DNA from: Verrucomicrobiota bacterium
GTDB taxonomy: Bacteria; Verrucomicrobiota; Verrucomicrobiia; Chthoniobacterales; UBA10450
Direction of reading: 5' to 3'
DNA: 64,000 bases
NCBI GenBank assembly: GCA_003218375.1
Contig: QHNH01000028.1
Span: forward strand, 62,001-126,000
A program made the translations under genes and the position numbers. Positions 1-64,000 of the stretch are shown here, piece by piece (the stretch's first letter is position 1; every line of letters begins with the position of its first letter). The notes under the pieces are model-generated. The model was not told the origin of the DNA and ran no database searches. It worked only from the letters and a program-made list of their open reading frames with translations.

Positions 1-850
1 ACGAGAGCCAACCGAAGGTCCATTTAGGACCGAGGTTGGAGTAGGTGAAAGTCGATGGCTGCAGAGTATCCTTCTGGTTGTAGGTGACTGTGAGATTGAC
101 CGCCGGGCCGTAGGCGGGCGAATAGCGCAGGGGCGTATCCTGGATGTTAAGGCTGACGAGCATCGCATGAATGCTATAGCGCGCCATCGCAACAGCCGGC
201 GGCGTATTGCCGCCGCCGCAACTCGTGCAAGTTGGCTGATTACCGGCGACCCTTTCATCCGTACATGTAAGATTTGTGCCCTGTGCTGGAGCAGGACCGG
301 CATAGACGGTCCAAATCTGATCCCCGCCGCTTGATTTCTGGCTGCCACACACCGGGTTGCACCCATTAAATCCGCCGTTACCGCTCTTGGTATAGGTGAA
401 AGCCCAACCACCGCCGCGGGCGTCGCCGACGTAGGGATTGGGATCGCCATAATAGGTCTCAATGTGATGAGGAAAACCGAATCTGGATGTCGGGGTACCG
501 ATGGCGTCAAACCGCTGCTGGCTCCCGAAAAATGTAATGGTGTAGACGGTAGTGCCCTGGGGCGTGCCCTGCGGAATATTGATGCCGGAGATGATCACAC
601 GTCCTTGATCATCAATGATCCGAACGTTCGTCGTACCCACATTATTGTAAGGCCAATTCGGCGTGCCCGTCACGATGGATACAGTGCTGCTCGACGCATA
701 ATCGAAAGCTGTTGCGGGCGCGTCGTAGTATGGTCGCTGTGAGTGATCATCCAGCGTCACAGCAACCTCCGCGACCACTTGCGGCGTAGCCGCCAATGCG
801 AGAAACAGTATGGGTAGGAGTCGGACGGCGAAATTCATCAAGGAGGTCAT
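1..850 (-). CDS. Secreted RHS/YD-repeat-like protein, N-terminal part (runs off window edge)
   Basis: The reading frame starts at ATG 850 (a second in-frame ATG lies at 838) and stays open for 283 codons to the window edge, so the 3' part is missing. Residues 5-28 form a signal peptide (NFAVRLLPILFLALAATPQV), so the product is exported. The rest is rich in Gly, Thr, Asn and Tyr, has four Cys in two clusters near the middle, and ends in a stretch reading VNLTVTYN...TFTYSNLGPKWTFGWLS. From memory this resembles the start of verrucomicrobial RHS/YD-repeat proteins, just before the repeat barrel. The YD repeats would lie beyond the edge and are not seen, so the family call is tentative. The signal peptide and open frame are direct observations. 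No strong ribosome binding site is visible. Confidence 0.6.
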   Translation of the reverse strand, partial: MTSLMNFAVRLLPILFLALAATPQVVAEVAVTLDDHSQRPYYDAPATAFDYASSSTVSIVTGTPNWPYNNVGTTNVRIIDDQGRVIISGINIPQGTPQGTTVYTITFFGSQQRFDAIGTPTSRFGFPHHIETYYGDPNPYVGDARGGGWAFTYTKSGNGGFNGCNPVCGSQKSSGGDQIWTVYAGPAPAQGTNLTCTDERVAGNQPTCTSCGGGNTPPAVAMARYSIHAMLVSLNIQDTPLRYSPAYGPAVNLTVTYNQKDTLQPSTFTYSNLGPKWTFGWLS

Positions 851-1087
851 GAGCGTGTGGCGAAAGTGCGTGCACTAACGCAGGGAGTCAGGTGCGGGGT
901 TTTGGAGGTGTAGAGGTGTGATTCTAGAGGGCTGCTGTTCTGGAGTCGGCGTGTTTTAGCCGGTCGCGCGAGACATGCAAGAACTTTCTTTGCGAATTTC
1001 AAAAAAAGTCTTTAGCGACGACTTTTCGGATTGCGGGGCATTTCGTCGATCTCGCCTACTGGAACGTTGAGCTGAGCGATTAGCTCC

Positions 1088-1199
1088 GGAACACAGGCAT
1101 TTTGCCTGTGTGGCAGCGGACATTCTGTCCGCTGTCTTAGTCGTAAATCATCAGCGGGCTGCAAGCCCGCTGGCCGCACAGGCTGAAAGCCTGTGTTCC
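1088..1199. repeat. Composite palindromic element R1, copy 1 (overlaps nuoN end)
   Basis: This 112-bp element begins GGAACACAGG and ends CCTGTGTTCC. It contains four consecutive local hairpins (two CACAGGC types at the outside, two CAGCGG types inside), and its two ends also pair over the full length. Related copies lie at 24094-24199, 25904-26011 and 42615-42721; paired positions differ between copies in compensating ways, which suggests the structure is kept. Here it covers the last codons and TGA of nuoN. The rest of the 851-1150 spacer shows no gene; it must hold the promoter of the leftward RHS-like gene, but no clear -35/-10 pair was seen. Confidence 0.85.
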
Positions 1200-2629
1200 G
1201 TAGTCCGCCGCAACGAGTTCACGACCGGCTGCGGATAGATTCCCAGAACTATGATGCCCGCCATCATTGCGAGCATCGCTAGCCGCGAGATGCCGCTGAC
1301 GGGAACCGCGACGTCGGCGGCCGGTGCTTCCCAATACATCGCGCGGACGACTTTGAAATAGTAATAGAATCCGCAGGCAACGGTGATCACGCCGACGACG
1401 ATCAGCGCGGTCTGTTGGTGGGCGATCGCGGCATTGAAGATATAGAATTTTCCGAGGAAACCGGCGGTAAACGGCAGGCCGGCGAGCGAAGCCATCGCGA
1501 TCAGCATGGCGAACGCGAGGAAAGGAGAACGCTTGGCCAGGCCATTGAAGTCTTCGATGTTTTCCCCGGTTTGCTGCGCTACCACGACGAGAACGGCGAA
1601 ACTCAGGAGCGTCATGAGCAGATAGGCGACGAGATAAAACACCACCGCTTCGCCGGCCAGGCAGACGACGCCGATGAGCAGGTAGCCAGCGTGAGCGATG
1701 CTCGAATAGGCGAGGAGCCGCTTGAGGTTGGTCTGGGGAAGCGCGGCGAGATTGCCGTAGATCAATGTGCCGAGTGCGACCAGGACGAGGAGACGTTCCA
1801 TTTGGGGCATGACCAGAAACGGTTGCAGGACCCGCAGCAGGACCACGAAGCCGGCGGCCTTCGAGCCGACGGAAAGGAAGGCCGTCACCGGAGTGGGCGC
1901 GCCCTGGTAAACGTCGGGCACCCAGATTTGGAACGGCACGGCGGCGATCTTGAAGCCGAGCGCGACGAGCACGAGCAGCATTCCGAAAAGGGCAGGAGCG
2001 CTTTCCACGGCGGGATTAACCAGCGCGGCCGAAACGCGCGCCAGGTTCGTCTCGCCCGTCACGCCGAAAATCCAGGTGATGCCGTAAACCAGAAAGCCGG
2101 TCGAAAGGGCGCTGAGGATCAAATATTTCACACCGGCCTCGAGACTCGCCGGATTGCGCCGCATGAACGCGACCAGGACGTAGAACGACATCGTGACCAA
2201 CTCGAGCGAAACGAAGATCATCACGAAATCGATCGCGGACGCCATCCACATCAGCCCGGCACAGGTGAAGACCGGCAGCGCGAAGAATTCGCCGAGACCA
2301 GCCTGCGGCGAAGCGGCGTGGATCGAATCGCGCACGACCGGCGCGTAATCGACCATCATGGCGAGGACGAGGACGGTGGTGACGAGGGCGAAGCGTTTGA
2401 AAAAGATCGCGAGCGGATCGGCGGTGTAAAAACTCCAAAAGCCGGAGTCCGCGGCCTCGGCCGGTGGGGACGTGAGGAAAAAACTGGCGACGAACACCGT
2501 GGCCAGCCCGAGCATGGCGGTGAAGGCGAACGTGCGCTTGTCGATCTGGTCCGCGAACATTTCAAACAGGAGCACGAGCACTCCCAGGACGAGCACGGCG
2601 ATCTCGAGACTGGGCGCGACGATGCTCAT
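1151..2629 (-). CDS. nuoN: NADH-quinone oxidoreductase subunit N
   Basis: Membrane proton-pumping subunit of complex I, one of three Mrp-antiporter-like subunits. The 492-residue product is almost entirely transmembrane helices and carries the family pattern around residues 120-260 (SLELVTMSFYVLVAF; then VGSKAAGFVVLLRVL with the conserved Lys). ATG 2629 overlaps the nuoM stop as ATGA, which fixes the start and implies translational coupling. The native C-terminus appears to end near NSLRR. The last 15 residues (EHRLSACAASGLAAR) and the TGA are encoded by repeat element R1, so an insertion replaced the original gene end. Last gene of the leftward nuo operon. Confidence 0.97.
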   Translation of the reverse strand: MSIVAPSLEIAVLVLGVLVLLFEMFADQIDKRTFAFTAMLGLATVFVASFFLTSPPAEAADSGFWSFYTADPLAIFFKRFALVTTVLVLAMMVDYAPVVRDSIHAASPQAGLGEFFALPVFTCAGLMWMASAIDFVMIFVSLELVTMSFYVLVAFMRRNPASLEAGVKYLILSALSTGFLVYGITWIFGVTGETNLARVSAALVNPAVESAPALFGMLLVLVALGFKIAAVPFQIWVPDVYQGAPTPVTAFLSVGSKAAGFVVLLRVLQPFLVMPQMERLLVLVALGTLIYGNLAALPQTNLKRLLAYSSIAHAGYLLIGVVCLAGEAVVFYLVAYLLMTLLSFAVLVVVAQQTGENIEDFNGLAKRSPFLAFAMLIAMASLAGLPFTAGFLGKFYIFNAAIAHQQTALIVVGVITVACGFYYYFKVVRAMYWEAPAADVAVPVSGISRLAMLAMMAGIIVLGIYPQPVVNSLRRTTEHRLSACAASGLAAR

Positions 2630-4104
2630 TGCCTGGCGGCGGCGAAGTAACTCTTGAAGGTCGGCGTCACCATCCGGACGAACGTTTGCGGGAAGAACCC
2701 GAACCAGAGCGTGATCGCGACTAGGAGCCCGACGGGCACTCGCAGGCTCCAGCGGAGATCGGTCACGCCGCCGAGCGCATCACCCATCGCTCCCATGAAA
2801 ACGGCGCGATAAGCGCGCAACATGTAAACCGCGGAGATCACCACGCCCCACAGGCCGAGGACAGTCGCGATTTGATAGATGTGGAAGCGCTCCGGGTTCG
2901 CGCCGTTGCGGAATGTGCCGAAGAGCACCATCACTTCCCCGGTAAAATTGGAGAATCCCGGCAAACCGATGGAGGCGAAGGCGGCCAGGCCAAACACGAG
3001 CCCGGCCCGCGGCATCAGTTTTCCGAGGCCGCCCAAGTCCTCGAGCACGAGCGTGCCGGTGCGCTGGCGAATTTCACCGGTGATGGCAAAAAGCAGGGCG
3101 ATGGAAATTCCATGCGCGAAAATCAAAATGGCCGCGCCGCTGGTGCCGAGCAAGGTCCCGCTGGCGATGCCGAGGAAAATGTATCCCATGTGCATTACGC
3201 TCGAATAACCGAGCATCCAATCGAGCCGCTTTTGCGCGATCGTGACCAGGCCGACGTAGATGATATTCCCGAGCAGCAGATAGATCAGGAGCGTGTTGTA
3301 TTGTTGCGCGCCGGCGGGCAGGAGCGGCAGGGCCAGACGGAGCAGACCGTACAATCCAAACTTTTTCAGGACGCCGGCGTGCAACATCGCCGCGGGCGCG
3401 GGCGCGGACGCATACGCTTCCGGCGCCCAGGTGTGAAAGGGGAAGAGCGACACCAAAATTCCGAAACCGAGGAGCAAGACCAGAAAAATATTTCCCTGCG
3501 CACTCGCCGGAATCAGGACCGCTGATTGTTGGAGCACGCGAAAGTCAAAACTACGCGCGGCCTCGGGCACGGCGCGGTAAAGCATGATCAAGCCGAGCAG
3601 GAGAATGAAACTCCCGGTCGCGAGATAGATCGTAATTTTCCAGGCGGCGAGCTGCCGGTTGCCCGTTCCCCAAATACCGATGAGCAGAAAGGTCGGGATG
3701 AGGGCCAACTCATGGAAGGCGTAGAAGAAAAAAAGGTCCAGGGACGCGAACGCGCCGATCGCGCCGGCCGCGATGAAGAGGAGGCACGCATAAAAAGCGT
3801 TGCGATGCTCGGCGATTTCGCCGGTGAACCAGACCGCCGCGAGAGTCACGAGCGCGGTGAGGAGAAGTAGCATCAGGCTGAGGCCATCGATGCCGAGAGT
3901 GAAGTTAATGTTCCAATCGGGGCTGACCGGAAATGACGTCACCATTTGGTAGCCGGGCTGGCCCGTTTCAAAGCCGAGAAACAGGAACAAGGTTGCGACG
4001 AGCATCAGCCCCGCGCCCCACAAAGCCGTCCGACGCGCCGGCGCACCGAGCAGAATCGCCAGGGCGGCCGCGATCGGAAAAAGGACGACGAAGAGCAGGA
4101 TCAT
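2626..4104 (-). CDS. nuoM: NADH-quinone oxidoreductase subunit M
   Basis: Second antiporter-like proton-pumping subunit of complex I, 492 residues with about 14 predicted membrane helices. The start is ATG 4104 (MILLFVVLFPIAAALA), overlapping the nuoL TGA as ATGA; a longer frame upstream is only nuoL read in another register. Family marks are FYAFHELALIPTFLLIGIWG, with the conserved Glu of helix 5, and FHTWAPEAYASAPAPAAMLHAG. Its stop overlaps the nuoN ATG. Length and order L-M-N are standard for the family. Confidence 0.97.
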   Translation of the reverse strand: MILLFVVLFPIAAALAILLGAPARRTALWGAGLMLVATLFLFLGFETGQPGYQMVTSFPVSPDWNINFTLGIDGLSLMLLLLTALVTLAAVWFTGEIAEHRNAFYACLLFIAAGAIGAFASLDLFFFYAFHELALIPTFLLIGIWGTGNRQLAAWKITIYLATGSFILLLGLIMLYRAVPEAARSFDFRVLQQSAVLIPASAQGNIFLVLLLGFGILVSLFPFHTWAPEAYASAPAPAAMLHAGVLKKFGLYGLLRLALPLLPAGAQQYNTLLIYLLLGNIIYVGLVTIAQKRLDWMLGYSSVMHMGYIFLGIASGTLLGTSGAAILIFAHGISIALLFAITGEIRQRTGTLVLEDLGGLGKLMPRAGLVFGLAAFASIGLPGFSNFTGEVMVLFGTFRNGANPERFHIYQIATVLGLWGVVISAVYMLRAYRAVFMGAMGDALGGVTDLRWSLRVPVGLLVAITLWFGFFPQTFVRMVTPTFKSYFAAARQ

Positions 4105-5897
4105 CGGAAGATCGTGAAATAGATCAGGCCGACGATGCCCAACCCGAAAAGGAACGCGTAAGCCTGGAGGTTTCCGACTTGAAACAACCGGAGCAGCGAA
4201 CCGAAGCCCCACGTCGCGCCGCTTGCGCCGCGAATGGCTGCGCCGTCCAGGATCCAGCGGTCGATGAACGCGCTCAGCTTCGCCAGCAATTCCTGGGTCG
4301 CGCCGATCAGGAACGAATAGAGTTCGTCGAAGTAAAACCGTTTCCGTAACGGCGCGAGATCGATCGGATCGCTCTGGCGATTTCGGTAAAGAATAATCGC
4401 GATTAGGGCCCCGGCGACGGCCGCGCCGAGCGCCATACCCGGGACCAGCCAGCCGGTTTCTTTTTCAGCCGGCAATTGCACGAACAGTCGGGCCACGAAT
4501 CCAAACCCCGCGGCGGAGGCCGGGATCGCGAGAAGAATGAGCGGCCCGATCATCACCCACGGCGCCTCGCGTCCGGTGCGGGCGCGATCGCTGCGCGGTT
4601 TGCCGAAGAAGACGACGACCACGAGGCGCAACATGTAGAACGCGGTCAGGAACGCGGTGAAAAGCGCGACCCAGAAAATCGCGCGGTTCGTCTCGTAGGC
4701 GAGCGCGAGGATCGCGTCCTTGCTGAAGAAACCACTGAAGGGCGGCAGCCCGATCAACGCGAACGTCCCCACGAGGAACGTCAGGAACGTGATCCCGAGC
4801 CGGCCGGCGAGTCCGCCCATCTTCCAGATGTTTTGCTCGTGGTGGAGCATCACGATGATCGAACCGGCGCCGAGGAAGAGAAGCGCTTTGAAAAAAGCGT
4901 GCGTGAAGAGATGGAACATCGCCGCCTGTCCGGAAGCCAGTCCGACGGCCATGATCATGTAGCCGAGCTGGGAAAGGGTTGAGTAGGCAAGGATGCGTTT
5001 GATGTCGTTTTGCTGCGTGGCAATCAGCGCGGCCATCACCGCGGTGATCGTGCCGATCCACGAGATCACCCAGAGCGCGGGTGGCGATGCCTCAAAGAGG
5101 AAACCGACGCGCACGAGCATGTAGACGCCGGCTGCCACCATCGTCGCCGCATGGATCAACGCGGAGATCGGTGTCGGGCCTTCCATCGCGTCCGGCAACC
5201 AGACGTGGAGAGGGAATTGCGCCGACTTGCCGACGGCACCGCAAAAAATCAGGAGCGCGGCAACGGTGAGGTAATCCGGATAACTCGTGATGCGCGCGAG
5301 CTGCTGGTTCATCTCGCTGAACACAACCGAGCCCGTGGCCACCCACGCCATCAGGATCCCGAGCATGAAACCGAAATCGCCGATTCGATTTGTCAGGAAC
5401 GCTTTCTTTGCCGCTTCCGCCGCCGAATCGCGCTCGAACCAGTGGCCGATCAGCACATACGAGCTGAAGCCCACCAGTTCCCAAAAGATGAACATCATTA
5501 CGAAATTGTTCGAGACGACGACGCCGAGCATCGAGAACATGAAGAAAGAGAGCGCCGCGAAGTAACGCGCCTTGCCCGAGTCGTCCCGCATGTAGCCTAA
5601 CGAGTAGATGTGGATGAGGGCGCCGACGCCGGTCACGAGCAGCAGCATCGTTTTTGTCAGGTCGTCGAGAACGAAGCCGAGCGGCACGGAGAGGACGGAC
5701 AGGTCGAGCCAGGTAAGTTCGAGCGCTTGGATGTCAGGCGTGGCGAACACCACACAGCTGCCGGCGAAACTGGCGAGCACGGCGACCACAGAAATGAAGC
5801 TGCTCAGGCCGGGCCACGATTTCGTGAACAAGACGATCACGACCGCCGCCGCGAAGGGCAGCAGCAGGATGAACCAGGGCAAGAGCGCGCTATTCAT
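4101..5897 (-). CDS. nuoL: NADH-quinone oxidoreductase subunit L
   Basis: Largest antiporter-like subunit of complex I, 598 residues, slightly shorter than the common 610-660. It carries the conserved helix-5 Glu (about E140 in FIFWELVGFSSY) and the TM7 Lys (about K224 in AVGKSAQFPLHVWLPDAMEG), both part of the proton path. The C-terminal end has the long amphipathic-helix region followed by a final membrane helix (LFGLGIVGLIYFTIF). ATG 5897 lies 6 nt after the nuoK stop; its stop overlaps nuoM. Complete and apparently functional. Confidence 0.97.
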   Translation of the reverse strand: MNSALLPWFILLLPFAAAVVIVLFTKSWPGLSSFISVVAVLASFAGSCVVFATPDIQALELTWLDLSVLSVPLGFVLDDLTKTMLLLVTGVGALIHIYSLGYMRDDSGKARYFAALSFFMFSMLGVVVSNNFVMMFIFWELVGFSSYVLIGHWFERDSAAEAAKKAFLTNRIGDFGFMLGILMAWVATGSVVFSEMNQQLARITSYPDYLTVAALLIFCGAVGKSAQFPLHVWLPDAMEGPTPISALIHAATMVAAGVYMLVRVGFLFEASPPALWVISWIGTITAVMAALIATQQNDIKRILAYSTLSQLGYMIMAVGLASGQAAMFHLFTHAFFKALLFLGAGSIIVMLHHEQNIWKMGGLAGRLGITFLTFLVGTFALIGLPPFSGFFSKDAILALAYETNRAIFWVALFTAFLTAFYMLRLVVVVFFGKPRSDRARTGREAPWVMIGPLILLAIPASAAGFGFVARLFVQLPAEKETGWLVPGMALGAAVAGALIAIILYRNRQSDPIDLAPLRKRFYFDELYSFLIGATQELLAKLSAFIDRWILDGAAIRGASGATWGFGSLLRLFQVGNLQAYAFLFGLGIVGLIYFTIFR

Positions 5898-5903
5898 AAC
5901 CGG

Positions 5904-6224
5904 TCAGAATTTCAGCGTGCTGATGTCTTCGACGTGGGTCGTTTGCCGCGCGCGATAAAGCGCGACGATGATCGCGAGGCCGACCGCGACTTCCGCGGCC
6001 GCGACCGTGATGATGAAAAAGACAAATACCTGGGCGTTGTAATTCGCCATTCCGTCCGGGCCGACGCGAAAGCGCGAGAACGCAACGAGGGAGAGGTTCG
6101 CGGCGTTCAACATCAACTCGAGCGACATGAAAATGATGATGATGTTCCGGCGGAGGAGCACGCCAGCGAACCCGATCGTGAAAAGCATCCCGCTGACGAT
6201 GAGATAATGGCCGAGCGTTAACAT
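5904..6224 (-). CDS. nuoK: NADH-quinone oxidoreductase subunit K
   Basis: Small three-helix membrane subunit of complex I (106 residues, usual about 100). The two membrane glutamates of the family are present: E36 in [13 protein letters not shown] and E78 in [15 protein letters not shown] 6224 is the natural start. An F1-type hairpin repeat fills the spacer between the nuoJ stop and this gene, so the JK boundary, usually tight, is stretched to about 140 bp here. Confidence 0.97.
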
Positions 6225-6234
6225 GATTTGAAAA

Positions 6235-6366
6235 TGTCGAATGACGAATGTCGAATGCCGAAGGAATGACGAAGCTCGAATGAGCGAATAACGGTGACGC
6301 GCTTGCCGTGCCTCGGTCTTTCGCCATTCGGAATTATTTCGTCATTCGTCATTCGGATTTCGTCAT
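6235..6366. repeat. Inverted word-repeat hairpin, word F1 (ATGACGA), nuoJ-nuoK spacer
   Basis: The left arm carries repeated ATGACGA/ATGTCGA words from about 6237 to 6290. The right arm carries the complement (TCGTCATTCGTCATTCGG) from about 6328 to 6366, with a GC-rich spacer between. The two arms can pair. The right arm touches the nuoJ stop codon. The same word family occurs at 13004-13140, 36611-36714 and 43290-43402. Confidence 0.85.
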
Positions 6367-6870
6367 TTATTTCAGCTCCCGTTTGCTCAGGACGACGACG
6401 CCAATCGTCGCGACCAGCACCAGCACGCCGATAATCTGGAACGGCAGGTTGTAATTCGTGAACAGCAGCAGGCCGATGTTGTGGACGTCGTCGGTCTTCG
6501 CCGAAGTCAGCGGCGGGAAAGACTGTTTCGCGGCGCCCAGCTGTCCCACCACAAAACAGATCTGGGTGAAGAACGCCACCGCCACCGCGACCCCGCCCGC
6601 GACCGTGACGTAATTGATCTTGCGCAAATTCTCCGCCCGGAGATCGAGCAGCATAATGATGAAGAGAAAGAGCACCATGACCGCGCCGGCATAAACCAGG
6701 ACCTGGATGATCCCGATGAAGAACGCATCGAGCGACATGAACAACGCGGACAGGCCCATGAAACAAATGACGAGACTCAGCGCGCTTGCGATCGGGTTGC
6801 GGTTGATGATGACGGCCACGCCGAAGACCAGCATGAGAAACGCGAAAAACCAAAAGAGGAATGCGCTCAT
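6367..6870 (-). CDS. nuoJ: NADH-quinone oxidoreductase subunit J
   Basis: Membrane subunit of complex I next to the quinone pathway, 167 residues with five predicted helices. Family marks are FWFFAFLMLVFGVAVIINRN at the start and IIQVLVYAGAVMVLFLFIIM for TM3, which contains the pi-bulge region. The start is ATG 6870 (MSAFLFWFF). A longer frame to 6924 would read through the F2 repeat (ICNLQSAICN) and is rejected. The stop TAA is at the edge of an F1 repeat arm. Confidence 0.95.
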   Translation of the reverse strand: MSAFLFWFFAFLMLVFGVAVIINRNPIASALSLVICFMGLSALFMSLDAFFIGIIQVLVYAGAVMVLFLFIIMLLDLRAENLRKINYVTVAGGVAVAVAFFTQICFVVGQLGAAKQSFPPLTSAKTDDVHNIGLLLFTNYNLPFQIIGVLVLVATIGVVVLSKRELK

Positions 6871-6875
6871 CGGGC

Positions 6876-6959
6876 GATTGCAGATTGCAGATTGCAGATT
6901 GCAGATTGAGATCCGACGCGACAACGCAATCTGAAATCTGAAATCTGAAATCTGAAATA
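6876..6959. repeat. Inverted word-repeat hairpin, word F2 (GCAGATT/AATCTGA), nuoI-nuoJ spacer
   Basis: The left arm 6876-6910 is five units of GCAGATT. The right arm 6927-6959 is four to five units of AATCTGA, which pairs with the left word except at one position per unit. The spacer is about 16 nt. The element sits 5 nt before nuoJ and 5 nt after nuoI on the transcribed strand, so the whole intergenic space is element. Confidence 0.88.
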
Positions 6960-6964
6960 GTTTC

Positions 6965-7495
6965 TCACTTTTTCTCGTTCCACTTCAGCACGACGCCATG
7001 CATCACGCCGCCGATCTCGAGCAGTTTTTCTTTGTTATGGACCATGTCGGCGCGGGTGAAGCCGGTGATCGCGTAATCCTTGCGGAGATAAATCGCCTGC
7101 TCGGGACAAACTTCTTCGCAAAGCCCGCAGTAAATGCAGCGGATCATGTCGATATCGAATTCGTGCGGGTATTTCTCCACCTTCGCGAACTTGTCGCCGG
7201 CCGGGAATTCGCCCGGGATGATCTTGATGGCGCGCGGCGGGCAGATGAATTCACAGAGCTGGCAGGCGACGCAGCGAACGCGGCCGGTATCGTCGCGAAC
7301 GAGCGCCGGCGCGCCGCGATAGTGCTCGGGCAAATGGCTGTCCCATTTTTCCTCCGGGTATTGCATCGTCACCTTCGTGCGTCCGAGCAGCATGTTCTTG
7401 AAATGCCGGATCGTAATCGCCATTCCGCTCAGGATCGCCGGGAGGTAAAGCCGCTCGCGGAAATTCAGTTTCGGACGTGAAACGGTGATCGCCAT
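6965..7495 (-). CDS. nuoI: NADH-quinone oxidoreductase subunit I (8Fe-ferredoxin)
   Basis: Peripheral-arm subunit of complex I holding clusters N6a and N6b. The 176-residue product has two CxxCxxCxxxC motifs: C75, C78, C81, C85 (CVACQLCEFICP) and C120, C123, C126, C130 (CIYCGLCEEVCP). The N-terminal part (LYLPAILSGMAITIRHFKNM) is the family's amphipathic membrane-contact helix. ATG 7495 is the first good start. An F8 hairpin element separates it from nuoH and an F2 element from nuoJ. Confidence 0.97.
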   Translation of the reverse strand: MAITVSRPKLNFRERLYLPAILSGMAITIRHFKNMLLGRTKVTMQYPEEKWDSHLPEHYRGAPALVRDDTGRVRCVACQLCEFICPPRAIKIIPGEFPAGDKFAKVEKYPHEFDIDMIRCIYCGLCEEVCPEQAIYLRKDYAITGFTRADMVHNKEKLLEIGGVMHGVVLKWNEKK

Positions 7496-7503
7496 GGGTG
7501 AAA

Positions 7504-7582
7504 TTAGACAGGATTTACAGGATTCTGAGGATTAAAGACAGAGAGGTGGCCGTTGGACATCCCCAATCCCGTTAATCCTGTC
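7504..7582. repeat. Inverted word-repeat hairpin, word F8 (ACAGGATT), nuoH-nuoI spacer
   Basis: The left arm 7505-7535 repeats (A)CAGGATT with variation (GACAGGATTTACAGGATT). The right arm 7564-7582 carries the complementary AATCC...AATCCTGTCC. It has the same architecture as the other arm elements but a different word. It lies 5 nt beyond the nuoH stop. Confidence 0.75.
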
Positions 7583-7586
7583 CACC

Positions 7587-8589
7587 TCATTCGGGAAAGT
7601 AAGCGAGGATGATCGCCATGATGAAGATGTTCACGAGCGCGATTTCGAAAAAAAAGACCCAGCCGAGCCGCATCAATTGGTCGTAGCGGAAGCGCGGAAG
7701 GGTCCAGCGCACCCAGATAAAAAAGAAGAGCAACGCGGCGATCTTCGAGAAGAAGATGAAGATGTTCACCAGACCCCAGCCCCAGCCGTGCGATCCATCG
7801 GGGACGCCGGGAAAATGCCAGCCACCGAGAAAGAGCGTCACGATGATGGCGCTGCCGGTGATCATTGCCACGTATTCGCCGAGGAAAAAGAGTCCGAACT
7901 TCATCGAGCCGTATTCGGTGTGATAACCGCCGACGAGTTCCGTCTCGGCCTCGGGCAAATCGAAGGGGAGGCGATTCGTTTCCGCGAAGATCGCGATCGT
8001 GAAGACGACGAAAGAGATCACCATCGGAATAGCGAGAAGCCATTTGTGGAAGTTCCCCCAGTCGCCGATGAACGGTGCGATGAGCCAGCCATTTTCGATC
8101 TGGTATCGCACGACTTCGGTCAGGCGCAGTTGCCCGATGAGCAGGAAAACGGGAATGACGGCGAGGCCGAGCGACAACTCGTAGGAAATCATTTGCGAAC
8201 TCGAGCGCACGCCGCCCAAGAACGAATACTTGGAATTCGACGACCAGCCGGCGAGGACAATTCCGTAAACGCCTAACGAAGCGATCGCGAAAACGAAGAG
8301 CACCCCGACGTTGATGTCGGCGATGACCATCGGCACGCCGAAAAGGGTGCTGCCGAACGGGACCACGGCGAGTGTCGTGATCGCCGGGATCATCGCGAGA
8401 CAGGGCGCGAGCCAGTAATAAAGCGTGTTCACATGGGCCGGCGTGAAATCTTCTTTCAGGAGGAATTTCGCCGCGTCGGCGATCGGCTGGAAGGCGCTCG
8501 GCGTAGACCGCATAGTTCATAATCCCGAGGACCACAGCGAGCAGCGCGACGATTTTGATCAACGATGAAAAAAGAAATGCGTAATCCAT
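7587..8589 (-). pseudogene. nuoH: NADH-quinone oxidoreductase subunit H, broken by deletion/frameshift
   Basis: Quinone-site membrane subunit of complex I, read in two frames. Frame A starts at ATG 8589 and gives 32 good residues (MDYAFLFSSL...NYAVYAER) to 8494. Frame B resumes from about 8492 with FQPIADAAKFLLKEDF and is intact to the stop at 7587 (about 301 residues, ending IILAYFPE). Between them the invariant cytoplasmic loop (ERKVxAxxQxRxGPNRVGPxGxL), about 20 residues, is absent. The gap is thus a deletion of about 3n-1 nt, about 59 nt if 20 codons were lost. All other nuo genes here are intact, so an assembly or sequencing error is as likely as a real mutation. The spacing to nuoG (stop 8591) is tight. 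Confidence 0.88.
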
Positions 8590-8590
8590 T

Positions 8591-10264
8591 TCAAAGGCTC
8601 GGCGCAGGCGTCTGCTCCACTTCCAACACCGGCACGCCGAGATCGCCGATCTTGCTCAGACTTAATCCCGCCAAGGCTGGAACTGCTTCGCTCATCTGCC
8701 GGAAAACATCTTCGATTGAATAGATGCCGTTTCGTCCCGAATAGGCCTGGATCAGATCGCGCAGGATTTCCCAGTCGTCGCGCGCCTGGCCAGGCCCGCG
8801 GACCGCGCGATTCAATCGTTGCAGCCGCCCTTTGCGGTTGATCATCGAACCGCGTTTCTCGGCGAAACCGAACGAGGGAAGGAGTGCCGTCGCGGCCGCG
8901 CTCGATGCGTTCGCGAGCAGGCTCATGACGACGAAGGCTGGCAGAGCCGAGAGCTGCTTCGATGTCAGCCCGATCTCGGTCGCGTCCTCGCCGAGCGCGA
9001 CGAGCGCTCGAATTCGACCGGACGCGACGCCATCGACAATTTCACGCAGGCGCGAACCGGGATCCATCGTGATGCCCAGGAGTCGCGCGCCGTTCGTGTT
9101 CGGATTGCGATCGGCGCTCAGGAGAATGTCATCTCCCGGGCCCGTTCGCGGAACGATCTCGATCAGATCGACTCCGAGAATGTTCGCCAGTTGCCGCGTG
9201 AGCCAAAGCTCTTCGTTCGTCATTCGGCCCGAAGCGAGGATCGCGATTTCCCAGCCGTTGAAATGCTTCAACTGCGCGGCGGCGTGCGCGATCGCCACAT
9301 TCCAATCAGCCGGAATGAGTTTGTCGCCGGAAAGGATCTCCGGCTGGAGAAGCCGTTTCTCTGACTGGAGATAATCGAAGTTCAGCCGCCCGTAATCGCA
9401 CATCCAGGAGGAATTGACGGCGTCGTTTTCGCGCGGGGTCTGGCGATAGATCACGTCCTCGCGCGTGCCGATGACGGTGTTGCAACCCGTCGCGCAGCTC
9501 GTGCAAAAGCCTTTTGTTTCTTTCAAAAACCAGACCCGCATCTGGAACCGGAAATCGGACGAGGTGAGCGCGCCGACTGGGCAGATGTCGACGGTGTTGA
9601 GCGAATAATTATTTTCCAGCCGCTTTCCCGGGTGCGCGGTCAGCACGCTGTGGCTGCCGCGATCGATGAAGCCGAGCACGTCGTCCTGCGCGACTTCCTG
9701 GCAAAACCGGATGCAACGCGAACAGAGAATGCAGCGCTCGTCATCGAGCGTCACGCGCGGACCCAGCTCGATGTTCTTCGGCTTCTTGACCTTGTTCTCG
9801 AGGAAGCGCGAATCGGCCCGGCCATATTCCACGCTGAATTCCTGGAGCCGGCATTCGCCCGCCTGGTCGCAGATCGGGCAATCGAGCGGATGATTGATGA
9901 GGAGAAATTCCATCACGCCTTTCCGGCACTCCACCGCCAGCGGCGAGTCGGTGCGGATGCCCATTCCTTCGCTCACGTCCTGCGCGCAGGAAATCTGGGG
10001 GCGCGGCATCCAGTTGATGATCGGTTTGCCATCTGAGCCAAGCTCTGGCTTTCGGTCGGGACCCATTTTCGGCAGTCCCATTTCGATCAGGCACATCCGG
10101 CAATTTCCCGGCGAGCTGAGCTTCTTGTGATAACAATACCGCGGCACGTAGCTGCCCGCCTTTTCGCACGCCTCGATCAGCCGCATCCCTCTTGGAAACT
10201 CATGCCAGACGCCATTGATTTGGACGTTCACCATCTGCGGCGGAGCTGAAGCTGGATTGGTCAT
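8591..10264 (-). CDS. nuoG: NADH-quinone oxidoreductase subunit G (short form)
   Basis: Iron-sulfur subunit of the complex I electron input arm. N-terminal [2Fe-2S] domain: C44, C55, C58 and the later ISCAQ Cys. His-Cys [4Fe-4S] region: NHPLDCPICDQAGECRLQ. Two-cluster region: CILCSRCIRFCQ with the later VDICPVGAL Cys. A further FCTSCATGCNT motif begins the molybdopterin-like domain. At 557 residues it is much shorter than E. coli (about 900) or Thermus (about 780), so most of the C-terminal molybdopterin-oxidoreductase fold is missing or reduced. ATG 10264 gives MTNPASAPPQMVNVQINGVW. A GxxExxY cassette lies immediately upstream. Confidence 0.95.
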   Translation of the reverse strand: MTNPASAPPQMVNVQINGVWHEFPRGMRLIEACEKAGSYVPRYCYHKKLSSPGNCRMCLIEMGLPKMGPDRKPELGSDGKPIINWMPRPQISCAQDVSEGMGIRTDSPLAVECRKGVMEFLLINHPLDCPICDQAGECRLQEFSVEYGRADSRFLENKVKKPKNIELGPRVTLDDERCILCSRCIRFCQEVAQDDVLGFIDRGSHSVLTAHPGKRLENNYSLNTVDICPVGALTSSDFRFQMRVWFLKETKGFCTSCATGCNTVIGTREDVIYRQTPRENDAVNSSWMCDYGRLNFDYLQSEKRLLQPEILSGDKLIPADWNVAIAHAAAQLKHFNGWEIAILASGRMTNEELWLTRQLANILGVDLIEIVPRTGPGDDILLSADRNPNTNGARLLGITMDPGSRLREIVDGVASGRIRALVALGEDATEIGLTSKQLSALPAFVVMSLLANASSAAATALLPSFGFAEKRGSMINRKGRLQRLNRAVRGPGQARDDWEILRDLIQAYSGRNGIYSIEDVFRQMSEAVPALAGLSLSKIGDLGVPVLEVEQTPAPSL

Positions 10265-10280
10265 CGGAAGAAATAGGCGG

Positions 10281-10742
10281 ATGAATCTGGAAGCCAGGAA
10301 ACCATGAGGGTTAAAGAGAAACGTCAGAGGCGGGATCGGGGCGATACTCCCGCCCGACCCGCTTCACGACCAATCTGGTCGAGGCGAAATTGAGCAAGAG
10401 TGCATCATCAAGGCTCGAAGCTTTTAAATAGGAACGGACAATCGCAAAGTGAATCTTCTCCAGCTGAGAGATCGCTTTTAGCTCAAGGACAAGTTTTCCC
10501 TCGACCAGCAAATCGAGACGGTGTTCTCCAATGACATGCTCTCGATAAAAAATGGGCAGCAACTTCTGCCGCTCAAACAATATGCCGGAATGCGCGAGCT
10601 CAATTGCCAAAGCTTCTTCGTACATGCTCTCCAGAAATCCAGGTTCCAGCTCCTTGTGAACCCGGATCGCCGCCGCGATCACGCGCGCACTTAATTCATA
10701 GTTTCCCAATCCCATTCCTGGTTTCCTGGCTTCCAGATTCAT
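10281..10742. mobile_element. GxxExxY cassette bounded by perfect 24-bp inverted repeats
   Basis: The 24-nt sequence beginning ATGAATCTGGAAGCCAGG occurs at 10281-10304 on the plus strand and at 10719-10742 on the minus strand, an exact inverted pair. The ends are built from a CCAGGAA-like word, the same style as the other word-repeat arms in the window. The GxxExxY gene fills the space between them: its ATG is inside one repeat and its TAA lies 7 nt beyond the other. The unit sits between nuoF and nuoG in an otherwise compact operon. The inverted repeat and its position are seen directly; mobility is inferred. Confidence 0.8.
10311..10742 (-). CDS. GxxExxY family protein
   Basis: The 143-residue product has the family core ELEPGFLESMYEEALAIEL, with the GxxExxY signature at GFLESMY, followed by HRLDLLVEGKLVLELKA, which looks like a PD-(D/E)xK nuclease-type core (D and ExK). 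Function in the family is not established. ATG 10742 overlaps the nuoF TGA as TGATG and lies inside a 24-bp inverted repeat; an alternative ATG is at M10. It interrupts the nuo operon without breaking the neighbouring frames. The family is commonly scattered as single genes in environmental bacteria. Confidence 0.9.
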   Translation of the reverse strand: MNLEARKPGMGLGNYELSARVIAAAIRVHKELEPGFLESMYEEALAIELAHSGILFERQKLLPIFYREHVIGEHRLDLLVEGKLVLELKAISQLEKIHFAIVRSYLKASSLDDALLLNFASTRLVVKRVGREYRPDPASDVSL

Positions 10743-12727
10743 CAGATTCTTCCCGCTGCGCCTGCTTTTTCCCAGCCAGGGTCGCGTGGCAGGGATGTCT
10801 CGGTGATTGTTTGTTCGGTGATCAGTTCTTCTGGCGTGTATTCCGGCGGCATCGGCGGCGGGACTGGTTTCCGGGAGCGCGCCGTAAATTCATCGCGGAA
10901 TTTCTCGACGAAACTTTGGGTCGGCCAGGCGCAGGCTTCTCCGAAGGCGCAGATGGTCCGGCCGGCGATGTTATCGGCGACGTTCTTTAACGTGTCCGGA
11001 TCCTGGACTACGCCGCCGCCGAGCAGCATGCGGTCGGTGATTTTTTGCATCCAGAGTGAGCCTTCGCGGCAGGGCGTGCATTGGCCGCAACTCTCGTGCG
11101 CGTAAAATTCGTTGATGTTGTTCAGGGTCCAGACCATGTCGCGCGTTTCATCGAGGATGATGACGCCGCCCGAACCCGCCATCGATCCGGCGGCGGCGAG
11201 GGAATCGAAATCCATCGGGATTTCGTAAAGCGACACTTCCTGTTCGGCCATCGAGCCGTCCGGTTGTTTCAGTTTGAGTTTGAAACGCTCGTCGGCGCGC
11301 AGAACTTTCGCCGAACTTCCGCCGGGAATGACGGCCTTGATTTGCCGCCCGTAACGCGGGCCGCCCGCCATATCGTAAATGAGCTGACCCATCGTGACCG
11401 CGCCCACTTCGATCTCGAAATAACCGGGCCGCTGCACGTCGCCGCTCACACAAACGATCCGGGTGCCGGTGTTGTTAGGCCGGCCGAGGCTGGCGTAACT
11501 GCCGCCGCCCATTTCGATGATGTGCTTCACGTGGCAGAGGGTCTCGACGTTGTTCACGATTGTCGGGCACATGTAGAGGCCGAGCACCGCCGGGAAATAC
11601 GGCGGCTTGATTCGTGGATAAGCGCGCTTGCCTTCGAGCGATTCGATCAGCCCGGTTTCTTCGCCGCAGATGTAAGCGCCGGCGCCGCGATGAACGTAAA
11701 TCTCGACGTCGAACCCGGTGCCGAGCATGTTGCGCCCCACGAAATTTTTCTCGCGCGCTTCCTCGATCGCGCGCTCGAGGATCTTCGCGCCTTCCGGAAA
11801 CTCGCCGCGGATGTAGATGTAGGCCGTCTTCGCGCCGAGCGCGAAACAGGAGATCAGGATTCCCTCGATCAACTGGTGGGGATCCTCGTGAACAATGTAG
11901 CGGTCCTTGAATGTCCCCGGCTCCGATTCATCGGCGTTGCAGATCAGGTAGACCGGCTTTTTTTCGTCGGCCTTGATAAAGCTCCATTTCACGCCGCAGG
12001 GAAACCCGGCGCCGCCGCGGCCCCGCAGGCCAGAAGTCTTCACTTCGTTCACGATTTCCGTGCGCGACATCTTGATCGCCTTCTTCAACGGCTCGTAGCC
12101 GCCGTGGCGCAGGTAGCAATCGATGTCGGTGGTGTAATCAGAGCGGCCGATGTTTTTGAAAATGAGGCGGTGCTCGAGGGGGTGAGGGGAGGTTTGAGGT
12201 TTGATGTTTGACGTTTGATTTCGGAGCAACTCCGCGGCTGCGGCTGGTTGCACGTTCTCGATCAGTTCATCCTGGACCATGCAGACCGGGGCAGTCCCGC
12301 AACTGGCGAGGCACTCGACGAATTCGATGCTGTATTTGCCATTATTGCTCACCGAGATCGGATGGTGCATGCCATTATCGTCGCGATGGCGGACGATGCC
12401 GGCGGCGGCGGAGGCGTGCTCCATGACCCGGTAGCTGCCGGCCATGGCACAGCTCAGGGTGCGGCAAACCCGGATGTGCGTTTTGCCGGCGGGCGCCTGC
12501 CGAAACATCGGATAGAACGTGACCAGCTCGAGAATGTTAATCGGTTGCAGCTCGAGCTTCACGGCGATCCAGCGCACGCCTTCGTCACTGATGAAACCGA
12601 ATTCCTCCTGCCACAAATGGAGCAGCGGCATCGCGGCGCTGCGTTTCCGATCCGCCGGATAACGCCCGATCGCTTCATCCATTTTCCGAGTAAGCTCGGC
12701 GGAGATACGCTTGTTCGTCGGTTCCAC
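10742..12727 (-). CDS. nuoEF: NADH-quinone oxidoreductase NuoE-NuoF fusion
   Basis: NADH-oxidising module of complex I in one frame of about 661 residues. The NuoE part (first about 170 residues) has MPLLHLWQEEFG and [2Fe-2S] cysteines in CRTLSC and CLASCG. The NuoF part (about 185-661) has GRGGAGFPCGVKW (FMN/NADH glycine-rich), CNADESEPGTFKDR, CGEETGLIESLEG and the [4Fe-4S] ligands ESCGQCTPCREG with a later Cys in TICAFGEAC. The joining linker reads LLRNQTSNIKPQTSPHP and comes from a GTTTGA-word repeat arm (12192-12223). NuoF resumes at EHRLIFKNIG with no start codon of its own. The preferred start is GTG 12727, because the upstream frame to 13003 overlaps the BamE-like gene. The stop overlaps the GxxExxY ATG. 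Confidence 0.9.
   Translation of the reverse strand: MEPTNKRISAELTRKMDEAIGRYPADRKRSAAMPLLHLWQEEFGFISDEGVRWIAVKLELQPINILELVTFYPMFRQAPAGKTHIRVCRTLSCAMAGSYRVMEHASAAAGIVRHRDDNGMHHPISVSNNGKYSIEFVECLASCGTAPVCMVQDELIENVQPAAAAELLRNQTSNIKPQTSPHPLEHRLIFKNIGRSDYTTDIDCYLRHGGYEPLKKAIKMSRTEIVNEVKTSGLRGRGGAGFPCGVKWSFIKADEKKPVYLICNADESEPGTFKDRYIVHEDPHQLIEGILISCFALGAKTAYIYIRGEFPEGAKILERAIEEAREKNFVGRNMLGTGFDVEIYVHRGAGAYICGEETGLIESLEGKRAYPRIKPPYFPAVLGLYMCPTIVNNVETLCHVKHIIEMGGGSYASLGRPNNTGTRIVCVSGDVQRPGYFEIEVGAVTMGQLIYDMAGGPRYGRQIKAVIPGGSSAKVLRADERFKLKLKQPDGSMAEQEVSLYEIPMDFDSLAAAGSMAGSGGVIILDETRDMVWTLNNINEFYAHESCGQCTPCREGSLWMQKITDRMLLGGGVVQDPDTLKNVADNIAGRTICAFGEACAWPTQSFVEKFRDEFTARSRKPVPPPMPPEYTPEELITEQTITETSLPRDPGWEKAGAAGRI
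12192..12223. repeat. Single word-repeat arm F5 (GTTTGA) inside the nuoE-nuoF junction
   Basis: Four units of GTTTGA separated by 1-2 nt (GAGGTTTGATGTTTGACG pattern) lie inside the fused nuoEF frame, where they encode NQTSNIKPQTS. No complementary arm is visible nearby. It is therefore either a half element or the remains of one. It falls exactly at the expected nuoE/nuoF boundary. Confidence 0.75.
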
Positions 12728-12744
12728 GGAGACGACGTGCTCGC

Positions 12745-13059
12745 TTATTCCGACAACGTGCTCGCCTTCGACTGCACCTTGTCGTCCTTGAAAACTACCG
12801 TGACGGATTCTTTTCCCTGGGCGTAAATGTAGATCGTCTTTTTCAGGAGAACGAAATCCTTCGTATCCATCGTCGTCGGAGGGCCGAGGATGGATTCCAC
12901 CTGCTTCTTCGACATTCCTTCCGCGACTTCGTCCACGTTCGCTTTCGTCAGCTTTTTCGAGGAATTGCAGGCCGCAAGGGCAAAGATCAAAGCGAGCAGG
13001 CAAATGACGAATGACGAATGACGAATGACGAAGGAATGACGAAGTCTGAATGACGACAT
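12745..13059 (-). CDS. BamE/SmpA-like outer-membrane lipoprotein
   Basis: The 104-residue product has a lipoprotein signal ending in the lipobox LAAC, then a small domain (KANVDEVAEGMSKKQVESILGPP...YIYAQGKESVTVVFKDDKV). This matches the two-helix/three-strand BamE-like fold, whose hallmark is G(M/L)xxxxVxxxLGxP. The start chosen is ATG 13059. The n-region and first half of the hydrophobic core (RHSFVIRHSSFVI) are encoded by an F1 repeat arm, so the export signal appears built from repeat DNA. It lies between nuoD and nuoEF in the same direction, an unusual guest in a nuo operon. The role of the fold is stated from family knowledge only. Confidence 0.8.
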   Translation of the reverse strand: MSSFRLRHSFVIRHSSFVICLLALIFALAACNSSKKLTKANVDEVAEGMSKKQVESILGPPTTMDTKDFVLLKKTIYIYAQGKESVTVVFKDDKVQSKASTLSE

Positions 13060-13140
13060 GTATCGCGGCTGCTCCGCGACATCCTTTGTCGTCATCCTTA
13101 TGTCTTCGTCATTCGTCATTCGTGCTTCGTCATTCCTTTC
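13004..13140. repeat. Inverted word-repeat hairpin, word F1 (ATGACGA), nuoD end
   Basis: The left arm 13005-13052 is repeated ATGACGA. The right arm 13090-13140 is repeated TCGTCATT. The spacer includes the ATG of the BamE-like gene, and the left arm codes for part of its signal peptide. The right arm directly follows the nuoD TGA. Confidence 0.88.
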
Positions 13141-14395
13141 ATCTGTCGCATTCGCCCATCACGAAGTCCAGACTGCCGAGGATGGCAACGACATCACTGA
13201 GCGGGGAGCCCGGTAAAAGCTCCGGCAAAATACTCAGGTTCACAAACGACGGGGCGCGGATTTTCAGGCGATGCGGGACACCGCCGCCTTTGCTGTTGAT
13301 GTAGAATCCCAGTTCGCCCTTCGGATTTTCCGCCGCGAAATAAACTTCGCCCGGCGGCGCGTTGAGCCCCTCGGTCACGACGATGAAATGGTGAATGAGT
13401 TCCTCCATTTTTGTCATCACCCGGGACTTGGGCGGCGGCATGTTTTTCCAATCGACGACGTTGATCGGCCCGGCCGGCAGTTTCTCTATGACCTGTCGCA
13501 GGATGCGGGCGCTTTGCCGCATTTCTTCGATCCGGACCAGGTAGCGATCGTAGCAATCGCCCGCGGTGCCGACCACGACCTCGAAGTCGTATTTCTCGTA
13601 GTCGAGATAAGGATGTTTGCGCCGGAGATCGTGCTCGACGCCGCTGCCGCGCAGGTTCGGCCCCGAGAGCGCATAGGCGATCGCGCGCTCGCGCGGAATC
13701 ACCCCGATATCGCGAGTGCGGTCGACAAAGATGCGGTTGCGCGTCAGGAGCTTGTCCACCTCGTCGAGTTGCGGAATGAAATCGTCGAGAAATTTTTCGA
13801 GCTGCGGGATGAATGTTTCCGGCAGATCGCGGATCTGGCCACCAACCCGGGTGTAAGAAGTGGTGAAGCGCGCGCCGGTCAGAAGCTCGAAAAGATCGTA
13901 GAGTTTTTCGCGCTCGGTGAATGTGTAGAGAAACGCCGTCATCGCGCCGAGATCCAGCGCCATCGCGCCGAGACCGAGGAGGTGCGCGGAGATGCGCGCT
14001 GTTTCGCAGCAGATAACGCGGATCGCCTTCCCGCGCGGCGGCAATTCCCAGCCCATCAATTTTTCCACGGCCAGCGCATATGCGACGTTGTTGGCGAGCG
14101 GCGCGAGATAATCGAGCCGGTCCGTGTAAGGGACGAACTGGTTATACTGCATGTTCTCGGCGATTTTTTCGTCGCCGCGATGGAGGAAACCGACATCCGG
14201 GATCGCCTTCGTAATTACTTCGCCGTCCAGTTCCAGGACGAGCCGTAACACGCCGTGCGTGGCGGGATGCGACGGCCCCATGTTGAGGACCATTTTTTCG
14301 CCGATGTCGCCCAGGTTCTCTCTCGCGCGCGCGTCGGCCGCGGCGACGCGCGTCACCGGGTCGGGAGATTCGATTTCGCGGGTGACAAATGCCAT
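13139..14395 (-). CDS. nuoD: NADH-quinone oxidoreductase subunit D
   Basis: 49-kDa-type subunit that helps form the quinone pocket, 418 residues. Family marks are NMGPSHPATHGVLRLVLELDGE (the quinone-site His), PDVGFLHRGDEKIAE, NLRGSGVEHDLRR and the C-terminal ILGSLDFVMGECDR. The start is ATG 14395 (MAFVTREIESPDP). The longer frame upstream reads through repeat DNA. It is the first nuo gene of this operon: nuoA, nuoB and nuoC, which normally precede it, are absent from the window. The stop TGA abuts an F1 repeat arm. Confidence 0.96.
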   Translation of the reverse strand: MAFVTREIESPDPVTRVAAADARARENLGDIGEKMVLNMGPSHPATHGVLRLVLELDGEVITKAIPDVGFLHRGDEKIAENMQYNQFVPYTDRLDYLAPLANNVAYALAVEKLMGWELPPRGKAIRVICCETARISAHLLGLGAMALDLGAMTAFLYTFTEREKLYDLFELLTGARFTTSYTRVGGQIRDLPETFIPQLEKFLDDFIPQLDEVDKLLTRNRIFVDRTRDIGVIPRERAIAYALSGPNLRGSGVEHDLRRKHPYLDYEKYDFEVVVGTAGDCYDRYLVRIEEMRQSARILRQVIEKLPAGPINVVDWKNMPPPKSRVMTKMEELIHHFIVVTEGLNAPPGEVYFAAENPKGELGFYINSKGGGVPHRLKIRAPSFVNLSILPELLPGSPLSDVVAILGSLDFVMGECDR

Positions 14396-14465
14396 GGCGA
14401 GCCTCGCGACTATGCTCGCGAGAGGCGCGCGAGGCGCAAGCGCAATTTGGCGGCCAAAGAGGCCG

Positions 14466-14605
14466 CGAAGCTCCAAATCCCAAGCTCCAAGCACCAGAGA
14501 AGCTCCAAATCTCAACATCCAAAAGCCAAAGACGGCCGATGCGTTTTAGGAGCTTGGCGCTTGAAAATTCTTTGGAGCTTGGAGCTTGGAATTTGGAGCT
14601 TTGCG
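14466..14605. repeat. Inverted word-repeat hairpin, word F3 (AGCTCCA), upstream of nuoD
   Basis: The left arm 14466-14520 repeats (A)AGCTCCA with variations. The right arm 14550-14605 repeats TGGAGCTT. A second copy of the same family lies at 47630-47765. The 14396-14697 spacer otherwise holds a palindromic CTCGCGA...TCGCGAG stretch next to nuoD and a GC-rich segment of no recognised function. The nuo operon promoter must lie here or further right. Confidence 0.85.
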
Positions 14606-14697
14606 CGAAGCGCCGCGCCTGCCCCGGGCGGCGGATGGGGCTTCCGCCGCCAGAACTCCGCGACACCGCCGCCTCGAGCGACGGCTGCGGGCTTAAC

Positions 14698-15087
14698 CTA
14701 CTTCAACTCCGCCCAGTACGGCGTGTCGCCCACAAGGAGCTGCTTCGCTTTCGTGGGGTTTTTGAACGTGACTAACTCGACCCGCCCCTTGCTGATGTCG
14801 CTGGGCAGGACTGAGTCTGCGCTCAGGCGCCAGTTCATGGCGGCGTTGCGCGCGAGCTCATCCAACGCGGGATGGCCGCTGCTCCGCAGCACATTGGTGC
14901 CCGTGACGCGGCCACTCTTGTCCAGCGTCAGAGACAACACGACTGACCCCTGTAGACCTTGAATGTAGACACCGAAGGGTAACCTCGGTTCTGACTTTTC
15001 AAGCCATCTGGCATTGGCCGTTGCCAACGGCAATGCGACTAGCAGCGCGATGATCGCAAGCACTGCTTTGCGTGCGTGTTTCTGCAT
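14698..15087 (-). CDS. TonB-like C-terminal domain secreted protein
   Basis: The 129-residue product starts at ATG 15087 (MQKHARKAVLAIIALLVALP), giving a clear signal peptide or membrane anchor ending near ATANA. The rest resembles the TonB C-terminal fold: GVYIQGLQGSVVLSLTLDKS, then GRVTGTNVLRSSGHPALDELARNAAMNW. These short TonB-like proteins lack the proline-rich spacer of true TonB, and their role is uncertain. It is transcribed divergently from fabD, so the 85-bp gap must hold promoters for both. Confidence 0.75.
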   Translation of the reverse strand: MQKHARKAVLAIIALLVALPLATANARWLEKSEPRLPFGVYIQGLQGSVVLSLTLDKSGRVTGTNVLRSSGHPALDELARNAAMNWRLSADSVLPSDISKGRVELVTFKNPTKAKQLLVGDTPYWAELK

Positions 15088-15172
15088 ATCAAAAGTATTT
15101 TTCTTGCATGACAAAAATGCAAGCTTAATCACGCGAGTTGCGCTGAGCTGGCCCCGAAACTACTAAAGTAAC

Positions 15173-16108
15173 ATGGCAAAAACGATCGCGCTACTGTTTG
15201 CCGGCCAGGGAGCGCAAAGCGTCGGGATGGGGCGCGAGCTGGCCGCGCATCACCCGGCCGCGGGCGAATTATTCCAGCAGGCGGACCAGATTCTCGGGCG
15301 CTCGCTCAGCGGCATCGCCTGGAATGGACCGCTCGAAGAATTGACGAAGACCTCGAACTGTCAGCCGGCGCTTTATGTCCATGGACTCGCCTGCCTGGCG
15401 GCATTGCGCAGCGCGGCTGGTGATTTCGCGGTCGAAGCCGCCGCCGGTTTGTCGTTAGGCGAGTGGACCGCGCACGCGGCGGCCGGGACATTCGATTTCG
15501 CGACGGGACTCAAGCTGGTGGAAACCCGCGGGCGCTTGATGGATGCCGCCTGTGCTGCGACCGCGGGCGCGATGGCGGCCATGATCGGCGCGGACGAAAA
15601 CGCGGTGCGCGCGCTCGCCGCCGATACCGACGTGGACGTCGCAAACCTCAATGCGCCGGGACAAATCGTGATCTCGGGAGAGAGCGCAAAAGTGGAAATG
15701 GCGGTCAGCCTTGCGAAAGAGCACGGGATCCGGCGCGCGACCCTGCTCAACGTCGCCGGCGCCTATCATTCGCGCCTAATGAACAGCGCCTACGAACAAC
15801 TCGGCCAGCCGTTGCTCGAGGCGACGCTGCAGGCGCCGCGTTTTCCAGTGATGAGCAACGTGACCGGCGGGCCGGTCGAGACGTTGCCGGAAATTCGGAC
15901 TGCCTTGCAGGATCAGGTGACGAGCACCGTCCGCTGGACCGAATGCATGGAAAACCTGCTCGAGCGCGGCTGCGATTTCTTTATCGAGCTGGGGCCGGGT
16001 GAAGTCCTCGCTGGTTTGCTGCGCCGGACTCGCAAGGACGCGAATGTGATCAGCGTAAGCGATTCAGCTTCCGTGCATGCGTGCGTAGAAAAACTCCGCG
16101 CGGCTTAA
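15173..16108 (+). CDS. fabD: Malonyl-CoA:ACP transacylase
   Basis: Transfers malonyl from CoA to acyl carrier protein for fatty-acid synthesis; cytoplasmic. The 311-residue product has GQGAQ at 11-15, the nucleophile S94 in GLSLGEW (Leu replaces the more usual His after the first Gly), and catalytic H199 in AYHSRLM. The C-terminal DFFIELGPGEVLAGLLRR is typical. Length matches the family (about 310). The expected fabH or fabG neighbours are not adjacent. It is followed by a long palindrome (16110-16205) that could end transcription. Confidence 0.95.
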   Translation: MAKTIALLFAGQGAQSVGMGRELAAHHPAAGELFQQADQILGRSLSGIAWNGPLEELTKTSNCQPALYVHGLACLAALRSAAGDFAVEAAAGLSLGEWTAHAAAGTFDFATGLKLVETRGRLMDAACAATAGAMAAMIGADENAVRALAADTDVDVANLNAPGQIVISGESAKVEMAVSLAKEHGIRRATLLNVAGAYHSRLMNSAYEQLGQPLLEATLQAPRFPVMSNVTGGPVETLPEIRTALQDQVTSTVRWTECMENLLERGCDFFIELGPGEVLAGLLRRTRKDANVISVSDSASVHACVEKLRAA

Positions 16109-16109
16109 G

Positions 16110-16205
16110 TCAGGTAGGGACGCCTTTCCGAAGCGTCCGACTTATCACTGTTGGATTATCCAATCAACAATAGTCGGACGTTTCGGAAAAACGTCCCTAC
16201 CTGTA
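16110..16205. repeat. Long palindrome with nested hairpins after fabD
   Basis: Left arm 16110-16142 (CAGGTAGGGACG...CGTCCGACTT) and right arm 16172-16203 pair over about 32 bp with few mismatches. Each arm holds its own small hairpin (GGACGC...GCGTCC). The middle has a further TTGGATTATCCAA palindrome. It resembles the other composite palindromes in architecture. It may also act as a fabD terminator, although it has no T-run. Confidence 0.75.
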
Positions 16206-16243
16206 TGACTTGCCCGGCGCATATGCCGCTCTAGTTTCTCAGC

Positions 16244-16693
16244 ATGACTTTACCAGAGCGAATCGATGCCGATCTGAAAGATGCGATGCGCGCGAAGGAC
16301 GCCGGCCGGCTCAATGTTTTGCGCATGTTGAAGTCGGCGCTGAAGTACGCGGCGATCGAGAAATCGGATCCGGGGCTGGACGACGCGGCGGCCTCGCAAG
16401 TAATTCGCAAACAGGTCAAGCAGCGGCAGGATTCGATCGAGCAATTCGAAAAGGGCGGAAGGCTTGAGCTGGCCGCGAAGGAAAAGGAAGAGCTGGAAAT
16501 GCTCAACGCTTACCTGCCGAAGGGAATGAACGCGGACGAACTCGCGGCGATGGTGCGCGAAACAATCGCCGAAGTTGGAGCGACCTCGAAGGCGCATATG
16601 GGAGCGGTAATGAAAGCGCTCCAGACAAAAGTCGCCGGGCGCGCGGATGGGAAAACGCTGAGCGGGGAGGTGTCAAAACAGTTGAGTGGTTGA
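16244..16693 (+). CDS. GatB/YqeY domain-containing protein
   Basis: YqeY-type protein, 149 residues, standard length. It resembles the C-terminal tRNA-binding domain of the GatB amidotransferase subunit, but stand-alone members have no firm function. Visible marks are DADLKDAMRAKDAGRLNVLRML, the charged helix KEKEELEMLNAYLPK, and MGAVMKALQTKVAGRADGKTLS near the end. The final residues LSG and TGA fall in an F4 repeat arm, so the repeat supplies the stop codon. Confidence 0.9.
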   Translation: MTLPERIDADLKDAMRAKDAGRLNVLRMLKSALKYAAIEKSDPGLDDAAASQVIRKQVKQRQDSIEQFEKGGRLELAAKEKEELEMLNAYLPKGMNADELAAMVRETIAEVGATSKAHMGAVMKALQTKVAGRADGKTLSGEVSKQLSG

Positions 16694-16770
16694 GGAGTTG
16701 AGAGGTTGAGTGGACGAAGAAGTCCGCGCTCACCGACCTCTCAACCTCTCAACCTCTCAACCTCTCAACC
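16681..16770. repeat. Inverted word-repeat hairpin, word F4 (GTTGAGNN), yqeY-ispD spacer
   Basis: The left arm 16681-16710 consists of octamers GTTGAGNN. The right arm 16736-16770 is four exact CCTCTCAA units. Spacer about 25 nt. The left arm provides the yqeY stop; the right arm ends 1 nt before the ispD ATG. A left arm of the same word recurs at 49164-49202. Confidence 0.9.
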
Positions 16771-16771
16771 T

Positions 16772-17452
16772 ATGCTAAGCGCCATCATCGTCGCGGGCGG
16801 GAGCAGCCAGCGAATGGGCTTCGACAAGCTCTTCGCTTTGCTCGGAGACAAGCCGGTCCTGGCGCATACGATTGAGGCGTTCGAGCACACGGAATCGGTG
16901 CGGGAAATCATTGTGGTGGCGCGAGCGGAGCGCGTGACGGAATTCGAAGAACTCGTTAGGCAAAGCAAGTTCACAAAAGTTCGCCGCGTTGTGACCGGAG
17001 GAAAACATCGGCAGGATTCCGTCCAAGCGGGATTGAACAGCCTTTCCGCGGAAGCGAACCACGTTGCCGTCCACGATGCGGCGCGGCCCCTCGTAATGCC
17101 CGAACAAATCGAGCGCGTCTTTGCCCTGGCGCGCGAGCATGGTGCCGCGGCGCTCGCCGAGCCGGTCACCGATACGTTGAAACGCGCCGACGAGAATCGT
17201 CTCGTCACTGGCGGCGTGTCGCGTGAAGGCCTCTATGCGATGCAAACCCCGCAGATTTTCACGCGCGAACTTCTGGAACGGGCGTATGCCCGCGTGGCGG
17301 AGAACAATCTTTCGGTGACGGATGAAGTTTCCGCAGTCGAGGATCTCGGCGCGAAAGTGATCCTGGTGCCGAACGATGAATGGAACGTGAAGATCACCTA
17401 TCCGCGCGATCTGTTCTTGGCCCAGGCCGCGCTCGCCCGACGCTCGTCCTAA
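16772..17452 (+). CDS. ispD: 2-C-methyl-D-erythritol 4-phosphate cytidylyltransferase
   Basis: Third step of the MEP isoprenoid pathway, joining CTP and MEP. 226 residues. The CTP-binding loop is IIVAGGSSQRMGFDK, with VHDAARPLV and AEPVTDTLK further on and a typical C-terminal VKITYPRDL. The start is ATG 16772; the open frame upstream is repeat DNA. Isoprenoid supply fits the hopanoid genes hpnH and shc further right. The stop overlaps the end of the convergent GT9 gene by 4 nt. Confidence 0.95.
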   Translation: MLSAIIVAGGSSQRMGFDKLFALLGDKPVLAHTIEAFEHTESVREIIVVARAERVTEFEELVRQSKFTKVRRVVTGGKHRQDSVQAGLNSLSAEANHVAVHDAARPLVMPEQIERVFALAREHGAAALAEPVTDTLKRADENRLVTGGVSREGLYAMQTPQIFTRELLERAYARVAENNLSVTDEVSAVEDLGAKVILVPNDEWNVKITYPRDLFLAQAALARRSS

Positions 17453-18441
17453 TTTGTTCGCGGCACTTCCGGAATATCGCCGACGAGCTCGACGAGACTG
17501 CCGACATCCGCTTCGCGAAAGGCGCGGCCCTTCTTCAGTTTCGTGGTGGGCGTGATTTCGCCCGCGTGCAAGAGTTGACCGTTCTTCCAGATCCACGCTT
17601 CGGAGTTGTAAGGTCCCACCCGGCGCGGATCGGACCAGGTGTGGATGGAAACCAATCGGGAAGTGACCGCGGCTGCGATGTGCATCGGGCCGCTATCGAC
17701 GCTGATGACGAACCGAGCGCTGCGGATGAGCCAGATCAATTGCAGCAGGGTCGTTTGATTGAGCAGGTTCACGCAATTTTCCGGCACCGAAATTTTGCGC
17801 GCTGATTTTCCCACGATCACCACCCGGACCGGATCGAAGGCGCGGCAGAATTCTTCCACGACGGAATTGCGCAACGACTTGCGCGCGCCGCGCGAAAATG
17901 GATGGAGCAGAACGAACGGCGGAAAAGGATCGAAGCGTGGCAAGGGGTCGCCTGTCGGCAACGGGAAACGGAGCTGTTCCGGCATGGGAACGCCGAACGC
18001 TTCAGCCAGTTTCAGATAGCGATCCACGGCATGAGCGCGGCGATCGACCCTCGCCGTCCGCTTGTAGAACAGACGCGATCCTTCCCGGCCATCGCTCATT
18101 CCCAAGAATTCCCGGGCGCCACTGATCCTGCCGATTAACGCGCTTCGCAGCAGTCCCTGAAAATCGAGCGCCACATCAGGGCGCAAGGATCGCGTCTTTT
18201 TCAGCCAGGGCCACAACGTCCGCGGCGCATTCAAGGCGGTGAATTCGCCGCGCGGAAAAATGTGGACATGGTTTATGTCCGGGTTGCCGCGGAGCAGCGT
18301 CGCCCATTCCGGATTAATGACCCAGGTGATTTCCGCACGCGGATGCGCATCGCGGACCGCCGCCACCGCGGGCAAGGTATGCACGATATCGCCGAGCGAG
18401 CTCGGCTTGATGATCAGGATCGATTTGATTTCCGGTTTCAG
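17449..18441 (-). CDS. Glycosyltransferase family 9 (lipopolysaccharide heptosyltransferase-like)
   Basis: Likely adds a heptose or related sugar to lipid A-core at the inner membrane. The conserved N-terminus reads IKSILIIKPSSLGDIVHTLP, but no ATG precedes it. The best start is CTG 18441, with AGAGG 7 nt upstream; the next candidate, GTG 18384, would delete the first beta strand. C-terminal donor-site marks are FVLLHPFSRGARKSLRN and FVISVDSGPMHIAAA. The length from CTG is 330 residues, normal for the family. It is 22 nt downstream of the phosphoesterase and probably co-transcribed. The exact sugar is unknown. Confidence 0.85.
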   Translation of the reverse strand: MKPEIKSILIIKPSSLGDIVHTLPAVAAVRDAHPRAEITWVINPEWATLLRGNPDINHVHIFPRGEFTALNAPRTLWPWLKKTRSLRPDVALDFQGLLRSALIGRISGAREFLGMSDGREGSRLFYKRTARVDRRAHAVDRYLKLAEAFGVPMPEQLRFPLPTGDPLPRFDPFPPFVLLHPFSRGARKSLRNSVVEEFCRAFDPVRVVIVGKSARKISVPENCVNLLNQTTLLQLIWLIRSARFVISVDSGPMHIAAAVTSRLVSIHTWSDPRRVGPYNSEAWIWKNGQLLHAGEITPTTKLKKGRAFREADVGSLVELVGDIPEVPRTN

Positions 18442-18463
18442 CGTCCGACCTCTGATCTCTGCC

Positions 18464-19186
18464 CTACCGGCCCAGTTTCAATCGCTCCGCCAGCAACCGC
18501 GGCAGCCCGGCCTTGATGATTTTTTCCTGCGCGGTCGCGAGGTCGTATTTCACCCGGCGTTGTTCCACCACGTTTTTGTCGACGTGATAGATGCAGTAAG
18601 CCGCGCGCCAATCGCCGTCCCGCGGCTGGCCGACGCTGCCGGTGTTGATGAAATACTTTTTCGCTTCCTCGATCATGAGCTGGTCCGTTTTCACGCGCTT
18701 GACTCCATCGTCACGCACGAACGCGCCGGCGACGTGGGTATGGCCGAAGAAGCAGACGGTGGTGTGCTGGTAGGTAAAGCTCGCGGCGGCATCGAGGGTG
18801 TTGAAAACGTAGCCCCACTGCTCCGGCGTATCGAGGGTCGCGTGCACGATCGTGAAATCGCGGACCTGGCGCGTTAAACGCAGATCGCGCAGCCATTGTT
18901 TGTCCTGTTCGGTTAATTGCGCGCGCGTCCAGTTGATCGCCATCTCGGCGAGGGCGTTGAAATCGCGGGACGATTCATCGAGGGACGCCTGTTCGTCGTG
19001 GTTCCCCTTCACCACGGGACACTCCATCTTCTGGACGATCTCGACGCATTCGTGCGGATTGGCGTTGTAGCCCACGACGTCGCCGAGACAGACGTAATGG
19101 GTGCAGTCCCGTTCGCGCGCGTCCGCGAGGACGGCGTGAGTAGCTTCGAGATTCGCGTGCAGATCGCTGAGAATGGCAAAGCGCAT
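18464..19186 (-). CDS. Metallophosphoesterase (YfcE/ApaH-like fold)
   Basis: 240-residue binuclear-metal phosphoesterase with all signature blocks: SDLHAN (7-12), LGDVVGYNANP, KGNHDE, the VHAT His and FFGHTHVAG. The block GYNANPHECVE is typical of a bacterial subfamily of unknown substrate often annotated as a phosphodiesterase. ATG 19186 opens with MRFAILSDLHANLEA, so the start is firm. It lies 16 nt downstream of the TPR-type gene and precedes the GT9 gene in the same direction. Confidence 0.9.
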   Translation of the reverse strand: MRFAILSDLHANLEATHAVLADARERDCTHYVCLGDVVGYNANPHECVEIVQKMECPVVKGNHDEQASLDESSRDFNALAEMAINWTRAQLTEQDKQWLRDLRLTRQVRDFTIVHATLDTPEQWGYVFNTLDAAASFTYQHTTVCFFGHTHVAGAFVRDDGVKRVKTDQLMIEEAKKYFINTGSVGQPRDGDWRAAYCIYHVDKNVVEQRRVKYDLATAQEKIIKAGLPRLLAERLKLGR

Positions 19187-19202
19187 AACCGGGAGGGGAC
19201 AG

Positions 19203-19949
19203 TTAGTCGGGTATCCGCTGATCTGGCCGAATGTCCAACTTAATTTCGAGTTCCTTCAAATGGCGGAGCAACGTCGGCAGCCGTTCCTGTTCGCCGGAAT
19301 CGTAAAGGGCCCGCAGTTGAGCGTACGCTTCGCGTTCGCGGCCGGCGCATTGCGCCAGTTCGTAGGCGGCGAATCGGCGCGTGTAACGGTGGGCGCCGGG
19401 CAACGCCGCCGCTTTCGCGAAAAATTCCGAGGCGTGCTCGTGGTCTTCGTATTTGTCGCGGTAAAGCCGGGCCAGCGCCTCGTAAAGCTCGGGACGTTCC
19501 GGATTATTCTTGATCCCGCGCTCGAGGAAATCTTTGCCGAGTTGGAAATATTCGCGCGCGGTTTTGACGCGAAGCGCCAGCCGCGGCTGGGCCGGATCGT
19601 TCATCGCGGCCGTGCTCGCGTTCCAGGCCATATGCCAGGCGGCCATGTCCCAAAACAAAACCGCGCGCGGCTGGAGCGTTGTGATCTGGCGAAACAAGAA
19701 CAGGACCCGGCCCCACTCGGTTCGTTCCCACGCCACATGCGCCTGGATGAAAAGCGCATCCGCGACGAGCGAGCGAAAACCGCTCAGGGCCGCGACGAAC
19801 CCGAGCTGGCCCAGTTGTTCGCGCAGATCGAGATTGAAATCCACGGCGCGGAAATGCAGCTGTCGGTGCGTTTCCGCGAGCGCGTGTTCCATCGGCAGGC
19901 GTGCAGCGCCGAAAAGCAAAACGCTCAGGATCACGGCGACCGCTCGCAT
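19203..19949 (-). CDS. TPR-like exported protein, partner of ABC exporter
   Basis: 248-residue protein with an N-terminal signal or anchor (MRAVAVILSVLLFGAARLP) and helical repeats later on (EYFQLGKDFLERGIKNNPERPELYEALARLYRDKYEDHEHASEFFAKAA), consistent with tetratricopeptide repeats. ATG 19949 overlaps the upstream permease TGA as TGATG, which fixes the start and implies co-translation with the ABC genes. Such TPR proteins beside ABC-2 exporters are familiar in this phylum, but their job is unknown. Confidence 0.75.
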   Translation of the reverse strand: MRAVAVILSVLLFGAARLPMEHALAETHRQLHFRAVDFNLDLREQLGQLGFVAALSGFRSLVADALFIQAHVAWERTEWGRVLFLFRQITTLQPRAVLFWDMAAWHMAWNASTAAMNDPAQPRLALRVKTAREYFQLGKDFLERGIKNNPERPELYEALARLYRDKYEDHEHASEFFAKAAALPGAHRYTRRFAAYELAQCAGREREAYAQLRALYDSGEQERLPTLLRHLKELEIKLDIRPDQRIPD

Positions 19950-20836
19950 CACAATTCTTTCCGGAAAAAAACCGTCCACGCCAGGGCCAGGTAAAAGCCG
20001 CAGTAAAAGACGCCCATCGCGATTGTTTTCAGCAAGAGTGCGGTCGGAATGGCGTTCCCGGCCACGACGTCGTCGGTGAGATTGAACGATTGCAGGTCGG
20101 GGAACAGCAACACGACGAGAGCGAGAAAAGTTTTCGTGAACATTCCGGCGCTGTTGGTTTGGAGCCAGTATTCACGCGCGATCGGCTGGAGATGTCCGAT
20201 GAAATAAACGAACGCCATCACGATCGTGGTGAAAATCGTGCTCGTGGCGAAGGTCGAGACGAAAAGGGTGAGCGCGGCGAGCAGACATCCCTTCACATAG
20301 ATCACGGCGATGCCGGAAAACAGATTCACATTGAAGGCGGAGGCGCGCACGAGGCGCAACGCTTCGGCGCTTTGCTCCGCGGGCGCCGCAGCCATCTGGC
20401 GCGAGGTCTCGTTCAGGACGCTTTGTTCGCGGAACAGCAGGACCGCGAAAAAGAGCGCGCTCATCGCGAGCAGACTCAGCGCGACAAGCAGCAAAACGCC
20501 GAGCAATTTTCCCGCGAGATACTCGAATCGCGAAACCGGTTTCGCGAGAACGGTGTAAGCCGTGCGGTCTTCGATGTCCTGCGGCAGCAAACGCGCCGTC
20601 GCGATGACGGCGAGGAGTGACGTGAAAATGCTCATCGCGCCGAGCGCGATGTCCTTAAGCACCTGGAATTCCTGCTGGAAAGTCATCCGGGCCATGAAGA
20701 CCGAGCTGCCGATCAAGAGCAGGGCGAAGAGCAGCAGGACGTAAAAGGTTTTCAGTCGCGTCAGCCCGGTGAAGGTGTTGCCGGCGATCGCGGTCATCCG
20801 CGAAAACGAAAAGACGCGATGGCGGAAATCATTCAT
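19949..20836 (-). CDS. ABC-2 type transporter permease
   Basis: Membrane subunit of an ABC exporter, 295 residues with about six helices. Cytoplasmic loop DIEDRTAYTVLAKPVSRFEYLAGKLLGV is typical of ABC-2 permeases. The start is ATG 20836 (MNDFRHRVFSFSRM) or ATG 20848 in the same frame; both overlap the ATPase gene end, and the longer frame upstream is ATPase DNA. Substrate unknown. Confidence 0.88.
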   Translation of the reverse strand: MNDFRHRVFSFSRMTAIAGNTFTGLTRLKTFYVLLLFALLLIGSSVFMARMTFQQEFQVLKDIALGAMSIFTSLLAVIATARLLPQDIEDRTAYTVLAKPVSRFEYLAGKLLGVLLLVALSLLAMSALFFAVLLFREQSVLNETSRQMAAAPAEQSAEALRLVRASAFNVNLFSGIAVIYVKGCLLAALTLFVSTFATSTIFTTIVMAFVYFIGHLQPIAREYWLQTNSAGMFTKTFLALVVLLFPDLQSFNLTDDVVAGNAIPTALLLKTIAMGVFYCGFYLALAWTVFFRKEL

Positions 20837-21710
20837 CGGCACTTTCATCCGGCGCCGCTTCGGTCGCTTCGAGAAACAATTGCTCGAGGGAAGTTCGCGG
20901 GCGCCCGCGCTCGATGACGCGCGCTCCGGAGCGCGCCGCCAAATCGTCGATCGCTTCGAGGAGATTCGGCGGCGCGTTCTCGAGGAGGAGCTGGGTCTGG
21001 TTCTCCACGCCGAGCAGCTCACTCAGCGCACCTTCGCGAACGAGGACTCCGTTCGCCAGAATCCCGACCCGATCGCAAATTTCCTGGACCTGCCCGAGCA
21101 AATGCGACGAGAGCAGGACGGTGATACCGCGTGTTTTCAGTTCCAGGATGAGATCGCGAATTTCACGCGCGCCCGCCGGATCGACGCCTGCGGTCGGCTC
21201 GTCGAGGACGAGTAACGACGGTTCCTGGATCAGCGCCTGGGCCAGTCCGATCCGCTGCAGCATTCCCTTCGAATAACCGGCGAGCCGCCGTGTTCGTGCA
21301 CTCGTTAGGCCGACGAGTGCGAGCATTTCTTCAACCCGGCTCTTCAAGGCCGCGCCCCGGAGTCCGCAAAGTTTTCCGTAAAAGCGCAACGTCTCTTCGC
21401 CGGTGAGAAACTTGTAGAAGTAAGGGCTTTCCGGCAGGAAACCGACCGATTCCCGGCTGGCGACGCGATCGCTGTCCCGTCCGAAAATTCTCGCCTGGCC
21501 GCGGGTGGGCGGGACAAGTCCGAGAATAATTTTCAGCGTCGTGCTTTTGCCCGAACCGTTCGGCCCCAGCAAACCGTAGATTTGTCCGACTGCGACCGCG
21601 AGGTTCAGATCGCGTACCGCCACGACCGATCGCCGCTGGAACGGAACCGGAAAAATCTTCGTGACGCCGGTGAGAGCGACGGCGGGTATTGGAGCGGCTG
21701 GGTAATCCAT
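20829..21710 (-). CDS. ABC transporter ATP-binding protein
   Basis: 293-residue ATPase with Walker A GPNGSGKST, Q-loop region VGFLPESPYFY, signature YSKGMLQRIGLAQAL, Walker B LLVLDEPTAGVDP and switch His in LLSSHLL. The C-terminal extension after about 215 is the usual variable region of exporter ATPases. First gene of a three-gene leftward unit with the permease and TPR protein. An F7 palindrome fills the space upstream. Confidence 0.94.
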   Translation of the reverse strand: MDYPAAPIPAVALTGVTKIFPVPFQRRSVVAVRDLNLAVAVGQIYGLLGPNGSGKSTTLKIILGLVPPTRGQARIFGRDSDRVASRESVGFLPESPYFYKFLTGEETLRFYGKLCGLRGAALKSRVEEMLALVGLTSARTRRLAGYSKGMLQRIGLAQALIQEPSLLVLDEPTAGVDPAGAREIRDLILELKTRGITVLLSSHLLGQVQEICDRVGILANGVLVREGALSELLGVENQTQLLLENAPPNLLEAIDDLAARSGARVIERGRPRTSLEQLFLEATEAAPDESADE

Positions 21711-21737
21711 TTTTGCGAGTGAGATTCTCGGTCTGAC

Positions 21738-21920
21738 CCCTCATCCTAACCTTCTCCCTCAGGGAGAAGGAACTGCCTTCCTTTTCATTGCGGTCCTTTG
21801 CACCAGGACACGCCGTTTAAGAAAAACTCCCTCTCCATTTCTCTCCCTGTGGGAGAGAAGGACGCGGTAGCGCCAAGTGAGGGCAAATGTGTGGGCATTG
21901 GGAGAGGGTTGGGGTGAGGG
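21738..21920. repeat. Palindromic element F7 (CCCTCATCC...GGGTGAGGG), copy 1
   Basis: The outer ends CCCTCATCCTAACC and GGGTTGGGGTGAGGG are complementary. Inside are CTTCTCCCTCAGGGAGAAGG and a diverged CTCTCCCTGTGGGAGAG hairpin, with about 100 nt of other sequence between. A compact copy lies at 54622-54699. Similar gagaagg palindromes are familiar in many proteobacterial and other genomes. Confidence 0.8.
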
Positions 21921-21943
21921 CGGATTTCGTTTTGGAAGCGGGT

Positions 21944-22222
21944 TCAGTCATGCCGGATTTCGAAGCCGCGAAAGGTGGGGGGATCGGGCAGCGGCGTTTC
22001 GCTGTGCTTCTTAATGTGAGCGCGCAATTCGCTTTGGAGGATGGCTTCGAGAAAGGCGCGTACCTCCTCCTCGTCGCCGACGGCCTGGAGTTCGACGCGG
22101 CCGTCGCGGAGATTGCGCACGGAACCGGTCACATCAAAACCCTTCGCGACGTGCCTCACCGACCAGCGAAAACCCACGCCCTGGACATTGCCTTCGTAAA
22201 AGACCTGAACGGATGCCGTCAC
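21944..22222 (-). CDS. acyP: Acylphosphatase
   Basis: Small cytoplasmic enzyme that hydrolyses acyl phosphates; 92 residues, normal length. Active-site loop GNVQGVGFRW carries the phosphate-binding Arg, and GSVRNLRDGRVE carries the catalytic Asn. The C-terminal FRGFEIRHD completes the ferredoxin-like fold. ATG 22222 is the only sensible start. Confidence 0.93.
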   Translation of the reverse strand: MTASVQVFYEGNVQGVGFRWSVRHVAKGFDVTGSVRNLRDGRVELQAVGDEEEVRAFLEAILQSELRAHIKKHSETPLPDPPTFRGFEIRHD

Positions 22223-22274
22223 GCATCCGAAGATTGCTGTGGCTTCGCGTCGGCGGCAACCGCGCGCTGCCGTT

Positions 22275-22751
22275 TTATTGCTCCGGTGCGGGAGCGGGGA
22301 GCTCGGCGGGCGGCAGATCTTCCGGCGGCGGAACCAGCCGCGGATCGCTCGAGTTCAGATTGAATTGCTCGACCGACGGTTGGGTCGAGGGCGTCGCGAG
22401 CGGATCGGCTTTCAAGGCGGAAACGGAAGCCAGGAGCGCGGACGAGGCCGGCCGGATCTCTTCGCTCGAGACATATCCTTGTTCGCCTGTCGCCACCAGT
22501 TCCACTTTGCTGTAACCGAACGAGGGGCGAATCAATTTCACCACCGTCTCTTTCGAGAGCGTCTTGTCAGGATCAACGCCCGTCTGAGGTCCATGCCGGA
22601 AAAATGGCGCTGATTCGACCGAGACGACGAAAAGCTTGCCGTCGCGTTTTGCCGTGGTCGCGGTCGTTACCGCCGGCTTGTTCGTGCTGGAGCACCCGGT
22701 GATAAAGATCGCCAGGAGAGCGGCGGCGGGGAGAAGACGAGAGTAATTCAC
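22275..22751 (-). CDS. Lipoprotein of unknown function
   Basis: 158 residues with a lipoprotein signal MNYSRLLPAAALLAIFITGC and lipobox FITGC. The middle (KRDGKLFVVSVESAPFF to VELVATGEQGYVSSEEIRP) could be a small SH3-like beta domain. The C-terminal 50 residues are Pro/Ala/Glu rich. I do not recognise the family. Gene direction matches the two secreted proteins that precede it on the same strand. Confidence 0.6.
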   Translation of the reverse strand: MNYSRLLPAAALLAIFITGCSSTNKPAVTTATTAKRDGKLFVVSVESAPFFRHGPQTGVDPDKTLSKETVVKLIRPSFGYSKVELVATGEQGYVSSEEIRPASSALLASVSALKADPLATPSTQPSVEQFNLNSSDPRLVPPPEDLPPAELPAPAPEQ

Positions 22752-22781
22752 TCCGCGAATTTAAGCACGTGGCGCGCCACG

Positions 22782-23219
22782 TTACTTATACGAATAGACC
22801 AGACAAATCGTGGACGGTTCGCCTTCCACCAAACTGATCGCCACAAAATATTGGCCGCTCATCGTCGGCGAAAACCCGGCCGAGGCCCGTTCCCCTTCGT
22901 TGTAATTTTCCGTCGTCAACGGCTTACCGCCTTCATCGTAAAGATCGACTGCGATTTTTTTCGCCTTCGCGTTCGCGGCCGCGGCGGAAAACCAATATTG
23001 ATTGCCCGCATACAGATTCACCGCGATGAGGGCGCGCTCGGCCGGCTTGAGCTGCCCGGCCCAGTGACCGTCCCGCAATTTGAAGCCGTCATTAGTGAAC
23101 GCCCCCGTCAGGTCGAGCACCTGCTTATGCGCCTCGACCTCCTCGTCCGTTTCCGCGCAGACAAACGCCGCCACCGCGCAGAACGCGATCCCGGCAAGAA
23201 TCAGCCCGCGCTTGTTCAT
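22782..23219 (-). CDS. Secreted protein of unknown function
   Basis: 145 residues with signal peptide MNKRGLILAGIAFCAVAAFVC. The mature part has a beta-sandwich look (VNLYAGNQYWFSAAAAN, AVDLYDEGGKPL, SPTMSGQYFVAISLVEGE), suggestive of a prepeptidase/PPC-like sensing domain, but this is a weak guess. ATG 23219 overlaps the stop of the preceding gene as ATGA, so the two are translated together. Confidence 0.6.
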   Translation of the reverse strand: MNKRGLILAGIAFCAVAAFVCAETDEEVEAHKQVLDLTGAFTNDGFKLRDGHWAGQLKPAERALIAVNLYAGNQYWFSAAAANAKAKKIAVDLYDEGGKPLTTENYNEGERASAGFSPTMSGQYFVAISLVEGEPSTICLVYSYK

Positions 23220-24028
23220 TTCGCGTCCCCCTTGCTCTGGATCTCTTCCATCAATTTCGTCACGGCTTCATTCAGCTTCTTTACTTCGTCGAGGCTCGGG
23301 CCCTTGCCGGGTTGGAACGCGACCAGTTTTTCCACGGCGGTGAGCTGCTCGTTCACGCTCTTGACCAGCGGCTCGCTCCGCAAATCCATGCTGATGTCGT
23401 TGATTTTGGTGTGGATGAAACTGACTACCGCCGGCTGCCGCAGCACCTTCGCGCTCTGCTCGTCGTAATTCTTGATGACCGCTGCGCTGACCGCCTGGGT
23501 GCCGCGAATCCAGCCACCGAGGCTGACTAGGATCACGAGGTCCTGGTCGCGATGCGATTGCATGGAAGTCTTCACTTCGTTTTGGGTCGCCTCGAGTTCC
23601 TCGTGGAGCGCGTCCCATTCGCTGTTCTCGGCGAATTCGTTGATGCTGTTGCCGCGGCTGAGCACGTTCTCACTCACGCCGAGCGCCTTCGCGAGCTTCA
23701 CGATATCGGTGCCGATGTTTTTCACCTGCTGGCTGTCCTGCGCTTCAACGGCGATAAACCCGTCCGCGATGAGGCCGCCGAGATTGAGCGCGATCTGCGC
23801 CCGGTTCCGATAGGTGGTCGGAATCGGCGTCCGATATTGCCCGGCCCAATCGGGTTTGCCGGGCTTTTCGAGAGCGGCGAAAAGCTCGCCCGGCGTGGGA
23901 ATGGTGAGCGAATCGGTCTTGATGGCTTTGGCGAGCTGATCCTGCGAGAGCGGCGCGGGCTGGGCCGCGAACGCGAGCGTCCCGCAGGCAAGGAAAGCCA
24001 CCGCTCCAGTCGCGATCCCGAATCTCAT
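23216..24028 (-). CDS. Secreted protein of unknown function, co-translated with next gene
   Basis: 270 residues from ATG 24028, with signal peptide MRFGIATGAVAFLACGTLAFA. The mature part is mostly helical: AQIALNLGGLIADGFIAVEAQDSQQVKNIG, then KLAKALGVSENVL and a helical C-terminus ending KLMEEIQSKGDAK. No catalytic motif is visible and I do not recognise a family. Its stop overlaps the next start (ATGA). The frame upstream of 24028 is intergenic repeat. Confidence 0.6.
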   Translation of the reverse strand: MRFGIATGAVAFLACGTLAFAAQPAPLSQDQLAKAIKTDSLTIPTPGELFAALEKPGKPDWAGQYRTPIPTTYRNRAQIALNLGGLIADGFIAVEAQDSQQVKNIGTDIVKLAKALGVSENVLSRGNSINEFAENSEWDALHEELEATQNEVKTSMQSHRDQDLVILVSLGGWIRGTQAVSAAVIKNYDEQSAKVLRQPAVVSFIHTKINDISMDLRSEPLVKSVNEQLTAVEKLVAFQPGKGPSLDEVKKLNEAVTKLMEEIQSKGDAK

Positions 24029-24093
24029 GTGAGCCAGACTATCCGCGCGGCCGAAGATTTGCCAATCGGAATGTAGATGTCGCCCCTCCAAAT

Positions 24094-24199
24094 GGAACAT
24101 AGGCTTCCAGCCTGTGCGCCCAGCGGACATTTTGTCCGCTGTCTTTTGAAACAGCGGAGTGCAACTCCGCTGGGCGCACAGACTGAAAGTCTATGTTCC
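24094..24199. repeat. Composite palindromic element R1, copy 2
   Basis: 106 bp from GGAACATAGG to CTATGTTCC, with hairpins GGC...GCC, CAGCGGAC...GTCCGCTG, CAGCGGAG...CTCCGCTG and GACTGAAAGTC. It lies between divergent genes (the secreted-protein pair and eno), so the promoters of both must flank or overlap it. Confidence 0.9.
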
Positions 24200-24231
24200 A
24201 GAAAACAAATTGCCTGCGCGAGCCAAGCTGA

Positions 24232-25529
<1,298 letters not shown>

Positions 25530-25530
<1 letters not shown>

Positions 25531-25880
25531 TGGAAAATCCGAGTTACGGCGATTTCCGCGCGCGGCGTGAAGCCACCGTCTGGCAGCGTCTCAACAGCAT
25601 CCTCCGCGGCCTGCTTCTGGTGGCGGCGATCCTTGTCATCATCAGTTTGTTTCTGCCTCTCTACAAAAAACTTGGGCAAGGCGGGACGGAAAACGAGAGC
25701 CTGCAAAGCCAGGTAAACGATCAGAAGATCTTGCTCGCCCGGCAGACGCGGGAGGTGAATTTGCTCAAGACCGATCCGGTCTATCTCGAAACGATGGCGC
25801 GCGACAAACTCGATTTGATGAAGGAAGGCGAAACCATTTTTCGCCTCGAGCCCCCGCCCGCGCCGAAAGCGAAACCATAA
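25530..25880 (+). CDS. ftsB: FtsB/DivIC-type septum formation initiator
   Basis: 116-residue single-pass membrane protein with helix LRGLLLVAAILVIISLFLPLY at about 26-46, followed by a coiled coil (NESLQSQVNDQKILLARQTREVNLLKTDP) and the short family end (ARDKLDLMKEGETIFRL). It takes part in the cell-division FtsQBL complex. The start is GTG 25530, overlapping the eno stop by one base. The eno-ftsB order is common in many bacteria, which supports the call. Confidence 0.88.
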
Positions 25881-25903
25881 TCCGCTGCGCCATTTCGCGC
25901 GTG

Positions 25904-26011
25904 GGAACATAGGCTTTCAGCCTGTGCGCCCAGCGGTCATGTTGACCGCTGCAAGACGCAGATCAGCGGGCTGAAAGCCCGCTGGGCGCACAGGCTGAAA
26001 GCCTATGTTCC
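25904..26011. repeat. Composite palindromic element R1, copy 3
   Basis: 108 bp between ftsB and prfB, from GGAACATAGG to CTATGTTCC, with the same four-hairpin layout. The inner loops differ from copies 1 and 2 (TCATGTTGA and GCTGAAAGC), while the stems are kept. Confidence 0.9.
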
Positions 26012-26052
26012 GATGTTTGCGTCCGAAGCCGAGTCGGCTTTACATTCATCCC

Positions 26053-27193
26053 ATGGCTACCGAAGTTCCGGTGATCGAACCAGAAGCGCTCCAGTCGCGC
26101 GTGCGCGAATTGCGGAGGTTTCTTTGACGTCCCGAAACTGGAAGGCCAGCTAAGCGCGCTCGAGGAGCGCATGTCCGCCGCCGATTTCTGGTCGAACCGT
26201 GAGCGGGCCCAGGGTGACGTCGAGGAAGTTTCGCGATTGCGTTCGCTCCTGAATCCGCTGCGCGAACTCGAGCGCGCCATCGCCGATTTCGAAGCGTTGC
26301 GTCAGCTCGCCACTGAGGAATCCGATCCGGCCCATCGCGCGGAAGCCGAAAAGGAATTAGGGCGCGAACAGGCGCCGCTGCTTCACAAGCTCGAGGAATT
26401 CGAGCTACGCCAGTTTCTTTCCGGCGAGAACGATCCGGCGAATGCGTTTCTCACCATTCATTCCGGCGCGGGCGGAACGGAATCGTGCGACTGGGCCGAC
26501 ATGTTGTTGCGGATGTATCAGCGCTGGATCGAGCGGAGCGGTCTTACTTCCCAGACCATCGACGTACAGGTAGGCGAAGAAGTCGGGATCAAATCGACGA
26601 CGCTGCTCGTGCAGGGCGAATATGCCTACGGCCATCTGAATCCGGAGCGCGGCGTCCATCGGCTCGTCCGGATTTCGCCCTTTGACGCGAACAAACGGCG
26701 GCACACTTCGTTCGCGAGCGTCGACGTCGTGCCGGAGATCGCGGATTCGGCGCCGATCGATATCAATCCGGCCGATATTGAAGTGGACACATTTCGCGCG
26801 GGCGGCAAAGGCGGCCAGAACGTGAACAAGGTGGAAACGGCGGTGCGGATCGTGCACAAACCCACGGGAATCGTGGTGGCGTGCCAGGCGGAACGGAGCC
26901 AGGGCCGCAATCGCGAGCTGGCCTTGAAAATGTTGAAAGCAAAACTATACGAGATCGAGCAGGACAAGAAGCGGGCGGAGATCGATCGGCAGTACGGTGA
27001 GAAAGGCGACGTGGCCTGGGGCAGCCAGATCCGGTCTTACGTTTTCCAGCCGTATCAAATGGTGAAGGACCATCGCACCGGCGCGGAAACGAGCGACGTC
27101 CAGGGCGTGATGGACGGCGACATCGATCTTTTTATCCAGGCGAAACTGCGCGGACAAAAGGCGAAGAAGGGCGAGGGGAAGGAAGAGATTTAA
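26053..27193 (+). CDS. prfB: Peptide chain release factor 2, with programmed +1 frameshift
   Basis: Releases peptides at UAA and UGA. The first frame runs from ATG 26053 for 24 codons to an in-frame TGA at 26125-26127. Translation resumes in the +1 frame at GAC 26126 and runs to the TAA at 27191, about 379 residues in total. RF2 marks are the SPF specificity tripeptide in [12 protein letters not shown] and GGQ in [15 protein letters not shown]. The recoding signal is described separately. The 3' end is convergent with, and overlaps, the stop of the protease gene. Confidence 0.97.
26114..26128 (+). promoter_or_regulatory. prfB +1 recoding site
   Basis: GGAGG sits 3 nt upstream of CTT TGA C, the classic RF2 arrangement of an internal Shine-Dalgarno, slippery CUU and a UGA stop. 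When RF2 is scarce, termination at UGA is slow and the ribosome slips +1 to read GAC, giving autoregulation. The E. coli signal is AGGGGGTATCTTTGAC; here it is GGAGGTTTCTTTGAC. Confidence 0.95.
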
Positions 27194-28572
27194 TCGCCGC
27201 GGACGATGGCGGTGTAGCTGCCGGGATTGAGCGTTACTTGCAACGCCGATTCAGCCGGTTGGGTGGGCGCTAATCCTTCCGATTGAATTTGCGCGGCCTT
27301 GGGATGACTTCCCCAGTTGTCGTTGGAATCGACCACGCTGCCGGAGGCATTCCGCAATTCGACCGTCGGATCGCTTAACGCACCGGAAACTCCCGACGCT
27401 GCTAACGACGGACCGATGGCACGCACGACGACATCTTTCGTTTGGCTGCCACCCACGATGAATCCTCCGATCAAAACCTGATCGCCGGTCATCACTGGAC
27501 CGCGCGTGGAGATATTTCCCGCGCGTCCGCCGGTGGTATGCAGATCGTAGAGTTCCACCAAAGCGGTGCCCGTCAGGTTGCCGTCGCCATTATCGAACGA
27601 CCGGACCACCACCGTGTAACTTCCGGGGTTCAACGTAGCCAGAATAGCGGATTCCTGGCTGTTGGCCGGATCGAGATGATAACTGGCGATCGTGGTCGCG
27701 TCCGGGCTGTCGATCCAATCGTCGCTCGTGGCAAGGGTCGCGCCGGCCGAGCTGTGCAATTCGATGACCGGATCCTTGAGCGCGTTCGTGATGCCGAGGG
27801 CCGGCAACGAGTTACCGATCCCACGCAGCACAACCGTGGCCGGTTGCGATCCCTGGATAATGAATCCGCCAATCACTGCGTTGTCTCCGGTCCCGACGAA
27901 CGCGCGCGTGGACAAATTCACCAGGTTCGGCGCCGGGTTCGAACTCAGGTAGGCTGGGCCGCTATCGTAAATACTTTTCGCGCCGTTGATGTCGTCGGCC
28001 TGCAACGAGTCGATATTGCTGATGTGGGAATTCATGATCGCGACGACGTTCTGCTTCGGATTCGCCTGGTCCGGATGATCCAGGCCTACGACGTGGCCGA
28101 ACTCGTGCAAGGCAACGCGATGAAAATCCTCGAGGCTCCCCTGCAAATTTCCGCGATAGGAATTCCATTCGATTGCGTTGTTAAAAATAACGTCCGCCTC
28201 GATCAAGGTGGAACCGCGCGGCGTTACCAGCGTGACCGCAAGCACTCCGCTTCCGAAGGCGTCGCCGTAGACCGTGCCCGACATTGATACCGACGTGTTC
28301 CCGTCCGTTCCGGAAGGAGGAAGGATCGAATTGCGATCGACAGCAAATTGCATATGGACCAAGTACTGGTTCCAGATATTGAGGGCATCTTCCGCGGAGG
28401 CGTTAAACGAAGCCGATCCATCCAGAAACGGGCCGCCGCCCTGAGGAAGCGACAAATGCATCAGAACGGTGCGGTTCTTGTTCCAGGAAACATTTTCCAG
28501 CACGAAACCCGGGCAATGAAGCGCGGCGCCGCCGCAAAGGAAAAGGATGGCGAGGGAAAGTTTGGTTCTCAC
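27190..28572 (-). CDS. Secreted matrixin-type zinc metalloprotease with C-terminal surface modules
   Basis: 460 residues. Signal peptide [20 protein letters not shown]. The protease domain has [11 protein letters not shown] (three zinc His and the catalytic Glu) and a Met-turn at VAIMNS, as in matrixins/metzincins. From about 214 two copies of a lineage module follow ([20 protein letters not shown]...; [20 protein letters not shown]...GPSLAASGV...NDNW...). The second ends at [10 protein letters not shown], about 13-15 residues short of the module's usual GVALVEVYNL end. Its TAA overlaps the prfB TAA on the other strand, so the gene may have been cut short there. Substrate unknown. Confidence 0.9.
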
Positions 28573-28602
28573 GAAGACTTGAACGCGGAAAGGACAAAAA
28601 AG

Positions 28603-29190
28603 TTACGGCGCTTTGTCGTTTTCAACAAGGCGCAGCCGCGCTTTCGGGTCGAATTTTCCGCCGTTGAATTTACGGCAGCAATCGAAGCAGGCGATGGCGC
28701 GTGTGAGTCGCCGGACGCGCGGGAAATCCTTGCCGCATCGGGAACAACGATAAAGGAACCGGCGGGCGCGTTGTTTGACCGGGAACGGAAGGGTGTGGCA
28801 GCGCGCTTCATCAGCAATGCCGAGGTCGCGGCAGGCCTTGCGCCAGGCTACGCCGTGCGGCGGAATGCGGCGCCTGCCGGCGCGGAATTGGGCCAGCAAA
28901 TGCGCCAGCTCATGGCGCAGGGTGCGATCGATCTCGGCCGTGTCGTGCTCGCGCAGGCGCGGATTCAACGAGATCAGGTTCCGGTGCGAATCGGCCCGGC
29001 CCGCTGCGCTGAAGAGCCGCGCGTTCCATTCGACGTGGACCTCGCGCGCGAGTTCTTCGGCGCCGAGCGGCGTGAGGATTTCGCGCGCCTTCGCTTCGAG
29101 CGCGGCATCGCGACCAAGGACGACCAACGATGGCGCGGCGGGGAAGGCGAAGTCCAGTTGGCTGTAACGAGAATTGTCGTTCTGCTTCAA
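28603..29190 (-). CDS. SprT-like zinc metalloprotease domain protein
   Basis: About 195 residues. SprT-like domain with zinc motif LRHELAHLLAQF and PPHGVAWRKACRDLG, followed by a zinc ribbon (YRCSRCGKDF and CFDCCRKF). SprT/Spartan-like proteins act on DNA-protein crosslinks in eukaryotes; the bacterial role is not settled. The start is unclear: no ATG lies near the conserved N-terminus, and TTG 29190 within the R5 palindrome is the best candidate. The frame is also open further upstream inside the cysteine desulfurase gene. Confidence 0.8.
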   Translation of the reverse strand: MKQNDNSRYSQLDFAFPAAPSLVVLGRDAALEAKAREILTPLGAEELAREVHVEWNARLFSAAGRADSHRNLISLNPRLREHDTAEIDRTLRHELAHLLAQFRAGRRRIPPHGVAWRKACRDLGIADEARCHTLPFPVKQRARRFLYRCSRCGKDFPRVRRLTRAIACFDCCRKFNGGKFDPKARLRLVENDKAP

Positions 29191-29252
29191 GGAGCGGCGG
29201 TTTGTAACCGCCGGTCTTGTTGTCGGCGATTTCAAATCGCCGCTCCTTGAAG
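29186..29252. repeat. Composite palindrome R5, copy 1, sharing stop and start codons
   Basis: Outer arms CTTCAAGGAGCGGCG and CGCCGCTCCTTGAAG pair. Inner hairpins are GGCGGTTTGTAACCGCC and GGCGATTTCAAATCGCC. It supplies the TGA (29234-29232) of the cysteine desulfurase and the candidate TTG start (29190) of the SprT-like gene. Confidence 0.85.
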
Positions 29253-30410
29253 TTGGTCTTGTTTCCGTGGCGTTGAGGACGAGACGCGGTGGATCACCTC
29301 GCCGACGATCGCACCGGCCCGATCGATTTCTTCCTCGGTGGTCTCGCGGCCTAACGAGAAGCGGACGGCGGCGCCGGCTAACTCGGGCGACAGACCCATG
29401 GCGAGCAGAACGTGAGAGGCAACGACTGAGCCGACCATGCAGGCCGAACCGCTCGAGGCGCAAACGCCTTCCAGATCGAGCGCCATCAGGATTGTTTCCG
29501 AGCTCAGGCCGGGGAAGCTGACGTTCAACGTGTTCGCCAGCCGATCTGGAACATCGCTGTTCTGGATTGCGTCCGGGTAGGCTCGCCTAATTTGCGACCA
29601 CAAACGGTCGCGCAACCGTTTCTCGCGCTCCTGTTCCTGGGCTCGATCGCGCAAAACAAATTCGGCTGCCGCTGCCATCCCGACGATCGCGGCCACATTC
29701 TCCGTCCCCGGCCGCCGCTGATTTTCGTGGGCGCCGCCGAATTGGATAGCCTCGATCGGCACGCCGGCACGCAAGAAAAGAAGGCCAGCGCCTTTCGGCC
29801 CATAAAATTTATGCGCGGCAAAACTTGCCGCGGCGAACTCGCCTTCGCCCAGGTCCGTCTCTACTTTGCCGAAGGACTGCACCATGTCGCTATGCAGCAG
29901 GATGCCGCGCTCACCGCAGACACGCGCAAGTTCCGCCATCGGTTGGAGCACGCCGGTCTCGTTGTTCGCGGTCATAACAGAAACTAAAGTCGTGTCGCGG
30001 CGAATGGCGCGGTCGAGTTCATCCGGATCGATGTGGCCCTGTCGATCAACCGGCAGGAAAGTAACGTCGAATGATTCGCGCTGGGCCAAATGCTCGAACG
30101 CGTTGAGGACGGCGTGATGCTCGGTGCTGGCGCAGATCAAATGGCGGCCGCGGCTAGCATGCGCACGCGCAAGGCCGAGGACAGCAAGGTTATTCGATTC
30201 CGTTCCGCTGCTCGTGAAGATCAGCTCGTGCGGTTTTGCGCCGAGCAAATCGGCCAGCCGATCGCGCGCGTCATCGATCCCGGCCCGGGCTTCGCGCCCC
30301 GCCGCGTGGACGCTGGAAGGATTGCCGTAATGCTGGGTGAGAAACGGCTCCATTCCTTCCCGCGCGGCCGCGCCGAGCGGCGTCGTCGCATTGTAATCGA
30401 GATAAATCAT
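29232..30410 (-). CDS. Cysteine desulfurase (IscS/NifS family)
   Basis: PLP enzyme that takes sulfur from cysteine for Fe-S cluster and tRNA thiolation. 392 residues from ATG 30410 (MIYLDYNATTPLG). Marks: YGNPSSVHAAGR, TSSGTESNN, ASTEHHAVLN, PLP Lys in SFAAHKFYGPKGAG, and the active Cys loop CASSGSACMVGS. The final residues LQGAAI and TGA come from the R5 palindrome. It lies 14 nt downstream of cysE, so cysteine synthesis and use are linked in one operon. Confidence 0.94.
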   Translation of the reverse strand: MIYLDYNATTPLGAAAREGMEPFLTQHYGNPSSVHAAGREARAGIDDARDRLADLLGAKPHELIFTSSGTESNNLAVLGLARAHASRGRHLICASTEHHAVLNAFEHLAQRESFDVTFLPVDRQGHIDPDELDRAIRRDTTLVSVMTANNETGVLQPMAELARVCGERGILLHSDMVQSFGKVETDLGEGEFAAASFAAHKFYGPKGAGLLFLRAGVPIEAIQFGGAHENQRRPGTENVAAIVGMAAAAEFVLRDRAQEQEREKRLRDRLWSQIRRAYPDAIQNSDVPDRLANTLNVSFPGLSSETILMALDLEGVCASSGSACMVGSVVASHVLLAMGLSPELAGAAVRFSLGRETTEEEIDRAGAIVGEVIHRVSSSTPRKQDQLQGAAI

Positions 30411-30424
30411 CCCGGTTCGCGTTG

Positions 30425-31339
30425 CTACGCGGTGAAATCTTTCGCGCCGGCGCGGCGTTTCGGGAGGATCTGAAGCTGTTTCTCCTCGTAATAAACGAGC
30501 GAATCCGGCGGCACACTCTGGATCAAAAACACGTTCCCGCCGATCGTGCTCCGGGCGCCGATCACGGTTTCGCCGCCGAGCACGGTCGAGTTCGGATAGA
30601 TCGTCACGTCGTCTTCCAAAGTCGGATGACGTTTCCCGCCCTTCTTGATTTTGCCGTGCTCGTCTTTCTGAAAGCTGCGCGCTCCCAGGGTCACGGCGTG
30701 ATACAATTTTACCCGCGAACCGATCTCGCAGGTCTCGCCCACCACTACGCCGGTCCCGTGATCGATAAAAAAATGCGGCCCGATCCGCGCGCCCGGATGA
30801 ATATCGATGCCGGTGCGGGTGTGGGCCCATTCGGTCATGAGCCGCGGAATCAGCGGCACCTTTTTTTCGTAGAGAAGATGCGCCATGCGTTGGATCGCGA
30901 TCGCTTCGATCGCCGGATAGGCGACGATCACTTCCTCATAACTGGTGGCCGCCGGATCGCCTTCGTAGGCCGCGTCGACATCAGTCCAGAGCACCTGTCG
31001 TAAGCGTCCGAGCTCCGACATGAACCAGGTGAGAATGTCGTCCGCCTTGGCATCCGCGGCATCGCGATCCAGTTTGTTAAAGCTCTTGGAAATTTCCGGC
31101 TTCATCCGCGCATGGAGTCGCCGGATACGGCTTCGGGTTACATCGGGCAGATCGCTCGAATCGACGAGCGGCTCTCCATGGAACCCCGGAAACATCAGGC
31201 TCATCAATCCGACGCAGGCATCCTCAATCGCCGGTCGCGACGGCAGCATCGCCGCCGCGTCGAGATAATTTATCCCGCCGCCCTCGGTGTAAGTTTGGAG
31301 GAGCTCGGCGGCGGCGTCGCTGGTCGTTGGCGAATCCAT
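30425..31339 (-). CDS. cysE: Serine O-acetyltransferase
   Basis: Makes O-acetylserine for cysteine synthesis. 304 residues from ATG 31339 (MDSPTTSDAAAELL). The C-terminal left-handed beta-helix carries the active-site pattern DIHPGARIGPHFFIDHGTGV, followed by VVGETCEIGSRVKLYHAVTLGA and TVLGGETVIGARSTIGGNVFL. The N-terminal helical domain is the long type seen in EpsC-like enzymes. It is co-oriented with the cysteine desulfurase. Confidence 0.94.
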   Translation of the reverse strand: MDSPTTSDAAAELLQTYTEGGGINYLDAAAMLPSRPAIEDACVGLMSLMFPGFHGEPLVDSSDLPDVTRSRIRRLHARMKPEISKSFNKLDRDAADAKADDILTWFMSELGRLRQVLWTDVDAAYEGDPAATSYEEVIVAYPAIEAIAIQRMAHLLYEKKVPLIPRLMTEWAHTRTGIDIHPGARIGPHFFIDHGTGVVVGETCEIGSRVKLYHAVTLGARSFQKDEHGKIKKGGKRHPTLEDDVTIYPNSTVLGGETVIGARSTIGGNVFLIQSVPPDSLVYYEEKQLQILPKRRAGAKDFTA

Positions 31340-31488
31340 TGGCGGAAAACTATGCGCCTGCTCCGCTCGCAATGGAAACGGAAACTGTCCTTGGAGCCAA
31401 CGCGCTCGGCGGTCATAGACCCGCCGCTACAGGGGGAAAAATCCGCGCACGACAATGTTGGGACGCGTTTTAGACTACTGATGACCGC

Positions 31489-33714
31489 ATGAGCTCCTTC
31501 GAAATAACCGGCGTGCCCGTGGACGAACTCAACGTTTTCCTTGCCGGCGCGCATCCCGATCCGTTCCGGATCCTCGGGCCCCATCGGGTTGGCGACGATC
31601 TCGTCGTGCGGGTCTTTCGACCGGACGCAAAAGAGGTCGGCGTCATCGTGCCGGGCAAAGAGGAGCAGCGCTTCGAGGCGGACCGCCTCCGGCCGGAAGG
31701 ATTTTTCCAGGCCACGTTGCCGGGAATGAAACGTGACATCGATTACCGCGTTCATCTCACGGGCTGGGATGGATCTACCGCACTCGTCCGCGATCCCTAC
31801 GGCTACGGACTCATCATGGGCGAAGTCGATTTGCATTTGTTCGCGGAGGGAAATCATTTGCAGCTCTACGAACATTTCGGGGCGCATCTGCGCAACATCG
31901 GTGACGTCGACGGCGTTTACTTCGCGGTCTGGGCGCCGAATGGGCAGCGCGTCAGCGTCGTCGGCGATTTCAACGGCTGGGATGGCCGGGTGAATCCGAT
32001 GCGGCGCCTGCTCGGCAGCGGTGTCTGGGAATTGTTTCTGCCCGGCGTCGGCGAAGGCGCGCACTACAAGTTCGAGATCAGGACGCCGCGTGGCGCGCTC
32101 TTGTTGAAGGCCGATCCGTTCGGGCTCTTCAGCCAGCACGGCAAAGAGACCTCTTCGATGGTTTACAATCTCGATCGCTACCAGTGGAGCGATGGCGAAT
32201 GGATGGAGGCGCGTCCCGCGCAAAAACTCCACACCAGCGCGATCAGCATTTACGAAGTCCATCTCGGTTCCTGGCGGCGCAAGGCCGAGGAAGGAAATCG
32301 TTCCCTGAGCTATCTCGAATTATCCGAAACCCTGATCCCGTACGTGGCCGAGATGGGTTACACCCACATCGAGCTGATGCCGGTGGCGGAGCATCCCTTC
32401 GAAGGTTCGTGGGGTTATCAGGTCACAAATTATTACGCGCCCACCAGCCGGCTCGGGACGCCGGACGAGTTCCGCCATTTCGTCGACAAATGCCACCAGG
32501 CCGGGATCGGCATCATCATGGATTGGGTGCCGGCGCATTTTCCCAAGGACACCCACGCGCTCGCCGAGTTCGATGGCACCGATCTCTACGAGCACGCCGA
32601 TCCGCGCCAGGGCGAGCACCAGGATTGGGGCACGCTCATTTTCAATTTCGGGCGCAACGAAGTCCGCAATTTCCTGATCGGCAACGCGCTCTTCTGGCTC
32701 GATAAATATCACATCGACGGTCTGCGGGTGGACGCGGTCGCGTCGATGCTCTACCTCGATTACTCGCGCAAGGCGGGCGAGTGGATCCCGAACGCGTTCG
32801 GCGGCCGGGAAAATCTCGAGGCGGTCTATTTCCTCAAGCGCTTCAACGAAGTTTGTTACGAGCGGTTTCCCGGGATCATGACGATCGCCGAGGAATCAAC
32901 CGCCTGGCCCGGCGTCTCGCGCCCGACCCATCTGGGCGGCCTCGGCTTCGGATTCAAATGGAACATGGGCTGGATGCACGATTTCCTTCATTACATGGCG
33001 CTCGATCCGATCTTCCGCCGGTTCCATCACAACAACATCACGTTCTCGCTCATGTATGCGTTCGCGGAGCATTTCATTCTAGTCCTGAGCCACGATGAAG
33101 TGGTTTACGGCAAGCGCTCGCTCCTCAACAAAATGCCGGGCGATGAATGGCAGCAGTTCGCGAATCTGCGGATGTTTTTCGCGTGGATGTATGGGCATCC
33201 CGGCAAAAAGCTTCTCTTTATGGGCGGCGAATTCGGCCAGCGCCGCGAGTGGAATCACGATGGCGAGCTGGACTGGGAGCTGACCGGCTCGCCGCCCCAC
33301 GACGGTCTGCGCCGGCTCGTCCAGCATCTCAATTACGTTTACAAAAACGAACCGGCCCTCTGGGAATCCGACGATACCCACGAAGGTTTCGAGTGGATCG
33401 ATTTCCACGATTCCGAGAACAGCGTCGTCGCTTTCATGCGGCGCTCGCGCGAGGGCGGCACGATCGTTTTTGCCGTGAACGCGACCCCGGTCGTCCGTCA
33501 TGGCTACCGACTCGGGGTGCCCGCTCCCGGTTTTTATCGCGAGATCATCAACACTGATGCCGAGACCTACGGCGGCGGCAATATCGGCAACATGGGCGGC
33601 TTCGAAGCGGAGGATTTCGCGTGGCAGGGCCGGACGCATTCGCTCATGATCAGCCTGCCGCCGCTGGCGACGGTGGCGTTCAAGCTTGAAGACGCGACGG
33701 CTCATTCTGCTTGA
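31489..33714 (+). CDS. glgB: 1,4-alpha-glucan branching enzyme
   Basis: Introduces alpha-1,6 branches in glycogen; GH13 enzyme, 741 residues, normal length. The N-terminal carbohydrate-binding parts (about 1-210) include VYFAVWAPNGQRVSVVGDFN. GH13 regions: DWVPAHF, GLRVDAVASMLYLDY (nucleophile Asp), TIAEES (acid Glu) and LSHDEV. ATG 31489 is the natural start. No other glg genes are adjacent. Confidence 0.97.
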   Translation: MSSFEITGVPVDELNVFLAGAHPDPFRILGPHRVGDDLVVRVFRPDAKEVGVIVPGKEEQRFEADRLRPEGFFQATLPGMKRDIDYRVHLTGWDGSTALVRDPYGYGLIMGEVDLHLFAEGNHLQLYEHFGAHLRNIGDVDGVYFAVWAPNGQRVSVVGDFNGWDGRVNPMRRLLGSGVWELFLPGVGEGAHYKFEIRTPRGALLLKADPFGLFSQHGKETSSMVYNLDRYQWSDGEWMEARPAQKLHTSAISIYEVHLGSWRRKAEEGNRSLSYLELSETLIPYVAEMGYTHIELMPVAEHPFEGSWGYQVTNYYAPTSRLGTPDEFRHFVDKCHQAGIGIIMDWVPAHFPKDTHALAEFDGTDLYEHADPRQGEHQDWGTLIFNFGRNEVRNFLIGNALFWLDKYHIDGLRVDAVASMLYLDYSRKAGEWIPNAFGGRENLEAVYFLKRFNEVCYERFPGIMTIAEESTAWPGVSRPTHLGGLGFGFKWNMGWMHDFLHYMALDPIFRRFHHNNITFSLMYAFAEHFILVLSHDEVVYGKRSLLNKMPGDEWQQFANLRMFFAWMYGHPGKKLLFMGGEFGQRREWNHDGELDWELTGSPPHDGLRRLVQHLNYVYKNEPALWESDDTHEGFEWIDFHDSENSVVAFMRRSREGGTIVFAVNATPVVRHGYRLGVPAPGFYREIINTDAETYGGGNIGNMGGFEAEDFAWQGRTHSLMISLPPLATVAFKLEDATAHSA

Positions 33715-33758
33715 CCCGCCCCGGTGTAGTTCGCATTCTCCTGAACGCTCAACTTCTC

Positions 33759-34460
33759 ATGAAACGAAATTCTCTTGGCGCTTTTACCCTCATTGAAATG
33801 TTGGTGGTCATCTCGATCATCGTTGTGCTCGCGGCGTTTGCCGGGCCTGCGATCTTCAGCGCCCTGACGAAAGGGCAGATGACAGGAAGCTTGAACAACT
33901 CGCGCCAGCTTTATCTTGCCGGTCAGCAAATGGCCCTGGACGGGGCGACAAATTCCGATGCGACCCGAGCCTGGCCCGGCGATCTCTCCGATACGCCTTC
34001 CGGTGGCGGCAGTTCCGCTCCTATTACCTCGCTGCAGCAGTACACGACCAAACTCGTGCAGGGCGATTATTTGAAGGCAGGCGACATCCAAAAGATCCTG
34101 AGTGCACCGGGAGCTACCTGCACCGCGACGGCCGATAACAGCACCGGCGCGGTGACGCTCGGCGGCAAGAGCGCGTTGAAAGTTTACAAAATCAAAGAGA
34201 CCGATTCGACCAATACGGTTTTCGCGGTCACGGCGAACTACACTTACAACACCGCGCTGGTTGCGACCGATGCGCCCTACGGCGACAAAGGCTTTGTCGT
34301 CCAGCGGAAGGGTGGAGACGCCTCGGTGCTCAAGAAGAACAACGCGACCGTGGTGACGGGACAGGAATCATCGTTTCAAAGCGTAGTGGGCAAGAAACCC
34401 GGCGAGGCCGATGGAACGGTGACAGCCGGTGACAGCACCGTCGCGCTGACGAATCCGTAA
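33759..34460 (+). CDS. Type II secretion/pilin-like protein (pseudopilin) 1
   Basis: 233 residues from ATG 33759. A short leader ends at GAFTLIEMLVVISIIVVLAAFAG, a prepilin peptidase site and N-terminal helix (Glu of FTLIE present). The mature part (NSRQLYLAGQQMALDGATNS...WPGD...KVYKIKETDSTNTVFAVTANYTYNT) is of the phylum's common PulG-like type. A paralogue follows directly. Whether these serve a type II secretion system or a pilus cannot be said from the window, as no assembly genes are nearby. Confidence 0.85.
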   Translation: MKRNSLGAFTLIEMLVVISIIVVLAAFAGPAIFSALTKGQMTGSLNNSRQLYLAGQQMALDGATNSDATRAWPGDLSDTPSGGGSSAPITSLQQYTTKLVQGDYLKAGDIQKILSAPGATCTATADNSTGAVTLGGKSALKVYKIKETDSTNTVFAVTANYTYNTALVATDAPYGDKGFVVQRKGGDASVLKKNNATVVTGQESSFQSVVGKKPGEADGTVTAGDSTVALTNP

Positions 34461-34476
34461 TTCCGTTCTGCCGGAT

Positions 34477-35091
34477 TTGTTGTCGAGAGTGCATCCAAGC
34501 TCGCCGGCCTTTACCCGAATCGAGCTGGTCGTGGTCCTCGTCATCGTGGCCGTGATCCTGGTCCTGGCGTGGCCGGCGTTCACGAACGCGCTCGTGAAAC
34601 GCGATCTGACGCGGACGATGAATAACGGGCGCGAGTTGTATCTCGCCGCGTTTCGGATGGCGACCGACGGAGCCGCCAAGTCTGACGCGAGCCTGGCGTG
34701 GCCGGGCGATTATCCCGTGAACAGCCTGGCGGAGTATTGCGGCAAGCTGATCGAGAAGGATTACGTGAAGCCGGCCGAGCTTCAGCGAATGCTGAGCGCG
34801 CTGAAGATTTACAAGGTGAAGGGCGCCGATCCCTCGAACACGATCTTTGCCGCCAGCTCGAATTACGTTTACGACACCGAGTTAAACTCACACGCGGTTC
34901 CGTTCGGCGATGCCGGTTTTGTGGTCGTGCGGAAAAGCGGTGACGCCGGCGTTTACAAAAAGAACCAGGCCACGCCCGCCGGCTACGACAATAACGCTGA
35001 AAGATTTCAGGCGGAGATCGGCGCTCTGCCTGGCGCAACCAAAGGAGAGGTCGCGCCCGGCGACGGCGCTACGGTTTTGGCCGGTCCTTAG
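34477..35091 (+). CDS. Type II secretion/pilin-like protein (pseudopilin) 2
   Basis: 204-residue paralogue of the preceding gene, sharing GRELYLAAFRMATDGAAKSDASLAWPGD and KVKGADPSNTIFAASSNYVYDT. The N-terminal motif is altered: SSPAFTRIELVVVLVIVAVILVLAW, with Arg in place of Leu and no Gly before the cleavage site, so processing by the standard prepilin peptidase is doubtful. Start TTG 34477 (TTG 34480 follows). It lies 16 nt after gene 1, as a tandem duplicate. Confidence 0.82.
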   Translation: MLSRVHPSSPAFTRIELVVVLVIVAVILVLAWPAFTNALVKRDLTRTMNNGRELYLAAFRMATDGAAKSDASLAWPGDYPVNSLAEYCGKLIEKDYVKPAELQRMLSALKIYKVKGADPSNTIFAASSNYVYDTELNSHAVPFGDAGFVVVRKSGDAGVYKKNQATPAGYDNNAERFQAEIGALPGATKGEVAPGDGATVLAGP

Positions 35092-35223
35092 TCTGGGGAG
35101 CGCACGCGCCTCGCGTGCTGGTTTCGGCGCCTCGCCGAAACGAACTTTTCCCGTTCCCCGAAGCCCAAGTCCGCGATGACGAGGGCGTCATCGCCAGCAC
35201 GCGAGGGCGCGTGCGCTCCCCAG
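35092..35223. repeat. Composite palindrome R4 after the pseudopilin pair
   Basis: The left arm 35092-35121 (CTGGGGAGCGCACGCG...) pairs with the right arm 35194-35223 (...CGCGTGCGCTCCCCAG). Two inner hairpins, TTTCGGCGCCTCGCCGAAA and GATGACGAGGGCGTCATC. It lies between convergent genes, so it may serve as a transcription barrier. Confidence 0.85.
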
Positions 35224-35238
35224 CATCGGAGTCGCGGT

Positions 35239-36603
35239 CTACTCTCGGCGCTTCAATACTTCCGATTCGAACTCACCGTCCGAAACGCGGGTGCGGATTT
35301 TCGATTTTGGGCGCGCGGCGGAGACGGTCTGGATCACTCTGCCCGCGGCGTCGGTCGTGATGCTGTAGCCGCGGCGCAATGTCGCTTCCGGCCCGACGAC
35401 GCGAAGGATTCCCTCCACGCGTTGAAAACGCTGCCGCGCATTTTGCAATAACCGCGGCAGCTGGGCGACGATGCGGCGCTCCAGATCGCTGGCCTGGTTT
35501 CGGCAAAGCGCCACTTCGCGTTTGGGATCGCGCGCTTTCAGCGATTGGGCACGCGTTGAAAGTGCCGCGCGCGCGTCGGCCACGAATTGCTTCAACTTCC
35601 GCCGGACCGTTTCCGCGGTCAGGTCGAGCTGCTGTTGGGCATCGCGCATTTTTTGCATCAACTCGCGTGCCAGCGTTCGCTCGGAAAGAAAGCGAAGCCG
35701 GGTCAGGCTTTGCTGGAGAAAATTGCGCGGACATTTCTGCAGGCAATTCGCCAGCTCGTTCACCCGGCGAACCAGCTCGGCTACGTCAGGCACGATCAAT
35801 TCCGCCGCGGCGCTCGGCGTCGGCGCGCGCAGATCCGCAACGAAATCGGCGATCGTGAAATCGATCTCGTGGCCCACGGCGCTCACCACCGGAATCGCCG
35901 AATGGAAAATAGCCCGGGCGACGATCTCCTCGTTGAACTCCCACAAGTCTTCGATGCTGCCCCCGCCACGGGCGATGACGATGAGATCGATCGCGTCCCA
36001 CGCTTCGTTCGGCGTCGCGAGTTCCTTGAGCGCGGTCGCGATCTCGGCCGCGGCGCCGCTGCCTTGCACACGCACCGGACTCACCAGCACCTGTACGTTC
36101 GGCGCGCGCCGTTGCAGCACGTTCAGGATGTCGCGAATCGCCGCGCCGCTAAGCGAGGTGACGATCCCGATGCGGTTCGGAAATTTCGGCAGGGCCCGTT
36201 TGCGCGCGGCATCGAAAAGACCTTCCGCTTCCAGCTTTCGTTTTAGCGCTTCGAACTTCGCCTGGAGCAGACCGGCGCCGCGCGTCTGCAGGATTTGGAC
36301 GTTGAGTTGGTACTGCCCGCGCGCTTCGAAGACGGTGACGTTGCCGTAAACCTGGACCTGCGCGCCATCGGCGATCGGCGGCGCGGTGAGCGGCAGCGTG
36401 TTGCGAAAAATTACGCACGAAATCGCGGCGCGCTGGTCTTTCAGCGTGAAGTAACGATGGCCGGACGGTTGCGGACGGTAATTGGAAATTTCCCCCTGCA
36501 CCCAGACCGCGCCGAATTTCGTCTCGAGCGCGCCGCGGATTTGCCGCGTGAGCTCTGCGACGGTGAAGACTTTGGAGGTCTGCTGAAAAAAATCGGCCGT
36601 CAC
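35239..36603 (-). CDS. xseA: Exodeoxyribonuclease VII large subunit
   Basis: Nuclease subunit for single-stranded DNA, 454 residues. The OB-fold N-terminus reads VFTVAELTRQIRGALETKFGAVWVQGEISN and HRYFTLKDQRAAISCVIF. The catalytic part has IVTSLSGAAIRDILNVL, IARGGGSIEDLWEFNEE, AVGHEIDFTIADFVADLRAPTPSAAAEL. The C-terminus is coiled coil followed by LRRGYSIT. The start is GTG 36603; TTG 36612, lying in the F1 repeat, is the alternative. xseB is not seen in the window. Confidence 0.95.
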   Translation of the reverse strand: MTADFFQQTSKVFTVAELTRQIRGALETKFGAVWVQGEISNYRPQPSGHRYFTLKDQRAAISCVIFRNTLPLTAPPIADGAQVQVYGNVTVFEARGQYQLNVQILQTRGAGLLQAKFEALKRKLEAEGLFDAARKRALPKFPNRIGIVTSLSGAAIRDILNVLQRRAPNVQVLVSPVRVQGSGAAAEIATALKELATPNEAWDAIDLIVIARGGGSIEDLWEFNEEIVARAIFHSAIPVVSAVGHEIDFTIADFVADLRAPTPSAAAELIVPDVAELVRRVNELANCLQKCPRNFLQQSLTRLRFLSERTLARELMQKMRDAQQQLDLTAETVRRKLKQFVADARAALSTRAQSLKARDPKREVALCRNQASDLERRIVAQLPRLLQNARQRFQRVEGILRVVGPEATLRRGYSITTDAAGRVIQTVSAARPKSKIRTRVSDGEFESEVLKRRE

Positions 36604-36610
36604 GGTTCGC

Positions 36611-36714
36611 AATGACGAATGACGAATGACGAATGACGAATCAATGACGAATGTCGAATGACAAAACGCGGCTTCGCCATTCCTTCGTCATTCGTCATTG
36701 GTCATTCGTCATTT
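36611..36714. repeat. Inverted word-repeat hairpin, word F1 (ATGACGA), xseA-ruvB spacer
   Basis: The left arm 36611-36662 has seven ATGACGA-like units. The right arm 36678-36714 is built of TCGTCATT units. The spacer is 15 nt and itself contains GCGGCTTCGCC. It touches the xseA start, and ruvB ends 10 nt away. Confidence 0.92.
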
Positions 36715-36723
36715 AACCGCCGG

Positions 36724-37728
36724 TCATTGTCCAAATAATTCGCTCTGCGCGCCGACCGGCGGTTTGAGTCCCAGTTTCCGGTACGCGTTCGGCATGGCCA
36801 CGCGGCCTTGGGGCGTGCGCTTGATGTAACCTTCCATGATCAGATACGGCTCGTTGACTTCCTCGAGCGTCCCCGCTTCCTCACCCACGGCGACAGCCAG
36901 CGAGCTTAGTCCGACCGGCCCGCCGTTAAATTTATGGATCAACGTTTCGATGATGCGCTTGTCCCATTGATCGAACCCGTCGCGATCGATCTCGAGCATC
37001 GTCAATGCGCGATCCGCCAGCTCGGCGGTGATCTTGCCGTCGGCTTTCACCTGAACGTAATCGCGTACCCAGCGCAGAAGATTGTTCGCCGTCCGCGGCG
37101 TCCCGCGGGTGCGCGTCGCGATTTCAGCCGCGCCCGCCGCGTCGATCTCCACGCCCAGCAACCCGGCGCTGCGCGCGATGATCTTGCGCATTTCCTCCGC
37201 GTGGTAGTAATCGAGCCGCGCCGTCATCCCGAAACGCGACCGCAACGGCGCACTCACCATGCCGGCCCGGGTCGTCGCGCCAATCAGCGTGAACTTCGGC
37301 AACTGGAGGCGGAGACTGCGCGCCTGCGGCCCCTGGTCGATGATGATATCGAGCCGGTAATCTTCCATCGCCGGGTAAAGATATTCTTCGATCGTCGGCT
37401 GAAGCCGGTGGATTTCGTCGATGAAAAGGACGTCGCCTTTTTCCAGGCTGGTCAGCAAACCGGCCAGCTCGCCGGCCTTTTCGATCACGGGCCCGCTGGT
37501 GTTCTTGATGTTGGTGCCCATCGCGTTGGCGATGATGTTCGCCAGGGTCGTCTTCCCGAGGCCCGGCGGCCCGCTCAACAGAATGTGCTCGAGTACGTCC
37601 CCACGTTTCTTGGCCGCTTCGACGAGCAGCTCGAGCCGTTCGCACACTTTCACCTGCCCGGTGAACTCGCTGAACATCGGCGGCCGCAGCGAAACTTCGA
37701 AAGCGGGATCGGGCTCAGGCGGTTTCAT
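36724..37728 (-). CDS. ruvB: Holliday junction branch migration helicase RuvB
   Basis: AAA+ motor of the RuvAB complex, 334 residues. Walker [20 protein letters not shown], Walker [11 protein letters not shown], sensor 1 [20 protein letters not shown], and the C-terminal winged helix with [20 protein letters not shown] 37728. ruvA and ruvC are not in the window. Confidence 0.97.
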
Positions 37729-37737
37729 TGTTCTTCT

Positions 37738-37816
37738 TCTGTAGCCGCCGCCTTGTGGGCGGCGCCTTGTGCGGTGACGTCTTCTCTCACGCTTCGCACA
37801 GCGAAGCGGCTACAGA
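37738..37816. repeat. Composite palindrome R2 (CTGTAGCCG...CGGCTACAG), copy 1
   Basis: Outer arms TCTGTAGCCG and CGGCTACAGA pair. Inner hairpins are GCCGCCTTGTGGGCGGC and CGCTTCGCACAGCGAAGCG. Other copies lie at 45131-45222 and, in the opposite orientation, 53099-53174. Confidence 0.88.
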
Positions 37817-37840
37817 AAGCCAAAGCATGCCTGCTCCCCC

Positions 37841-38251
37841 TCACGCTGCCTTCTCCAAATTCTTCGTCATCACCAATTCGGTTCCGCGCGCTTTCAAGAT
37901 GTAATCGACTTTGTCGAACGCGGTCCGGATCAAATGGAGGCCGAGGCCGCCGGGCCGGATCAGGTCGTGCGAACGGCCTTTCATCGTGTGCGCTTCGGTT
38001 TGTTTGCCGTAATCGCGTAGCCGCATCCGAACGCAATTCCGCAATCCTTCCAGGGAAAGCGAGATCAACTGATCATCGCGCAAATGGTAGGCGTGCCGAA
38101 TAACGTTCGTGCAGGCCTCGTCTATTCCCAGCACCATCAGCATGCGTTCGCGCTCTGAAAAGGGATATGTCTCCAGGAATTGCCGCACGAACTTCCGCAT
38201 CGGCGCGAGGTTGCCGGTGTGGCTGGAAAATTCGACCTTCTTCTTTTTCAT
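37841..38251 (-). CDS. Anti-sigma-factor-type ATP-binding protein (RsbW/SpoIIAB-like)
   Basis: 136 residues from ATG 38251 (MKKKKVEFSSHTGNLAPMRKF). GHKL ATPase fold with N-box DEACTNVIRHAY and G-box GGLGLHLIRTAFDKVDY. Stand-alone proteins of this size are serine kinases acting in partner-switching regulation, often with an anti-sigma antagonist and PP2C phosphatase. No partner gene is adjacent here. The frame upstream of 38251 overlaps the divergent secreted gene region and is not used. Confidence 0.85.
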   Translation of the reverse strand: MKKKKVEFSSHTGNLAPMRKFVRQFLETYPFSERERMLMVLGIDEACTNVIRHAYHLRDDQLISLSLEGLRNCVRMRLRDYGKQTEAHTMKGRSHDLIRPGGLGLHLIRTAFDKVDYILKARGTELVMTKNLEKAA

Positions 38252-38346
38252 CAAACCGGCTGCTGGCTGAACGCATGGCGCGAAGCATTCAACTGCGCAA
38301 ACGAAAACGCGGTGGACAGCCCGCGCAACCATAGCTCTCTTTCGTC

Positions 38347-39069
38347 ATGTGGAAATTCCTCCTCGCGATTCTCCTGCCGGCCGGGCCGCTTTTGGCGCAG
38401 GAAAACCCGAGCGCGTATGAAGCGTTGCGCGTCATCGGGACGCAAATGAATCGGCAGCTCGTCAATCGCGTCATCTCGATCAACGGCACCGACGGTGACC
38501 CGCAGCCGCGCACGTGGAAGATTCTCGTCGAAGACAGGAACGCCACCGGCGGCGTGCGCGAGATCGTCGTGCAAGACAATCGCGTCGCCTTGCAACGCAT
38601 TCCAAACCGTACCGTTGTCGGGACCACCCAGGGGGCGACCATCGACACCGCGAAGCTCAATATGGATTCCACGGGCGCTTATTCCGTCGCGAGCCATACG
38701 GCTGAGACATCGCACGTCACCTTTTCGCTCACGAGTTATACCCTGCGCACGGACGATCGCGGTAACCCGGTCTGGATCGTGACCCTGGCCGATCGCAGCA
38801 ACCGGCCGGTCGGCACCATTCACATTCGCGCCAGCGACGGGCGCGTGAAACGAGTCGAAGGCATGTATTCGGGCCGGAACATGGAGCAGGTCGAAGTCAA
38901 CCCCGACGAGGTCGACAACGCGCCGCCCCCGGAGGATGAGGAACGGACTGGCACCGACGAGAATATTGTGAAGCGCGACATCAAACGAATGTTCCGGCGC
39001 ACGACGAATGATGCGCGAAGAATGTTCCAGCGTGTGCGGCGTTCGTTTGTCGATTTCTTCAACCGGTAA
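38347..39069 (+). CDS. Secreted protein of unknown function
   Basis: 240 residues with signal peptide MWKFLLAILLPAGPLLAQ. The mature region reads like a periplasmic beta-rich domain (TWKILVEDRNATGGVREIVVQDN ... NPVWIVTLADRSNRPVGTIHIRASDGRVKR). The C-terminus is highly basic with RRMFQRVRRSFVDFFNR. No recognised family. It is divergent from the anti-sigma-type gene and 4 nt upstream of the DUF5996 gene. Confidence 0.6.
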   Translation: MWKFLLAILLPAGPLLAQENPSAYEALRVIGTQMNRQLVNRVISINGTDGDPQPRTWKILVEDRNATGGVREIVVQDNRVALQRIPNRTVVGTTQGATIDTAKLNMDSTGAYSVASHTAETSHVTFSLTSYTLRTDDRGNPVWIVTLADRSNRPVGTIHIRASDGRVKRVEGMYSGRNMEQVEVNPDEVDNAPPPEDEERTGTDENIVKRDIKRMFRRTTNDARRMFQRVRRSFVDFFNR

Positions 39070-39073
39070 AACC

Positions 39074-40051
39074 ATGGCGAATTCGGCGACCGAAGAAACC
39101 TGGCCAGCGCTCCCGTTCGCGGAGTGGAAGGAGACGGCCATGATGTTGCACATGTGGACGCAGGTGGTTGGCAAAGTGCGACTCGCCTTGTCGCCGTGGA
39201 CGAACCATTCGTGGCACGTCACGCTTTATCTCACTGCGCGCGGCCTAACGACTTCGCCGATTTATTTTGGTTCCCGCGCGCTCCAGATCGATTTTGATTT
39301 TGTCGAGCACGCGCTCCGCATCCAAACCGGAGGGACGTGCTTCCGCACGTCCCTCCGAGAGATGGAAAAAATCATTCCGCTCGGACCGAAATCAGTCGCC
39401 AAGTTTTATCGCGAAGTGATGGACGCGCTACGCGAGCTGGAAATTCCGGTCGAGATCAACACCACGCCGAACGAAGTCGATCCCGCGATCCCGTTCGAGC
39501 AAAACGAAAAGGACTCCGCCTACGATCCCGAATACGCGAACCGGTTCTGGCGCGTCCTCTTGCAGAGCGATCGCGTCTTCAAGGAATTTCGCGCGGAGTT
39601 CTGCGGCAAATGCAGTCCGGTCCATTTTTTCTGGGGCAGCTTCGATCTGGCGGTGACGCGTTTCTCTGGCCGGCGCGCGCCCCAACATCCGGGCGGCGTT
39701 CCGCACTTGCCCGATGCGGTGACGCGCGAAGCCTATTCGCACGAAGTCAGCAGCCTTGGTTTCTGGCCGGGAAACGAAATGATGCCCGAGCCGGTCTTTT
39801 ATTCCTACGCCTATCCCGAGCCGCCCGGATTTTCCGAAGCGAAAGTCCAACCGTCGTTTGCGAAGTACAATCCCCAGCTCAAGGAATTCGTTCTTCCCTA
39901 CGAACAAATGCGCCGGGCAGAATCGCCCGATGCAGCGCTCCTGCAATTCGCGCGGACAACCTACGACGCCGCCAGCACGTTGGGCGATTGGGACCGCGCC
40001 GCGCTCACCGAGGTGAAACCCGACTTGCATTCGCGCCCGCACCGCTCGTAA
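39074..40051 (+). CDS. DUF5996 family protein containing an inserted palindrome
   Basis: 325 residues from ATG 39074. Marks of the family as I recall it: WPALPFAEWKETAMMLHMWTQ near the start, PWTNHSWHVTLYLTARGL, VHFFWGSFDLAVTRFSGR and FYSYAYPEPPGF. Function unknown. Residues 86-96 (TGGTCFRTSLR) are encoded by a perfect 13-bp palindrome (39328-39357) whose ends match the GGAGGGACG repeat family, suggesting insertion of a repeat inside the coding frame without a shift. Confidence 0.8.
   Translation: MANSATEETWPALPFAEWKETAMMLHMWTQVVGKVRLALSPWTNHSWHVTLYLTARGLTTSPIYFGSRALQIDFDFVEHALRIQTGGTCFRTSLREMEKIIPLGPKSVAKFYREVMDALRELEIPVEINTTPNEVDPAIPFEQNEKDSAYDPEYANRFWRVLLQSDRVFKEFRAEFCGKCSPVHFFWGSFDLAVTRFSGRRAPQHPGGVPHLPDAVTREAYSHEVSSLGFWPGNEMMPEPVFYSYAYPEPPGFSEAKVQPSFAKYNPQLKEFVLPYEQMRRAESPDAALLQFARTTYDAASTLGDWDRAALTEVKPDLHSRPHRS
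39328..39357. repeat. REP-like palindrome inside a coding frame
   Basis: CGGAGGGACGTGC (39328-39340), loop TTCC, then GCACGTCCCTCCG (39345-39357): a perfect 13-bp stem. The same GGAGGGAC/GTCCCTCC ends occur at 51811-51872. It lies in frame within the DUF5996 gene. Confidence 0.9.
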
Positions 40052-40061
40052 GGTTCGCGCG

Positions 40062-40988
40062 ATGGTCAACGAAGCAATCGCCGAGCGCGACGCGTGGCGC
40101 GCGGTGCCGAAGGGCTGGCGCCAGCTCTGGGGCGATTTCAATCGGCTCGGGGTGAGCCTGCAATGGCACGATTTCCGGACGGAACGCTCGTTCGACTGGG
40201 GTCTTAGTTTTCATCCGCGCAGCCTTGAGTTTTGTCTCAACGTGGAAGGCCGCGGGGCCGTCGGCGATCGCGCCGATTATGTAGCTGGCAGCGCCGGTTA
40301 TTATGCGGTGGCCGGCGAACCGTTGCGGGCGTCGCGGCAGGCGCGCGATCATCATCAATTCATCACGGTCGAATTCTCAAACGATCATCTGCGGCAACAG
40401 CTCGCCGATTTTGAAGGCGATCTCGATCCCCAACTGCGGGCCGCGATTTTTCCGGAAAAGGAACGGTCGATCGTTTCTTCCGCGCGGCCCATGACGCCCG
40501 ACCAGCGCCAGGTCGTGGCGAGTCTTCTGCGTCCTCCGGTTGCGAAAGCCGCGCAAAGCCTCTGGTACCAGAGCAAGGCCCTGGAGCTGATGTCGCACTT
40601 CCTTTTCACGCCGAAAGATCCGGAGTTCTTTTGCATGCGACAGAAGCGGGTGGCGCGCGATCGCGTGGAGCGAACGAAAGAATTGCTCGCGCGCGATCTG
40701 GCTCAGCCGCCGACTTTGGAAATGCTCGGCCGCGAAGTCGGCTGTAGCCCGTTTTATTTGAGCCGAAGTTTTTCGCGCGAAGTTGGCCTGACCATTCCGC
40801 AATATCTGCGGAAGCTTCGGATGGAACGCGCCGCCGAGCTGTTGCGAAGCGGGCGCTACAACGTCACCGAGGCCGCCACCGAAGTCGGTTACGCGAGCCT
40901 GAGCCATTTCAGCAAAGCCTTTTGCGAAACCATCGGCTGCTGTCCCGTGCTTTACCCGATGGCGAAGAACGTCGTGCTCGATCGCTGA
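40062..40988 (+). CDS. AraC family transcriptional regulator
   Basis: 308 residues. The N-terminal half is an effector-type domain without a clear ligand motif. The C-terminal half has the double helix-turn-helix: LAQPPTLEMLGREVGCSPFYLSRSFSREVG and RYNVTEAATEVGYASLSHFSKAFCETIG with the usual final P. ATG 40062 lies 10 nt after the DUF5996 stop, so the two may be co-transcribed. The target is unknown. Confidence 0.9.
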   Translation: MVNEAIAERDAWRAVPKGWRQLWGDFNRLGVSLQWHDFRTERSFDWGLSFHPRSLEFCLNVEGRGAVGDRADYVAGSAGYYAVAGEPLRASRQARDHHQFITVEFSNDHLRQQLADFEGDLDPQLRAAIFPEKERSIVSSARPMTPDQRQVVASLLRPPVAKAAQSLWYQSKALELMSHFLFTPKDPEFFCMRQKRVARDRVERTKELLARDLAQPPTLEMLGREVGCSPFYLSRSFSREVGLTIPQYLRKLRMERAAELLRSGRYNVTEAATEVGYASLSHFSKAFCETIGCCPVLYPMAKNVVLDR

Positions 40989-40996
40989 CGTTACGT

Positions 40997-41060
40997 GATC
41001 CGAGAATCGAGAATCGTTGATTGCGGATCGATGTAACGGTTCACGATTCACGATTCACGT
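40997..41060. repeat. Inverted word-repeat hairpin, word F6 (GATTCAC/GAGAATC), before purH
   Basis: The left arm 40997-41023 has GTGATCCGAGAATCGAGAATCG. The right arm 41038-41060 has GGTTCACGATTCACGATTCACG. Words pair imperfectly. The right arm ends 7 nt before the purH ATG. Confidence 0.75.
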
Positions 41061-41066
41061 CTCCCA

Positions 41067-42596
41067 ATGAGAATCACTCGCGCCCTCATCTCCGTCTCGA
41101 ACAAGAAAGGCGTGGCGTCCTTTGCGCGCGCGCTCGAGAAACTGGGCGTCGACATTATTTCCACCGGCGGCACGGCTGAGCTGCTCCGCAAGGAAGACGT
41201 GCCGGTCCGCGACATCTCGAGCTTCACCGATTTTCCCGAGGTCCTCGAGGGCCGGGTCAAGACGCTTCATCCACGCGTGCACGGCGGTTTGCTTTACAAG
41301 CGCGGGAACGCGCTCCACGAACAACAGGCGAAAGAATGCGGATTCCAGCCGATTGATCTGGTGGTGGTGAATCTTTATCCCTTCGAGGCCACGATCCAGA
41401 AGCCGGACGTCACGCTCGCCGAGGCGATCGAGCAGATCGACATTGGCGGGCCGTCGATGATCCGGAGCGCGGCGAAAAATTATGAATCAGTCACCGTCGT
41501 GGTCGATCCGATGGATTACGATTTGGTCCTGGAGGACATGCGCGACCACGAAGGCGAGACGACCTTGAAGTTGCGCGAGCGTCTCGCCATCAAGGCCTTC
41601 ATCAAGACGTCCGATTACGATCGCGCCATCGGGAGTTTCCTAAACCGGGAACAATCGACCGACGCGTCGTTTTCCCTCTCACTCCCGCTCGCGACGCGGC
41701 TGCGTTACGGCGAAAATCCGCATCAAACCGCCGCGCTCTACGGCGATTTCGACCAGCATTTCAAGAAGCTCCACGGCAAGGAGCTTTCGTTTAACAACAT
41801 TCTCGATATCAGCGCCGCGGCCGGTCTCATCGCGGAATTCAGCGAGCCGACCGTCGCGATCCTGAAACACACGAACCCGTGCGGAGTGGGGAGCGATCCC
41901 GATTTGCGGGAAGCCTGGGAGAAAGCGTTCGCGACCGACAAACAGGCGCCGTTCGGTGGCGTCATCGTTTGCAATCGTCCGGTCACCGAAGAACTCGCGA
42001 AGGCGATCAGCGAAATTTTTAGCGAAGTCATTATCGCGCCGGGCTTCGAGACCGAGGCGCGGGCCTTGTTCCAGAAAAAGAAAAACCTGCGGCTGATTCG
42101 CGCGCTGAAGCCGCCGAGTTCCGAGAAAACGCCGCAGGATATCAGGTCGGTCGCCGGCGGGTTGCTCGTGCAGGACAGAGACGCCGGCCAAGTGATCGAT
42201 CTCGCGACCAAAGTCGTGACGAATCGTAAACCGACCGACGCCGAAATGGCCGCGATGATTTTCGGCTGGCGCGTCGTGAAGCACGTGAAATCCAACGCGA
42301 TCGTTTACGCCGCTTCGGATCGCACCCTCGGCATCGGCGCCGGGCAGATGTCGCGGATCGACGCCTCGCGCATCGCGGTTTGGAAAGCGAATGAAGCCGG
42401 TCTTTCGCTGAAAGCCTCCGCGGTTGCCAGCGACGCTTTCTTCCCATTCGCCGACGGTTTGCTGGCGGCGGCCGATGCCGGCGCGACCTGCGCGATCCAG
42501 CCCGGCGGTTCAGTCCGCGACGAAGAAGTCATTGCCGCCGCGAACGAGCGCGACATGGCCATGATCTTCACCGGCGTCCGCCATTTCCGGCATTAA
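41067..42596 (+). CDS. purH: Bifunctional AICAR transformylase/IMP cyclohydrolase
   Basis: Last two steps of IMP synthesis. 509 residues, normal. The IMP cyclohydrolase part (1-190) has [53 protein letters not shown] and [14 protein letters not shown]. The AICAR transformylase part has [36 protein letters not shown] and [19 protein letters not shown] 41067; complete. Confidence 0.97.
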
Positions 42597-42614
42597 GTAG
42601 GTAGGGAAGCTCCC

Positions 42615-42721
42615 GGAACATAGGCCTCTGGCCTGTGCGCCCAGCAGACATTCTGTCCGCTGTTCAGCGCGTTTAGCGGGCTTCAAGCCCGCTGGGCACA
42701 CAGACTGAAAGTCTATGTTCC
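42615..42721. repeat. Composite palindromic element R1, copy 4
   Basis: 107 bp from GGAACATAGG to CTATGTTCC, placed between the convergent purH and DUF4203 genes. The DUF4203 stop TAG begins 1 nt beyond it. Confidence 0.9.
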
Positions 42722-42722
42722 G

Positions 42723-43250
42723 CTAACCGGCCACGCTGCGCGACCTACGCAACATCGAGCCCTGAACGATCACGCCGATGACGGCAAGGGCGATGAAGAG
42801 AATCAGCGTGCCTTTCTCGGGAAGCGTAATTCCGCTGGTGATCAGCTGCGCGCCTTCCACCGAGGAAAGAAAAATGAGGACCCAATCGAATAGGGCCAGG
42901 AGCAGGAGCGCCCCGAGAATTCCTCCGATCACGAAAGTGATCCCGCGGTAATGCATGTGGTCGGCGTAAAACGCCGCCGCTAAAGCCCAGGCGATCCGCC
43001 CGCCGGCCACGAACCCGGCGATGGCGATCGCGAGTTTCTGGAGCAGGATCGCCAGCAACGCGCCGATAACTCCAGCGCCGAGCGCGACCAACAGCGTCAT
43101 CCATTGCGGAGGCTCGCGCATGAAATACGAGGCGATCTCAAGACCGACGGCGAAGCCCAGCGCCGCGACGAAGAGCCAGAAAAGTTTCCGCCCGAAAAGG
43201 AGGATCGCCGCGCCGATGATGACGCTGATGATGGGAACGGAGAGGTTCAT
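42723..43250 (-). CDS. DUF4203-like multi-pass membrane protein
   Basis: 175 residues with about six hydrophobic helices (PIISVIIGAAILLFGRKLFWLFVAALGFAVG, LLVALGAGVIGALLAILL, FVIGGILGALLLLALFDWVLIFLSS, LILFIALAVIGVIVQG). The first two helices resemble the TMEM198/DUF4203 fold. Function unknown. ATG 43250. It is convergent with purH. Confidence 0.7.
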   Translation of the reverse strand: MNLSVPIISVIIGAAILLFGRKLFWLFVAALGFAVGLEIASYFMREPPQWMTLLVALGAGVIGALLAILLQKLAIAIAGFVAGGRIAWALAAAFYADHMHYRGITFVIGGILGALLLLALFDWVLIFLSSVEGAQLITSGITLPEKGTLILFIALAVIGVIVQGSMLRRSRSVAG

Positions 43251-43289
43251 TACGCGTGATTGTCAGATAAGCGGTGCGAAGTGGCGGCA

Positions 43290-43402
43290 ATGACGAATGA
43301 CGAATGACGAATGACGAAGATCGAACCGGGACGCTCCACGCTTTGGTTTCGGTATTCTGGTTTCGTCATTCCTTCGACATTCGTCATTCGAGCTTCGTCA
43401 TT
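43290..43402. repeat. Inverted word-repeat hairpin, word F1 (ATGACGA), end of M28 gene
   Basis: The left arm 43290-43320 has four ATGACGA units. The right arm 43363-43402 has TCGTCATT/TCGACATT units. The M28 peptidase TGA (43400-43398) is read from the right arm. Confidence 0.9.
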
Positions 43403-45071
43403 TTTTCATCATCGCGTCCCGCTTCGCCTTGAATTCCGTTCCCGGTTTCCATTCGGGAAACTTGTCGGCGTTCGCGGCCTGGTAGCCGACTTCGAAGAGC
43501 AGGCGCAAATCTTCCGCCGCGCCGGAAAGGTCCCACTCCGGATTCACTTCGTCCGAGGGCTGGTGATAATGCTTCGCCACGTATTCATCCTTTTTCTGTT
43601 GCCCAAATCCCGGCGGCTTGCCGATAACGTCGCGACCGGCGCCGGTGTAAAGAGACGGGAGTCCGACTTTGGAAAATTCGAAATTATCGGCGCGATAAAA
43701 GGTGCCTTTTTCGGGCTGACTGTTCGGGTTCATCACCCGGCCTCGCTTTGTCGTGGCGGCGGCCAGCATGTCGTCGAGATCGGAATTGCCGAAGCTGATG
43801 TCCTCGATGTCGCGCGTTTTCCCCCAGAGACTCAGGCCATCCATGTTGATATCGGCCAAAGTTTTTTCGAGCGCGTAGAGCGGGTGCTCGGCATAATATT
43901 TCGCGCCCAGTAGTCCGGCTTCTTCCGCCGTCGTCGCCATGAAGAGAACCGAACGCTTCGGCGCCGGCTTCAATTTCATGTAGCCAGTGGCTAGCTCGAT
44001 GAGTCCGCCCACGCCCGAAGCGTTATCGGCCGCGCCGTTGAAAATCTGGTCGCCTTTCAGCTCTTCGTGACGCCCGAGATGATCCCAGTGCGCGGTGTAG
44101 ATAACCCATTCATCTTTTAGTTTCGGATCGCTGCCCTCCAGCTTGCCCACGACATTGCGCGACTTGAACGGTCGCACGGTCTGTTTCAGGTCGAAGTTCG
44201 CCTTCGCATTCAGTGCGACCGGGCGAAACTCCTTCGTGATCGCCGCCTATTTCAAGGCCTCGAAATCCTGGCCGCAATCCGCCAGCAATTTCTTCGCGAC
44301 ATCGAGCGTGATCCAGGAACGAATCTGGACCGCGTTCATGTTTTTATCCGCGGCGTCGATCTCGAAGTTCTCCTTCGCCCAGCTCGACATGACGACGGAA
44401 TACGGATACGCGGCGGGCACCGTCTCGTGGATGATCACCGCGGCGGCTGCGCCTTTCTGGGCCGCGATTTCGTATTTGTAGGTCCAGCGCCCGTAATAGG
44501 TCATGGCGCTGCCCTTGAACATTTTCGGGTCGAGCTTCGCCGCGTCGGCCGGATCCGGGATCGCCGGATCATTGATCAGCATCAGGATCGTTTTGCCGCG
44601 GACATCGACGTCCTTGTAATCGTCCCAGCCGAATTCCGGCGCCACGACGCCGTAACCGACGAAAACGATGTCGGTGTTTGCCGCTTTGATTTCCGTTTGG
44701 AGCCGCGCGGACGAGGCCACGTAATCGTCGGGAAATTTCAGTTCCGTTTTCTTGTCGCCGACAGTGAAGGAGGCAGTGGGTGCGGTGACAATCCCGGCCA
44801 GCGGAACTTCCTGCGTGTAGGTGCCGTTCGGATTTCCCGGCTTGAGGCCGAGCGCTTTGAACTGCTCGGAGATATATTTGACCGAGAGCTCCTCGCCCTT
44901 CGATCCTGGCGCGCGCCCTTCAAACTCATCGGAGGCGAGGATCTTGATATGTTTCAGGAGATCAGCAGCGGAGATGGCGTCAGCCGCATCTTTCGGGACT
45001 GATGGCGGATCGGCGGCGAAGGCGATGGCGGTGAAGAGACAAAAGGTGAGAGGCGCAAACGGAAGTTTCAT
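43398..45071 (-). pseudogene. Secreted M28-family metallopeptidase interrupted by an amber codon
   Basis: From ATG 45071: signal peptide ([19 protein letters not shown]), a PA-type insert region and then the peptidase domain. A single in-frame TAG at 44249-44247 lies after ...CGQDFEALK. The frame continues without shift (AAITKEFRPVALNAKANF...) into zinc-site motifs HWDHLG, FNGAADNASG and EEAGLLGAKYY. The full frame is about 557 codons, ending at TGA 43398. AAG to TAG would be one base change (Lys to stop). It could be an inactive gene, a sequencing error or a recoded codon. The C-terminal half has a possible GTG restart near 44177, but it would lack the signal peptide. Confidence 0.9.
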
Positions 45072-45130
45072 ATTCTTCTTCGACTTCGCGTATGGAGAGA
45101 TCGCGCGCAACCCTGGCCTTCACGCTTGCG

Positions 45131-45222
45131 TCTTCTGTAGCCGCCGCCCTGCGGGCGGCGCGAGCGCGTCGTTGCAAAATCGCTCACACTCACGCTTCGC
45201 ACAGCGAAGCGGCTACAGAAGA
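45131..45222. repeat. Composite palindrome R2, copy 2
   Basis: TCTTCTGTAGCCGCC...GGCTACAGAAGA ends pair; inner hairpins GCCGCCCTGCGGGCGGC and CGCTTCGCACAGCGAAGCG. It lies between the M28 gene and marC and fills the divergent promoter region. Confidence 0.88.
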
Positions 45223-45268
45223 CGGCGGCTTGTTTTGCGAACGTTGCCGCGCCAAGATCGCCGTCGGC

Positions 45269-45850
45269 GTGCATCCCTATCTGGAAAAATTTCTGCTCGC
45301 CTTCATCCCGCTTTTTGTCGCGATCGACCCGATAGGCCTGGTCGCGATTTTTCTCGGGCTCGGCGGGCACATCGACGCCAAGCGCCGGCAGATCGAAGGC
45401 ACCCTTGGGTTGATCACGAGCCTGGCCGTGTCGATTGGCTTTATTTTCCTCGGCAAAGTAATTTTTCGTGCGCTTGGAATCACGGTCTCCGATTTCCAGG
45501 TGGCGGGCGGCCTCATCCTGCTCGGGATCGCCGTGCGCGAGCTTCTCGATTTAGGCGAACGCGGCAAGTACGCGGGCGAATCCTTCGGGGTCGTGCCGCT
45601 GGGTATGCCGTTGATCGCCGGACCGGCCTTGCTCACCGCGCTGCTCCTTCTCGTCGATACCGTCGGCATCTTGTTTACCGTCCTGGCGTTGCTTGTGAAC
45701 CTGCTCCTGGTCGGATTTGGTTTTCGTTACGCGAGCCATTTCACCCGCTGGATGGGAAAGCAAGGGATGAAAGGCGTTTCGAAATTAATCTCGCTCTTGC
45801 TGGCGGCGATCGCGGTCAGCCTCATTCGCCGCGGCTGGCTGACGCCATAG
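45269..45850 (+). CDS. MarC family integral membrane protein
   Basis: 193 residues with six helices from GTG 45269 (VHPYLEKFLLAFIPLFVAIDPIGLVAIFLG). The family pattern FVAIDPIG is present, then ALGITVSDFQVAGGLILLGIAV, and PLGMPLIAGPALLTALL. MarC proteins are a poorly understood family, and the name does not imply antibiotic resistance. The GTG start is preferred because upstream sequence is repeat R2. It lies 17 nt upstream of the next gene. Confidence 0.85.
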   Translation: MHPYLEKFLLAFIPLFVAIDPIGLVAIFLGLGGHIDAKRRQIEGTLGLITSLAVSIGFIFLGKVIFRALGITVSDFQVAGGLILLGIAVRELLDLGERGKYAGESFGVVPLGMPLIAGPALLTALLLLVDTVGILFTVLALLVNLLLVGFGFRYASHFTRWMGKQGMKGVSKLISLLLAAIAVSLIRRGWLTP

Positions 45851-45867
45851 CCTCACACCTCAATGTT

Positions 45868-47169
45868 GTGCCAGCCACCGCCCTGATTCTTCGCCGGCGC
45901 ACGGTCGCGCTACTCGTGCTTCTCGTTCTCGTCGTTTACGGGTTCGAAGCGCATGCGCGCCGGCGGGAACGCTCTTCTCCCGCGACGCTCGGCGACCAGA
46001 GTGCTTATCTCGGCTACGCGCGACAGCTGTATGAAAGCAACTACACGGTCGTCGAAGATCGGAACCGCATGCCGGTTTACCCGTTTCTTTTGTCCCTGAT
46101 CTATCGGCCCGGAATGACGGAAACGGAATTCCTCGTTCGCGCCCAAACTTTCACCGTCAATCTCTCGATTGTTCTGCTGCTGTTATTGTTCTTCATCTTC
46201 CGCAGGTTCATGCCCGCGCTGCCCGCCCTGGCTCTGCTCGCCGCAACGGCGTTCGGTGTTTTTCTGTATCGGGCCGACCGAGCGCAGGTGGAAGTGTTGT
46301 TCTACTTCGTCAGTTTCTGTGCATTTCTCCTGCTTCTGCAATTGTTCGTCCGGCCGCGGTGGTGGATGGCCGTCCTGGCGGGGGCGATCACTGGTCTGGC
46401 GCACCTCACCAAAGCTTCGGTGCTGCCGGCCCTTGCCATCTGGACGGGAGTGTTCGCGGCGCAAATCGTTTTCAGTTTTCGGGGCGCTCCATGGCGACGG
46501 CTCGGGATGCTGGCCCTCGTGATCGGAGCATTCTTCGCTGTCGTCTTTCCCTACATCCAGACCAGCAAGCGCATTTACGACGCGTACTTCTACAATGTGA
46601 ATTCGACCTTCGTGATCTGGTGCGATTCATCCACGGAGGCCTACGAATTTCTGAGCGCGTATGGCGACAAGGCCCAATGGCGGCAGTTGCCACCGGATCA
46701 ACTGCCTTCATTCCGGAAATATTGGCGGGAACATTCGGTCGGCCAGATTGCCCGGCGGATTGTCCATGGCTGTCTCGATCTCGCGACGCAGAACGCGCTC
46801 GTGATCGCCTATTACAAATTCGTGGTAGCACTATTCATCGCGGGCGCGCTGCTTGCAGCCCGGCAACGCAAGCGAGTTCGTGACATCGTTGCGGCCAATC
46901 CCGGCGCCGCGGTTTTCTGCGTTCTGTTCTTCGCGGCCTATTTCCTCTTGTACGCGTGGTACGACACCATCATCAACGACGTCCGTTTCGTGCTTTCGAT
47001 TTTTCTTCCGTTTGTCTTTGGGGCCTCGTTGTTTGTCCTGCGTCTCGGCCGCGATCGGGTGGTGTCATTCGCGGGGCGGGAGATTCCGTTCGAACAATTT
47101 TTTCCCATCTTATTCGGCAGCCTCGCCGTTATCGACGTGCTCCATAACGCACCGAGCCTGTTCCGGTGA
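45868..47169 (+). CDS. Multi-pass membrane protein, glycosyltransferase-39-like
   Basis: 433 residues from GTG 45868, with about ten hydrophobic helices. After helix 1 comes GDQSAYLGYARQLYESNYTVVEDRNRMPVYPFLLSLIY, a pattern typical of membrane GT-C glycosyltransferases of the PMT/ArnT type (an acidic D near a short loop, then NRMPVYP). Later parts include AITGLAHLTKASVLPALAIW. Likely a sugar transferase to a lipid-linked acceptor in the membrane, but the substrate is unknown. It is co-directional with marC. Confidence 0.7.
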   Translation: MPATALILRRRTVALLVLLVLVVYGFEAHARRRERSSPATLGDQSAYLGYARQLYESNYTVVEDRNRMPVYPFLLSLIYRPGMTETEFLVRAQTFTVNLSIVLLLLLFFIFRRFMPALPALALLAATAFGVFLYRADRAQVEVLFYFVSFCAFLLLLQLFVRPRWWMAVLAGAITGLAHLTKASVLPALAIWTGVFAAQIVFSFRGAPWRRLGMLALVIGAFFAVVFPYIQTSKRIYDAYFYNVNSTFVIWCDSSTEAYEFLSAYGDKAQWRQLPPDQLPSFRKYWREHSVGQIARRIVHGCLDLATQNALVIAYYKFVVALFIAGALLAARQRKRVRDIVAANPGAAVFCVLFFAAYFLLYAWYDTIINDVRFVLSIFLPFVFGASLFVLRLGRDRVVSFAGREIPFEQFFPILFGSLAVIDVLHNAPSLFR

Positions 47170-47184
47170 AATAAAGACCGCTGC

Positions 47185-47553
47185 TCAGAACTGGCCGGTC
47201 TGCAACATCACCAGGGTGCAGCCTTCGACCACCTCGATCCCCGCGTCTTCCGCTCGTTCTGCGAGCGCGAGATTCTCTGCGCCAGGATTCATGATGATTC
47301 GGCGCGGTTTGGTCGCGATGATCTCATCAATGAGCGGATCGGAGCGGGCCTGCCCGAGATACATCGTCACCGTGTCGATCGGTCCCGGCGCGTCCGAGAT
47401 TTTCGGATAACACTTCTCGCCCAGGATATCGGGAAAGGCGGGATTGATCGGGACGGGCCGGTGGCCGTACTGGCGCAGCATCTTAAACGCCTTGTAGGCG
47501 TAGCGGTCCGGCTTTGGCGAAGCGCCGAGAATGGCGACAGTTTCCGTTTTCAT
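47185..47553 (-). CDS. CoA-binding domain protein
   Basis: 122 residues, a Rossmann-like CoA-binding protein of the YccU type: VAILGASPKPDRYAYKAFKMLRQYGHRPVPINP, then KCYPKISD, VTMYLGQA and RIIMNPGAEN. Function in the cell is not established. ATG 47553. It is convergent with the membrane protein and divergent from hpnH. Confidence 0.9.
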   Translation of the reverse strand: MKTETVAILGASPKPDRYAYKAFKMLRQYGHRPVPINPAFPDILGEKCYPKISDAPGPIDTVTMYLGQARSDPLIDEIIATKPRRIIMNPGAENLALAERAEDAGIEVVEGCTLVMLQTGQF

Positions 47554-47629
47554 TGTTCTCCGGCGACTAATCTAGATGGCGCCGCGAATCCTGTCATTCG
47601 GAGGCTGGCGAAGCCGACGAGAACTAGGA

Positions 47630-47765
47630 GAAGCTCCAAATTCCAAGCTCCAAGCACCAGAGAAGCTCCAATAACCAAGCACCAAGCAATGTGCGGGCGC
47701 GCCATTTGAATCTTGGAGCTTGATGTTTCTCTGGAGCTTGGAGCTTGGAGCTTGGAGCTTTGCCG
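47630..47765. repeat. Inverted word-repeat hairpin, word F3 (AGCTCCA), before hpnH
   Basis: The left arm 47630-47692 repeats AGCTCCAA/AAGCACCA. The right arm 47710-47765 repeats TTGGAGCTTGG units. The same word as 14466-14605. It occupies most of the 47554-47859 gap. The remainder (47766-47859) should hold the hpnH promoter, with no clear boxes seen. Confidence 0.88.
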
Positions 47766-47859
47766 TCAAATGCTTGGCACACTTGCGCCATTCGGATGAC
47801 GTCCTGCTCCTCCCGCGTATATTGACACTACGTCCTCCCTTGGTACTATCCTCGCTCTT

Positions 47860-49161
47860 ATGAGATTCCCGCTGGCGCTCACTACCAAGATCGCCGCTTA
47901 TATTATCACCCAGAAGCTGCGTCGGACCGAGAAGTTCGCGACCGTCCTCCAGCTCGAGCCGTTGCATACGTGCAACTTGACCTGCACGGGCTGTGGCCGG
48001 ATCCGCGAGTATTCGACCTCGCTCAAGGACATCATGCCGCTGGAGGATTGCCTGAGCGCCGCCCAGGAATGTAACGCGCCCATGATTTCCATCTGCGGTG
48101 GCGAGCCCCTGATTTACCCGCAGATCGAAGCGCTCGTGAAAGGTCTCCTCAACCAGAAGCGGATCGTTTACGTCTGCACCAACGCGATGTTCATGCGCAA
48201 GAAAATGCGCGAATGGCTCTCTTCAGAATTTGCCTCAGCGAAAAATGGCAGCCGAAAAGGGCTCGAAGCGAAACTGACGCAGCTGGTCGCGAAAGGATTG
48301 GTTTCCGAGAAAGACGCGGAAGTCGTCCGGCAAGGTCCGAAGGATCCCGCCAAGCCCACCATCGGGCCGTCACGCTGGATGTATTGGAACGTCCACCTCG
48401 ATGGGCTCGAGCGGACGCATGACCTGATCGTCGAGCGCGAAGGCGTTTTCAAGGAATGCATCCTCGCGATCAAGATGGCGAAGCTGCTCGGTTACCAGGT
48501 CGCGACGAACACCACCATCTACAAGGAAACCGACATGGGCGAAGTCGAGCAGATGTTCGATTTCCTGTCCGATCTCGGCGTCGATGGCCACACGATCTCG
48601 CCCGGTTACGAGTACGACGCGGCCAAGAAGGACATGATCAAGCGGTTAAACCTCCAGCCGGAAAATTTCTTTCTCACTCGCAAGATGACGATCGAGAAGT
48701 TTAAGAAGATCGAGGAGTGGATGGGCAAATACACGCTCTTCGGAACCCCGATTTATTTCGAGTTTCTCGCCGGTAAACGCGACCTGACCTGTTCCGCCTG
48801 GGCAATCCCGACGCGCAATATCCGCGGCTGGAAAGGCCCATGCTATTTAATGACGGACGCCCATTATTCGAGCTACGCCGAGCTGCTCGAGAAAGTGGAA
48901 TGGGAAAAATACGGCGTGGAAAAGGGCGTGGTGAAAGACAGCCGCTGCGAGAACTGCATGGTGCATTGCGGCTATGAGCCAACCGCGAGTTTAGGCCTCA
49001 ATGCGCAACGCGGCGACACCTGGAAAAATCTCCGGTTCAATTTTGGCTCGAAGCCGAAACCGACTGGTCTTGGCAACGAGATCACGGCGTATAACGGCGT
49101 CACTTCCGGCAACGGGCATTTGACGGGTCGCAAGGCGGGAACAGAATCGGTCGCGTGTTGA
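47860..49161 (+). CDS. hpnH: Adenosyl-hopene transferase HpnH (radical SAM), with an insertion
   Basis: Radical SAM enzyme that adds adenosyl to hopene, the first committed step to C35 hopanoids. 433 residues. CX3CX2C cluster site in LHTCNLTCTGCGR, followed by SICGGEPLIYPQI and YVCTNAMFM. The usual VHLDGLE segment is preceded by about 50 extra residues (SSEFASAKNGSRKGLEAKL...GPSRWMY). Later YEFLAGKRDLTCSAW and CENCMVHCGYE, with two more cysteine clusters. The family is usually about 330-390 residues. Its stop TGA lies in an F4 repeat word. Next to shc, as expected for hopanoid genes. Confidence 0.92.
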   Translation: MRFPLALTTKIAAYIITQKLRRTEKFATVLQLEPLHTCNLTCTGCGRIREYSTSLKDIMPLEDCLSAAQECNAPMISICGGEPLIYPQIEALVKGLLNQKRIVYVCTNAMFMRKKMREWLSSEFASAKNGSRKGLEAKLTQLVAKGLVSEKDAEVVRQGPKDPAKPTIGPSRWMYWNVHLDGLERTHDLIVEREGVFKECILAIKMAKLLGYQVATNTTIYKETDMGEVEQMFDFLSDLGVDGHTISPGYEYDAAKKDMIKRLNLQPENFFLTRKMTIEKFKKIEEWMGKYTLFGTPIYFEFLAGKRDLTCSAWAIPTRNIRGWKGPCYLMTDAHYSSYAELLEKVEWEKYGVEKGVVKDSRCENCMVHCGYEPTASLGLNAQRGDTWKNLRFNFGSKPKPTGLGNEITAYNGVTSGNGHLTGRKAGTESVAC

Positions 49162-49163
49162 GA

Positions 49164-49202
49164 AGCGGGTGGTTGAGAGGTTGAGGAGTTGAGAGGTTGA
49201 GA
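49164..49202. repeat. Left arm of F4 word repeat (GTTGAGNN) beside four-helix-bundle remnant
   Basis: GGTTGAGAGGTTGAGGAG and following octamers match the left arm at 16681-16710. No right arm is found downstream, where shc coding sequence resumes. The hpnH stop overlaps the first word unit. Confidence 0.85.
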
Positions 49203-49214
49203 GGAGGAACGGCG

Positions 49215-49275
49215 ATGCCCACCAGACATGTTTATCCGTTTGAAAAGCTGAGAGTTTGGCAGAGCGCCCGTAGCC
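49215..49275 (+). pseudogene. Four-helix-bundle (23S rRNA IVP-like) gene remnant
   Basis: Starts at ATG 49215 with GAGGAGG 7-8 nt upstream, a strong ribosome binding site, and reads MPTRHVYPFEKLRVWQSAR before the sequence turns into shc in another frame. The string (F)EKLRVWQSARSLV is the usual start of the four-helix-bundle family (full length about 115-130 residues). Only about 20 codons remain. The join to shc lies near 49265-49275. The family's founding members are encoded in intervening sequences of 23S rRNA. Here it follows an F4 repeat arm. Confidence 0.75.
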
Positions 49276-49278
49276 TCG

Positions 49279-51090
49279 TTCGATTACGTGCTGTTCATGC
49301 ATTGGCTGGGAGAAGTGGACGACGCATTGCAGCAGCGATGCGTGCGCCACATTCTCAAGCGCCAGCTTCCGGATGGCGGTTGGAACATTTATTACGGCGG
49401 GCCGAGCGAAGTAAACGCGTCGGTCAAAGCTTACTTCGCGCTCAAGCTGGCGGGGCACTCCGCCGATCTGCCGTTCATGCAGGAAGCGCGCGCGAACATT
49501 CTTCGGCTCGGCGGCATCCCGAAGATGAATACCTTCAGCAAACTTTACCTCGCGCTGCTCGGGCAATTTCCCTGGCACTACCTGCCCTCGATCCCGGTCG
49601 AGATGATCCTGTTTCCGAACTGGGCCTTCTTTAATATTTACAAAATGTCGTCCTGGAGCCGGGCGATGCTGATCCCGCTAGCGATCATCAATCACTTCAA
49701 GCCGACGCGGGAATTGCCCGGGATGAAACAGCTTCACGAGCTTTATCCGCTCGGCACCGAGCACAAGGATTTCACGCTCCCGCGCGACCCGCGGTTCTTC
49801 GCCTGGCGGAATTTTTTCCTGCGCGCGGACCACGGGCTCAAAATCGTTTCGAAATTCGGCTGGCGCCCGATGCGGAAACGCGCGCTCGAAGAAGCGGAGC
49901 GCTGGATGCTGGAGCGGATCGGCGAGGGGAGTGACGGGCTCGCGGCCGTCTTCCCGGCGATGTTAAATGCGCTGATCGCTTTGCGCGCGCTCGGTTATTC
50001 GACAAGCCATCCGGTCTACGCAAAAGCCGCCCGGGATTTCTCCGGCCTCTTCGTCGACGACCTGGAAGATTTTCGGATTCAACCCTGTCTCTCCCCGGTG
50101 TGGGACACGGCGATCAATATCATCGCGCTCGCTGAATCCGGTTTGCCGGCCGAGCATCCCGCGCTCAGAAAAGCCGCGAGCTGGCTGGTCGAGAAAGAGG
50201 TAAGGGTGCGCGGCGATTGGACGATTAACAATCCGCATACCGAAGCGAGCGGCTGGGCGTTCGAATACAACAACGTTTATTATCCAGATACCGACGACAC
50301 CGGGATGGTGCTGATGGCGTTGCGGCTGGCGAAGCCGGATGATCCGCAGGCGCTCGACGCGTTGTTCCGGCGCGCGATCGCGTGGCAATTGAGTTTCCAA
50401 TGTCGCGATGGCGGCTGGGCCGCGTTCGACAAGGAAGTCACCAAGCACTGGCTGGAAGACATGCCGTTCGCCGATCACAACGCCATCCTTGATCCGACCT
50501 GCAGTGATCTCACCGCGCGCACTCTCGAGCTTTTCGGTTACATTAACTTCGACGCGAAACAGCGTTCGGTCCGCGACGCGATCCGCTACCTGATCGATAC
50601 CCAGGATGACGACGGCTCGTGGTACGGGCGCTGGGGCGTGAATTACATTTACGGTACCTGGCAGGTGCTGCGCGGTCTGCGCGCCATCGGCGAAAACATG
50701 ACCCAGGATTGGATCCTGCGCGGGCGCGATTGGCTGGAGAGCTGCCAAAACGATAACGGCGGTTGGGGCGAGACCTGCGTTTCGTACGAAAACCCGGCAC
50801 TGAAAGGCAAAGGCGAAAGCACGGCGTCGCAAACGGCATGGGCCATCATGGGCATTTGTGCGTGCGGCGATCTCGATCGGTCGAGTGTGCAACGCGGCCT
50901 GCGTTATCTGTTGAGCACGCAGCGGCCCGATGGCGCCTGGGACGAACCGCACATCACCGGCACCGGTTTTCCGGGTGTCTTTTATCTGAAGTACGACATG
51001 TACCGGCAGAATTTCCCGCTCCTCGCCCTGGCTACCTACGTGAATTACCGGACCGGCCTCGGACATTATCCGAGTTTCTATCGCTTGTAG
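49279..51090 (+). CDS. shc: Squalene-hopene cyclase, 5'-truncated
   Basis: Cyclises squalene to hopene at the membrane. The frame opens at a TGA (49249) and the only starts are GTG 49279 (VLFMHWLGEVDD) or ATG 49288, giving about 600 residues. The family is about 630-680, so roughly 45-60 N-terminal residues, with the first QW region, are lost. The remainder is complete: QW-type repeats (RQLPDGGWNIYYGGPSE, CRDGGWAAFDKE, NDNGGWGE, RPDGAWDEP), DTDDTGMVL (catalytic DxDD with Gly in place of the usual Ala) and SPVWDT. A four-helix-bundle remnant is fused just upstream. The encoded enzyme may be inactive, or the junction an assembly error. Confidence 0.88.
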   Translation, partial: FDYVLFMHWLGEVDDALQQRCVRHILKRQLPDGGWNIYYGGPSEVNASVKAYFALKLAGHSADLPFMQEARANILRLGGIPKMNTFSKLYLALLGQFPWHYLPSIPVEMILFPNWAFFNIYKMSSWSRAMLIPLAIINHFKPTRELPGMKQLHELYPLGTEHKDFTLPRDPRFFAWRNFFLRADHGLKIVSKFGWRPMRKRALEEAERWMLERIGEGSDGLAAVFPAMLNALIALRALGYSTSHPVYAKAARDFSGLFVDDLEDFRIQPCLSPVWDTAINIIALAESGLPAEHPALRKAASWLVEKEVRVRGDWTINNPHTEASGWAFEYNNVYYPDTDDTGMVLMALRLAKPDDPQALDALFRRAIAWQLSFQCRDGGWAAFDKEVTKHWLEDMPFADHNAILDPTCSDLTARTLELFGYINFDAKQRSVRDAIRYLIDTQDDDGSWYGRWGVNYIYGTWQVLRGLRAIGENMTQDWILRGRDWLESCQNDNGGWGETCVSYENPALKGKGESTASQTAWAIMGICACGDLDRSSVQRGLRYLLSTQRPDGAWDEPHITGTGFPGVFYLKYDMYRQNFPLLALATYVNYRTGLGHYPSFYRL

Positions 51091-51091
51091 C

Positions 51092-51163
51092 GATGGAGCG
51101 GCGGCTGTCCAGCCGCAGAGGCATGCTGTAGATCTGCGGGTGAGGACACCCGCCGCTACATCT
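51092..51163. repeat. Composite palindrome R5-like after shc
   Basis: GATGGAGCGGCGGC...GCCGCTACATC ends, with hairpins GCGGCTGTCCAGCCGC and GCGGGTGAGGACACCCGC. It starts one base after the shc stop. Confidence 0.8.
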
Positions 51164-51203
51164 AAAATTGACGCGCTGCCTTACCGGCGGGAAAGTCGAT
51201 ATT

Positions 51204-51803
51204 ATGGCTTACGAATTACCTAAACTTCCTTACGCCTACGACGCGCTCGAGCCGCATATCGACGCGCGCACGATGGAAATCCACCACACCAAGCATCACC
51301 AGACTTACATCACCAACGTCAACAACGCGCTCAAGGACAAGCCCGACTTGGCCGCCAAATCCGTCGAGGATTTGATCAAGGACCTCAACGCCGTTCCGGA
51401 AGACATTCGCACCGTCGTCCGCAACAATGGCGGCGGGCACGCCAACCATTCGTTCTTCTGGAAAATCATGGGCCCGAAAGCCGGCGGCGAGCCTTCCGGT
51501 AAATTGGGCGACGACATTAAATCCACCTTCGGCAGCTTCGACGCCTTCAAGGAAAAATTCGCGGCGGCCGGGGCTGGACGTTTCGGCAGCGGCTGGGCGT
51601 GGCTGATCAAGAACAAGAGCGGCAAGCTCGAAGTAACTTCCACCGCGAATCAGGACAGCCCGCTCACGGACGGGAACACGCCGCTGCTCGGCGTGGACGT
51701 CTGGGAGCACGCCTATTACCTCAACTACCAGAACCGCCGGCCTGATTACATCAAGGCCTGGTGGAACGTCGTGAACTGGGACGCGGTCGCGAAGAATTAC
51801 TGA
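51204..51803 (+). CDS. sod: Superoxide dismutase (Mn/Fe type)
   Basis: 199 residues from ATG 51204 ([20 protein letters not shown]). Metal ligands: His in [11 protein letters not shown], His in [13 protein letters not shown], Asp and His in [18 protein letters not shown]. The Gly-Gly-Gly-His and NQDSPL patterns are nearer Mn-type or cambialistic members. Length is normal. It stands alone, between shc and dapL, with a separate promoter region. Confidence 0.95.
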
Positions 51804-51810
51804 GTCGAAG

Positions 51811-51872
51811 TTGGAGGGACGACCGCTGTGTCGTCCCTGAAATTCGTGGACGCGCGGCGCGCGTCCCTCCAA
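51811..51872. repeat. Composite palindrome R3 (GGAGGGAC...GTCCCTCC), before dapL
   Basis: Outer arms TTGGAGGGAC and GTCCCTCCAA pair. Inside are GGGACGACCGCTGTGTCGTCCC and GGACGCGCGGCGCGCGTCC hairpins. Its last base is the A of the dapL ATG. Confidence 0.88.
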
Positions 51873-53104
51873 TGGCGTACCTGAACGACAACTATCTCAA
51901 GCTCCAGGCCGGCTATCTCTTCCCGGAGATCGCGCGGCGGGTGCGCGAGTTTTGCGAAGCGAACCCGGACGCGGCGAAGCGCGTCATCCGGTGCGGCATC
52001 GGCGATGTCACCGAGCCGTTGCCGCCGGCCGTGATCGCGGCCATGCATCGCGCCGTCGAGGAGCTAAGCGTGCGCGAAACTTTTCGCGGCTACGGGCACG
52101 AGCAGGGACTCGAATCGTTACGGGAAAAAATCGCGCAGCAGGATTATCGCGAGCGCGGGATCGAGATCGCCCCGGACGAGATCTTTATCTCGGAAGGATC
52201 GAAGTCCGATTGCGGTTACATCCTCGATGTCCTCGGATCGCGAAACAGGATCGCGATCAGCGATCCGGTTTATCCCGCGTATGTCGACACGAACGTCATG
52301 GCAGGACACACCGGTCGTGCTGATGAGTCCGGCCGTTACGAAGGCATCACTTATCTGCCGTGCCGGCCAGAGAACCACTTTGTTCCCGAGCCGCCTGACG
52401 AGCCGGTCGATATCATCTACCTCTGCTTCCCAAATAATCCGACCGGCGCCGTCGCGACACGGGAGCAATTGGCGAATTGGGTTGAGTATGCCCGCGCCAA
52501 CGAAGCGATTTTGTTGTTCGACGCGGCCTATGAGGCCTATGTGTCCGATCCCAAGATTCCGCATTCCATTTTCGAGATCGAAGGCGCGCGGGAATGCGCG
52601 GTGGAATTTCGCAGCTTCTCGAAGAACGGTGGATTCACCGGGGTGCGCTGTGGATTCACCGTCATGCCAAAGGCGCTGTTGGTGCGAGCGGGCGACGGGC
52701 GCAAGCTTCCGCTCCATTCCCTCTGGCATCGGCGTTGGAGCACGAAAGCAAACAGCGTCAGTTATCCGGTCCAGCGCGGGGCGGAAGCGATCTACACCGC
52801 CGAAGGAAAAGAACAGGTGCGCCACCTCATCGACCATTACATGGGGAACGCGCGGATTTTGCGCGAAGCCGCCGAGCAGGCCGGACTGCAGGTTTACGGC
52901 GGCGTAAACGCTCCTTACATCTGGGTCCAGACGCCCGCTGGCCTAACGAGCTGGCAAATGTTCGACCGGATGTTGCACGAATTGAATGTCGTCGTCACGC
53001 CCGGCAGCGGTTTCGGCGCCTGTGGCGAAGGGTTCTTCCGCATCTCCGCCTTCAACAGCCGGGAAAACGCGGAGGAGGTCGCGCGGCGACTCGCCAAACT
53101 GTAG
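51872..53104 (+). CDS. dapL: LL-diaminopimelate aminotransferase
   Basis: Converts tetrahydrodipicolinate directly to LL-diaminopimelate for lysine and cell-wall synthesis; the dapL route is used by Verrucomicrobia and Chlamydiae among others. 410 residues from ATG 51872 ([17 protein letters not shown]). Fold-type-I PLP marks: [41 protein letters not shown] Lys in [14 protein letters not shown], and the final Arg in FFRISAF. The stop TAG lies in an R2 palindrome. The gene begins directly after R3. Confidence 0.95.
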
Positions 53105-53174
53105 CCGCTTCGCTGTGCGAAGCGTGAGAGCAGCCTACGCCGATCTCGCGTCGCCCACAGGGCGACGGCTACAG
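53099..53174. repeat. Composite palindrome R2, copy 3 (inverted), over the dapL stop
   Basis: CTGTAGCCG and CGGCTACAG ends. The hairpins occur in the opposite order (CGCTTCGCTGTGCGAAGCG first, GTCGCCCACAGGGCGAC second). The TAG of CTGTAG is the dapL stop codon. Confidence 0.85.
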
Positions 53175-53228
53175 TTGCTTGTCCCCGCGCGAGGCCGCGC
53201 GTAAATTTCGCGCTTCGGAAAAACTGTC

Positions 53229-53732
53229 ATGGCTGTCACCACCAAAAATCTTCCGCAGCTTTATCGCTTTTGTTTCCTGATGACGGGAGACGCCGCAAAA
53301 GCGCAGGCCGCTTTCCAGGATACAGTGCGAGAAGCAGCCACGCGTTCCGAGGGCGATGAGCCGCCACCGGACCGGCTCTGGTTTTTTCGCGATGCCCGGT
53401 GGCGTTGCGTGGCACTCGGCGAACAAGGCATCCAGGCCGAACCCGGGATGCTCGAGGAAGTCGAGATTTCGGCCACGGCTCCGAGGCAGATCGAGCAGCT
53501 CGAGCCGGCCCAGCTGGCGCTTTGGGTTTCGGCCGCGCCCGAGCCGCAACGGAGCGCGCTCGCGCTTTTCTATCTCGATGAATTCAGTCTGGCCGAGCTG
53601 CTCTCGCTGCTGGAGATGAAAGCGGGCGAATTGTCGGAGCTCATTTGCAGCGGCCGCCGGCAATTTCAGTCGTGGCTCGATTCCACGATCGCCTATTACG
53701 AAGGAGAAACTTTCGATGCCGGACAAGGCTGA
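53229..53732 (+). CDS. ECF-sigma-like protein, degenerate
   Basis: 167 residues. Residues 1-32 look like sigma region 2 (LYRFCFLMTGDAAKAQAAFQDTVREAA) and residues 108-155 like region 4 (EPQRSALALFYLDEFSLAELLSLLEMKAGELSELI). The region 2/4 residues that contact DNA are only partly kept, so it may be a divergent ECF sigma factor or a derived adaptor. It overlaps the next gene by 17 nt, a strong sign of a sigma/anti-sigma pair. Confidence 0.65.
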   Translation: MAVTTKNLPQLYRFCFLMTGDAAKAQAAFQDTVREAATRSEGDEPPPDRLWFFRDARWRCVALGEQGIQAEPGMLEEVEISATAPRQIEQLEPAQLALWVSAAPEPQRSALALFYLDEFSLAELLSLLEMKAGELSELICSGRRQFQSWLDSTIAYYEGETFDAGQG

Positions 53733-54480
53733 GCTTCTCCTGGGTTGTGCGCCGATCACGGAGAAGTCCGGGATCGACCGCGCGATGCGCGTGGCGATCC
53801 AGCGGGCGCGGCACGGCAAGAAAGCGGCCACGTTCGGCCACCAGCAGGCGTTCGACGCGGCGATCGCGAAGCTGGTCCGCGCGATCCCGGTCGACGCCCA
53901 GATCGCGGAGTGGTTCGTGAACGAGAACCTGATCCCGGTGGTGCGGCACGGCTGGAAAAAGATCGTGCGCAATCCGGTGGTGATCGCAATTGCGACCGCG
54001 CTCCTGGTCATCGGTGGCGTCGTCGCGTATCGCGTCCACGAACATCTGAAAGATTTTCCGGGTGCGGACAAAGCGCGCCGGCTGCTGACGGTGGGCGCGT
54101 CGAACCGCTCGGTCCTTCTCGACCCGTTGCAAACGGATGCGGGCGCCTTGAGCGATCTGTTTTTTATGAAACACCGGCTCGAGCATTACGATGTCCCGCA
54201 GGAATTCGCCGAATTCAAGACCCTCGGCACGCGCGTTTTCGACGACGACGAAGTGCGCCGGGTAGCTCAAATCTGGATAAAGGAAAAGCGGATGCAGTTC
54301 TTCCTCTTTCCCGCCGAGCCGGACAAGCAGGGCAAGATTAACGATTTTTCCGACTGGCGTTTTGTGGAACTGGAAGGCTGGACCGGCGCGGTGACGCAAC
54401 GCAACGGCGTTTGTTTCATGGCTGCGATCCGCGGCGGCGAAAAAGATCTCCAAGGGTATCTGGAAAAGAAAAAGCAGTGA
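53716..54480 (+). CDS. Single-pass membrane protein, probable anti-sigma partner
   Basis: 254 residues. The N-terminal 85 residues are cytoplasmic and helical (RAMRVAIQRARHGKKAATFGHQQAFD), then one membrane helix at about 90-107 (VVIAIATALLVIGGVVAY) and a periplasmic part (RVFDDDEVRRVAQIWIKEKR ... WRFVELEGWTGAVTQRNGVCF). The topology is that of an anti-sigma factor, although the N-terminus does not show a clear zinc-finger anti-sigma motif. The overlap with the sigma-like gene supports the pairing. Targets unknown. Confidence 0.6.
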   Translation: MPDKAELLLGCAPITEKSGIDRAMRVAIQRARHGKKAATFGHQQAFDAAIAKLVRAIPVDAQIAEWFVNENLIPVVRHGWKKIVRNPVVIAIATALLVIGGVVAYRVHEHLKDFPGADKARRLLTVGASNRSVLLDPLQTDAGALSDLFFMKHRLEHYDVPQEFAEFKTLGTRVFDDDEVRRVAQIWIKEKRMQFFLFPAEPDKQGKINDFSDWRFVELEGWTGAVTQRNGVCFMAAIRGGEKDLQGYLEKKKQ

Positions 54481-54500
54481 GCTCTAATGGGCGAGGGAAG

Positions 54501-54572
54501 TGCCAGGGGGGAGAATTGAACTCCCGACCAAGGGCTTATGAGTCCCCTGCTCTACCGCTGAGCTACCCTGGC
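54501..54572 (-). tRNA. tRNA-Met (CAU), elongator type
   Basis: 72 nt on the minus strand. Acceptor GCCAGGG/CCCTGGC with discriminator A, D-stem GCTC/GAGC, anticodon loop CTCATAA (CAU), T-stem GGGAG/CTCCC with loop TTCAATT. No CCA is encoded. Anticodon-stem position 31-39 is A-G, a mismatch. The initiator pattern of three G-C pairs before the loop is absent, so it is read as elongator; a tRNA-Ile2 with lysidine is not excluded. Confidence 0.92.
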
Positions 54573-54621
54573 ATATCGGGCAAATTCAATACTGCCAGCG
54601 CGACGCATGTCAATCGCAGCA

Positions 54622-54699
54622 CCCTCATCCTAACCTTCTCCCTCAGGGAGAAGGAATTCCTCTCCCTGAGGGAGAGGGCAGGGTGAGGGCAAATATTTG
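54622..54699. repeat. Palindromic element F7, copy 2
   Basis: CCCTCATCC and GGGTGAGGG ends; CCTTCTCCCTCAGGGAGAAGG and CCTCTCCCTGAGGGAGAGG stems. It occupies part of the 54481-54789 gap together with the tRNA; the last 90 nt before the MaoC gene contain no feature that I recognise. Confidence 0.85.
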
Positions 54700-54789
54700 G
54701 CGCGTCGCTGACACGGACAACGAAGAAAAATTAGAGGTGCTTCGACCTCGCTCAGCATGACAAATAGAAGAGCGCGCTGAGAATAAGGC

Positions 54790-55245
54790 GTGAGCGAACT
54801 TTATCTCGAGGATTTACACGTCGGTGATCGATTCGGCTCGGATACAATCGAAGTCACTGAAGAAAGCATCATCGCGTTCGCGCGCGAATTCGATCCGCAA
54901 CCATTCCATCTCGAGACGAAGGCGGCCGAGCAAAGCATTTTCAAGGTTTTATCGGCGAGCGGGTGGCATACGGCGGCGATGAGCATGAAATTATTTATTA
55001 CCGGCGAATTGAAACTTGCAGGCGGTTCCGTGGGGCTCGGGGTCGACGAGCTGCGGTGGCCGCAGCCGGTCAAGCCGGGCGACGTCTTGCGTCTTGAAAC
55101 GGAGATCCTGAACGTGCGTGCGTCGCGCTCGAAACCGGACCGCGGCATCATCCGCATCCGCAACGTGACCACGAATCAGCGCGTTGAGATCGTGCAAACC
55201 TTTACGGCTTTCGTGATGGTGCAACGCCGTCTGCCGGCCACTTGA
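54790..55245 (+). CDS. MaoC-like dehydratase/hotdog protein
   Basis: 151 residues from GTG 54790. Single hotdog domain with DLHVGDRFGSDTIEVTEESIIAFAREFDPQPFHLE, the catalytic-site Asp and His pattern of MaoC (R)-hydratases (FDPQPFH), and SGWHTAAMSM. Probably acts on acyl-CoA or acyl-ACP in lipid metabolism. It ends 5 nt before the stop of the convergent acyl-ligase gene. Confidence 0.85.
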   Translation: MSELYLEDLHVGDRFGSDTIEVTEESIIAFAREFDPQPFHLETKAAEQSIFKVLSASGWHTAAMSMKLFITGELKLAGGSVGLGVDELRWPQPVKPGDVLRLETEILNVRASRSKPDRGIIRIRNVTTNQRVEIVQTFTAFVMVQRRLPAT

Positions 55246-55249
55246 CCCA

Positions 55250-57439
55250 TCAGACGAGCGCGTCTTCGGCCAGTTTCTTGCAACCGACCAGGTCGAGTTT
55301 CCCGGAGGCCAGAACCGGGATGGCGTCCACTCGGCGGACCGTTTTCGGAATCCACAAGTTCGGCAAGCCGGATTGGGCGAGCGCCGGACGCAGCTGGGCC
55401 AGATCGATGTCGATGCTGCTGAGCAAGACAAGCGCTTCGCCCTTTGCGGAATCGGGTATGCCCATGATAGCGACGGCGCGTTCGCCCTGCTCGATGTTCA
55501 GGGCATTCATGATTTTTTGCTCGATCGTTTCATGCGGCACCATCTCCCCGCCAATCTTCGAGAAACGCGAGAGCCGTCCTTCGATGAACAGAAAACCATC
55601 CTCATCGAACCGGCCGATGTCGCCAGTCTTGAACCAACCGTCTCTGAGCACATCGGCGTTTTGCTGCGGCGCATTGAGGTAGCCTTCGAAAATGTTCGGG
55701 CCGCGCAGCCACAGCATTCCCGTTTCGTGGAGCGAAAGTTTCGCGTCCGTTTCAGGATCGCGAATTTCCGCGGCGATCCCGGCCAGCATTTTGCCGGTGG
55801 AGCCGGGGCGGTTGGTTGACTGCGATTGTCCCGGCACCTCCGGCAGGTTCACGCTCACGACCGGCGAAGTTTCGGTCAGTCCGTAGCCTTCGTAGACGTG
55901 CTTGCCGAAACGCGTCTCGACCGCAGCCGCCAATTCCTGCGGCAACTTTTCCGCCCCGGTCACGAGGAACCGCAAACTGGTCAATTGCGCCGGCTCGGCC
56001 TTTCGCAAATAAGCGCGCAGAAACGTCGGAGTGGCCAGCATCACGGTCACCTGATGTTGTTGCACGAGCTCCGCGATCTTTTTCGCCTCGAGCGGGTTCG
56101 GGTAAGTGAGCGCGCGCACACTCTCGATGAGCGGATAGAAGAGCGTGACCGTGCAACCGAAGCTGTGGAAAAACGGGAGCGACGCGAGGAGCAGATCGTT
56201 TTTTTTGGCGTCGAGCGCGACGGCGAACTGGGCGACGTTACTTAAAATGTTGCGATGACTCAGGACGACGCCTTTCGGTTTCCCCGAACTGCCGCTGGTG
56301 AAAAGAAGAACCGCCTCGGCGTGGTCGCCCACGCGCGGCAGCTGCATCATACGGGCCAACAACGCTCTCGGCACGACGAGCGCGGCGATCCACCACAGGA
56401 GAATCTTCTTCTTCATCGGCGGCAACGCTTCGTCGAGATGGACCACGGTCGGCGTCCAGGGAAAGTCTTCGAGCCGTTTCGCCATCGGCCGCGCCGTGAT
56501 CGTTGTCGTTAGGCCAGCCTGTTCGGTGGCTGATTCAACCGCCTCGCGCAGACTGGTGAAGTTGAGGTTTACCGGAATTTTGCCGGCCAGGATAACGGCG
56601 AGATTCGCCACGAGCCCGCCTTTACCCGGTGGCAGGACCACTCCAATCCGCGGCTGGTCGGGATACGTTTTTCGCAGGTGCCGCGCGAACGCCATGGAAA
56701 CGCCGAGCACTTTTCCACGGACCAACTTGCTGCCATCCAATCCGTCGATGAGACCGATCCGAAAGCGATGCCGCTTTAATCCACGCAAGGCCGCGCGTCC
56801 GATATGGCCGCGAAATGCAGGGCGCTGGCTGTAACAAAACTCGCCGAGCTTCAGCAACTGTTCCCGCACGGTCGCGATGTCTGCGTCATCTGCACTAAGC
56901 GGGTGGCCGAACGCGACCATAACCCGGTACGGAATCGCTTTGGGCAGCTTCGTGAAAAAGCGGCCGCCCTCGAACGAGAAGATCGAGCCCCAGAGTTGAT
57001 CGAGCCATACCGGGACGACCGGCGCTTCCGCCTGGCGCGCGATGATTTCGTATCCGCGCCGCAAACGCAGGAGCGATCCCGTCCGCGAGAGTTCGCCTTC
57101 AGGAAAAAGACAAACGATTTCGCCGGCTTGAATCCTCGCCACTGCGCCGCGCATCGCATCCTTCGCTTTGCGCGCCGTGATCGGAATGCAGCCGACGGCG
57201 CGCAAAACCGGATTGAGAAACCGGTTCCGATAGACGCCTTCATCGATGATGAATCGAATCGGCCGCGGGCAGGCGAGCAGAAGCACGATCGCGTCTACCC
57301 AGGTGATATGGTTTGGGAGGAGAAGAAATCCGCCTTTTGGCAACCGTTCGAGGCCCATCGTCGAGACCCGATAAATAAGACGCGCAAGGCCGAGGCCGAA
57401 AAATCTCAGCACGCGTTCGAAGCCGGAAGGGTTCGCCAT
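55250..57439 (-). CDS. Acyltransferase/acyl-ACP (or CoA) synthetase fusion, Aas-like
   Basis: 729 residues, two domains. N-terminal PlsC acyltransferase (about 1-210): LLPNHITWVDAIVLLLA (HX4D motif) and FPEGELSRTG. C-terminal AMP-forming ligase (about 230-729): LLFTSGSSGKPKGVVLSH, YGLTETSPVVSVN, GWFKTGDIGRFDEDGFLFIEG and FSKIGGEMVPHETIE. Together they match Aas, which re-acylates lysophospholipids using an acyl group activated in place. No MFS domain is fused, but a Spinster-type MFS gene is divergent next to it, a familiar lysophospholipid-recycling context. Confidence 0.9.
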   Translation of the reverse strand: MANPSGFERVLRFFGLGLARLIYRVSTMGLERLPKGGFLLLPNHITWVDAIVLLLACPRPIRFIIDEGVYRNRFLNPVLRAVGCIPITARKAKDAMRGAVARIQAGEIVCLFPEGELSRTGSLLRLRRGYEIIARQAEAPVVPVWLDQLWGSIFSFEGGRFFTKLPKAIPYRVMVAFGHPLSADDADIATVREQLLKLGEFCYSQRPAFRGHIGRAALRGLKRHRFRIGLIDGLDGSKLVRGKVLGVSMAFARHLRKTYPDQPRIGVVLPPGKGGLVANLAVILAGKIPVNLNFTSLREAVESATEQAGLTTTITARPMAKRLEDFPWTPTVVHLDEALPPMKKKILLWWIAALVVPRALLARMMQLPRVGDHAEAVLLFTSGSSGKPKGVVLSHRNILSNVAQFAVALDAKKNDLLLASLPFFHSFGCTVTLFYPLIESVRALTYPNPLEAKKIAELVQQHQVTVMLATPTFLRAYLRKAEPAQLTSLRFLVTGAEKLPQELAAAVETRFGKHVYEGYGLTETSPVVSVNLPEVPGQSQSTNRPGSTGKMLAGIAAEIRDPETDAKLSLHETGMLWLRGPNIFEGYLNAPQQNADVLRDGWFKTGDIGRFDEDGFLFIEGRLSRFSKIGGEMVPHETIEQKIMNALNIEQGERAVAIMGIPDSAKGEALVLLSSIDIDLAQLRPALAQSGLPNLWIPKTVRRVDAIPVLASGKLDLVGCKKLAEDALV

Positions 57440-57485
57440 TGTTTATGGTTTACAAGGAGCGGGTTGTTCCGTGCAATCGTATTCA

Positions 57486-58766
57486 ATGGCGCAGCAGGAT
57501 CCCCAGCCGAGGCCCGGCGCACGCGCGGCCCTTTCACTCCTCCTCGGGATTAATCTTTTCAATTACATCGATCGCTACATTCTCGCGGCGGTGGAGCCGG
57601 AAATCCGTCGCGCTTTTTTTGCCCCGGGCGATCTGGACGCGAAGGCAAAAACCGGCACGCTCGCGACCGCGTTCCTAATCAGCTACATGATCAGCGCGCC
57701 GATTTTCGGGCGTCTGGCTGATAAATGGTCGCGCTGGATTTTGATTGGCGGCGGCGTTGCGGTCTGGAGCCTGGCGAGCGGAGCGACTGGAATTGCCGGA
57801 TCGTTTTTGATCCTGCTGTTGACGCGGATTTTCGTCGGGGTCGGGGAAGGGGCCTACGGTCCAGCGGCGCCCACCATCCTCGCGGATCTCTATCCATTAA
57901 AGATTCGCGGCCGAATCATGGCGGTTTTTTTCATGGCGATTCCGGTCGGAAGCGCGCTCGGCTACGCGTTCGGCGGCTGGGCGAACGCCCAGTTCGGCTG
58001 GCGCTGGGCATTCTACCTCGTACTTCCGCCAGGGATGCTGCTCGCCGCGCTTTGCGCTTTCATGCGGGAGCCGCGACATACGATGCCGCGACCGACGACA
58101 CGAGAACGGAAAAATCGGCGGGCTGAGTTCGCGACTCTTTTCCAGACGCCCTCTTACGTGCTCAACACCCTGGCGAGCGCGGCGATGACTTTCGCCATCG
58201 GCGGGATCGCCTTCTGGACGCCGACCTACATTTACGAATATCGAGGCCAGCCAGACCTCGGCCACATCAATATCATCTTCGGCGCGATCACGGTGGTCGC
58301 CGGAATTTTCGCGACGCTGCTCGGCGGCTGGGCCGGGGACCGGCTCCGGGACCGTTATGGAGGGTCCTATTTCCTCGTCTCGGGATGCGGCATGGTCATC
58401 GCGTTCCCGTTCATCCTCGCCATGCTATTCCTGCCGTTCCCACTGGCGTGGGGGGCAATCTTTTTCGCCGTCTTTTTCCTTTTCCTAAATACCGGGCCGG
58501 CCAACACCGCGCTGGCGAACGTTACGCACCCCTCGATTCGCGCGACGGGCTTTGCACTGAACATCCTGATCATTCACGCGCTCGGAGACGCAATCTCGCC
58601 ACCGCTCATCGGCGCGATCGCGGGGCATACCAACATGAACATCGCGTTTGGCGTTGTATCCGCGACGGTCCTTTTATCCGGATTGCTCTGGCTCCGAGGA
58701 ATGAAATATCTGCCGGCCGATACCGCTGCCGTGGAGATCGCTGCGCAAAGCCGGCTCGGGACTTAG
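57486..58766 (+). CDS. MFS transporter, Spinster family
   Basis: 426 residues, 12 predicted helices, from ATG 57486 (GTG 57471 in frame is the other choice). Spinster marks: NYIDRYILAAVEPEIRRAF in helix 1, ISYMISAPIFGRLADKWSR and RIFVGVGEGAYGPAAPTILADLYP. Bacterial members may transport lysophospholipids, and the divergent Aas-like gene supports this. It ends in a strong hairpin (58780-58813). Confidence 0.88.
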   Translation: MAQQDPQPRPGARAALSLLLGINLFNYIDRYILAAVEPEIRRAFFAPGDLDAKAKTGTLATAFLISYMISAPIFGRLADKWSRWILIGGGVAVWSLASGATGIAGSFLILLLTRIFVGVGEGAYGPAAPTILADLYPLKIRGRIMAVFFMAIPVGSALGYAFGGWANAQFGWRWAFYLVLPPGMLLAALCAFMREPRHTMPRPTTRERKNRRAEFATLFQTPSYVLNTLASAAMTFAIGGIAFWTPTYIYEYRGQPDLGHINIIFGAITVVAGIFATLLGGWAGDRLRDRYGGSYFLVSGCGMVIAFPFILAMLFLPFPLAWGAIFFAVFFLFLNTGPANTALANVTHPSIRATGFALNILIIHALGDAISPPLIGAIAGHTNMNIAFGVVSATVLLSGLLWLRGMKYLPADTAAVEIAAQSRLGT

Positions 58767-58779
58767 CCGCCTAAACGAA

Positions 58780-58813
58780 AACAGCAGGAGCACCTCCCGG
58801 CACTCCTGCTGTT
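58780..58813. terminator. Bidirectional hairpin terminator between MFS and PRC-barrel genes
   Basis: AACAGCAGGAG (58780-58790) pairs with CTCCTGCTGTT (58803-58813), an 11-bp stem with a 12-nt loop. It is flanked by A/T-rich CGAAAAT on the right and CTAAACGAAA on the left. Both genes converge on it. Confidence 0.75.
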
Positions 58814-58837
58814 CGAAAATACGAACTTGACCGCTCT

Positions 58838-59797
58838 TTAGCTTTCGGGCGTGGGAGCAGGTTCGGGTTCGGTTGGCTTCTTGGTCGACTTCTTCTTCGA
58901 GGGTGATTCGCTGGTGCTTTCGGTGGCAGACTCGCTCTTGGGCGATTTCTCAGTCGTGGCCTCGGTCTTTTTCGTGCTGCTCTTCTTCTCGCTCGTGCTC
59001 GGACTCTTCTCAGCGGTGCTCGGGCTCTTCTCGGTGGTGCTCGGGGTAGGACTCTTCTCCTTTTTAGCCTTCGGGCTCGTCGCGCTCTCGGCGGCCGGAC
59101 TCCTGGTGGTCGCCGGGCTCTTCGTGGTCTTCGTCGAAGGCGACGCCGTCGTCGCCGGCACCGGGGTTGGTGATGGTTTCGTGCTTACGCTCGCGCTCGC
59201 CGATGGTGTCATGGTCGCAGCGACCGATGCAGTTGCGGCGGGCGTCATGGTCGCGCCGACGCTGGCAGTTGCGGCCGGAGTCGCGCTTGCGTTGGTCGAG
59301 GGCGCCGTATTCGTTGTAGTGGTCGCGCCGGTCGTGGTCGCACTCACGCCAAACGTAGTTGGAACAGTCACGGCGTAGTAACCGTAAACGGTGCTGATGT
59401 ATTCGGGTCGGCTATATTCCTCGATCCGAGTCGATTCCCAGACCGGCGCGCTATAGATTCTCTCGGGCTCGATCCGCGTCAGGTAAACGCGTGGCTCGGA
59501 GCTGGCCGAGAAAATACTCCAGGGCGCGGCGACCGTCTTGACCGTGGTGGTGGTGCCGCCGCCGCGAGTCGACAGGACCACGTAAGCGAGACAGCCGCTG
59601 CTACGATCGAGGACAACGTCCTTGATTTCGCCGACATCCTGGCCGCGTGAATCCTTGATTTTGGAACCAATGACGCTGCTACTTTGGATGTAGGCGCTGC
59701 TTGTCGTGGTGGTGCTGGTGTTGGTTTGGGCAAACAACGGAGCCATGGCGAGACCCAGAAACGCCAGGGCTGCTCCTAACAGAATATTTTTTTTCAT
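58838..59797 (-). CDS. Exported PRC-barrel protein with low-complexity tail
   Basis: 319 residues from ATG 59797. Signal peptide MKKNILLGAALAFLGLAMAP. PRC-barrel domain about 40-110 (IGSKIKDSRGQDVGEIKDVVLDRSSGCLAYVVL). From about 145 a long Thr/Ser/Ala/Pro/Lys region with repeats (ASATPAATASVGATMTPAATAS, EKSPSTAEKSPSTSEK) ends in TEPEPAPTPES. The tail is probably disordered and exposed outside the membrane. Function unknown. Confidence 0.85.
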   Translation of the reverse strand: MKKNILLGAALAFLGLAMAPLFAQTNTSTTTTSSAYIQSSSVIGSKIKDSRGQDVGEIKDVVLDRSSGCLAYVVLSTRGGGTTTTVKTVAAPWSIFSASSEPRVYLTRIEPERIYSAPVWESTRIEEYSRPEYISTVYGYYAVTVPTTFGVSATTTGATTTTNTAPSTNASATPAATASVGATMTPAATASVAATMTPSASASVSTKPSPTPVPATTASPSTKTTKSPATTRSPAAESATSPKAKKEKSPTPSTTEKSPSTAEKSPSTSEKKSSTKKTEATTEKSPKSESATESTSESPSKKKSTKKPTEPEPAPTPES

Positions 59798-59975
59798 AAG
59801 TTGTGAGTAAGGTGACGGAATGCGCTCCTGCATTATTCAGCAGTGCTGTTAATGGTTCGTTAGTCCAAGCTCTTTTGGATTGGAAAAGCTTTGGAAAAGC
59901 TGAAACGGGAAAACGCCGAAAAGCTAAAATTTCAGAGTTTCAGCGTTTCCGTGTTTGCGGATCAGCTTCCGAGGA

Positions 59976-61934
59976 CTATTGCAGGTTGTACGCTTCCACC
60001 AACGCTACACCCATCTCGCCCGCTTTTCCCCGGACCACGGCGGTGTAATTTCCGGGCGGCAGACTGAGGTGAAGCGCTGACTCGCGCGGGTCGAGCGGTT
60101 GCAGGGATGCAGGAATTGAATCGGGATCGGCGCCGGTCTGCCAATCGTCGTTACTCGTCACGCTGCCATTCCCATCGTGCAGCTCCAGAGTTGGATCCGC
60201 AATAGGATTCGCCACACCAAATTGCGCGAGCGACGGACCAAGGGCGCGCACAACGACCTCCACCAATCCCGTTCCGACAACGAATCCGCCGATCAAGACA
60301 TCGTCCTCGGCGCCGACGAAGCCGAGCGTGCTGATGTTCGCCAATTGCGAGTCCGCGATGAGATCACCATCGTACACCTCCACGAGCGCCGTGCCCATCG
60401 ATCCATTCTTTCCGGCAACCACGGCCGTGTAGGCGCCCGGCGGAAGCGTCGCGACTTTCGCGGATTCACGCCAGCGGGTGGGCTCCATCCCGGCCGCCGC
60501 GAGCTCCGTGACGGATTCGGGGTCGTGCCGCCAGTTGTCGTTCATGGCAATCAGAGTGTTCCCAGGGCCGCCGTGAATCTCGAGGACCGGATCGGCCAGA
60601 ACGTTCTCCAACCCGGCAGCGCATAACGACGGACCGATCGCCCGAACGATCACCTTCTTCGATTCGGTCCCGGTAATAATGAAACCGCCAATGCCCACGG
60701 GGTGCCCATTTCCCAACGACAGCCTTGTCGAGATGTTGAGCAGTTGCCCTCTCGCGCCCGGCTTGGGCGGCAACGACAGCAATTGAATGTCTGGGTTCCA
60801 GGGATCGCCCTGGCTCACGTATCCAGTCGTGGATGCGTCCGGTTGCGTGTTCGCATTCCAAAAATCGACCGGCCCGAAGATATTTTGCACGGTGTAATTG
60901 GCGGCCAGCCCTGCGGTCATCGGATCCGCCCATTGGACCCGGCCATCGGGCGTGCCGTCCTGATTTGAATCCGTCAAGGGCGCGCCCGAGAGATCCATGC
61001 TGCCCCATTCGGAGACTCGCGTGTACGGGTCGCGGTTGATCACCGGATCGAGCAGGTAATCAAACGGATCCCACCCCGCGCCTGTGATGTGCGGTCCCAT
61101 CCGAGTGCGAATGTAGATGACGCTCGGCATTTGTTCCGAGGGTGAGGCAAACCAGGGCCGGCCGAGAAAGACCGAGTTTGCCGGCGCGGAAGTCCCATCA
61201 TCCACCAATAGATTGCGATCCGAGCCTTGCACCAGGCTGCAATCGAGAAAGACGAGGCCGTTCGCGGTGACCCGCGCGGTCGACGCGGCGGTAATGTAGC
61301 CATAGTCGGTACTCTCGATCGTGCATCGGTCAAAGACGGCCGTCGCATTCCCGAAAATAAAATCTGTGTCGCCGGTGATGAAGCTGTTGCGAAAATACTG
61401 CCGCGCCATTCCATCGACGAGGAGAGTGTCCTGGTAGCCAAGGCATCTCACGTTATCGAAAATCGCGCGATCGGCCTGGGAATTGAGCGCAAGGGCTGGC
61501 CCGACGTTGCGGTCGGGTGTTGAGTTTTCGAAAGTCAGGTTGCGCGCCATGAAGGCGGTCGCGTCGGGGCCGACGAAGACCGTCTCGCCTAAAGAGAATT
61601 GCGGGACGTAAACCAGCGTGCCGTTGAACGAGATCGTCACGTCCGCCGGTGCCGCGCCCTGGCCGATGAACGTCACGAACGGTTTCTCCACCGCCACCCG
61701 TTCAACGTACTTTCCCGGCGCGATAAAAATGTTCGCCCGGTCCGTTTCTGTTTGTCCGTCGACGGCGTCCACCGCGCTTTGCACGGTCGGGAAGGCGCCG
61801 TTCTCGCCAGTCGATTTGACGAAGTAATCTCGCGCTGACGCGATCTCCGGCGCCTGCGAGATGATCGCGCAAAGGCAGGCGAAGACCCCTCGAAAAAACA
61901 GCCGTGGAGCGATCCTTGGGGGATGCCGGTGCAT
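59976..61934 (-). CDS. Secreted pectinesterase with two C-terminal surface modules
   Basis: 652 residues from ATG 61934. Signal peptide ending near EIASA. CE8 pectin methylesterase beta-helix: FPTVQSAVDAV, catalytic-site GYQDTLLVDG and TGDTDFIFGNA (the catalytic Asp), FLGRPW. It removes methyl esters from homogalacturonan, consistent with plant-polymer degradation. From about 410 two copies of the lineage module follow (NISTRLSLGNGHPVGIGGF...; NISTLGFVGAEDDVLIGGF...NDDW...), ending with GVALVEAYNLQ. The frame upstream of 61934 (to 62042) is not needed. Confidence 0.93.
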   Translation of the reverse strand: MHRHPPRIAPRLFFRGVFACLCAIISQAPEIASARDYFVKSTGENGAFPTVQSAVDAVDGQTETDRANIFIAPGKYVERVAVEKPFVTFIGQGAAPADVTISFNGTLVYVPQFSLGETVFVGPDATAFMARNLTFENSTPDRNVGPALALNSQADRAIFDNVRCLGYQDTLLVDGMARQYFRNSFITGDTDFIFGNATAVFDRCTIESTDYGYITAASTARVTANGLVFLDCSLVQGSDRNLLVDDGTSAPANSVFLGRPWFASPSEQMPSVIYIRTRMGPHITGAGWDPFDYLLDPVINRDPYTRVSEWGSMDLSGAPLTDSNQDGTPDGRVQWADPMTAGLAANYTVQNIFGPVDFWNANTQPDASTTGYVSQGDPWNPDIQLLSLPPKPGARGQLLNISTRLSLGNGHPVGIGGFIITGTESKKVIVRAIGPSLCAAGLENVLADPVLEIHGGPGNTLIAMNDNWRHDPESVTELAAAGMEPTRWRESAKVATLPPGAYTAVVAGKNGSMGTALVEVYDGDLIADSQLANISTLGFVGAEDDVLIGGFVVGTGLVEVVVRALGPSLAQFGVANPIADPTLELHDGNGSVTSNDDWQTGADPDSIPASLQPLDPRESALHLSLPPGNYTAVVRGKAGEMGVALVEAYNLQ

Positions 61935-62474
61935 TGACCGAGACAACCGCAAGGCGTGGGCCAGGTCGAGAATATTTCGCGCAAAAAAAGAGGGCGCGGC
62001 GGCGGGAGCACGCCGCGGCGAGCCAATCAATCGAATCTCCACGGCAAACGAACCCCTGTTTTCTCAACAAGTCGCGCGCGAAGGAGAGGCGGGGGCGGGA
62101 ATGGAGCCGGCGGGAGCCGAGCGACATGGACGAAGCCCCGGCGGGGAGCGAGACGGAACCAGCGAATCAATAGAACCCTATTCCAAAGCATCCACTTCGA
62201 TGAGGGTGCCACCGCTAGTACGGTTCACTGCCTGAAGCATCCCGCAGAGTCGCGATTATCGTCCTGCTCCAGCGAGGAAACTACCCGGCGATTGCGGTAC
62301 GACTCTAACGAGCGGTACTCAGATTGGTCGTGGGCTCGAACATGAATGATGTCCCACCAGTGAATTGGAGGAGAGTCGTTGCCGCGACAAAAAACAGCAA
62401 GAGCGAGAACGACTTCCGCCTGGGAGAGGCTTCGAATGACTTGGACGACAATGTCTTTGAACCTATTGCATTAA
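61935..62474. other. Intergenic stretch, no gene recognised
   Basis: About 540 bp between the pectinesterase start and the end of the Calx-beta gene. It must hold the pectinesterase promoter. Open frames on the plus strand (about 150 codons from 62324) do not look like coding sequence and run into the Calx-beta gene on the other strand. No palindromic repeat of the families above was seen. Confidence 0.6.
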
Positions 62475-64000
62475 TCATTGCAAGTTATAAACCTCGACTA
62501 ACCCAACTCCGATGGCGCCATTTTTGCCGGCCACAATGGCCGTATAGCTACCGGGTGGCAGCGTCGCCGCAATGGCAGCTTCTAAGTTACTTTGAGGTTG
62601 CAGGCCAGCTTGCATCAACTGCGAGGCCTGGCTCGGATTATCGTTCCAATTGTCGTCGGAGGCGATTAACGTTCCGTTCCCGTCTCGAAGCTCAAGCAAC
62701 GGGTCGGGCAATGGGTTGCTCACGCCCGACTGAGCCAGCGACGGCCCAATCGCTCGAACAATTATTGTTACACTGCCATTAGCACCACCGAGGATGAAGC
62801 CGCCGATAAGCACATCGTTTCCTGTCGCAACCAGCGCGCGGGTGCTGATGTTGGCGAGCGTCGAATCGCCGCTTTGATCCACATCGTAGATTTCCACCAA
62901 TCCCACCCCGGAACTGCTATCTTTGCCCCTCACAATAGCCGTGTAGCCAGCAGGCGGGAGCGTAGCTAGAATCACCGCTTCACGATCGTCCGATGGCTGA
63001 AAGACCGTGCCTTCAATCTGCGCTCTCTGAGAGCTGTCCTTCCAATTGTCATTCGAGGTGATCAGCGCGCCGCTGGCTCCGTGCAATTCCAGAACCGGAT
63101 CATTTAGGACGGTGGCGGCCGGAATTCCTGCATTAACTAACGAAGGTCCGAGGCCGCGCAGCACGACTGGCTTGGGCGTATTCCCGGTGATAATGAATCC
63201 GCCGATCATGACGTTATCGCCGGTTTGCACGTGCGAACGTGATGAGATGTTCAATAATTTTGGCGCGGGATCATTTTCGACGATCGTGACCACGGCTACC
63301 AATCGACCGAGGTCCGCGCCCATCGGCGAACTCAACGTGACCGTAAACGTCTCCTCTCCTTCATAAGTATTGTCGTCGAGTATCTGAACGCTGAAAGTCT
63401 TGCTGGTTTGGCCAGGAGCAAAAGTAAGATCGCCGGACGTGCTGGCATAATCGGAGCCTGCCGTGGCGGTCCCATCACTGGTTGCATAGTGGACGCTGGC
63501 CGATTGGGAGGTATCGCCACTTCGGGATACAGATACGACTACGCTGCCACCGTTCTCCGCCACTGTGTAATTTGGAGCGTCGAATTGAACCGGCGACACC
63601 TCAAACGCCCCAATATCGCTCCCGTCGCCGCCAGCTGGCTCAGGGATAGAAGCATCATAACGAACCGGGCGCGGACGGCCCCGTTGATCGGTGGTGATAC
63701 CTGTCCCACCTCCGCCTTTATCAATGGCGGGACTGCTATTGAGCAGGGCGTGGGTAAAAGTCGGGCCACCGTTGTCCTGCAGAGGGCCCAGCCTTGGATC
63801 AATCGGCGAAGAAGCAGTGCCGATCTGATCGGTAGACTGAGCGGGAGTGATGGTCGCGTCGGCGCCGTTCCCAATCAGGTTGTAGCCTTGCGAGGAGAGC
63901 GGCCCATATACATCAGGGCCGCCATTCTGAGCCGTGTTCTTAGCGATGATAGTATTCCTCGCAATCACCGTGCCGCCGGAAATGCCGCCGCCGCCGCTGC
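62475..64000 (-). CDS. Calx-beta surface protein with beta-helix domain, C-terminal part (runs off window edge)
   Basis: The frame is open from the window edge to the stop at 62475, at least 508 codons, so the 5' end is missing. In order: the end of a right-handed beta-helix (NTIIAKNTAQNGGPDVYGPL, GPLQDNGGPTFTHALL, DQRGRPRP, DIGAFE), one Calx-beta domain (YTVAENGGSVVVSVSRSGDTS ... DDNTYEGEETFTVTLSSP), then two copies of the lineage module (NISSRSHVQTGDNVMIGGF... and NISTRALVATGNDVLIGGF...), ending GVGLVEVYNLQ. Probably a large secreted adhesin or polysaccharide-binding protein. Confidence 0.9.
   Translation of the reverse strand, partial: SGGGGISGGTVIARNTIIAKNTAQNGGPDVYGPLSSQGYNLIGNGADATITPAQSTDQIGTASSPIDPRLGPLQDNGGPTFTHALLNSSPAIDKGGGGTGITTDQRGRPRPVRYDASIPEPAGGDGSDIGAFEVSPVQFDAPNYTVAENGGSVVVSVSRSGDTSQSASVHYATSDGTATAGSDYASTSGDLTFAPGQTSKTFSVQILDDNTYEGEETFTVTLSSPMGADLGRLVAVVTIVENDPAPKLLNISSRSHVQTGDNVMIGGFIITGNTPKPVVLRGLGPSLVNAGIPAATVLNDPVLELHGASGALITSNDNWKDSSQRAQIEGTVFQPSDDREAVILATLPPAGYTAIVRGKDSSSGVGLVEIYDVDQSGDSTLANISTRALVATGNDVLIGGFILGGANGSVTIIVRAIGPSLAQSGVSNPLPDPLLELRDGNGTLIASDDNWNDNPSQASQLMQAGLQPQSNLEAAIAATLPPGSYTAIVAGKNGAIGVGLVEVYNLQ

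Follow-up and report, generated by a model that had tools for sequence, protein, structure and literature searches.

Layout of the hpnH-shc locus and its junction in relatives

The stretch of DNA analysed here (the window) comprises 64,000 nt of contig QHNH01000028.1 from assembly GCA_003218375.1, a genome of 3.96 Mb from Verrucomicrobiota (UBA10450). Around the junction between hpnH and shc, the following features were observed:

47860-49161, plus strand: hpnH (adenosyl-hopene transferase), intact, the upstream neighbour of the remnant (TIGR03470, E = 7.6e-113)
49171-49205, plus strand: 5' word arm of 35 nt with four period-8 GTTGAG words, sequence GGTTGAGAGGTTGAGGAGTTGAGAGGTTGAGAGGA, identified by its exact position, its genome-wide matches and the counts of period-8 arrays
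49202-49210, plus strand: Shine-Dalgarno-like sequence AGGAGGAAC, overlapping the end of the arm
49215-49277, plus strand: remnant of a four-helix-bundle (4HB; PF05635/S23-type) gene, 21 codons, FEKLRVWQSAR subtype, identified by a 22-aa match to the intact gene of genome G022
49277-49278: probable deletion junction, at which the rest of the 4HB gene, a 3' arm and the first ~62 codons of shc are missing by comparison with G022 and G005
49279-51090, plus strand: shc (squalene-hopene cyclase) without its N terminus (TIGR01507, E = 1.6e-198, from profile position 51)

The remnant begins with an ATG at 49215 behind a strong ribosome binding site, and its 21 to 25 codons read MPTRHVYPFEKLRVWQSARSLVRL (MPTRHVYPFEKLRVWQSARSLV in the 21-codon form). 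A search of the whole genome of the window with the intact 4HB protein of G022 recovered the remnant at 77% identity over 22 aa (E = 1.2e-5), and G022 also gives the best match within the remnant's own subtype (81% across the 16-aa core). Pfam and NCBIfam profiles returned 0 families for the 25-aa remnant, a piece too short to score. About 30 further sites in the genome match the arm at 49171-49205 with 86-97% identity, most of them forming inverted pairs with a spacing of 50-75 bp. An abrupt switch to shc follows at about 49277/49278, at a point equivalent to approximately codon 63 of the shc of G005, the closest congener, whose shc is 94% identical. From there the shc frame is open from 49279 to 51090, and PF13249 is matched from profile position 31. 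The first start codons remaining in this frame are a GTG at 49288 and an ATG at 49300, for neither of which a ribosome binding site is evident in the sequence. A fusion protein of 4HB and shc was rejected, since the two frames are out of register. The assembly of this genome yielded no second copy of shc. The arm, the ribosome binding site and the approximately 20 4HB codons followed by a headless shc, as described in the first-pass annotation, were confirmed from sequence and profile matches; the loss from shc that it had put at 45 to 60 codons also stood, at the slightly larger size of 62 codons measured against G005.

Presence of an insert at the same junction in relatives is patchy. In all seven congeners, including G005, hpnH and shc lie a few bases apart and shc has a normal start. 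In other genera, the junction is filled by arm-4HB-arm elements in G022, G032 and G020, and by an internally shortened one in G027. The intact element of G022 consists of GGTTGAGAGGTTGAGAAGTTGAGA, an ATG and a 122-aa 4HB protein (MARHAYPFEKLRVWQSARELVQ at its start), followed by TCTCAACCTCTCAACCTCTAAACC leading into shc, and its RNA folds into a strong stem closed by the arms (z = -4.8). The elements of G032 and G020 belong to another 4HB clade (VWNDAR) and have GTTGAA words, and G027 has a shortened gene of this clade, so that the residents of this junction belong to two 4HB clades, VWNDAR and VWQSAR. Since these two clades occur there and presence alternates with absence within genera, the junction was filled at least twice. 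Neither a target-site duplication nor an excision product was seen at the junctions compared. Both empty sites and intact arm-paired elements were therefore found among relatives, which supports the earlier claim that an arm-bounded 4HB element was inserted between hpnH and shc. Besides its copy at this junction, G020 carries two 4HB elements of one subtype with different GTTGAG arms approximately 1.5 kb apart (L098, contig G020:C53).

We consider it likely that an inserted element (arm, ribosome binding site, 4HB gene and inverted arm) has left its 5' portion here, the element having been placed between the hpnH stop and the shc start and later cut by a deletion of ~0.5 kb. The element would first have landed between the stop codon of hpnH and the start codon of shc in this lineage, and the deletion would then have left little of the 4HB gene and nothing of the 3' arm or the beginning of shc.

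What remains of shc evolves under ordinary constraint and shows no decay: dN/dS against G005 is 0.043, and codon changes unique to each branch amount to 11 nonsynonymous and 25 synonymous here compared to 11 and 35 in G005. A real deletion must therefore be recent. This leaves three options: a recent deletion, an error of assembly, or a truncated protein that is still functional. The deletion is read from one assembly, and this absence of relaxed selection would also fit a fault in which a complete arm-bounded 4HB element and an undamaged shc, both present on the real chromosome, were collapsed in a metagenome-type assembly. Word arms and hairpins are difficult to assemble, and the absence of another shc in the genome points the same way. 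However, with G022 and G005 standing in for the lost pieces, no shared sequence beyond a few bases was apparent at the junction, and a false k-mer join is not expected without homology of k-mer length; moreover, the contig extends over 133 kb and the assembly is 97.8% complete. We regard a fault of this kind as somewhat unlikely, and if it were true only the deletion would fall, leaving the reading as an inserted element unaffected.

Inverted word arms at 4HB and GxxExxY loci

Arms and gene form a unit at most 4HB loci. Matching inverted word arms (score of at least 14) were present at 85% of 164 chromosomal 4HB loci of Verrucomicrobiota and Planctomycetota, a raw count that includes many loci from metagenome assemblies and is inflated by orthologous sites, whereas 0.4% of 229 control pseudo-genes set inside neighbouring host genes reached this score. 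The pairing scores are local alignments of flanks taken in fixed windows of ~260 nt. Own-flank pairing reached a median of 18.5 compared to 9.0 for mismatched flanks in 85 4HB loci from this genome and its relatives, and 20.0 compared to 11.5 in 80 named loci, which come from Verrucomicrobiota (Chthoniobacter flavus among them) and Planctomycetota. The collection scan for these named loci used a narrow 4HB alignment, the six-sequence alignment having no sufficiently conserved stretch. In finished plasmids the values were 24 and 9, with arms at 12 of 12 4HB genes (11 cyanobacterial, the other from Azospirillum). The elements sit tightly between stop and start codons: the median distance is 0 nt from the upstream stop to the 5' arm and 6 nt from the 3' arm to the downstream start, for a median element length of 459 nt. 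The flanks that we looked at in relatives are protein genes and not rRNA; except for hpnH, shc and the annotations of plasmid records, we take the names of flanking genes from their translated sequence.

Each arm is built from repeated words of ~7-9 nt, and which word is used depends on the 4HB subtype, for example:

FEKLRVW(Q/N)xAR: period-8 GTTGAG words
FNFEKLDVW: period-7 AGTTGAG/T words
YKDLVVWQKG: GTGACGA words
FDHEKLDVY: CTCNTG words
SFEELEVWQRAC subtype: TTCAG words

We restricted the comparison of words and subtypes to unrelated sites, because orthologous sites would inflate the counts. Between such sites, arm similarity followed 4HB identity with r = 0.656, compared to a permutation maximum of 0.184. 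A single junction can illustrate the match: between sdhA and sdhB, some genomes have the FNFEKLDVW subtype with GTTGAG words and others TFEDLEVYQ with GTTGAAG or GAATCG words. A crude scan for GTTGAG words around the 13 4HB genes of this genome found no arms, a misleading result, since other subtypes have other words.

A second type of cargo is present in the window:

10280-10743, minus strand: GxxExxY (PF13366) cassette, arms and gene, apparently between two nuo-type genes; its inverted arms (10280-10303 and 10720-10743) match perfectly over 24 nt

The GxxExxY genes of this genome carry perfect or near-perfect inverted arms and are presumably located at a gyrB-gyrA junction and at a junction of two nuo-type genes, neighbours which we recognised from the translation and not by profile search. 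In relatives, 26 of the 30 GxxExxY loci tested (87%) had matching inverted word arms, compared to 6% of mismatched pairs. The first-pass annotation had placed the 4HB element and the GxxExxY cassette in one element class; this holds for the architecture, and not in the sense of one sequence family, as the words differ by cargo and subfamily.

Word arrays, cargo-free hairpins and possible mobility

Apart from the arm of the remnant, word arrays are dispersed through the genome, which has 30 period-8 GTTGA arrays, mostly as inverted pairs; many are hairpins without cargo, and several lie at gene junctions. One of these hairpins lies in the window:

16679-16770: cargo-free hairpin of period-8 GTTGAG words directly before an ispD-like gene, absent at the same junction in G001, G004 and G006

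This is the one clean empty site among the three hairpin sites checked in congeners; the other two hold different word tracts. Upstream of hpnH (47631-47761) lies another cargo-free hairpin, made of AAGCTCC words. The same words also flank an intact 4HB-like gene elsewhere in the genome (L020, HPFDLEERTALF subtype), which may make this another case of an element with stranded hairpins.

The arrays co-occur with the matching subtype. Six genomes have the FEKLRVW subtype, this one as the remnant, and their numbers of period-8 arrays are 0, 4, 8, 20, 30 and 37, compared to nearly always 0-2 in the other thirty genomes of the family. With host kinship ignored, this enrichment has p = 3.6e-4, or 1.4e-3 leaving out this genome, and at the same genome level period-8 arrays were not associated with the FNFEKLDVW subtype (p = 0.47). 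Period-7 arrays were enriched with FNFEKLDVW (p = 0.002, 13 of 13 genomes, host kinship again ignored), and this genome has neither period-7 arrays nor that subtype. The pattern is blurred by the weak enrichment that period-7 arrays show in genomes with FEKLRVW (p = 0.02, likewise ignoring kinship) and by G008, in which 16 period-8 arrays occur with another subtype; G027 is a further exception, having the FEKLRVW subtype and no array. The hairpins of this genome appear to derive from an element of which the remnant is the sole local gene copy. The only matching 4HB protein gene would then be dead and its hairpins stranded.

Mobility of the element is what we infer from presence and absence across genomes. 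Most probably, the 4HB protein would be the element's own factor and would recognise the arms made of its cognate words when these are folded, be it in DNA or in RNA, and it might help to copy or insert the arms; cargo-free hairpins would then be non-autonomous derivatives moved in trans. RNase III may cut the stem in the transcript, by analogy with the intervening sequences (IVSs) of 23S rRNA, so that the host operon would tolerate the insert. We know of no nuclease, transposase or ligase activity in the 4HB family.

Word tracts also differ between species at the same place. Several intergenic junctions (L225-L231 and L241-L244) carry differing tracts in congeners (GGAGTGGTGGAG, GGGTTCAGGGTTC and ACAGGATT hairpins), as if replaced in place. 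Words can turn over in place, and it is conceivable that nothing here is mobile: the word hairpins would be RNA features of the host, serving processing or attenuation, with words rewritten in place by slippage or conversion, and the 4HB genes would have fallen into their loops. The differing words at homologous junctions of congeners would fit such rewriting, as would the match between the two arms of one element while words at the same site differ between species; heptamer classes have also been repeatedly replaced in the P6b stem of Nostoc (PMC4476775). Yet capture in a loop would not explain why, at unrelated sites and in two phyla, the words go with the 4HB subtype, and close congeners have clean hpnH/shc junctions without a word tract. 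We hold this explanation to be unlikely.

A conventional miniature element, in which a 4HB gene became enclosed by ends that an unrelated transposase encoded elsewhere can move, is in our judgement quite improbable. The inverted ends, short length and non-autonomous hairpins do resemble a MITE, but the ends differ wholly between subtypes and track the 4HB sequence, which makes one shared transposase unlikely, and no target-site duplication was seen.

Our tentative proposal, which we would not yet call probable, is that these are small mobile or selfish elements of at least three phyla, in which a 4HB or GxxExxY protein recognises its own word arms, inserts at stop/start junctions and moves hairpins in trans. 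If true, this would account for the orphan S23/IVP family as well as for the heptamer arrays of cyanobacteria and others. To our knowledge, the S23/IVP family is widespread without a known function, and decades of work describing heptamer repeats have not supplied an origin for them. Subtype-specific words across phyla and sites tie the two together and make the function of both directly testable. They also allow a simple account of the 4HB genes inside cas, sdh, liv, gap-pgk and hopanoid operons.

Comparison with known systems

The 4HB protein of G022 matches the solved structure of Xcc0516 (2GSC) with E = 1.7e-25, its only solved relative by sequence. Xcc0516 comes from Xanthomonas. In the mechanism that we find most likely, the element would be an equivalent of the 23S rRNA IVS that resides in protein operons. 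The IVS of Coxiella has 428 nt, encodes an S23 protein and has complementary ends that form a 28-bp stem cut by RNase III (PMC4990558). Shared with the IVSs of Coxiella and Leptospira are the 4HB protein family, to which the remnant is linked through its intact G022 relative, a similar size, a patchy distribution and complementary ends forming a stem; such ends surround the open reading frame in relatives, and in the window the 5' arm alone survives. In contrast to an IVS, the remnant lies between hpnH and shc and not inside a 23S or 16S rRNA gene. The elements described here occur at stop/start junctions of protein operons, have 7-9 nt words matching the 4HB subtype and are accompanied by dispersed cargo-free hairpins.

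REPINs are dispersed palindromic doublets that form hairpins and are thought to be moved in trans by RAYTs (PMC3116915). Similarly, the gene of the present elements lies next to cognate palindromic repeats, and inverted doublets are scattered through the genome that carries it. The present gene, however, is of 4HB type and not a Y1 HUH transposase, the repeats are arrays of short words, both arms closely bound the gene, and many gene copies per genome are possible. As for insertion sequences, inverted ends were found in relatives, but the element contains no transposase and no duplication was seen.

Heptamer arrays of cyanobacteria (STRR) and of Xanthomonas share the period-7 degenerate words, the intergenic position and the frequent inverted pairs; in Xanthomonas campestris, GGGAATC heptamers form 70 inverted pairs (PMC4692102). 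The published descriptions that we found draw no link to a 4HB gene, whereas such arrays bound all 12 plasmid 4HB genes here. The P6b stem of the Nostoc tRNA-Leu intron consists of one of two heptamer classes, class II being NNTGAGT (PMC4476775). It thus has a complementary stem of heptamer words, with class II resembling the GTTGAG words, but it lies inside a group I intron and no 4HB gene is described there.

In the literature covered, which was incomplete, we found no description of 4HB elements at operon junctions, and an element class at such junctions in at least three bacterial phyla is apparently undescribed. A 4HB gene (23S_rRNA_IVP) between cmr3 and cmr2, or near cas4/cas6, was read as CRISPR linked (PMC3936711). 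On cyanobacterial plasmids, we observed 4HB genes between cas6 and cas4 or between cas10 and cmr3 with inverted heptamer arms (L255, L259 and L262). The place of 4HB genes in cas operons may thus reflect insertion at an operon junction and not a CRISPR function.
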